The position numbers and the translations under genes are program-made. This document shows positions 1 through 35,121 of a stretch of DNA of 35,121 nt, piece after piece. Position 1 is the stretch's first letter, and each line of letters starts with the position of its first letter. The DNA is from Parafrankia elaeagni (lineage in GTDB: Bacteria > Actinomycetota > Actinomycetes > Frankiales > Frankiaceae), in the NCBI RefSeq assembly GCF_000374165.1, contig NZ_KB893758.1, positions 1-35,121 on the forward strand, written 5' to 3'. The notes beneath the pieces are model-generated. The model saw only the letters and a program-made list of their open reading frames with translations. It was not told the DNA's origin and ran no database searches.

Positions 1-537
1 CGACGACACCGGCAGGCCGGTGACGGTCTCCTCGACCAGGATCGAGACGTGGTACTGGCCGCGGGCGTTGCGCGACACCGTCACCTGCGACGGCACGGCC
101 CCCTCCGGCAGGGGACGCGACCAGACGATGTCCAACGGCTCGTCCTGCTTCGCCAGCCTTACCTGCCCGTCGCGGAAGGTGAAGCAGTTACGGAAATAGG
201 TCGCCGCGTCGAGCGCCCTGCCTTTCTTCTTGAACGACGGATGGCCGGACCGTTTCTCCCAGAAGTTCACGAACGCCCTCTGCAGATGCCGCAACGCCGC
301 CTGCAACGGGCCCTTCGACGGCTCGGCGAGCCCCACCGTCGAAGGGTCGCGTTTCCACCCGGTGAGCATCCTGTCCGTCTCGGCGTGGCTGATCCGACGC
401 CCTTCCTGAACCCACGCCCGGCACCGCTCAAACAACGCCCGATTGTACACGTAACGCACACAACCAAACGTTTTCGCTAACTGTTCCACCTGATCGGGGG
501 TCGGGTAGAAACGGTACCGATACGCCCGCTTCACCAC
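1..537 (-). CDS. tnpB: TnpB/OrfB-family protein of an IS200/IS605-type element, 3' part outside window
   Basis: The minus strand is open from a GTG at 537 (or the adjacent GTG at 534) to the window edge, giving 179 codons without a stop. The N-terminus begins VKRAYRYRFYPTPDQVEQLA and continues with VRYVYNRALFERC, the classic N-terminal helix-turn-helix of OrfB/TnpB. Further on come SGHPSFKKKG, FRNCFTF and SRNARGQYHVSILVE, which lead into the RuvC-like region of the family. The catalytic DED residues and the zinc ribbon would lie beyond the left edge, so integrity cannot be judged. Family knowledge: TnpB proteins are RNA-guided nucleases carried by IS200/IS605 transposons. No TnpA (Y1 transposase) is visible, so this may be an IS1341-like, tnpB-only element. 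The guide RNA is normally encoded at the 3' end of tnpB, also outside the window. Confidence 0.9.
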   Translation of the reverse strand, partial: MVKRAYRYRFYPTPDQVEQLAKTFGCVRYVYNRALFERCRAWVQEGRRISHAETDRMLTGWKRDPSTVGLAEPSKGPLQAALRHLQRAFVNFWEKRSGHPSFKKKGRALDAATYFRNCFTFRDGQVRLAKQDEPLDIVWSRPLPEGAVPSQVTVSRNARGQYHVSILVEETVTGLPVSS

Positions 538-608
538 CCGACTCCCCACGACCGGCAGAATACACCTATCCACCGCCACCCTGATATCGAAGTTGACGCG
601 CTATCCCT

Positions 609-625
609 GCCCTGAAGGACGGGGC
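609..625. repeat. Short hairpin upstream of tnpB, possible IS200/IS605 end
   Basis: GCCCT (609-613), a seven-base loop and GGGGC (621-625) can form a five-pair stem including one T-G pair. It lies about 72 bases upstream of the tnpB start, and GCGCTA occurs on both sides of it. IS200/IS605 elements carry imperfect subterminal hairpins rather than terminal inverted repeats, so this could mark the element boundary. That is inference from position only. Confidence 0.35.
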
Positions 626-824
626 CTGCGCGCTACATTTCACGGTCAGTCCCCTCGCCGGGTGCTCCGGCTGGCATGCCCCCGGACCGGTCCCTACCCC
701 GGAGTCCGCCGGATCCTCCTCCGCCGGCGAAGGCGCGGGCGCACCGCGGGCGCGCAGGCGCGCACGCACCGATCGGCACCCCCTGCTGCCGCCGACCATC
801 GTTTCACCAGCACGGGGCCGATGC

Positions 825-1481
825 GTGGCGGTTATCGTTGCCGGAGTGGAAACGGTCCGTGTCTTCCTCCTCGACGATCACGAGATCGTGCGTCGGGGGA
901 TACGCGAGGTGCTCGCCGACGCCGGCGGCATCGAGGTGGTCGGCGAGGCCTCGACCTGCGCGGAGGCGGTCTGCCTGGTGCCACGCCTGCGTCCGGACGT
1001 CGCCGTGCTCGACGCCCGGTTGGAGGACGGCAGCGGCATCGACGTGTGCCGTGACATCCGCGCGGCCTGCCCGGAGGTCGGCTGCCTGATCCTCACCTCG
1101 TTCGACGACGACGACGCGCTCTTCGCGTCGATCATGGCCGGGGCCGCAGGCTATCTGCTCAAGCAGATCCGGGGCACGGATCTGGTCGGTGCGGTCCGCA
1201 CCGTGGCCGCCGGGCGCTCACTTCTGGACCCCGCCGTCACCGACCGGGTGCTGCGCCGCCTGCGCGAGGGCTCCGGGGCCGACCGGGCCCGGAGCGCGCT
1301 CGGCGGGCGGGAGCAGGAGATCCTCCTGCTGATCGCCGAGGGGCTGACCAACCGGCAGATCGCCGGGCGGGTCCAGCTCTCCGAGAAGACGGTCAAGAAC
1401 TACGTCTCGTCCATCCTGGACAAGCTGGGCCTGACCAGCCGCACCCAGGCTGCCGTCTACGTGACCCGCCACCACTCCTGA
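825..1481 (+). CDS. devR: DevR/DosR-like NarL-family response regulator
   Basis: The receiver domain starts at VRVFLLDDHEIVRRG and has the paired acidic residues DD, the phosphoacceptor Asp in PDVAVLDARL, the Thr in LILTSF and the Lys in GYLLKQI. A C-terminal LuxR-type helix-turn-helix follows: GREQEILLLIAEGLTNRQIAGR and SEKTVKNYVSSILDKLG. Family knowledge: DevR controls dormancy and hypoxia genes in mycobacteria, and the sequence follows DevR closely, including the RPDVAVLD and AGRSLLD stretches. The start is uncertain. GTG at 825 gives 218 residues; in-frame GTG at 846 gives METVRVFLLDD, which matches the usual DevR start better. Neither has a strong ribosome binding site. The likely partner kinase is the DevS-like gene at 3393-5129, on the opposite strand beyond one gene. 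TnpB-element DNA ends just upstream. Confidence 0.9.
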   Translation: MAVIVAGVETVRVFLLDDHEIVRRGIREVLADAGGIEVVGEASTCAEAVCLVPRLRPDVAVLDARLEDGSGIDVCRDIRAACPEVGCLILTSFDDDDALFASIMAGAAGYLLKQIRGTDLVGAVRTVAAGRSLLDPAVTDRVLRRLREGSGADRARSALGGREQEILLLIAEGLTNRQIAGRVQLSEKTVKNYVSSILDKLGLTSRTQAAVYVTRHHS

Positions 1482-1495
1482 TCCCTCCTCGGCGC

Positions 1496-1534
1496 GGCAG
1501 GTCCTGCCCGGCGCGGCACCGGATTCGGCGCCGC
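1496..1534. terminator. Weak GC-rich hairpins between convergent genes
   Basis: The 73-base gap between the response regulator (+) and the next gene (-) holds two short inverted repeats: GGCA/TGCC around 1496-1508 and GCGGC/GCCGC around 1513-1534. Position between convergent stops fits a bidirectional terminator, but the stems are short and there is no T tract. Confidence 0.25.
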
Positions 1535-1554
1535 CCGCGCGTCGGCGGCGACAC

Positions 1555-3267
1555 TCAGACCACGCAGCGCTCGGCGGCGTGAAACGCCTCGCCCTCCGGG
1601 ACCGTCGTCTGGATCACCCGCGCCGTCGGCCACGGCTCGGCCCAGGAACTCATCGCCCGGTGGACGGCTGCCGTCGCGCCGGCCTGGTCCGACTGGGTCG
1701 CCCCCGGGCGACCGGCCGCGTCGCGGCGCACCAGACGCGCCGCCGCCACCTCGGGCGAGGTGACGCACCGCAGCTCGATCAGCTCCGCGGAGGTGTCCCG
1801 TGCGAGGCGGGCGGCCGCCGCCCGGTGGCGCCCGTCCGACCAGGATGCGTCGATGACCACCGTCTCGCCGTCGTCCAGCGCGCGGCGGGCCTGGGCCAGC
1901 AGCTGCTCGTAGGTCCGCGCCGTGGTCTCCGACGCCAGCGGCCAGACGTACGACTCCGTGGCGTCGTCCGGGCCGTCGAGAGTCAGCCCTGCCCGCACCA
2001 GGTCGGAGCGCAGCAGCACCCGGCCCTCGTCACCGGCGGCGAGCCGGCCGGCCAGCGTCGTCTTCCCGGTACCGGGCAGGCCACCGACCAGGACCAGCCG
2101 CACCCGGGCCCGGCGCAGATGCCGGTAGGCGATGTCGGCGAGCCGCCGTGCCTGCTCCCCCTCGTGCGGGTCGCCCGCGTACGTCGCCGCCGCCTCCTGC
2201 AGGGCACGACAGGCCAGGTGGAGGTGCTCCAGCGAGCGGGGGTGGGGCGCCCCGGCGTACTCGCGGTACCGGCGCAGGAGGGTGTCGGCGTCCTCGGGAG
2301 CACCGAGTCGCTCCAGGTCCACCGCGAGCAGGGCGATGTCAGCCAGGATGTCCCCCGCCCGCCGCCCGCGGACGGGACGGCCCAGGATGCGCGGGCCGTC
2401 GTCGAGGCAGTAGACGGTGTCGGCCCGCAGGGCGCCGTGGCCGTCACGGATCCATCCGCCACGATCACGCCGGGCCAGCAGCCCACGCCGGCCGGCCAGG
2501 TAGGCCTGGGCGAGCCGGCCGATCTCGTCGACCAGATCGGCGTCGAGGACGGTGCCGCGCAGGGCCTGCGCGGCGGCGAACGCCTCCCGCCACTGCCGCT
2601 CCGCTCCGCTCTCCCCCGGCCCCACCACCGCGGTCGACACCCCGACCACGTTCGGGCCGCCCGCAGCGGCGGGGAGCGGGAGGGCGGCGGTGCCGGGGCT
2701 GACGGTGCCGGGGCTGACGGTGCCGGGGCTGACGGTGCCGGGGCTGACGGTGCCGGGGCTGACGATGGCCGGGCAGATCGTGGCCGAGGTGATGCTGGCC
2801 GGGGTGATGACGGCCGGGGCGCACCGCTCGTGGAACGAGGCGATGGCACGGGCGACGTGCCGCAGCTGCTCGTTCAGCGGGGCACCGGCCCGGACCAGCG
2901 CGGTCAGCTGCCGGCTGGCCGGCAGGCGCCGCATGACCACCGCGTGGTCGCACAGGGCACCTCTGCCGTCGACGACGTCCGCCACGCCTGCGTAGACGCC
3001 CGGCGCGAGCGGCTGGTTCAGCCGCACCTCGGCCCGACAGGCAGCCAGCCGGGCCAGCCGACCGTGGAACGCCGGTGCCTCGGCTCCCGCCGTAGCGGGG
3101 CCGGCCGGCGGACCGGCCGGCGGGCCGGCGGGCCGGTGCCGCTTGAGGACGCGATCGGCGTCCAGGTAGAGCAGCGCGGTACCGGTCTCGACGACCCGCC
3201 CCGCGCTGCGCGGCCGGAGCCACAGATCCGCCGGAACGGACGTCGCAGTCACCTGCTCGACCGGCAT
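1555..3267 (-). CDS. Rv2004c-like protein: APH-like domain plus P-loop kinase/ATPase domain
   Basis: 570 residues, GTG or ATG region start at 3267. The N-terminal half resembles the aminoglycoside-phosphotransferase-like COG2187 domain (AVVMRRLPASRQL; GDILADIALLAVDLERLG). The C-terminal half (from about residue 390) is a COG0645-type P-loop domain with Walker A GGLPGTGKTT and later VIDASWSDGRHR. Family knowledge: M. tuberculosis Rv2004c has this architecture and belongs to the DosR regulon, so the gene's place between DevR- and DevS-like genes is meaningful. Two oddities: the motif expected to read HGDLH..N is GHGALRADTV, so the usual catalytic Asp and Asn are missing; and five SPGTV-type pentapeptides are inserted around residue 170-195, making it longer than Rv2004c. 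I infer the C-terminal domain is active and the APH-like half degenerate. The gene lies 125 bases downstream of the kinase gene on the same strand. Confidence 0.82.
   Translation of the reverse strand: MPVEQVTATSVPADLWLRPRSAGRVVETGTALLYLDADRVLKRHRPAGPPAGPPAGPATAGAEAPAFHGRLARLAACRAEVRLNQPLAPGVYAGVADVVDGRGALCDHAVVMRRLPASRQLTALVRAGAPLNEQLRHVARAIASFHERCAPAVITPASITSATICPAIVSPGTVSPGTVSPGTVSPGTVSPGTAALPLPAAAGGPNVVGVSTAVVGPGESGAERQWREAFAAAQALRGTVLDADLVDEIGRLAQAYLAGRRGLLARRDRGGWIRDGHGALRADTVYCLDDGPRILGRPVRGRRAGDILADIALLAVDLERLGAPEDADTLLRRYREYAGAPHPRSLEHLHLACRALQEAAATYAGDPHEGEQARRLADIAYRHLRRARVRLVLVGGLPGTGKTTLAGRLAAGDEGRVLLRSDLVRAGLTLDGPDDATESYVWPLASETTARTYEQLLAQARRALDDGETVVIDASWSDGRHRAAAARLARDTSAELIELRCVTSPEVAAARLVRRDAAGRPGATQSDQAGATAAVHRAMSSWAEPWPTARVIQTTVPEGEAFHAAERCVV
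2691..2765 (-). repeat. Five tandem 15-bp units in the Rv2004c-like gene
   Basis: The unit TGCCGGGGCTGACGG occurs five times without interruption, only the last base of the last copy differing. Fifteen bases is five codons, so on the minus strand it encodes SPGTV-type pentapeptides in frame. The near-perfect identity of the copies argues for recent expansion. Confidence 0.95.
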
Positions 3268-3350
3268 CGCACCTCCCCGTGCACGCCTGGCGCCAGGTAC
3301 TCATCGTGGCGCTCCGACGTCCCGGCGGAGGCCTCTCCCGGGCACGGGTC

Positions 3351-3370
3351 GGGGGGCCTTTCGGACCCCC
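3351..3370. promoter_or_regulatory. Imperfect 8-4-8 inverted repeat upstream of Rv2004c-like gene; possible DevR-type box or terminator
   Basis: GGGGGGCC (3351-3358), TTTC, GGACCCCC (3363-3370): arms match at 7 of 8 positions. It sits 84-103 bases upstream of the Rv2004c-like start and 23 bases past the kinase stop. Size and GGG..CCC pattern resemble the 20-bp DosR box of mycobacteria (centre differs), and the neighbouring regulator is DevR-like. A simple terminator hairpin for the kinase gene is the main alternative. Confidence 0.4.
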
Positions 3371-3392
3371 GTAGGGCGGCCGTCCGGCCTGG

Positions 3393-6326
<2,934 letters not shown>

Positions 6327-6474
6327 CTACGGAAAGATGCCCTCCCAGGCGCCCCGTATGGTGGACCGGCCAGTGAAATCGTTACGGTCGATGCCGCATA
6401 TACGGCCCGGACCTGGCAGCAGGCGTAAAGAATCGGCTCGACGGCGACCGGTCCGTCGGAACGCGGGTTCGTCC

Positions 6475-6786
6475 GTGAACAACGAGGGGGGGCGGCTCTT
6501 GCCCGGCCGCGACATCGACTATGACCGCCCGACACTCATCGGGTGCGGTCGCTGCGATGTACGTTGGACGGCGCTCACCGCGGCGCACTGCCCAACCTGC
6601 CATGAGACCTTCGTCGGGTGCACCGGCTTCGACGCCCACCGGGACAGCGGGCACTGCCTGCCCCCCGGGGACGCGGGCCTCTGCGCGGACGGCGGCTACT
6701 GGCGCCGCCCGGACGAACGGGCCCCGGGCCGTCTGCTCACCATCCCGCGGCAGATCGCGAACGCCCCGTTCGTCCGGCCTGCCTGA
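6475..6786 (+). CDS. FDXHR-family putative zinc-binding protein
   Basis: About 103 residues from GTG at 6475; a TTG at 6499, with GAGGGGGG about a dozen bases upstream, is an alternative start. The core has two CxxC-type pairs, GCGRCDVRW and HCPTCHETF, then FVGCTGFDAHRDSGHC, the FDxHR motif that names this family in actinobacterial annotation. The four Cys plus His could bind one or two zinc ions. Function is unknown in the family as far as I know. It stands alone: 256 bases after the Nudix gene on the same strand and convergent with the WYL regulator. An upstream in-frame extension exists but is basic, low in complexity and has no clear ribosome binding site. Confidence 0.72.
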   Translation: MNNEGGRLLPGRDIDYDRPTLIGCGRCDVRWTALTAAHCPTCHETFVGCTGFDAHRDSGHCLPPGDAGLCADGGYWRRPDERAPGRLLTIPRQIANAPFVRPA

Positions 6787-6926
6787 CCGCGGCGCGACGC
6801 GTCACCGGCAGGATTGCGAACGGCTGAAGCCGCTCGTCTCGACCGAGCCCCCGGACGGGTGCAATGCCCACCGCTTCCGTGGGCACGGGTGACACCATTG
6901 TCGCCGCCTTCCGGCGGGCGCGGAAA

Positions 6927-7913
6927 TCAGTCGTCCGGCGCGTTCAGGGCCGCGGTCCGGCGGGCGGCGGCGGCGAGGGCCGCCCGCAGGGAATCCGGGG
7001 CGAGCACACGAACATGGGGCCCGAATGCCCAGAGCTGGGACTCGGCGACCTGCGGCCCTTCGAACCACACCTGGACCTCGCGCCAGCCGTCGGCGTCCGG
7101 CTCACCGGCCGCCGCCAGCGCCCGCCGGACGGCCAGCGGCTCGAGCACCTGCGGGAGGATCCGCATCCCGCGCGGTGACAGCGACAGCCGTGCCGGCCAG
7201 CGCAGCAGCGAGCGGGCGAACTCCTCGTTCGACGCCGCCCACCAGCGCGCCAGACGAAAACCGTCAGGCCGGGTGAAGCGGTCGGACGGCCCCGCACCGG
7301 CGCTGGCCGCGCTGATCCGGGCGACCCGGTAGCTGCGGATGTCGTCGCCGTGGCGGGCGACGAGGTACCAGACACCCGCCTTGAGGACGAGGCCGAGCGG
7401 GTCGACCCGACGCTGCACCACCCGGTCGGGCCGTCCGTACCGGAGGTCCAGCCGGTACCCGGACCAGACAGCGCCCGCGACCACTGCCAGCCACGGCGTC
7501 TCGTCCGCACCGGTGAACCAGCCGGGGGCGTCGAGGTGGAACCGCTCCTGGACCCGCCCCGCCCGGGACCGAAGCTCAGGCGGGAGGGTGGCCAGCACCT
7601 TGCTCTGGGCGGCCGCGGCGACCGCATCGAGGCCCAGCCCGGCCAGGGCGTCACCGCCGGCGCCGGCGAGCAGCAGTGCGGACGCCTCGTCGCCGGTCAG
7701 GCCGTCCAGCCGGGTACGCCACCCCGCGACGAGCCGGATCCCGCCGCGCGGCCCCGGCTCCGACCACACCGGGACCCCGGCCGCGGCCAGGGCGGCGACG
7801 TCACGCCGCACCGTGCGGACGGAAACCTCGAACCGGGCGGCGAGGTCGGTGGCTGTCGCCCCGCCGTGGGCCTGCAGATGGAGCAGGAGTGCCATCAGGC
7901 GACTGGAGCGCAC
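6927..7913 (-). CDS. WYL-domain transcriptional regulator (YafY type)
   Basis: 328 residues from GTG at 7913, giving MRSSRLMALLLHLQ, the standard beginning of this family. An N-terminal helix-turn-helix of HTH_11/DeoR type (ATDLAARFEVSVRTVRRDVAALAAAGVPV) is followed by GPRGGIRL and the WYL domain (YGRPDRVVQRRVDPLGLVLKAGVWYLVARHGDDIRSYRVARI), then a C-terminal extension ending in LRAALAAAARR. Family knowledge: these are usually local repressors or activators of a divergent gene and sense a small ligand through the WYL domain. The divergent PPOX gene starts 61 bases away with a perfect inverted repeat between them. Longer minus-strand open frames to 8582 are shadows of the PPOX gene. Confidence 0.9.
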   Translation of the reverse strand: MRSSRLMALLLHLQAHGGATATDLAARFEVSVRTVRRDVAALAAAGVPVWSEPGPRGGIRLVAGWRTRLDGLTGDEASALLLAGAGGDALAGLGLDAVAAAAQSKVLATLPPELRSRAGRVQERFHLDAPGWFTGADETPWLAVVAGAVWSGYRLDLRYGRPDRVVQRRVDPLGLVLKAGVWYLVARHGDDIRSYRVARISAASAGAGPSDRFTRPDGFRLARWWAASNEEFARSLLRWPARLSLSPRGMRILPQVLEPLAVRRALAAAGEPDADGWREVQVWFEGPQVAESQLWAFGPHVRVLAPDSLRAALAAAARRTAALNAPDD

Positions 7914-7931
7914 CTGGCGAACGTAGCCGCC

Positions 7932-7956
7932 GACCCTGACGGAAGATGTCAGGGTC
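7932..7956. promoter_or_regulatory. Perfect 9-7-9 inverted repeat, probable WYL regulator operator
   Basis: GACCCTGAC (7932-7940), GGAAGAT, GTCAGGGTC (7948-7956) form a perfect dyad in the 61-base gap between the divergent WYL and PPOX genes. It is 18 bases from the regulator's start codon and 18 from the PPOX ATG. A TGAC...GTCA dyad between such a pair is what an autoregulated operator would look like. Confidence 0.7.
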
Positions 7957-7974
7957 AGCGGCGAGGCTGGGCGC

Positions 7975-8562
7975 ATGACGACGACCGGGAACACTGCGAC
8001 CCCGACATCTGCGACCCCGACGTCTGCGACCCCGACGCCCTGGAGCGCGTTCGAGGCGGCCGAGCCGGCCTTCGCCCGCGGTCTGGGCGAGCGGTTCGCC
8101 GCCTTCCGCCACCACGTCCTCGCGACCGTGCGGGCGGACGGCGCACCGCGGGCAAGCGGCATCGAGGCGATCTTCTCCCTGGGCGAGCTCTGGCTCGGCG
8201 GCATGCCGGGCGCACGGAAGTCGGCCGACCTGGTCCGCGACCCGCGGTTCGCGCTGCACGCGAATCCCGGTCCGGGCACCGACATGCACGGCGGCGACGC
8301 ACGGGTCGCCGGCCGCGCCCTGCTGGTCGACGATCCGGACGTCCGGCGCCGGTTCGCCGAGGAGGTGGATCCTCCGACACCGTTCGACCTTTTCCGCGTC
8401 GAGCTCACCGAGGCCGTCCGGGTGCGGGTCGAGGACGAGGAGATGGTGCTGGAGCTCTGGCGGCCCGACGGCCGTGGCCTGCGGGTCCTGCGGCGCGGCA
8501 ACGACGACGCGCCCGCCCGGGAGGAGCCGGCCACGCCGGGGGGCGCCGGGGGCATTTCTTGA
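7975..8562 (+). CDS. PPOX-fold (pyridoxamine 5'-phosphate oxidase-like) flavin/F420-type protein
   Basis: 195 residues from ATG at 7975 with GAGG eight bases upstream. The split beta-barrel signature is visible: FAAFRHHVLATVRADGAPRASGIEAIF, LWLGGMPGARKSADLVRDPRFALHANP, ARVAGRALLVDDPDVRRRF, FDLFRVELTEAVRVRV. Family knowledge: members bind FMN, F420 or heme and act as oxidoreductases or cofactor-binding proteins; the exact cofactor cannot be read here. The N-terminus carries a Thr/Pro/Ala tandem repeat (see 7995-8039) that is probably disordered. It is divergent from the WYL regulator and shares the operator, so it is the likely target. The C-terminal 15 residues are Pro/Gly-rich. Confidence 0.85.
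   Translation: MTTTGNTATPTSATPTSATPTPWSAFEAAEPAFARGLGERFAAFRHHVLATVRADGAPRASGIEAIFSLGELWLGGMPGARKSADLVRDPRFALHANPGPGTDMHGGDARVAGRALLVDDPDVRRRFAEEVDPPTPFDLFRVELTEAVRVRVEDEEMVLELWRPDGRGLRVLRRGNDDAPAREEPATPGGAGGIS
7995..8039 (+). repeat. Three tandem 15-bp units in the PPOX gene N-terminus
   Basis: TGCGACCCCGACATC, then the same unit ending GTC, then ending GCC, head to tail and in frame, encoding repeated ATPTS-type pentapeptides. Confidence 0.9.
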
Positions 8563-8591
8563 CCCTGCGCCGGGCCGCTCATACGTTTCTG

Positions 8592-8606
8592 CTGAGCGAG
8601 CGCTAG
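8592..8606. promoter_or_regulatory. CTGAGCGAGCGCTAG motif upstream of thiolase, candidate TetR operator
   Basis: The 15-base motif lies 36 bases upstream of the thiolase ATG. It contains AGCGCT and a preceding AGCG half, of the kind seen upstream of TetR-controlled fatty-acid genes in actinobacteria. A TetR gene follows at 11106 in the same block. The assignment is inference from pattern and context. Confidence 0.35.
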
Positions 8607-8641
8607 AAAAGTTTTGTGTTGGCGTCCGGTGAGGGAGTGCC

Positions 8642-9835
8642 ATGGAGAACGCAGTCATCGTCGACGTCGTGCGTACCGCGTCCGGTCGAGGCAAGCCGGG
8701 CGGTGCGCTGTCCGAGACGCACCCCGTGGAGCTTCTCGCGGCGACGCTGAAGGCTCTCGTCAGCCGCAACGACTTCGACCCGGCGATCGTCGACGACGTG
8801 ATCGCCGGGTGTGTCAGCCAGGCGGGTGAGCAGACCGCGAACATCGCCCGCAACGCCGTGCTCTCCGCCGGCTACCCGGAGTCCGTGCCGGGGACGACCA
8901 TCGACCGGCAGTGCGGATCGAGCCAGCAGGCGATGCACTTCGCCGCCCAGGGCGTCATCGCCGGCGCGTACGACGTGGCGATCGCCTGCGGCGTCGAGTC
9001 GATGAGCCGGGTACCGATGCGGTTCGCCGCGGTCGGCCGGGACGCCACCGGGCCGGGTGTCCGCGCCCGCTACCCCGAGGGCCTGGCGAACCAGGGTGTC
9101 GGCGCCGAGCTGATCGCGGCGAAGTGGAAGCTGAGCCGCGAGGAGCTCGACGAGTTCTCCGCCCGGTCGCACCAGCTCGCGGCGGCGACCGCGGCGGCGG
9201 GTGGCTTCGACAACGAGATCATCCCGATCGAGGTGCTCGCGCCGGACGGCAGCACGATCGTCCACACCGTCGACGAGACCGTCCGCCCGTCGACCACGCC
9301 GCAGGGCCTGGCCGGGCTGAAGCCGTCCTTCCACACCGAGGAGTTCGCCCAGCGGTTCCCGCAGATCGGCTGGCACATCACTCCGGGCAACTCCTCCCCG
9401 CTGACCGACGGGGCGTCCGCCGCGCTGATCATGAGCGAGTCGAAGGCCTCGGAGCTGGGGCTGCGTCCGCGGGCCCGCTTCCACGCGTTCTCCCTGGCCG
9501 GCGACGACCCGCTGTACATGCTGACCGCCCCGGCGCCGGCGACGCGCAAGATCCTCGCGCGCACCGGCCTGACGATCGACGACATCGACGCCTACGAGGT
9601 CAACGAGGCGTTCGCGTCCGTGCCGCTGTTCTGGGCGAAGGAGCTGGACGCCGACCCCGCGAAGCTCAACCCGCGCGGTGGCGCGATCGCGCTCGGCCAC
9701 CCGCTCGGGGGTTCCGGGGTGAAGCTGATGGCCACGCTCGTCAACCACCTCGAGGCCACCGGCGGGCGCTTCGGCCTGCAGACGATGTGCGAGGGTGGCG
9801 GCATGGCCAACGCCACCATCATCGAGCGGCTCTGA
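8642..9835 (+). CDS. Acetyl-CoA acetyltransferase / thiolase
   Basis: 397 residues, ATG at 8642 with GGGAG four bases upstream. It is a full-length type II thiolase: nucleophilic Cys91 in [10 protein letters not shown], His353 in [14 protein letters not shown], and second active-site Cys383 in [23 protein letters not shown] is also present. The chemistry is thiolytic cleavage of a 3-ketoacyl-CoA with CoA, or the reverse condensation of two acetyl-CoA. Chain-length preference cannot be read from sequence. The same strand continues after 68 bases with an alpha-methylacyl-CoA racemase and then a TetR regulator, which points to degradation of branched or sterol-derived acyl chains (inference). 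The intergenic gap to the racemase is filled with an 18-bp tandem repeat starting right after the stop codon. Confidence 0.95.
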
Positions 9836-9889
9836 ACCATCGAACAGTGCTGGACCATCGAACAGTGCTGGACCGTCGAACAGTGCTGG
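9836..9889 (+). repeat. Three tandem 18-bp units directly after the thiolase stop
   Basis: ACCATCGAACAGTGCTGG occurs at 9836-9853 and 9854-9871, and with one change (ACCGTC) at 9872-9889. The first copy begins at the base after TGA, and the array fills most of the 68-base gap to the racemase gene. Confidence 0.95.
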
Positions 9890-9903
9890 ACAGGGAGGGC
9901 AGT

Positions 9904-11004
9904 GTGACCGGTCCGCTCAGCGGGCTGCGTGTCGTCGAGCTCGCGGGCATCGGCCCCGGCCCGCACGGAGCGATGATCCTCGCCGACCTCGGCGCGGACG
10001 TCGTGCGGATCCAGCGGCCGAAGCTCGGAGACGGGCCGGACGACTGGCTGCTGCGCGGCCGGCGCCTGCTGGAGGTCGACCTGCGCGACCCGGACGGGCT
10101 CGCCCGGGCCCTGGACCTGATCGCGCGGGCCGACGTCCTCATCGAGGGCTACCGGCCCGGGGTCGCCGAGCGGCTCGGGCTCGGCCCCGACGAGTGCCTG
10201 GCCCGCAACCCCCGTCTGGTCTACGCCCGGATGACCGGATGGGGCCAGACGGGCCCGCTGGCCCCCCGCGCCGGGCACGACATCAACTACATCTCGCTGA
10301 CCGGCGCGCTGCACGCCATGGGCGGCGCGGACGAGCGACCGCCCCCGCCGCTGAACCTCGTCGGCGACTACGGCGGCGGCTCGATGTTCCTGCTGGTGGG
10401 GATCCTCTCCGCACTGCTGGAGCGGGAGCGGTCCGGCCAGGGTCAGGTCATCGACGCGGCGATCGTGGACGGCACCAGCGTCCTGCTGCAGATGATGTTC
10501 GCCTGGCGCGGCATGGGTGACTGGCACGGCTACGGCCCCTGGACCGACGAGCGCGGCACCAACCTGCTCGACGGCAGTCGGCCGTTCTACGACACCTACA
10601 CCTGCTCCGACGGCCGTCATGTGGCCGTGGGCCCGCTGGAGCCGCAGTTCTACGCCCAGCTCCTGAAGGGCCTCGGCCTGGCCGAGGCGGGCCTGCCCGA
10701 CCAGTTCGACCCCGCCGGCTGGCCAGTGCTGCGGGAGGCCTTCACCGCCGCGTTCGCCGCACGCACCCGCGACGAGTGGGCGGCGTTGTTCGACGGAACC
10801 GACGCCTGCGTCACCCCGGTTCTCACCCTCTCCGAGGCCGGCGAGCACCCGCACCTGGCCGCCCGGGGCGCGATCGTCGACGCCGACGGGGTGCCGCAGG
10901 CCGCTCCGGCACCGCGGTTCTCCCGCAGCGGCACGCCGCTGCCCGGCCCCGCGGTGTTCAGCGACGCCGGTGCCGTCCTGTCCGAATGGTCCGCCGCGCC
11001 GTGA
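9904..11004 (+). CDS. Alpha-methylacyl-CoA racemase (family III CoA-transferase fold)
   Basis: 366 residues from GTG at 9904, preceded by GGGAGGG. It begins [34 protein letters not shown], the CaiB/BaiF start. The racemase-specific pair is present: His125 and Asp126 in [14 protein letters not shown], and Asp155 in [11 protein letters not shown], corresponding to His126 and Asp156 of M. tuberculosis MCR. Reaction: epimerisation of (2R)- and (2S)-2-methylacyl-CoA, needed before beta-oxidation of methyl-branched chains and sterol side chains. It probably forms a transcription unit with the upstream thiolase. A CoA-transferase role is less likely because the HD/D set is that of racemases. Confidence 0.92.
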
Positions 11005-11105
11005 ACCCACGCACCCCGGTTCCCCTGCCCGCGCCGCCGGGCCGGGCTGGTCGGCCCTGGGCCGCCCGGCCGTACCGGCACGCCTGACGGGCGGAAGATC
11101 ACAGC

Positions 11106-11825
11106 ATGGGGGCGGGCCCGCGCGCGAATCCGGAGCTCACCGCGAAACCGGAGCTCGTAGGCATGGTCCCGACGGACTGGCGCAGCTATGACCCGCTCGA
11201 CCTGCACCCCATTCTCACCGGCGCGCTGGCCGCCTTCCACGAGCACGGCTACCACGGCACCACCGTCCGCGACATCGCCCGGCGGGCCGGGGTGACGGTG
11301 CCCGCGCTGTACTACCACTACGAGAACAAGCAGGGCATCCTCGTCGCGCTCCTCGAGATCACGATCGCCGAGGTGCACGGGCGCGCCTGTGCCGCCGTAG
11401 CCGAGGCCGAGGCCGACGACGGCCCGGTGCCCCGGCTGACCCGGCTGGTCGAGGCGGTCGTCCTGTTCATGTCGAACCGCTTCGACCTGGCCTACCTCGA
11501 CACCGAGCTGCGCTACCTGGAGCCGCCGAACCGCCGTCGCTACGCGGCGCTGCGCAAGCGCCTGGAGAGCCTACTGCTGGACATCGTGGAGGACGGCGCC
11601 GCCAGCGGCCAGATGGCGGTCACCAGCCCGCGGGACACCGCCCGGGCGTTGCTGGGCATGTGTCAGGCCGTCGCCGGCTGGTACAAGCCGTCCGGCGAGC
11701 TCACACCCGCGCAGATCGCCGCCCGCTACGTCGACATCGCGCTGCGCACCGTCGGCGCGGCAGGCTCAGCAGGTTCGGTGGGTTCGGCAGGTTCGGTGGG
11801 TTCGGTGGGTTCGGTGGGTCGCTGA
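11106..11825 (+). CDS. TetR-family transcriptional regulator with repetitive C-terminal tail
   Basis: 239 residues from ATG at 11106, with GGAAG about 10 bases upstream. ATG at 11163 is a shorter option. The DNA-binding domain is typical: ILTGALAAFHEHGYHGTTVRDIARRAGVTVPALYYHYENKQGILVALL. The ligand domain has EAVVLFMSNRFDLAYLDTELRYLEPPNRRRY, as in regulators of lipid genes. The last about 20 residues are a run of Gly-Ser-Val/Ala from a 9-bp tandem repeat and are probably not structural. It follows the thiolase and racemase genes and overlaps the TauE/SafE gene, so it likely regulates this block; the motif at 8592-8606 is a candidate site. Confidence 0.9.
   Translation: MGAGPRANPELTAKPELVGMVPTDWRSYDPLDLHPILTGALAAFHEHGYHGTTVRDIARRAGVTVPALYYHYENKQGILVALLEITIAEVHGRACAAVAEAEADDGPVPRLTRLVEAVVLFMSNRFDLAYLDTELRYLEPPNRRRYAALRKRLESLLLDIVEDGAASGQMAVTSPRDTARALLGMCQAVAGWYKPSGELTPAQIAARYVDIALRTVGAAGSAGSVGSAGSVGSVGSVGR
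11772..11816 (+). repeat. Five tandem 9-bp units at the TetR gene 3' end
   Basis: GGTTCGGTG repeats at 11772, 11781 (ending CA), 11790, 11799 and 11808. It encodes GSV/GSA in the TetR frame. In the frame of the following permease it encodes an FGG repeat without a start codon. Confidence 0.95.
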
Positions 11826-12574
11826 GCGCGGCGGAGTTCCTGCTGCTGGTCGGCGCCGGCGTGCTCGCCGGAATCACCAGCACGGTGGCGGGTCTCGCCT
11901 CCCTCGTCTCCTACCCTGCGCTGCTCGCCGTCGGCCTGGAGCCGCGGACCGCGAACATGACGAACTCCGCCGCGCTGCTGTTCGTCGCCGTCGGCGCCGC
12001 GGTCGGCTCGCGGCCCGAGCTCGTCGGCCAGGGCGGACGGGTGGCCCGTTTCGGCGCGGCGACACTCGCCGGCGGGGCGGTCGGCGCGGTCCTGCTGCTG
12101 ACGACCCCGGGCCGCACCTTCGAACTGGTCGTGCCCTGGCTGATCGTCGCCGCGGCCGCGCTCCTGCTGCTGTCGCCGCGGATCGTGCCGGCGGCGGGCG
12201 GGGCGGCGTCCGCACCCAGCCCACTGCTGCTGGTCGCGGTCTTCGCGGTCGCGATCTACACCGGATACTTCGGTGCCGGCGCGGGCGTCGCGCTGCTGGC
12301 CGTGATGGCGGTGATGATCCCGGAGCCGCTGGCACGGGTGAACGCGGTGAAGAACGTCGCCTCGGGCTTCTCGAACGCCATGGCCGCCGCCCTGTTCACC
12401 CTGATGGGCTCGGTCGCCTGGGACGCCGCGGCCCCCCTCGCCGCCGGCCTGCTGGTCGGCGGCGCCGTCGGGCCCCGGATCGTCCGCGTGCTGCCGGCCA
12501 GGCTGGTGCGCTGGATCATCGCGGCCGCGGCGGTCGGCCTGGCGGCCTCGCTCGCCCTCGACGCCTACCGCTGA
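11822..12574 (+). CDS. TauE/SafE (TSUP) family membrane permease
   Basis: About 250 residues with roughly eight hydrophobic segments, starting FLLLVGAGVLAGITSTVAGLASLVSYPALLAVGL and ending VRWIIAAAAVGLAASLALDAYR. The N- and C-halves repeat the TSUP pattern (second half: YTGYFGAGAGVALLAVMAV, LARVNAVKNVASGFSN). Family knowledge: these carry sulfite, sulfonates, sulfur-containing or other organic anions. The start is puzzling. The in-frame stretch before the first helix has no ATG, GTG or TTG after 11660, only a CTG at 11822 overlapping the TetR TGA by two bases. GTG at 11861 would cut into helix 1. I chose CTG with translational coupling to tetR; a longer form from 11660 within tetR is possible. 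Confidence 0.78.
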   Translation: MSAAEFLLLVGAGVLAGITSTVAGLASLVSYPALLAVGLEPRTANMTNSAALLFVAVGAAVGSRPELVGQGGRVARFGAATLAGGAVGAVLLLTTPGRTFELVVPWLIVAAAALLLLSPRIVPAAGGAASAPSPLLLVAVFAVAIYTGYFGAGAGVALLAVMAVMIPEPLARVNAVKNVASGFSNAMAAALFTLMGSVAWDAAAPLAAGLLVGGAVGPRIVRVLPARLVRWIIAAAAVGLAASLALDAYR

Positions 12575-12720
12575 CCCGGCTGGCTGGACATCCCGCCGGA
12601 GCCCCGAACGGCAGGTGGCGGGGCCCGGAACGGACCGGATCCACGCCAGAAGATTAAGGCCGGCACATGCGGGTATTCGCCGGTTCAGCGGATAAATACC
12701 CTTTCGAAAAGGAGCTCCCG

Positions 12721-12933
12721 ATGGCGACCCGGGTACGCACTCGGACCTACAGCAGCATCAGTCTCGGATTTCTTCTCTACCTGGCCATCGGACTCATCAT
12801 CACGATCAGCCAGGACTACTGGGATGTCACCGACTGGGACGGCGCGACCCTGCGCCACTTCTTCACCGCGGTGGTGGCGACCCTGGGCTGGCCGCTCGCG
12901 ATCTTCTACACCTTCGGTCTGGCTCCGCGGTAG
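12721..12933 (+). CDS. Small two-helix membrane protein, unknown function
   Basis: 70 residues from ATG at 12721, which has AAGGAG seven bases upstream; an in-frame ATG at 12667 lacks such a site. Two hydrophobic spans are seen: ISLGFLLYLAIGLIITI and HFFTAVVATLGWPLAIFYTF, separated by an acidic loop SQDYWDVTDWDGATLR. I do not recognise the family. It ends just upstream of a strong terminator-like palindrome and is preceded by about 145 bases of spacer, so it looks like a single-gene unit. Confidence 0.75.
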   Translation: MATRVRTRTYSSISLGFLLYLAIGLIITISQDYWDVTDWDGATLRHFFTAVVATLGWPLAIFYTFGLAPR

Positions 12934-12962
12934 ACACCGGCGCCCCCCGCAGATCGACGACC

Positions 12963-12998
12963 GGTCCCGCCGGTGCGCCCGGGCGCACCGGCGGGACC
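12963..12998. terminator. Perfect 36-base palindrome between convergent genes
   Basis: The left arm 12963-12980 (GGTCCCGCCGGTGCGCCC) is followed without spacer by its exact reverse complement at 12981-12998. It lies between the convergent stops at 12933 and 13060. As RNA it folds on either strand into a very stable hairpin, so a bidirectional terminator is most likely. No T tract follows, common in actinobacteria. Confidence 0.8.
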
Positions 12999-13059
12999 AG
13001 GTATGAGAGCACACACCGCAGGCCGGTCCCGGGGGGCTCGGGATCCCGGCCCCCGGAGG

Positions 13060-13803
13060 TCACCCGGCGGCGAGGGCGGTGACCCGCATCATGATCGGCT
13101 CGGGCTCGGCGCAGCCGCGGCCGGGCCCGGCATTCGGCGCCCCGGCCTCCGGCGCACCACCGGAGATGTCCGTGCGGGCCGACGATCCCTCTGATGCCGG
13201 ATTCTTCCCACCCGGCGTGGACCAGTCCGCCGGCAGGACGTCGACGAAGCCCGCCACCGCCAGGGCCGTCCGGCCCCCGGGCGGGATGGTCTGCAGGCCG
13301 GCCACGTCGGCCGCCGGGCCGTCGTCCCCACACCCCGGGAAGAGCCCCGCGGCGCTCAGTGTCAGCCCCGCGACGGCCCGCCCGCCTGCCGCCAGCAGCA
13401 CCGGGAAGCCGTCCGGCCCGTCGACCGCCGCCGGTGCCCCCAGCCGGCGGCCGGCCGCGTCGACCCGGAACACGGCGGGGTGCCCAGCCACCGTGCAGGA
13501 CCGCCCGCTCATGTTGACCAGGACCAGTTCCGCGTGGGTCTGGCCCGCTCCGTGCTGCGCCGCGGTCAGCTCCGCCCGCAGGTCGCCGGAGGCGCAGGAC
13601 GTCTCCGAGGTGGTCCGGTAGGCGGACGACGTGTGGGTGGGCGGGATTTTCGCGGAACCCGCACCGGCGGACTCCGCACCGAACAGCGAAAAGGCGGCGA
13701 AGGCGGCCAGCGCGGTTCCGGCCGCGGTACGCCCGGGCCTTCTGCGCGGCATTTCCGCCGGAGAAATCAGAAACAGGTCGAGGGTGCGCGGAGAAAGACG
13801 CAT
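13060..13803 (-). CDS. Secreted DUF4232-type protein
   Basis: 247 residues from ATG at 13803, chosen for the GGGAGG site five bases upstream; ATG at 13752 would give a tidier signal peptide. An export signal is visible: MPRRRPGRTAAGTALAAFAAFSLFGAESAGAGSA. The mature part has the DUF4232 pattern: CASGDLRAELTAAQHGAGQTHAELVLVNMSGRSCTVAGHPAVFRV, a Gly-Pro segment, then LFPGCGDDGP and PGGRTALAVAGFVDVLP, ending with a Cys near the C-terminus. Four to five Cys could form disulfides outside the cell. Family function is unknown. The gene is convergent with the small membrane protein and divergent from the CNNM pair. Confidence 0.8.
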   Translation of the reverse strand: MRLSPRTLDLFLISPAEMPRRRPGRTAAGTALAAFAAFSLFGAESAGAGSAKIPPTHTSSAYRTTSETSCASGDLRAELTAAQHGAGQTHAELVLVNMSGRSCTVAGHPAVFRVDAAGRRLGAPAAVDGPDGFPVLLAAGGRAVAGLTLSAAGLFPGCGDDGPAADVAGLQTIPPGGRTALAVAGFVDVLPADWSTPGGKNPASEGSSARTDISGGAPEAGAPNAGPGRGCAEPEPIMMRVTALAAG

Positions 13804-14169
13804 GTCGCCCTCCCGGATCCCCCGATCTGGGCTCCGCCCCGGAATTCCGGGGTGCCGATCACTTTCCCCGCCCGGGCCCGCGCCACACCTGACGGACGTC
13901 CCGTCTTCCGGCCGGGACCGTCGACCGCACGGACGCCGCGGCGCCGGCAGGCCGATTCGGGCGGATACGGACAGGCACCGAGTGGCTGGCCACGCGCCGT
14001 TCCGTGCCGATCCGCCCCGCCACGCTCAGGCCCTCTGGACCGATACACATCCCACAGGTCATCGTGAAACGGTCCGCTCCCGGCGAGCGTTGAACCTGCG
14101 CGACGGGGGTAGTCAGAATGCTGGGCGACTGGGCGGGCCCGACGGCCGTCCCACCCGACGGAAGGGATC
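13804..14169. other. 366-base divergent intergenic region
   Basis: Between the DUF4232 gene (-) and the leader ORF/CNNM pair (+). No convincing gene, no clear inverted repeat of operator size and no recognised riboswitch. It should hold both promoters. Confidence 0.5.
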
Positions 14170-14247
14170 ATGAACAGTTCCGACGACGCCGGATGTAGTT
14201 CCGGCCGACCCACGCGTAGGGAAGCGCCCGCGGGGGTCGATCGGTGA
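14170..14247 (+). CDS. Possible 25-codon leader ORF overlapping the first CNNM gene
   Basis: ATG at 14170 is preceded by GGAAGGG with a four-base gap, a better ribosome binding site than that of the downstream gene. The frame encodes 25 residues (MNSSDDAGCSSGRPTRREAP and five more) and its TGA (14245-14247) overlaps the GTG start of the CNNM gene as GTGA. That geometry is typical of translational coupling. The peptide has no recognised similarity, so if real its role is probably regulatory. It could be chance. Confidence 0.4.
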   Translation: MNSSDDAGCSSGRPTRREAPAGVDR

Positions 14248-15896
14248 CAGAGGCGCTTCTACTGCTCCTGGGTCTTCTGCTGGTCGCCACCTGCGGCATC
14301 TTCGTGGCGGCGGAGTTCGCGTTCGTGACGGTCGACCGGCCCACGGTCGAGCGGGCTGCCGCCGGCGGGGACAAAGCCGCCGCCGGGGTCCTGAGCGGGC
14401 TGCGAACCCTCTCCACCCAGCTCTCCGGGGCACAGCTCGGCATCACCGTCACCAACCTGGCCATCGGTTTCCTCGCCGAGCCGGCCATCGCGGACCTCAT
14501 CGAGGGGCCGATCATCGACCTGGGCGCGTCCCGGGGTGTGGCCGGTGGTCTCTCGGTGGCACTGGCCCTCGTCCTCGCGACCGGCTTCACGATGCTTTAC
14601 GGGGAGCTCGTCCCGAAGAATCTCGCGATCGCGAAGCCACTGGGCACGGCACGGGCCGTCCAACGCCCGCAGCGCCTGTTCACCCGGGTCACCGGGCCGG
14701 CGATCCGCTCGCTGAACAGCACGGCGAACTCGCTGCTGCGGCGGGTCAACATCGAGCCGCAGGAGGAGCTCGCGTCGGCGCGGTCGCCCCAGGAGCTGTT
14801 CTCGCTGCTCGGGCGGTCAGCCGAGCACGGCACCCTGCCGCGGGAGACCGCGACGCTCATGCAACGTTCCCTGACCTTCGGTGACCGTGTCGCCGAGGAT
14901 GTCATGACCCCGCGGATGCGCATGCAGTCGATCGACGCGAACGCCCCGGTCGCCGAGGTGATCAGAGCGGTCCGGCGCACCGGCCACGCCCGGTTCCCGG
15001 TCATCGGGGACGGCAGCGACGACGTCGTCGGGCTCGTCCACGTCAAGCATGCGGTGAGCGTTCCCGAGGAGGCGCGTGACAGCACGGCGGTGCACAGCGT
15101 GATGGTGCCCGCGGCCACGGTGCCGTCCTCGATGGCGCTCGAGCCACTGCTGGAGACCCTCCGTTCGGGCGGTCTGCAGATGGCCATCGTCGTCGACGAG
15201 TTCGGCGGTACGGACGGGCTGGTCACCGCGGAGGACCTGATCGAGGAGATCGTCGGCGACGTCATCGACGAGCACGACCGGGTCAGCCCTCGTGCCCTGC
15301 GCCGCCGGGACGGCAGCTGGCTGCTGTCCGGCCTGCTGCGGCCCGAGGAGGCCAGCGAGGTCACCGGCCTGCCCATCCCCGGCGACGACGCCTACCAGAC
15401 CCTGGGCGGGCTGATGTCGAGCATGCTGGGGCGCATCCCGCGCGTGGGCGACACGACCACGGTGGACGGCATCCGTTACGAGGTCGAGCGGATGGACGGC
15501 CGGCGGGTCGACCGCGTCCGGCTCGCGGACGGGACCGGGACGGCGCCGGGAGGCGGAGAGCTCCCCGCACAGGGCCCCGACGCCGAGGGCGCCGAGGGCG
15601 CCGGCTCCACTTCCCCGGGCACACCACCGGGCGGGGCCGACGCACCGGCGTCCGACGGCGTACGGCCCACGACGGACGCACCGGCGGCGGGCACCGCGCC
15701 CGCGGCCGACCACACGCCCACCGTGCCCACCGCGCCCACCGCGCCCACCGCGGGCAGCGCACCGGTGGCCGGCGGCGACGACGCGCGGGCGGGCGAAGGA
15801 GCACCGCGCCCGGCCGACGGCGACGCGGCCGACGGCGACGCGGCCGACGGCGACGCGGGCGCGGTGCACGCCGGCACCCGCGGAGCGCGCCGATGA
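14244..15896 (+). CDS. CNNM/CorC-HlyC-type membrane protein with CBS pair and long disordered tail
   Basis: 550 residues from GTG at 14244. The N-terminal DUF21/CNNM membrane domain (about 1-200) has ALLLLLGLLLVATCGIFVAAEFAFVTV, the LSGAQLGITVTNLAIGFLAEPA helix and the MLYGELVPKNLAIAKP motif. A CBS pair follows (about 215-340; VAEDVMTPR..., MAIVVDEFGGTDGLVTAEDLIEEIVGDVIDE). Then comes a CorC-associated domain (about 350-425; LLSGLLRPEEASEVTGLPIPGDDAYQTLGGLM). The last about 125 residues are Ala/Pro/Gly/Asp-rich with in-frame tandem repeats, probably disordered cytoplasmic tail. Family knowledge: CNNM/CorC proteins are linked to Mg2+ (and Co2+) efflux; older annotation as hemolysin is misleading. 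Its stop overlaps the next gene's ATG by four bases, so the two form an operon. Confidence 0.93.
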   Translation: MTEALLLLLGLLLVATCGIFVAAEFAFVTVDRPTVERAAAGGDKAAAGVLSGLRTLSTQLSGAQLGITVTNLAIGFLAEPAIADLIEGPIIDLGASRGVAGGLSVALALVLATGFTMLYGELVPKNLAIAKPLGTARAVQRPQRLFTRVTGPAIRSLNSTANSLLRRVNIEPQEELASARSPQELFSLLGRSAEHGTLPRETATLMQRSLTFGDRVAEDVMTPRMRMQSIDANAPVAEVIRAVRRTGHARFPVIGDGSDDVVGLVHVKHAVSVPEEARDSTAVHSVMVPAATVPSSMALEPLLETLRSGGLQMAIVVDEFGGTDGLVTAEDLIEEIVGDVIDEHDRVSPRALRRRDGSWLLSGLLRPEEASEVTGLPIPGDDAYQTLGGLMSSMLGRIPRVGDTTTVDGIRYEVERMDGRRVDRVRLADGTGTAPGGGELPAQGPDAEGAEGAGSTSPGTPPGGADAPASDGVRPTTDAPAAGTAPAADHTPTVPTAPTAPTAGSAPVAGGDDARAGEGAPRPADGDAADGDAADGDAGAVHAGTRGARR

Positions 15897-16939
15897 GCGA
15901 CCTCCTGGCGCTGGCCATCACCGTCCTGCTGCTGGCGGGCAACGCCTTCTTCGTCGGGGCGGAGTTCGCCCTCATCTCCGCGCGCCGCGACACCATCGAG
16001 CCGCGCGCGGAGGCCGGTTCCCGCGCGGCCAAGGTGACCCTGCACGCGATGGAGAACGTGTCGCTGATGCTGGCGGGCGCGCAGCTCGGCATCACCATCT
16101 GCACGCTCGGCCTCGGCGCGCTCAGCGAGCCCGCCATCGCGCACCTGCTGGAGGGCCCGTTCGAGGCGGTCGGACTGCCGTCCTCGCTGCGCCACCCGAT
16201 CGCGTTCGCCATCGCGCTCAGTCTGGTGACGTACCTGCATGTGGTGATCGGCGAGATGGTGCCGAAGAACCTCGCCCTGGCGCTGCCGGACCGGGCGGTC
16301 CTGTTCCTCACTCCGCTGCTGGTCGCCGTCGTCCGGGTGGTGAAGCCGGTGATCTCGATCCTGAACCTGATCGCGAACCTCACGTTGCGGGCGGTGCGGG
16401 TCGAGCCGAAGGACGAGGTGACCAACGTCTACACGCGGGACGAGGTGGCCGGGCTGATCGAGGAGTCGCACCGGGAGGGCCTGCTCGCCGCGGACGAGCG
16501 CGACCTGCTCAACGGTGCGCTGTCGTTCGACGAGCGCACCGCGCGCAGTGTCCTGCTGCGCCCGGACGGGCTGGTCACCGTGCCGCCCACCATCACCCCC
16601 CGGGAGGTGGAGCAGCTCGCCGCCGAGACGGGGTTCACCCGGTTCCCCGTCCGCGGGGAGGGCGACGACCTCGTCGGCTACCTGCATCTCAAGGACGTCC
16701 TGGAGAACCGGGAGGACCGGCGGTCCGCACCGGTGGCCGCCAAGTGGATCCGGCCGCTGGTCCGGGTGGGGGCGGACGACAGCCTGCGCACCGCGCTGGC
16801 GACGATCCAGCGCTCGGGCTCGCACCTGGCGCGCCTGTCGGACCCGTCCGGACGCATCCTCGGCCTGGTGGCTCTGGAGGACATCCTGGAGGAGCTGGTG
16901 GGTGAGATCCGCGACGAGTCGACCCGCCACCACGCCTGA
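15893..16939 (+). CDS. Second CNNM/CorC-type membrane protein with CBS pair
   Basis: 348 residues; ATG at 15893 overlaps the upstream TGA (ATGA). It shares the layout of its neighbour: ALAITVLLLAGNAFFVGAEFALISARRD, MLAGAQLGITICTLGLGALSEPA, YLHVVIGEMVPKNLALALP, then CBS repeats (RSVLLRPDGLVTVPP, TRFPVRGEGDDLVGYLHLKDVLE and LGLVALEDILEELVGEIRDE). It ends right after the second CBS repeat, so it lacks the CorC-associated domain and the tail. The pair arrangement (a long and a short paralogue) is common in actinobacteria. I infer that they act together, perhaps as a heteromer, in divalent cation transport. A terminator follows. Confidence 0.93.
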   Translation: MSDLLALAITVLLLAGNAFFVGAEFALISARRDTIEPRAEAGSRAAKVTLHAMENVSLMLAGAQLGITICTLGLGALSEPAIAHLLEGPFEAVGLPSSLRHPIAFAIALSLVTYLHVVIGEMVPKNLALALPDRAVLFLTPLLVAVVRVVKPVISILNLIANLTLRAVRVEPKDEVTNVYTRDEVAGLIEESHREGLLAADERDLLNGALSFDERTARSVLLRPDGLVTVPPTITPREVEQLAAETGFTRFPVRGEGDDLVGYLHLKDVLENREDRRSAPVAAKWIRPLVRVGADDSLRTALATIQRSGSHLARLSDPSGRILGLVALEDILEELVGEIRDESTRHHA

Positions 16940-16977
16940 CGACTGACGACTGACGTCCAAGCCTGACGACTGACGTC
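16934..16977 (+). repeat. Tandem repeat spanning the second CNNM stop codon
   Basis: GCCTGACGACTGACG at 16934 recurs at 16961, with an extra GACTGAC step inside the first copy. The first copy contains the gene's TGA stop (16937-16939). Confidence 0.8.
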
Positions 16978-16985
16978 ACGCCGAC

Positions 16986-17011
16986 GCCCCGCCCGGTTCG
17001 CCGGGCGGGGC
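16986..17011. terminator. Strong hairpin with TTCG loop between convergent genes
   Basis: GCCCCGCCCGG (16986-16996), TTCG, CCGGGCGGGGC (17001-17011): a perfect 11-pair stem closed by a stable tetraloop. It lies between the CNNM stop (16939) and the lipoprotein stop (17040), so it can serve both strands. Confidence 0.85.
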
Positions 17012-17039
17012 TGGCGGGGCCCCCGGAGCCGGGCGGAGG

Positions 17040-18338
17040 CTAGCGGACGGTCTCTCCGCACAGGGCCATCGGCATCTGGACCTGGAAGGAGTCCCCGCCC
17101 TGGGACACCCGCACCATGCTGACGCAGGCCTTCGGCGCGGACTTGTCCGCGAGGTTCACCCCGCTGGGCAGCAGCCCGTCCGCGGCGTAGTCGCGCACGG
17201 CCCGCAGGCCGGCGATGTAGCCGGCCCGGGTCGGGCAGGGGCCGGCCTCGTCCAGGCCGCGCAGGAACAGATCGGCGGTCATCCAGCCGACCAGGCCGGT
17301 GGTCTGCTCGGGCTGTTCGATCTGGGGCGCGTAGCGGGCCATCGCCTCGAGGTAGCGGCGGTGCGCCGGGGTGCCCGCCTCGAACGGCACGAAGTCGACC
17401 AGGAAGAAGCTGCCGGCGAGCTCGGGCCGGGGCTTCGTCAGCAGGACGGGGTCGTAGCCGATCGGCTGCATGGCCACCTTGATCGTCGCGCCGGCCTGGC
17501 GCGCCGCGGCGAGCACGTCGGTGAAGGCCCGGACCGGCACCACTCCGGTGATCATGTCGGCGCCGGCGGCCTGGACGCGGGCGGCCGCAGCGCCCAGGTC
17601 GAAGCCTGCCGGCGTCCAGTCGATCGTGTCGACGACCTCGACCGAGCCGGCGCGCAGGCTGCGACCGAGGCGCTCGGCGATCTGCCCGGAGGCCGGGATC
17701 ACCTCGGTACGCAGGATCACCGCGCGGGTGGCACCGTGGGAACGGCCGAACGCGCCGAAGACCGAGGTGCCGAGGTCGCCGCCGAGCACGTTCGAGTAGC
17801 CGAAGGTGTTCTCCCCGCCGGCGGTCAGGTCCTGGCCGATGGTCGGGACACCCCGCTCGGCCAGATAACTGGCGGCATCGGCCGCGATGCCGCTGGTGCC
17901 GACGATCGCGAACGAGTGCGAGTGGTCCACCAGCATGCGCGCGGCGAGCAGGGCGCCGTCCGGAGTCGACTCGTCGTCGCGCCAGTCGTAGTGGACCTGC
18001 CGCCCGTGGATGCCGCCGGCCGCGTTCGCCGCGCCCAGCCGGGAGTCGACGCCGGCCCGGAACGCCCGGGAGACCCCCGCCCCGGACCCGGTGTCCGGGT
18101 AGAGCGCGCCGAAGCGGACCTCCGACGGCGTCACACCCTCCTCGGCGGCGCAGGTCGGTGCGGGCTGGGCCGCCGAACTGTCGGCCGCGGAGTCCCCCAC
18201 GCATCCGCTGACCAGGAGCGCGAGGGCCGCCCCCAGCGCCACCACGACGCCGGCCGGCCGGCGCGAGGCGGGTAGGCCGCGCCCGCCGGCGCCGCTGCCG
18301 CCGCGGTCCGGCGAAGCGGGGGGCGCTCCGGGGGTCAT
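17040..18338 (-). CDS. Branched-chain amino acid-type ABC substrate-binding lipoprotein
   Basis: 432 residues from ATG at 18338, with AGGAGA upstream; a longer frame to 18422 lacks a ribosome binding site. A lipoprotein signal is clear: RRPAGVVVALGAALALLVSGC with lipobox LVSGC and lipidated Cys46. The mature protein has the Leu/Ile/Val-binding fold: VRFGALYPDTGSGAGVSRAFRAGVDSRLGAANAAGGIHGRQV, DDESTPDGALLAARMLVD, FAIVGTSGIAADAA, GYSNVLGGD and YIAGLRAVRDY. It would sit outside the membrane and hand a small solute to an ABC transporter. No permease or ATPase gene is adjacent, so it is an orphan component here and the ligand is unknown. A good promoter lies about 95 bases upstream. Confidence 0.9.
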   Translation of the reverse strand: MTPGAPPASPDRGGSGAGGRGLPASRRPAGVVVALGAALALLVSGCVGDSAADSSAAQPAPTCAAEEGVTPSEVRFGALYPDTGSGAGVSRAFRAGVDSRLGAANAAGGIHGRQVHYDWRDDESTPDGALLAARMLVDHSHSFAIVGTSGIAADAASYLAERGVPTIGQDLTAGGENTFGYSNVLGGDLGTSVFGAFGRSHGATRAVILRTEVIPASGQIAERLGRSLRAGSVEVVDTIDWTPAGFDLGAAAARVQAAGADMITGVVPVRAFTDVLAAARQAGATIKVAMQPIGYDPVLLTKPRPELAGSFFLVDFVPFEAGTPAHRRYLEAMARYAPQIEQPEQTTGLVGWMTADLFLRGLDEAGPCPTRAGYIAGLRAVRDYAADGLLPSGVNLADKSAPKACVSMVRVSQGGDSFQVQMPMALCGETVR

Positions 18339-18431
18339 CGGCGTCTCCTGATGTCCGGGCACCGCGGCGCGGCGCTCACAAGCCTCCTGCGGACCGGGCC
18401 CAGCCCTGCAGCTTAAGGACAAAAAGGACTA

Positions 18432-18460
18432 TTTGTACTTTAGCCCTAATCAGGGGTCAA
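18432..18460 (-). promoter_or_regulatory. Sigma-70/HrdB-type promoter for the lipoprotein gene
   Basis: On the minus strand TTGACC (18460-18455) and TACAAA (18437-18432) are 17 bases apart, in a patch much richer in A+T than its surroundings. Transcription would start near 18424, leaving a leader of about 85 bases before the ATG at 18338. Confidence 0.6.
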
Positions 18461-18520
18461 ACCGGTGCGGCAACCGTACAACATCACGCGTATGGCGCAC
18501 ACCGTCCACCGCGCCGCGGC

Positions 18521-18591
18521 CCGCGGGCCCGCGGGCCCGCGGAGGTCATCAGTCCTGCCACCGGCCCCCCGGTCCCCCGCCTCGGCGGGGG
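18521..18591 (-). terminator. GC palindrome and hairpin downstream of the methyltransferase gene
   Basis: CCCCCGC (18574-18580), CTCG, GCGGGGG (18585-18591) is a seven-pair hairpin eight bases past the methyltransferase stop. A second, perfect 22-base palindrome built of CCGCGGG steps follows at 18521-18542. Together they are a plausible terminator isolating this gene from the lipoprotein gene. Confidence 0.6.
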
Positions 18592-18598
18592 TGGCGGG

Positions 18599-19411
18599 TC
18601 ACCGGCGCGGACCCGAGGCCACGATCACCGCCATCGACGGAGCCCACCAGTAGCTGCAGTCCGCCGGGGGCCGCAGGCCGTCCACCACCCGCACGGAGAA
18701 CGTCTCGAAATGCCGCAGCAGTGAACGCTGGTGGCGGCGGGAGACCGAGTCGATCTCGTTCGAGTAGTAGGTGAAGGACCCGCTGTCGGTCAGGTGAGCG
18801 GCGGCGTGCGGGAAGAAGTGCTCGGCGAAGGTGGCGTCACGCACCACGTAGTCGTCCACCTCGCGTTCGTCCAGCGGGTAGGTGTCGAACAGGATCCCGT
18901 CGAACCTGCCGAGGCCGGGCAGCACGTCCTGCCAGCGGCCGACGGCGATCTCGGCCCCGGCCCGCCCCGCCGCCCACTCCCGCGCGGTCACGGCGACGTC
19001 CGGGTTCGCCTCGATGACCGTGTGACCGGACGGACCGTGCTCCTGGACGAACCCCGCCGAGATCCCGAGGCCGAAGCCGACCTCGCACACGGTTCCGCCG
19101 GGCCGGGTGACGGCGCCGGCGAGGGCCCGCATCAGCGGCTCCTCCCAGGTCTGCATCACCTCCTGGCCGGAGACCAGCAGCGTGCCGCCGGTGACCGCCG
19201 GCACCGCCTCGTCCACGGCGACGTCGATCTTCGGACGGGTCCCCCCGGGGACCATCTGCCCGGCGACCTCGTCGAGCGCACCGACATCGGCGGCGAACTC
19301 GTCCAGCGCCCTGCCCAGCAGCCACTGCCGCGGCTCGTCGGCCACCGGTGACAGCAGGGACTCGGACGTCGGGGTGAGACTGACCTCGAACTTCGCCGCA
19401 CGGCGGAGCAC
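18599..19411 (-). CDS. Guanidinoacetate N-methyltransferase-like SAM methyltransferase
   Basis: 270 residues from GTG at 19411, chosen because GGGAGG lies four bases upstream; the frame extends to 19483. The C-terminal two thirds follow animal GAMT closely. It has a W-E-x-P-x-M-x-A-L segment (WEEPLMRALAGAV), SAM motif VCEVGFGLGISAGFVQE, VIEANPDV, WQDVLP..GRFDGILFDTYPLDERE, SGSFTYYSNE and the ending LRPPADCSYWWAPSMAVIVAS. GAMT uses the Glu of the WE motif and the Asp of LYDTYPL to hold guanidinoacetate, and both are kept. An N-terminal extension of roughly 90 residues is not part of GAMT. I infer an amidino or guanidino N-methyltransferase; the true acceptor is unknown. No amidinotransferase is adjacent. 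Confidence 0.8.
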   Translation of the reverse strand: MLRRAAKFEVSLTPTSESLLSPVADEPRQWLLGRALDEFAADVGALDEVAGQMVPGGTRPKIDVAVDEAVPAVTGGTLLVSGQEVMQTWEEPLMRALAGAVTRPGGTVCEVGFGLGISAGFVQEHGPSGHTVIEANPDVAVTAREWAAGRAGAEIAVGRWQDVLPGLGRFDGILFDTYPLDEREVDDYVVRDATFAEHFFPHAAAHLTDSGSFTYYSNEIDSVSRRHQRSLLRHFETFSVRVVDGLRPPADCSYWWAPSMAVIVASGPRR

Positions 19412-19810
19412 GTGACCTCCCAGATTCGACACGGGCGAACCGGCCAGGGGAATCCGGCGGAACCGGAGGCCGGCCGGATGCACGGTATATGGCGCGCGGG
19501 GGGAATCCAGCCCGTTCAGGAATGACGTTCACGGATCACTTCTCCGGCCCGGCACGCGCCCGTCCGGGAGCCCGCCGGGCCGTCGAACGGAGGGCGAAGG
19601 ATCATGCCGTAGGATCGGCCACGGTGTGATGTGCGCAGGCGTTCGCGCCGACCACCAGTACCGGCCGCCACCAGTACCGGCCGCATGAGTGCCAGACCGA
19701 ACGAGTACCAGATCGCGCGGGTACCGGATCGGTCATGCTCAACGGCCCGGGCCCGGTCGTCGGTCCCGGTAATCTGAGGGCAACCGTGACGAACGCAGGA
19801 GTGGGGCCGC
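19412..19810. other. 399-base divergent intergenic region with a 16-bp tandem duplication
   Basis: Between the methyltransferase (-) and the receptor kinase (+). CCACCAGTACCGGCCG occurs twice head to tail at 19652-19667 and 19668-19683. No convincing gene; both promoters should be here. Confidence 0.55.
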
Positions 19811-22477
19811 GTGACCGGGTATACGCCACCACCGGTGTCCGGCAACACCGCGCGACCGCTGCGTGCGGAGGACCCCGTCCAGCTCGGCGCCTACCGCGTC
19901 GTGGGCCGCCTCGGCCAGGGCGGGATGGGTGCGGTCTTCCTCGGTCAGGCGCCGGACGGCACCGCGGTCGCCATCAAGGTCATCCGGCCTGAGCTGGCGT
20001 CCCGCCCGGAGTTCCGGGCCCGGTTCGCCCGGGAGGCCGAAAGCGCGCGCCGGGTGCGGCGGTTCACCACCGCGGCCGTCCTCGACGCCGATCCTGACGG
20101 CCCCCAGCCGTATCTGGTGACGGAGTTCGTCGAGGGCCCGACATTGTCTCGGCATATCTCGGCCCGCGGGCCGATGCGCCCCGCCGATCTCGAACAGCTC
20201 GCGGTCAGCGTCGCCACCGCGCTGTCGGCGATCCACGCGGCCGGTATCGTCCACCGGGATCTCACCCCGGCGAACGTCCTGCTTTCCCCGGTCGGCCCGA
20301 AGGTGATCGATTTCGGGCTCGCCCGGGAATACGACACCGTCAGCGACCTGTCCCGCAACGTGAAGCAGGCGATCGGCACCCCCGGGTACATGTCGCCGGA
20401 ACAGATTCTCGATCAGCCGATCACCGCCGCGGTCGACATCTTCGCCTGGGGCTCGATCATGATCTTCGCGGCGACCGGGCAGCCGCCGTTCGGGCAGGGC
20501 CGGGTGGAGGCCGTCCTCTACCGCATCGTGAACGAGCAGCCCCGGCTGGACGGCGTGACCGGCGAGCTGCGGGAACTCGTCGAGCTGGCGATGCGCAAGG
20601 AGTTCGCGACCCGTCCGACCGCCGAGGAGCTGCGCGCGGCCCTGATCGGCGGCGTGCCGATCCCCGACCGGGCAGCGGGCCCGGCGGCTGCCGAAGGTGC
20701 CGAGAGCACGGGTGGCGCCAGCCCGGGACGCGGGCGCCGGTGGTCGCTGGGCGGCCGCAGGGCCGCGGCGGCAGCGCCCTCGTCCACCGCCGCCGGTGTG
20801 GCCGGAGCAGCCGGAGTCGCCGGAGCAGCCGGAGTCGCCGGAGCGGCCGATGGCGGTTCAGTTGCGCCGCTCTCCCCCGCCCCGCAGGCGCACCCGGCCC
20901 CGCCTTCACCGGTCTCCCGGGCTGGCACTCCGCCGCCCTCGGCGGCATCCTTCCCCTCGCTCCCCTCGTTCCCCTCCGTCCCGCCGTCGCAGGTTCCGCC
21001 GGTGTCCCGGCCGCCGGCACCCCCCCATCCGGGTGTATCGCCGTACTCGCCCGCGCCCCAGACCTCATGGGCACCGCAGCACTCGCCAGCACCGCAGCAC
21101 TCGCCAGCACCGCAGCACTCGTCGGCGCCCGGGGTTTCCGGTGCCTCCGGCGGTAGCCGGGGCGGGCCGGAGCAGCCGCCTCCGGACGCCGCCGGCCGCC
21201 ACCGGACCGGCCGAACGGTCGCCCTGGCCGGCTTCGCGGCGGCACTGGCGGCGGCCGTCGCCATCCCGCTGCTCACCCTCGGCGGCGACGACACCCCGTC
21301 GAGCGCCGACCGGGCGGCCATCGCGGACCGGCTCGCCGACGAGGCGGCGGGCAGCCGCGCCACCGATCCGGCCCTGGCCGCGCGGCTGAGTCTCGCGGCC
21401 TACCGCATCGCGCCGGCCGGCACCGCCCGGGATGCGCTGATCGCCTCGTTCGGCGCGAGCACCGCGACGCGGACACCGGCGGCGGGCAGCCCCGCCCGGG
21501 ATGTCGCGTTCAGCCCGGCCGGCCCGGTGCTCGCCACGGCCGGGCCGGACGGTGTCCTGCGGCTCTACCGGCTGGCCGACGGCGCCGAGCCGACGCTGCT
21601 CAGCGAGCAGCCGACCGAGGACCCGGCCGTGGCCCTCGCCTTCGACGAGGACGGTGACCGGCTGGCCGTCAGCGGCACCGCGGACCCGGCGCGGCTGTGG
21701 GACGTCCGCGACCCGGCGCGCCCGCAGCGACTGGCCGTGCTGGCCGGGCTGGGCACGCCGCTCCAGGTGGCGCTGTCCGCGGACGGCACACTGCTCGCCG
21801 CGGCGACCGACGACGGTACGTTCGCCCTCTGGCGGCTCACCGACCCGGCCACGCCCGACCCGCCGCGGCTGCAGCGCACCATGTCCGTCCGGACGGACAT
21901 GGCGCTGAGCCCCGCCGGCGACCTGCTCGCGGTGGCGGGCATCGGCGGCGAGGTCCAGCTCTGGAACATCACCGACCCGGAGCGCCCGGTCCGCGCCGGG
22001 GTCGCCAGCGGTGCGCTGGGCGCGGTCAACGCGGTCGCCTTCAGCGCCGACGGGAAGCGCCTGGCCACCGGCGGCGACGACCGGACCGTTCGGGTCTGGG
22101 ATGTCGGCAACCCCCGGGAGAGCCGTGTCACCGCCGAGCTGACGGGGCACGACACGCCTGTCACCGCGGTCGCGTTCGGCGCGGCCGGCCAGATCGTGAG
22201 CGGTGACCAGGCCGGTGTCGTCACCTACTGGAGCGGCTCCGGGCCGGCCGCGATGGCACGGGTCGACGATGTCGGCAGCTCGGTCCTGGCCCTGGCGGTC
22301 GACCAGGCCGGTGACCGGCTGGCGACGACCACCGAGGACGGCCGAACCACGGTGTGGTCGGTCAACCCCGATCGGCTCACCGCCGCCGCCTGCGCGGACC
22401 CGGCGGCGCGGATCAGCCGGGACGAGTGGGACGAGCGCATTCCGGAGCTCCCGTACACCGATCCCTGCCGCGTCTGA
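19811..22477 (+). CDS. Receptor Ser/Thr protein kinase with extracellular WD40-type propeller
   Basis: 888 residues from GTG at 19811, AGGAG about nine bases upstream. Kinase domain about 27-285: GRLGQGGMGAVFLG, Lys56 in VAIKVI, catalytic Asp150 in IVHRDLTPANVLL (Thr where Lys is usual), Asp167 in DFGLAR, and GTPGYMSPEQ. A Pro/Ala/Ser-rich juxtamembrane linker (about 290-460) contains DNA-level tandem repeats (GVAGAA, near 20806-20850; APQHS, near 21070-21121). One membrane span follows, about 470-490 (VALAGFAAALAAAVAIPLLTL). The C-terminal about 330 residues hold WD40-like blades such as AVAFSADGKRLATGGDDRTVRVWDV, predicted outside the cell. Family knowledge: M. tuberculosis PknD has the same plan with a beta-propeller sensor. 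It is tail-to-tail with the Hsp70-PstS fusion gene. Confidence 0.93.
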   Translation: MTGYTPPPVSGNTARPLRAEDPVQLGAYRVVGRLGQGGMGAVFLGQAPDGTAVAIKVIRPELASRPEFRARFAREAESARRVRRFTTAAVLDADPDGPQPYLVTEFVEGPTLSRHISARGPMRPADLEQLAVSVATALSAIHAAGIVHRDLTPANVLLSPVGPKVIDFGLAREYDTVSDLSRNVKQAIGTPGYMSPEQILDQPITAAVDIFAWGSIMIFAATGQPPFGQGRVEAVLYRIVNEQPRLDGVTGELRELVELAMRKEFATRPTAEELRAALIGGVPIPDRAAGPAAAEGAESTGGASPGRGRRWSLGGRRAAAAAPSSTAAGVAGAAGVAGAAGVAGAADGGSVAPLSPAPQAHPAPPSPVSRAGTPPPSAASFPSLPSFPSVPPSQVPPVSRPPAPPHPGVSPYSPAPQTSWAPQHSPAPQHSPAPQHSSAPGVSGASGGSRGGPEQPPPDAAGRHRTGRTVALAGFAAALAAAVAIPLLTLGGDDTPSSADRAAIADRLADEAAGSRATDPALAARLSLAAYRIAPAGTARDALIASFGASTATRTPAAGSPARDVAFSPAGPVLATAGPDGVLRLYRLADGAEPTLLSEQPTEDPAVALAFDEDGDRLAVSGTADPARLWDVRDPARPQRLAVLAGLGTPLQVALSADGTLLAAATDDGTFALWRLTDPATPDPPRLQRTMSVRTDMALSPAGDLLAVAGIGGEVQLWNITDPERPVRAGVASGALGAVNAVAFSADGKRLATGGDDRTVRVWDVGNPRESRVTAELTGHDTPVTAVAFGAAGQIVSGDQAGVVTYWSGSGPAAMARVDDVGSSVLALAVDQAGDRLATTTEDGRTTVWSVNPDRLTAAACADPAARISRDEWDERIPELPYTDPCRV

Positions 22478-22516
22478 TCCCTTGCCCGCCGCGGCTGATC
22501 CCTTGCCCGCCGCGGC
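22475..22516 (+). repeat. 21-bp tandem duplication that copies the kinase stop codon
   Basis: Two identical 21-base units (22475-22495 and 22496-22516) each begin with TGA; the first TGA is the kinase stop. A partial third unit, again starting TGA, follows at 22517. The unit is seven codons long, so the extra stops are in frame. Confidence 0.9.
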
Positions 22517-22676
22517 TGACCGCTCGACCCAGCCCGCCGCGGCCCGCGGCCCGTGACCGCCCTCTGGAACGACGTCCGGCCGCCACGCCGTGGAGCTGCG
22601 TGACGGCCGGACGAGGATGGCGAAGATCCCGGCAGGGGATGACGGGCGGCGGCGCTGCCGCCGGATGCTCTGCCGG

Positions 22677-25358
22677 TCAGGCGGTGACGGCGGGTACGCC
22701 CTGGGTCAGCTCGTCGACGCGGGCGACGTTCTCGTTGATCGTGCTGTCGGCCCGTGGGACGTAGTGCGCGTCGAACGCGATGTCCTTGCCGTTCTCCATG
22801 TAGTAGCGCATGAAAGCGGCGGTGCCGGGCTCGCGCAGCGCGTCCTTGCGGGCGTAGACGAACACCGGCTTGCACAGTGGCAGGTAGTAGCCCGTTCCGG
22901 CGGTCACGGCGTTCGGCTCGACGCAGCCGTCACCGTTGTCGATCTCCAGGCCGCGCAGGCGCGGCCCGAACGTCTCGTAGGTCGGGAAGTCGAGGAAGCC
23001 CATCGCCAGGCGGTCGCCCGCCACGTCGTTCGCCACGCCGCTGAGGTCGGTCTCCTGATACTGGCGGGAGCGGTCGCTGGCATCGTTCACGGTGGCGTTG
23101 AACACCTGGGCCTGCACGGTGTCGCGCGACGGCCCGACGAAGGTGATCGGCTCGTCCGGGAAGGAGGAGTCGATGTCACTCCACCGGGTGACGCTCGAAC
23201 CGGCGTCCCAGATCTGACGGACCTGGTCGAGGGTCATGCACTGGGCCCAGGTGTTCTCCGGGTTCACCACGATCGGCAGGGTGTGGTGGGCGACCTCGAA
23301 GCCGACGATCTGGTCCGCGCACCCCACGTCCTGCGAGAAGCTGGGATCGAACTCGAAAGACGCACCGGCGACGTCGACGTCACCCGCGCACAGCTTCGCG
23401 AAACCGTCCTCGGTGGTCGAGGCGTTGACGCTGACCGTCACGTTCGGCTGTACCTGGCGGAAGCCGGCGTAGGCGGTCTCGCTGATCGGCGCGACCTCGG
23501 CGGAACCGGCGACCAGCACCGTGTTCGGCCCCCGGGTGGCCGGGACGGGCGCCGCGCTCGCCGGCGGCGCCTGCGTGACCCGCGGCGCGGCGACGGGCAG
23601 CACGCTGCTCGGCGACTCGTCGTCGTCGCCACCGGCCAGGACCAGGCCGAAGGTCGTGGCCGCGGCGACGAACACGACCGCGGCCGCCGCGGCGGCGACC
23701 GTCGTCCGTGACCAGCCGGCGAACGGGCCGCCACGGGCGGCCGACGACCGCCGCGCGGCCCTGCCCCCGGGGCCCCCGGGGCCCTCGGGACCCCCGGCAC
23801 CGGCGGCACCGGCGGCCGTGCTACCAGGCCCTGCGCCGGTCCAGGACGCCCCGGGGGGAACCGGCCCCGACCCGGTACCGGCACCGGTCGGGTGGCCACC
23901 CGACGGGGCGACGACCTCCATGCCGCCGAGCACCGTGGCCATGCTCGTGTCGTAGGCGCCGGCGGACGTCGCCGCCGGATCGCCGGACCCCCACGGATCT
24001 CCGGAGCTGCCCCCGGGAGTGCCCGCGCCGGCGGCCTGCCCGGAGCGGTCGCCACCGATCATCGTCGCGTCGGGATCGGATCCCTGGTCGACGGGCACCG
24101 GCCCGCTCGACGGATAGGACCCGGCCGGCGGGACGGACGTCACCGGCGGAAGCGAGAACACGGGCGGCACGGAACCCGCGGGCGGGTAGGCGCCCGGCTG
24201 CGACACCGGACCCCACGGCGGCACGGAGGAGGGTGCCGGCGCGTTGCCGGGCGGCCGGATGATCGAGGTGATGTCCTCGCCCGACGCGCGTTCGGCGAGC
24301 CCGGCGGCGATCAGCGCGGCGCCGGTGGCGATGTCGTCGTCCGAGCCGTACTGCCAGCGGCCGACGGCGGGGAACGCCGCCCGCATCTGGGCTCCGACCA
24401 GCGGCATCCGCGCGGTGCCGCCGTAGAGGATGACGGTCGACAGGTCGGCCGCGTCGGCCTGGCCGCTGCGCAGCGCCTGCCGGAACGCCCGCACCGTGTC
24501 CTCCACGACCGGGGCGACGAGCATCTCCAGGTCGGCCCGCCGCAGGGTGGCCGAGGTCCCCGCGACACCGGGAACCGCGAACGCGACCTCGACCTCGTCG
24601 TCCTCGGCGAGGTACTCCTTGGCCTGCGCGCACTCGGCCCGCAACCGGCCGAGCGCCACCGCGACAGCGGTGTCGGCGAGGTCGAGCCGGTCGCGGCTGC
24701 TGCCCGCCTGGGCCAGTACCCGGTCAACCAGCAGGTCGTCGATCGCGGTGCCGCCGGCGCGGCTGCCGGCCGGGGACCCGAGCTTGTCGAACCCGAAGGG
24801 GCTGAAGGACAGCACCGCCGTGTCGAGATGGCCGGCGCCGAAGTCGTAGAAGCCGACCAGGTCGACGGTCCGGGCCGATCGGCGGCTCAGCAGCAGCGTG
24901 CCGATCGCGTCCGCCGAGGCGCAGGTCGTGACGGGTGCGGAGACGTCCGACAGCTGGCTGACCGCCTCGGCGAACGCCTCGCGGCGGTGCTCGGGCCAGA
25001 AGGTCGGGTGCGCGATGACGATGTGGTCGGGCTCCTCGCCGCGGGCCGCGACGACCTGGCCGACCAGATGTCCGACGAGCCGGGCCAGCAGGCCCTCCGG
25101 GCTGTAGGCCGCGCCGCCGACCAGGGTGTGGCCGGTCTCCCCGACCCGGTGCAGGAAGCCGCTCGCGGCCCGGTCGGGGTCGGCGGTGGCCCGCCGTGCG
25201 GCGGACCGGCCGACCAGCACACCTCCCGTCGGGGGCATGTAGAGCACGGACGGGACCTCCCGCCCACCACCCACGGTGAGCACAGTGGGCCAGCCCCCGT
25301 CGGCGACCGCGAGAACCGTCGTCGCCGACCCGACATCGATACCTAGTTGGTAGCCCAC
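22677..25358 (-). CDS. Transmembrane fusion: Hsp70-type ATPase, linker, one span, PstS-like binding domain
   Basis: 893 residues from GTG at 25358 (GGAGG six bases upstream). Residues 1-365 are an Hsp70/actin-fold nucleotide-binding domain: GIDVGSATTVLAV, YDFGAGHLDTAVLSF and VILYGGTARMPLV are the two phosphate loops and the adenosine motif. No peptide-binding domain or EEVD tail follows. Residues 366-550 are Pro/Gly/Ser-rich with two similar ATMIGG/ATVLGG motifs. Residues 552-577 (VAAAAAAVVFVAAATTFGLVLAGG) form one membrane span. Residues 612-893 match phosphate-binding protein PstS: VAGSAEVAPISETAYAGF, TEDGFAKLCAGDVDVAGAS, MTLDQVRQIWDAG..VTRWSDID, ITFVGPSRDTVQAQVF. The ATPase would face the cytoplasm and the binding domain the outside. 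I infer a receptor or assembly factor coupled to phosphate or similar anion. It is one unbroken frame, so not an assembly of separate genes. Confidence 0.92.
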   Translation of the reverse strand: MGYQLGIDVGSATTVLAVADGGWPTVLTVGGGREVPSVLYMPPTGGVLVGRSAARRATADPDRAASGFLHRVGETGHTLVGGAAYSPEGLLARLVGHLVGQVVAARGEEPDHIVIAHPTFWPEHRREAFAEAVSQLSDVSAPVTTCASADAIGTLLLSRRSARTVDLVGFYDFGAGHLDTAVLSFSPFGFDKLGSPAGSRAGGTAIDDLLVDRVLAQAGSSRDRLDLADTAVAVALGRLRAECAQAKEYLAEDDEVEVAFAVPGVAGTSATLRRADLEMLVAPVVEDTVRAFRQALRSGQADAADLSTVILYGGTARMPLVGAQMRAAFPAVGRWQYGSDDDIATGAALIAAGLAERASGEDITSIIRPPGNAPAPSSVPPWGPVSQPGAYPPAGSVPPVFSLPPVTSVPPAGSYPSSGPVPVDQGSDPDATMIGGDRSGQAAGAGTPGGSSGDPWGSGDPAATSAGAYDTSMATVLGGMEVVAPSGGHPTGAGTGSGPVPPGASWTGAGPGSTAAGAAGAGGPEGPGGPGGRAARRSSAARGGPFAGWSRTTVAAAAAAVVFVAAATTFGLVLAGGDDDESPSSVLPVAAPRVTQAPPASAAPVPATRGPNTVLVAGSAEVAPISETAYAGFRQVQPNVTVSVNASTTEDGFAKLCAGDVDVAGASFEFDPSFSQDVGCADQIVGFEVAHHTLPIVVNPENTWAQCMTLDQVRQIWDAGSSVTRWSDIDSSFPDEPITFVGPSRDTVQAQVFNATVNDASDRSRQYQETDLSGVANDVAGDRLAMGFLDFPTYETFGPRLRGLEIDNGDGCVEPNAVTAGTGYYLPLCKPVFVYARKDALREPGTAAFMRYYMENGKDIAFDAHYVPRADSTINENVARVDELTQGVPAVTA

Positions 25359-25912
25359 TGGATCCTCCGGCTTTCATTCGTCCGCCGTCCGCCGTGGCTG
25401 ATGCGGACGGACGCCGCGTGGTCCCCCCGGTTCCCCTCGGTGCATCCGACGCCTTCGGCATCCGATCGGGTCGTTCACACAACGACGAAAGATCCGGCGG
25501 CCACATCGTAGGCCTTCCGACCAGGTGCGCCATATCCGGTAGCGGACATCCGTATCAGAAGGCGGACACCATCAGGATCCCCGCGCCCGACCGGCCACGC
25601 GGGCTCGGTGTATGTCGTCGGCCGGAAACGACGCCGGAGAAATGCCGCAGGCCGGCAGCGACACGATGAAGCAGAGACACGGCGCGGAGTACCGGGTGCC
25701 CAGCCGCGCCGATCAGTCCCGTTCGCGGCGATCAGGGTGCGCAAACGGGGTGCGTAAACGAAAAGACCTCCGTGTCGGCCCGGATCTTTTCCGTGTTCCG
25801 GCGCCGACCGGTGTCCGGATCGACATCAGCAAATGGGCGACGCTTCGACACACCTCGATACCCACATCCGACTTCCCACTCCCGCCCGCGACCACACGGG
25901 CACGGAAGGTGC
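25359..25912. other. 554-base spacer between meaB and the Hsp70-PstS gene
   Basis: No convincing gene on either strand; the open frames are short and Arg-rich. It includes a small GGCAC/GTGCC hairpin at 25899-25913 at the meaB stop, and a direct repeat GGTGCG-C/T-AAACG near 25736-25760. The Hsp70-PstS promoter should be within it. Confidence 0.5.
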
Positions 25913-26899
25913 CTACGCGTCGAACGCCTCGAGGATGGCGTCGGCGGCGAGGCTGGGAGTCAGCGCGCCGTCGCGGACCCGGCGCTCGATGTCGGCGGTC
26001 ACCGCCTGGACGCCGGGGTGGTCGCGCAGCCGGGTCAGCAGGCGGTCCTGGACCATCGCCCACGTCCAGTCGACCTGCTGGCGGCGGCGGCGGGCGGCGA
26101 GCTCGCCGGAGGCGTCCAGGGTGTCCTGATGCTTGATGACCTGCGCCCACACCGTGTCCAGGCCGGTCCGCTCCGCGGCGCTGCAGGTCAGCACGGGTGT
26201 CTGCCAGTCGCGGGCGCCGCCCTGCAGGAGCCGGATCGCGCCGGCGAGCTCGCGGGCGGCCCGGCGGGCGTCCAGCTCGTGCGGCCCGTCCGCCTTGTTC
26301 ACGGCGATGACGTCCGCCAGCTCCAGGACGCCCTTCTTGATGCCCTGGAGCTGGTCGCCGGTCCGGGCCAGGGTGAGGAACAGGAACGTGTCGACCATGT
26401 CGGCGACCGTGGTCTCGGACTGGCCGACCCCGACCGTCTCGACGAGAACCACGTCGTAGCCGGCCGCCTCCATGATGACCATGGCCTCACGGGTGGCCTT
26501 CGCGACACCGCCCAGCGTTCCCGCGGTCGGTGACGGGCGGATGAAGGCCGCCGGGTCGGCCGACAGGTCCGCCATCCGCGTCTTGTCACCGAGGATGCTG
26601 CCGCCGGTGCGGGTGGAGGACGGGTCGACCGCGAGCACCGCCACCTGGTGGCCCTTCGCGGTGAGCGTCGTGCCGAGCGCGTCGATGAAGGTCGACTTGC
26701 CCACCCCGGGCACGCCGGTGATCCCCACCCGCCGCGCCTTGCCGGCGTGCGGCAGAAGTGCCACCAGCAGCTTCTGCGCGGCCTCGCGGTGGTCGGGCCG
26801 GGTGGACTCGACCAGCGTGACGGCCCGCGCGATCCACATCCTGGACGACGCGAGGACGCCGTCGGCGTACTCGGCGACGTCGACGACCCGCCGCGCCAT
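25913..26899 (-). CDS. meaB: MeaB, GTPase chaperone of methylmalonyl-CoA mutase
   Basis: 328 residues, ATG at 26899. G-protein motifs of the MeaB/ArgK family: P-loop GITGVPGVGKSTF, LAVDPSSTRTGGSILGDKTRM, VETVGVGQSE and NKAD in VIAVNKADGPHELDARRAARE. Family knowledge: MeaB loads and protects the adenosylcobalamin cofactor of methylmalonyl-CoA mutase using GTP. The gene starts five bases after the mutase large-subunit stop, the usual order, and is certainly co-transcribed. The former name argK for an arginine-transport kinase is not supported. Confidence 0.96.
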   Translation of the reverse strand: MARRVVDVAEYADGVLASSRMWIARAVTLVESTRPDHREAAQKLLVALLPHAGKARRVGITGVPGVGKSTFIDALGTTLTAKGHQVAVLAVDPSSTRTGGSILGDKTRMADLSADPAAFIRPSPTAGTLGGVAKATREAMVIMEAAGYDVVLVETVGVGQSETTVADMVDTFLFLTLARTGDQLQGIKKGVLELADVIAVNKADGPHELDARRAARELAGAIRLLQGGARDWQTPVLTCSAAERTGLDTVWAQVIKHQDTLDASGELAARRRRQQVDWTWAMVQDRLLTRLRDHPGVQAVTADIERRVRDGALTPSLAADAILEAFDA

Positions 26900-26904
26900 C
26901 GCGG

Positions 26905-29180
<2,276 letters not shown>

Positions 29181-29181
<1 letters not shown>

Positions 29182-31070
29182 CAGGCCACTCCCGCCTCTG
29201 CCAGTGTCGTGCGCAGCACCTCGACGGCGTTGCAGCCGGCGAAGACGTACCCGGTCACCCCGGCGGCGGCATCGGTCTCCGCCCGGGCTCCGGCCCTGCC
29301 GGCCAGCCAGACCCGCGCGGCCCCCGCCGCGCGCAGCGCCTCGGCGACCGGCGCCGCGTGCTCGGCGTACGCCTTGTCCGTCGAGCACAGGCAGGCGACC
29401 TTCGCGCCGGAGGCGGCGAAGGCGGCGGCGATCACCGCCGGGTCCGTGCCCGGCCCGGCGGCGGGGGTCTCCAGGCCGCCGGCCTGGAACAGGTTCGCCG
29501 CGAACGTCGACCGGCCGGTGAAGGCCGACACGCTGCCGATCGTCGCCAGGAAGACCACGGGACGGGCACCAGTCGCCGCGAGGTGGGCGTCGGAGCGGGC
29601 CCGCAGCTCCTCGTAGTCCTGGTCATAGGTGATCGTCGGCAGGCCACCGGCCGCCACCGGTTCCGCCGGGGCGACCGTGCGGCCGGGAAGAGACTCGGCC
29701 AGGTTCGGGAACTCGCTCACCCCGGTCAGCGGATCCCGGCGATGCGCAAGCGCGTCCGCGCGGGCCGCCCAGGTGGCCGCGAGGCGGCCCCGCAGCGACC
29801 CGTCGGCCAGCGCGGCCGTGATGCCGCCGGCCCGCTCGATCTCGGTGAAGACGGCCCAGGCCGCCGCCGCGAGCTGGTCGGTGAGCGTCTCGACGTACCA
29901 GGACCCGCCGGCCGGGTCGACCACCCGGATCAGACTCGACTCCTCCTGGAGCAGCGTCTGGGTGTTGCGGGCGATCCGCCGGGAGAAGTCGTCGGCGAGC
30001 CCGAGGCGGGCGTCGAACGGCAGGACCGTCACCGCGTCAGCGCCACCGACTCCGGCACCGAAGCACGCCACCGTCGTGCGCAGCATGTTCACCCAGGGAT
30101 CGCGGCGCGTCATCATCGCCGACGAGGTGACCGCGTGCTGGCGCTGCGCCCGCAACTCGGGCGCCGCCCCGCAGACCTCCGCCACCCGCGCCCACAGCCG
30201 CCGCGCGGCCCGCAGCTTCGCGATCGTGAGGAACTGGTCGGCGTTCGCCGCGTAACGGAACTCCAGCTGGCCCAGCGCCTCGGCCAGCCCCAGCCCGGCG
30301 CCGGTCAGCTCACGCAGGTAGGCCACCCCGGCGGCGATCGAGGCGCCGAGCTCCTCGGCGTCGCTGCCACCGGCATCGTGGTACGCGCGGGCGTCGACGA
30401 CCACCGTGCGCAGCCGCGGGTACTCGGCCGCCACCCGCGGCGCCAGCGCCCGGACCACCGCGAAGTCGGGTACGGCGCCCGTGCGCGCCGTCAGCCCCAG
30501 CGGGTCCGCACCGAGCACACCGCTCAGCTGGGACGCCGGGACGCCCCGCTCGCCGGCCAACGCCAGGAACGCCTCCGCGGCCGGCCCGGTGAGCGGGCCG
30601 GCGTCCAGGACGACCGGGGCCAGGTCGAGGTAGACCTCGCGCAGCACCTCGGCGAGCCCGTCCACCGCCACGCCCGCCGGGCCGAGCCGCAGCCACAGGG
30701 AGGTCACGCCGTTCTCCAGGTCGGCGAGAACCGCCTGGGCCGTGACCTTCGGATCGGGATGCACGTGCAGGGCACGGACGTCCCAGCCGTCGGTGTTGGC
30801 GCCCTGCGGTCGCCCGCCGCGCACGAACGGGGCCAGCCCCGGCAGGCCGGGCGGATCCAGCCCCGCAGCGTCGGCCGCGTCGTAGAGCGGGCGGATGCTG
30901 ATCCCCTCGTAGGTCGAGGTCGCGATCAGGTCCTCAGCCTCGCCCGGGCCGGTGTCCTCACCCGCGATCCCGGACTTACGCAGCACGCCGAGGACGAGGC
31001 GGCGCCACTCGTCCCTGGTCGCGCCCGGGAAATCGGCGGCGAACTCCAGCTCCACCGGTGGAACGGTCAT
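29181..31070 (-). CDS. mutA: Methylmalonyl-CoA mutase small (non-catalytic) subunit
   Basis: 629 residues from ATG at 31070; no strong ribosome binding site. It is homologous to the large subunit ([53 protein letters not shown]). The C-terminal region, [30 protein letters not shown], lacks the DxHxxG cobalamin motif, as expected of the structural partner. The first gene of the mutA-mutB-meaB operon. A 281-base spacer with no gene separates it from the chorismate mutase-like gene. Confidence 0.95.
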
Positions 31071-31351
31071 GGGACGGAATCGTAGGGGCCCAGGGCCCCA
31101 CGAGCCCGGAATGTTCTTCCCGTCACAACCCGTCGGGCCCGGTCAGCGATCCGCCGGACGGCGGGAGGAAGCAGGTCGCGGCGCACGGGACGCCGCGCCG
31201 CACCCAGGCGTCACCACCAGCGTCCCGGCGAGCGCCCAGGAAGCCTGCGCGGTCACCGGGATCACCACGACAGCGATCGGCGCTCGCACCGGACGACAGC
31301 AGCCGTCTTGAGCCCGCTCGCCCCGCTGGTCCTTCCGCAGCGACAGTCCTC

Positions 31352-31651
31352 CTATCCGGGGTTGCGATCCACGCGATGGACAGCCAGTTCCAGGTCGATG
31401 AAGGCCGAGATCATCGCACGGTAGATGCGGTCGACGACCTCCGGGGAGGCACCTGCCTCCTTCGCCAGACCGCGGACACGTTGGACGACCTGTTCCACCC
31501 GGTCGGGCGCCCGGACCGCCGCGGTGTCCGACTTGAGCCGGCCGGCCGCCCGGACCAGCTCCTCGCGCGCGGCGAGCAGCTGGACGATCTGTTGGTCAAG
31601 GAGGTCTATACGCGAGCGGATGTCACGGAGCACGTTGTCGGAATCGGTCAC
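31352..31651 (-). CDS. AroQ-type chorismate mutase-family protein
   Basis: 99 residues from GTG at 31651, chosen for GAGG eight bases upstream and the usual length of about 95; the frame extends to a TTG at 31705. The all-helical pattern is clear: LRDIRSRIDLLDQQIVQLLAAREELVRAAGRLK, then APDRVEQVVQRVRGLAKEAGASPEVVDRIYRAMISAFIDLELA. Arg12, Arg29, Lys40 and Arg51 stand where the E. coli domain binds chorismate. Glu88 replaces the E. coli Gln88, and Val52 replaces a Glu, if my alignment holds. It could be a chorismate mutase, an aminodeoxychorismate mutase (PapB type) or an isochorismate pyruvate lyase relative. It lies 160 bases downstream of the synthase/amidotransferase pair on the same strand, which suggests a specialised aromatic pathway. 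Confidence 0.85.
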   Translation of the reverse strand: MTDSDNVLRDIRSRIDLLDQQIVQLLAAREELVRAAGRLKSDTAAVRAPDRVEQVVQRVRGLAKEAGASPEVVDRIYRAMISAFIDLELAVHRVDRNPG

Positions 31652-31810
31652 CGTGACATCCTCGTAGCCCACTTCACGACGACGGCAACAGGCCCTCTCC
31701 TTCAACCACCGCCCGGGCCCACGCTCGCTACCTGACCCGTTCCCGACTCGGGCGCCATGACCCGCTCTGCGCCAGTTGGCGGGAGGAGCCGCCGAGTCGC
31801 CGCGATCGCC

Positions 31811-32398
31811 TCAGTAACTGATCGGCAGACCATGTGTCACCATGAAGGACCGCAGTATGCGAATTCCCTGCTCGGTCATGATGCTCTCCGGATGGAACTG
31901 TACGGACTCGACCGGAAGACTACGGTGACGAAGACCCATGATGTAACCATCATCCTCACTCCTGGCGCTCACAGTGAGAACAGACGGGACGGACGCGTCC
32001 TCGACAATCAGCGAGTGATACCGCGTCGCAGTGAACGGGCCCGTGTAACAGCTCATGGCACCGAGCCCGTCATGAACGATACGACTCACTTTTCCATGCA
32101 TCAGATGTCGAGCCGGACTGACCACCCCACCATACGCCATAGCGATCGCCTGGTGCCCCAGACAGACGCCAAAGATGGGTATCTCACCCTGAAGCTCCCG
32201 CACTAGATCGACATGCCCGGAATCCCGGGGGTGGCCAGGCCCTGGCCCGAGCAGGACGAGCTGCGGAGCCAGTTTTCTGATCAGCGAGGACGACACTTCC
32301 CCGGACCGGATGACGACGGGGTTCGCACCCAGCTCCATCAAGTACTGGTAGATTATATGACTAAAACTGTCATAGGCATCGACGATAACCGACCTCAC
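31811..32398 (-). CDS. Glutamine amidotransferase subunit (TrpG/PabA-like)
   Basis: 195 residues from GTG at 32398; GTGA overlap with the synthase gene's TGA shows translational coupling. It is a class I amidotransferase: VIVDAYDSFSHIIYQYL, LLGPGPGHPRDSG, nucleophile Cys79 in FGVCLGHQAIAMAYGG, and His169/Glu171 in VESVQFHPESI. TrpG usually reads GVCLGHQ and GPGPG the same way. It delivers ammonia from glutamine to the synthase. Base composition is visibly less GC-rich than the mutA-mutB-meaB operon, as in its partner. Confidence 0.93.
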   Translation of the reverse strand: MRSVIVDAYDSFSHIIYQYLMELGANPVVIRSGEVSSSLIRKLAPQLVLLGPGPGHPRDSGHVDLVRELQGEIPIFGVCLGHQAIAMAYGGVVSPARHLMHGKVSRIVHDGLGAMSCYTGPFTATRYHSLIVEDASVPSVLTVSARSEDDGYIMGLRHRSLPVESVQFHPESIMTEQGIRILRSFMVTHGLPISY

Positions 32399-33891
32399 AG
32401 TAGCCCATCACCCGTGACAGCCCAGTAGCCAGCGTTCATCTTGGCGAGCGTCTCCCGCCATTCAGCCGCCGGCTTCGAGTCCGCCACCACACCAGCCGAG
32501 GCGCGCAGCTTCCAGGTATCTTCATCGATCCTGAAAAGCGTCCGTATGGCAAGGCCAAGGTTGACATAGCCGCCGAACCCGATTAGACCGAAGGCACCGG
32601 CATAACAGCCGCGGCGACGCCTCTCGATATCTTCGATGATCTCTATTGATCGAATCTTTGGAGCGCCGGTCATGGTCCCGGCTGGGAAAGCAGCCTGAAT
32701 GACATCGAAGACGTCGACGGATTCGGTCAGCCGACCACTGACCTCAGATACCAGGTGAAAGACATGAGAGAAGTTCTCCACCGCCATCATCTCGTGGACG
32801 TCCACGGTCCCGGCGAGGGACACCTTCCCCAGGTCATTGCGGCACAGATCGACGAGCATCACATGCTCGGCGCATTCCTTCTCGTCGGAGGCCAGCTCCG
32901 CGACCCGACGGGCGTCCGCATCCTCGTCACCAGACCTCGGGGCTGTGCCCGCGATAGGTCGCATGACCGCCGAATCTCCCTCGACACGCAGGAAGAGCTC
33001 CGGACTCGCCCCCACCGCTGTCCAGCGGGAGAGCGGTAGCAAGCACATATAGGGCGACGGGTTCCGCGCGCGGAGCCGAAGGTAGACGTCGAGTTCGTCG
33101 ACGTTGGAGATGACCGTGAGCTCATGTCCGATCTGGACCTGATAGATATCGCCCACAGCGATGTGCTCGAGGCATCTCTGAACGTTTGCGGTGTACTGCT
33201 GTTCATCGGTGTCGTCCACCACCTCCCGAGGGGGTGGGACCGACGGTATCGTCATTGGCGCGAAGGCGGGCTCGGCGAGCGCCGCGAGCAGCGGAGCCGA
33301 ATCGAGATCTGGCCACGCCTCGCTGTTCGCCACGAGAACAGTCGCGGACGCGGACTCGAGGTCGAAGACGACGGTGCCGTTGTACAGCCTGAGCGTGACA
33401 TCCGCGAAGGCGTCAGTCTCACTCGGAATCTGACGACGCAGATCCTCGATGTAATGAATGGCATCGTAGCCCAATACTGCCACAAAGCCGAAGTCCCACT
33501 CGGTGGCGGACTGTTCAGGGATCGCGAAGAGGCGTTGCAGCTCGCGCGCGGCCGACCACAGCGCCCCCGGCTCCAGCAGCAGCATGCCGTCCTCACTGGT
33601 CACGGCCAGCCCGGTGGCGAGGAGCTCCGTCTGTGCCGCGGCGACGAGGCGCTCGTTCCCGGCCAGGCGAATACGAGAGCGGTGCACGACGAACTCGAAA
33701 AGCGGGCCAAAACCCACGACTGCGGATCGACGGTCGTTCGCCGGGCCCGCCAGGGACTCGAAGAGGAACACGTTGGACGGGCCCATCTCCTCACGCAGCC
33801 GCAGAAATACCTGCAGCGGATCACCGCCCTGCACGACCTTGCGCATGAGCCTCGTTCGTAGCGGCGCCGGTGCCAGATCACGGTTGTTCAC
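32395..33891 (-). CDS. Anthranilate synthase-like (TrpE/PhzE-type) chorismate aminating enzyme
   Basis: 498 residues from GTG at 33891, with GGGGAG upstream. Chorismate-binding core: NPSPYMCLLPL (277-287), GASPELFLRVEG, and MRPIAGTAPR with PIAGT at 312-316, then DLCRNDLGKVS, FSHVFHLVSEVSG and AAFPAGTMTGAPKIRSIEIIED. Family knowledge: PIAGT is typical of anthranilate and 2-amino-2-deoxyisochorismate synthases, while PabB-type enzymes have Lys (PIKGT), so 4-amino-4-deoxychorismate is less likely. The N-terminus has FLFESLAG, akin to the LLES tryptophan-binding motif, so feedback control is possible. No other trp genes are near, and the local G+C is low (33 of 60 bases at 32641-32700). I infer a specialised-metabolite enzyme rather than housekeeping TrpE. 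Confidence 0.9.
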   Translation of the reverse strand: MNNRDLAPAPLRTRLMRKVVQGGDPLQVFLRLREEMGPSNVFLFESLAGPANDRRSAVVGFGPLFEFVVHRSRIRLAGNERLVAAAQTELLATGLAVTSEDGMLLLEPGALWSAARELQRLFAIPEQSATEWDFGFVAVLGYDAIHYIEDLRRQIPSETDAFADVTLRLYNGTVVFDLESASATVLVANSEAWPDLDSAPLLAALAEPAFAPMTIPSVPPPREVVDDTDEQQYTANVQRCLEHIAVGDIYQVQIGHELTVISNVDELDVYLRLRARNPSPYMCLLPLSRWTAVGASPELFLRVEGDSAVMRPIAGTAPRSGDEDADARRVAELASDEKECAEHVMLVDLCRNDLGKVSLAGTVDVHEMMAVENFSHVFHLVSEVSGRLTESVDVFDVIQAAFPAGTMTGAPKIRSIEIIEDIERRRRGCYAGAFGLIGFGGYVNLGLAIRTLFRIDEDTWKLRASAGVVADSKPAAEWRETLAKMNAGYWAVTGDGLL

Positions 33892-34722
33892 GCACTCTCC
33901 CCTGCTTCACACTGACAGTCGAGACATTGCTTTCGCCTCGGACGGCGGCGGTCTAGCTTCACACCAGCGGACACGGCGCGCTCATCGCCCTCGATTTCTC
34001 TCCTGAAACATGCCCAACGGACCCAGCAGCATACCTCAGAGCCGATCAGGCGGGATACCCGCGAGACGCGTTCTCCGGGTCGTACATGTCTCGCCGAAAT
34101 CTCGCGCTACAACCACTCGCGGACGCACCTTCCTGACCGATACCGCCATGCGAGCCAACTCTGGAAACGGAAGGCCTGCAGTCCTCAATCATGTGTGACC
34201 AGCGAGGAAATCCAGTGGTCGAGCTACCCGAACAATCCTCCCGGGATCCGACCCGAAGATTTCCACGAGGCCGCCCGCACGCGTTCAGATGCGTACCACG
34301 ACGCGCGATGCCAGGCCGTTCTTCCGGCCACCCGTAGGCATCCACAACAGCTTGCCCGCCATATATCGACCGACTCGCCGCGCCTTATCGGAGGCACCAG
34401 CACCAGTCACTCGCGACGGCCTGTCCAGAGTGCCAGGATGTGCGGGGAACGCAAGTGTCAGGTACCCGACACCAGATTCTCGGCAAGCCGCCGTGCCCAC
34501 CCCGCACGGTGGCCACCGACGCACCGGAACATCCAACTGCGCTTGGCGCGACTGCCATCCACCTACTCTGACCTGCGTAGGCCCGTACTATGTTGCAGCT
34601 CGAACTACTTTCCCACGTCAAAATTCACCTAAGCGCTTGGCAGTAATCCTCGAATGAGCTAGCGTAATCGGCGCGCTGGACCCTTCATCCGGGGTCAAAG
34701 TTCGGGATTTCAGGGGGACGAG
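33892..34722. other. 831-base AT-richer divergent spacer, no recognised gene
   Basis: Between the synthase (-) and the truncated dehydrogenase (+). Short open frames of 60-145 codons exist on both strands but have no recognisable motif, ordinary start context or plausible composition. It probably carries regulatory sites for both directions and may include eroded sequence. Confidence 0.5.
34637..34665 (+). promoter_or_regulatory. Possible promoter upstream of the truncated dehydrogenase
   Basis: TTGGCA (34637-34642) and TAGCGT (34660-34665) are 17 bases apart, about 58 bases upstream of the dehydrogenase start. The -35 match is good and the -10 match only partial. Confidence 0.35.
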
Positions 34723-34884
34723 CTGAAGACGCAAAAGGTTGCCCTCGTCACTGGCGCCGCCGGCGGGATCGGGGCTGCCGTCACTGCAATGCTCTGCGCA
34801 CAGTCCTATGTTGTCGCAGCGGTGGACCGGCACCCGATCGACCCGGTATCCGCGGCAGGGCTGCGCGAAGATCGCCTAGTGTGA
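34723..34884 (+). pseudogene. 5' fragment of an EntA/DhbA-like short-chain dehydrogenase, cut by an IS element
   Basis: 53 codons then TGA at 34882. It reads LKTQKVALVTGAAGGIGAAVTAMLCAQSYVVAAVDRHP, the NAD-binding GxxxGIG start of a short-chain dehydrogenase with an Asp after the second strand, as in NAD-dependent members. The wording is closest to 2,3-dihydro-2,3-dihydroxybenzoate dehydrogenases. No ATG or GTG is in frame; CTG at 34723 with AGGGGG five bases upstream is the best start. Intact members have about 250 residues with a YxxxK site, none of which remains. The loss coincides with the adjacent transposase gene. Confidence 0.75.
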
Positions 34885-34896
34885 CGATCCATTGCC

Positions 34897-35121
34897 CTAT
34901 GTAGCCAGGTAGTGGAGTGCCCGGTAGCGGTCGCCGGCGATGCGCTCGAGGGTTTCCTTGACCTTTCGGACTCCGTGGAGGCGGAGGAGACTCAGCGCGA
35001 GGTTGCGGATGGTGGCGAGGTTTCTGGGCCCGTTTCCTCGGGAGGCGTGGCAGGCGTCCTCGCGCCAGGCGGTGTCGCGGATGTAGTGGAGGCGGTTCTC
35101 GATTCCCCAGTGCAGGCGGAC
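34897..35121 (-). mobile_element. C-terminal part of an ISAs1-type transposase, continues past right edge
   Basis: The frame is open from the right edge to TAG at 34897-34899. It encodes 74 residues: VRLHWGIENRLHYIRDTAWREDA, then GNGPRNLATIRNLALSLLRLHGV, the C-terminal signature of ISAs1-family DDE transposases (HWGIENRLHW..D..F.ED). The N-terminal catalytic part is outside the window. The element boundary must lie between about 34860 and 34897, because the neighbouring dehydrogenase frame ends there; I cannot identify the inverted repeat with only one end visible. Confidence 0.88.

Follow-up and report, generated by a model that had tools for sequence, protein, structure and literature searches.

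We found that one gene in the window (the whole 35,121-nucleotide stretch of Parafrankia elaeagni DNA that was analysed) joins an Hsp70-type nucleotide-binding domain (NBD) to a PstS-fold ectodomain through a linker and a single predicted membrane span. The architecture is real and conserved. Both canonical sites have been lost, a kinase gene is linked to the fusion gene, and a Thr residue next to the head is conserved. Its features suggest an unusual receptor or co-receptor more than a chaperone or a sensor of phosphate. The initial annotation was right on the anatomy and, as judged from the residues, probably wrong about the ATPase and phosphate.

The features are collected in Table 1. The initial annotation had placed the 893-codon frame correctly at 22677–25358 and had omitted its strand, which is the minus strand; the plus strand across the interval is interrupted by stops. 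The GTG start at 25358 is preceded by GGAGG five bases upstream, and the N-terminal start MGYQLGI is common to most orthologs. Pfam recognized HSP70 (115 bits, cut-off 20.6) and PBP_like_2 (PF12849, 74.2 bits, cut-off 27) in the same protein. The NBD (residues 1–360) is followed by a disordered linker, the predicted span (552–577) and the ectodomain (609–893). The full-protein model displayed an ordered head (approximately residues 1–360), a pLDDT below 50 at approximately 360–606, and an ordered ectodomain. Because its pTM was 0.45 and its mean pLDDT 65.5, the model does not define how the parts are placed relative to each other.

Table 1. Features of the fusion gene and of the adjoining kinase gene, in window positions.
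Feature	Position	Strand	Evidence
Ser/Thr protein kinase with C-terminal WD40 repeats	19811..22477	+	Pkinase 138.6 bits, WD40 101.2 bits
Hsp70-PBP fusion gene (type A)	22677..25358	-	893 codons, GTG start; orthologs
PstS-fold ectodomain, residues 609–893, invariant Cys 657, 680, 707, 812, 829	22680..23534	-	Pfam, alignment, model
Former phosphate loop 3, TVQ (free-standing relatives SGT)	23112..23120	-	
Phe668 at the Arg position of ASRPI	23355..23357	-	
Former phosphate loop 2, TTEDG (free-standing relatives GTGGG)	23403..23417	-	
Former phosphate loop 1, GSAE (free-standing relatives GSST)	23496..23507	-	
Single predicted membrane span, residues 552–577	23628..23705	-	hydropathy, charges, model helix 554–569
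Low-complexity Pro/Gly/Ser linker, residues 361–551	23706..24278	-	identity 36.7%; pLDDT <50
Thr364, invariant in 15/15 aligned fusions; motif TSIIRPP / TVVLGP opening the linker	24267..24269	-	alignment
Hsp70-type NBD, residues 1–360, catalytic residues degenerate	24279..25358	-	Pfam, residue tables, fold match to DnaK
GGAGG ribosome-binding-like site	25364..25368	-	seen in sequence

A profile made from 15 ectodomains was searched against 394 genomes of the class, 36 of Frankiaceae and 358 of other families. Matches above 410 bits were obtained in 31 of the 36 Frankiaceae genomes. Outside the family, 49 of the 358 genomes had ectodomain matches, every one at 257 bits or less. In a second sample of 396 genomes of the phylum, the best match was at most 241 bits, the window's own genome aside. 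Parafrankia and Frankia are the named relatives that carry the fusion; the family is one of mostly plant-associated actinobacteria. The head and the ectodomain occurred in one frame in 27 of the 31 genomes. Contig ends cut the fusion in three of the remaining four (G229, G312, G328), and the two parts lie in two frames of one contig in the draft G296. The presence of single-frame copies in several genera confirmed the true fusion claimed by the initial annotation, and ruled out a chance fusion, a frameshift splitting two genes, and a misassembly.

No fusion was found among the 358 non-Frankiaceae genomes of the class by the profile search and the long-frame check. This check covered the 24 long non-Frankiaceae open frames of both genome samples (451–1132 aa), and the head profile matched none of them. 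In those inspected by eye, a lipoprotein-signal-like stretch precedes the ectodomain, so we regard these frames as free-standing proteins in over-extended frames. The locus in a Roseiflexus MAG encodes the ectodomain as a free-standing protein. Among plasmids, 156 records matched some part of the query, with no single place covering 80% of it. A second type of the fusion (type B) was detected in eight genomes (G000, G002, G003, G005, G010, G168, G238, G256). It is shortened in G003, and the copy L061 is without its middle. The initial annotation mentioned neither the strand, nor the type B copy of the window's own genome (G000:C81), nor the adjoining kinase gene, nor the wider set of actinomycete Hsp70-headed membrane proteins.

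The Hsp70-type fold of the head was confirmed by the Pfam score and by the fold matches to the full-protein model, the best 50 of which were Hsp70 or DnaK structures. Residue numbers follow E. coli DnaK. PMC12406271, which uses the same numbering, describes T11 and K70 as gamma-phosphate sensors, with E171 stabilizing K70, and reports that the T199A mutation strongly reduced the ATPase activity and left allostery unharmed. PMC13012618 agrees on T199. The three nucleotide motifs named in the initial annotation are recognizable in outline but altered: YDFGAGHLD stands in place of FDLGGGTFD, and the equivalents of E171 and K70 are gone. Compared with DnaK, the window head contains A54 for K70, S148 for E171, A175 for G197, and H177 for T199, and it retains D172 (DnaK D194) and D179 (DnaK D201).

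We aligned 80 NBDs, comprising 33 PBP-type heads (from the fusions), five DnaK, 38 other actinomycete members, and four Hsp70 relatives from the window's own genome. E171, G197, and K70 were each absent from all 33 fusion heads, and T199 was lost in 31 and kept in two. Still present were D8 (30/33, one row being without this stretch), D194 (31/33), K270 (29/33), and G196 and G341 (33/33 each), and the D201 position was acidic throughout (D in 21, E in 12). The other actinomycete heads preserved E171, T199, and G197 in 34 of 38 cases each; K70 was missing from all 38 of them as well. As read from the alignment, the hydrolysis residues have been lost in the fusion heads while much of the nucleotide cradle stays. 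Since the four catalytic positions are vacated in all or nearly all copies, the fusion head is probably not an ATPase; normal ATP hydrolysis would not be expected, and nucleotide binding is conceivable. Weak hydrolysis is possible, because the D201 position is still acidic and K70 is also gone from the other heads. The ATPase-based receptor of the initial annotation is thus unlikely on its catalytic residues. In the NBD tree, the PBP-type heads formed one group apart from DnaK in 98% of the bootstrap trees, with several deep branches weak or long. The lack of an Hsp70 substrate-binding domain, as had been proposed, was borne out: the best Pfam HSP70 stretch stops at position 377 of the 599 in the profile, and the linker, the span, and the binding protein come next.

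The assignment of the C-terminal part as a PstS-type domain also held, on the PF12849 match and on the model of the ectodomain alone (41 sequences, pLDDT 90.3). The top match of this model was 4jwo (TM 0.84/0.87), and the entries at ranks 1–43 all carried names of phosphate-binding, PstS, or DING proteins. The NCBIfam PstS model TIGR02136 scored 135.8 bits, under its cut-off of 206.6. Over 15 aligned fusions, the ectodomain was the most conserved part (mean pairwise identity 60.6%), followed by the NBD (51.5%) and the linker (36.7%), and its five Cys residues were invariant in all 15. The window ectodomain shares 27–37% identity with seven free-standing relatives.

We then compared the loop positions that we take to be the phosphate ligands, on the basis of the PstS literature and of aligning the ectodomains with 4jwo and further PstS structures. 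In all 34 fusion ectodomains, the loop 1 Thr is replaced by Glu and the Arg of ASRPI by Phe or Tyr; SGT has become (S/T)V(Q/H/P), with Val in place of Gly. Loop 2 acquires an acidic residue in most fusions (E in 20 and D in 8 at position 4; D in 27 at position 5). The second Ser of loop 1 (16/34) and the Ser of loop 3 (22/34) are partly retained. All seven free-standing relatives are phosphate-type at all these positions, with no replacement (0/7). In these alignments, the replacement of the pocket residues is fixed, not drift. Because the phosphate-loop residues are exchanged in every fusion and kept in every free-standing relative, the ectodomain is probably not a phosphate receptor. It may have changed its ligand, perhaps to an amine or another cation, the ligand class being a guess; the pocket could also be empty.

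The single membrane span was supported by hydropathy (approximately residues 552–578) and by a helix of the model (554–569). In the window protein, the 25 residues preceding the span contain five K/R and no D/E, and the following 25 contain one K/R and four D/E. All 15 aligned fusions have 3–6 K/R before the span and 0–2 after it. These flanking charges predict an N-in/C-out topology, with the head inside and the ectodomain outside. Together, hydropathy, flanking charges, and the five ectodomain Cys residues predict a single-span receptor layout with a binding-protein ectodomain. This supports the receptor-like layout of the initial annotation, an Hsp70 part inside and a binding-protein part outside, with the topology as a prediction.

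The linker opens with a Thr motif (Table 1). The pattern T[VSAM][VILM][VILMF]?[GRE], which was defined after the motif was seen, occurred 29 times in the 15 fusion linkers, compared with a mean of 2.29 and a maximum of 8 in 500 shuffles. It was found in one of 22 linkers of other Hsp70-headed members (first 170 residues past the head). The shuffle ignores shared ancestry and the linker sequences are related, so this enrichment is support, not proof.

The kinase-WD40 gene adjoins the 3' end of the fusion gene in the window, and inspection by eye suggested a membrane span between its kinase domain and its WD40 repeats. This neighbourhood was testable in 29 of the 31 fusion genomes, the contig ending first in G296 and G328. 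The kinase gene or its WD40 end was located within 3 kb of the type A gene in 27 of the 29. The gap, measured between matches, was 0.06–0.51 kb in 20 genomes and 2.3–2.8 kb in seven (L055, L170, L172, L175, L178, L181, L182). The orientation was convergent in 20 and tandem in seven (genus g6). Of the 27, 19 showed the kinase domain itself, and eight had just the WD40 end on the contig (L051, L169, L172, L174, L175, L178, L181, L182). The exceptions, G129 and G178, have no kinase nearby and carry relatives of it elsewhere in the genome. In G010, G168, G238, and G256, the gene directly upstream of this kinase is of type B; no kinase match was found near the other four of the eight type B copies, those of the window's genus. 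MeaB and methylmalonyl-CoA mutase are close to the fusion in many genomes, and were unmatched in the stretches L051, L057, L171, and L183.

The window's own genome gave 66 kinase-profile matches in 7.6 Mb. In 20 control loci around other Hsp70-headed members (16–19 kb each, E 1e-12), whose heads all keep E171 and T199, no kinase match was obtained; one of them (L210) gave a WD40 match, which was weak (88 bits). Kinase matches were also present in two Frankiaceae genomes that lack the fusion, one to the kinase domain only (G012, 205 bits) and one reaching the contig end (G265, 314 bits), so co-absence of the kinase gene with the fusion cannot be claimed. The neighbourhood is inherited, and the 27 kinase-linked genomes are therefore not independent. 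The gene neighbourhood alone does not equal interaction.

A head profile searched against 296 genomes of the class (threshold E 1e-45) gave matches in 52, ordinary DnaK being among the matches. Many fetched members showed a head, a linker, one predicted span, and then varied outer parts. These were a Vgb-lyase propeller in L120 (72.1 bits, cut-off 50), a PQQ propeller in L140 (42.1 bits, cut-off 27.6), a ricin-B lectin in L145 (38.9 bits, cut-off 25.6), a weak BNR match below the cut-off in L149, and a short tail in L007. The number of predicted spans varies, with none in L141 and L142 and several in L155. Degenerate heads were also found in L131, L139, L143, and L144.

Our preferred reading, to which we assign slightly less than an even chance, is a single-span receptor or co-receptor that has a pseudo-ATPase head, binds a ligand other than phosphate, and works with the adjoining kinase. 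Outside, a PstS-derived binding protein would present a pocket converted from phosphate to another ligand, perhaps an amine-bearing or cationic one. Inside, the Hsp70-fold head may bind nucleotide with no hydrolysis expected, and would serve as a docking or scaffolding switch. The partner of the fusion would be the receptor-type Ser/Thr kinase of the adjoining gene: ligand binding outside would alter how the two proteins associate, the kinase would phosphorylate the conserved linker Thr beside the head, and a downstream partner would be recruited by the phospho-linker or by the head itself. More tentatively, we propose an actinomycete class of one-span receptors with an Hsp70-type cytoplasmic head and exchangeable ectodomains (binding protein, lectin, propellers). 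The Frankiaceae head would then be a pseudo-ATPase that a partner WD40 receptor kinase uses as its substrate and adaptor, and the converted PstS pocket would sense a new, perhaps cationic ligand.

An envelope scaffold is the strongest rival, and we consider it less likely than the receptor; the initial annotation had likewise offered an actin-like scaffold as its alternative. Here, a dead Hsp70 head would provide an actin-like platform for docking, and the ectodomain would be an adhesion module that binds the wall or carries no ligand, with no ligand signalling. The loss of the catalytic residues fits such a role, as do the lectin or propeller ectodomains of other members. MreB/Mbl profiles matched 19 of 20 related heads scanned (E up to 0.05), which marks the shared actin-like fold only. 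However, the fixed replacement of the pocket residues, in place of free drift, speaks for a ligand, and a static scaffold would have no need of the kinase link. A membrane-tethered working Hsp70, acting at the translocon as a chaperone or foldase and anchored outside by the binding protein, is improbable. The fold, the motif outline, and the catalytic set that related heads mostly retain (E171 in 34 of 38) speak for it, but the fusion has no substrate-binding domain and has lost the residues of hydrolysis.

The receptor or scavenger for phosphate or another oxyanion, as read by the initial annotation, has the PstS fold on its side, with 4jwo as the best match and other phosphate-binding proteins after it. 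Nevertheless, we rejected phosphate on the ligand residues, since the loop residues and the Arg have given way to Glu, aromatic, and other side chains in all 34 ectodomains. Moreover, no pstCAB genes were recognized by eye beside the fusion in the window translations. This reading is highly improbable. A non-functional chance fusion or assembly error could draw on the two frames of the draft G296 and on the lost middle of L061, but it is already refuted by the conservation of the fusion in the family and of its ectodomain over 15 copies from several genera, and its probability is negligible.

If the pseudo-ATPase-headed receptor reading is true, the Hsp70 fold would take its place beside kinase domains inside the cell in the transmembrane receptors of bacteria, and the Hsp70 head would have a pseudo-enzyme branch comparable to the pseudokinases. 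A phosphate-binding protein would have switched to another ligand, and its old and new states could be compared, in a group with nitrogen-fixing plant symbionts among its members. From the loss of the two canonical sites follow predictions that can be tested directly. We found no description of the architecture in the open literature (titles and abstract openings, most subscription journals being outside the coverage). To our knowledge, an Hsp70-type head in a single-span receptor with a binding-protein ectodomain has no precedent.

The fusion shares with Hsp70/DnaK (PF00012) the N-terminal actin-fold NBD and, in outline, the phosphate-1, phosphate-2, and adenosine motifs. Unlike DnaK, it is without the substrate-binding domain, has lost E171, G197, K70, and mostly T199, and is joined to a span and an ectodomain. 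The PstS-type phosphate-binding proteins (PF12849, 4jwo) have the same fold as its ectodomain. In the fusion, however, the phosphate ligand residues are replaced, and the domain is the C-terminal part of a membrane-anchored protein; by eye, it has neither its own lipobox nor its own signal peptide. The ETTS phospho-motif of GarA/OdhI, a substrate of an actinobacterial Ser/Thr kinase (PMC12321487 for GarA), looks similar to EDITSIIRPP of the fusion. The likeness is confined to this short motif, and Pfam found no FHA domain in the fusion. The other actinomycete Hsp70-headed proteins (L120, L140, L145, L007) share the NBD, the linker, one predicted span, and an outer part, and in the tree their NBDs fall on the PBP-type side. 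They differ in their mostly intact catalytic motifs, in their outer parts, and in the lack of a kinase match near the 20 control loci. Actinobacterial receptor Ser/Thr kinases (PknB-like) have an N-terminal catalytic domain inside, a linker, one span, and a modular ectodomain. The layout of the fusion resembles theirs, but its inner domain has the Hsp70 fold in place of a kinase.

Four further loci (L145, L120, L140 and L149) each encode an Hsp70 head and one predicted span; the outer parts are, in that order, a ricin-B lectin, a Vgb-lyase propeller, a PQQ propeller and a weak BNR match. Their heads retain E171 and T199 (E. coli DnaK numbering). The genome of the window encodes, at L008:265-2733 (G000:C81), an Hsp70 domain followed by WD40-like repeats, recognized by eye, and this protein has no predicted span.

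The same genome carries a second copy of the Hsp70-PBP fusion, of type B, at G000:C81:178000-195000 (L058:7896-10439). Its head is more degenerate. Next to this copy lie genes that, judged by eye, resemble those for cystathionine beta-synthase and gamma-lyase. Another type B copy (L061:7038-8357, G003:C2) is one open frame of 440 codons, which lacks much of the head and linker.

In genome G168, the type A fusion is separated from the WD40-repeat kinase by two extra open frames (L170:8631-10323), which appear, as judged by eye only, to be secreted.

Other genes in the window
Feature	Position	Remark
CNNM/CBS-domain membrane protein genes	14244-16939	adjacent pair
Peripla_BP_6 substrate-binding protein gene	17040-18422	kinase two genes away
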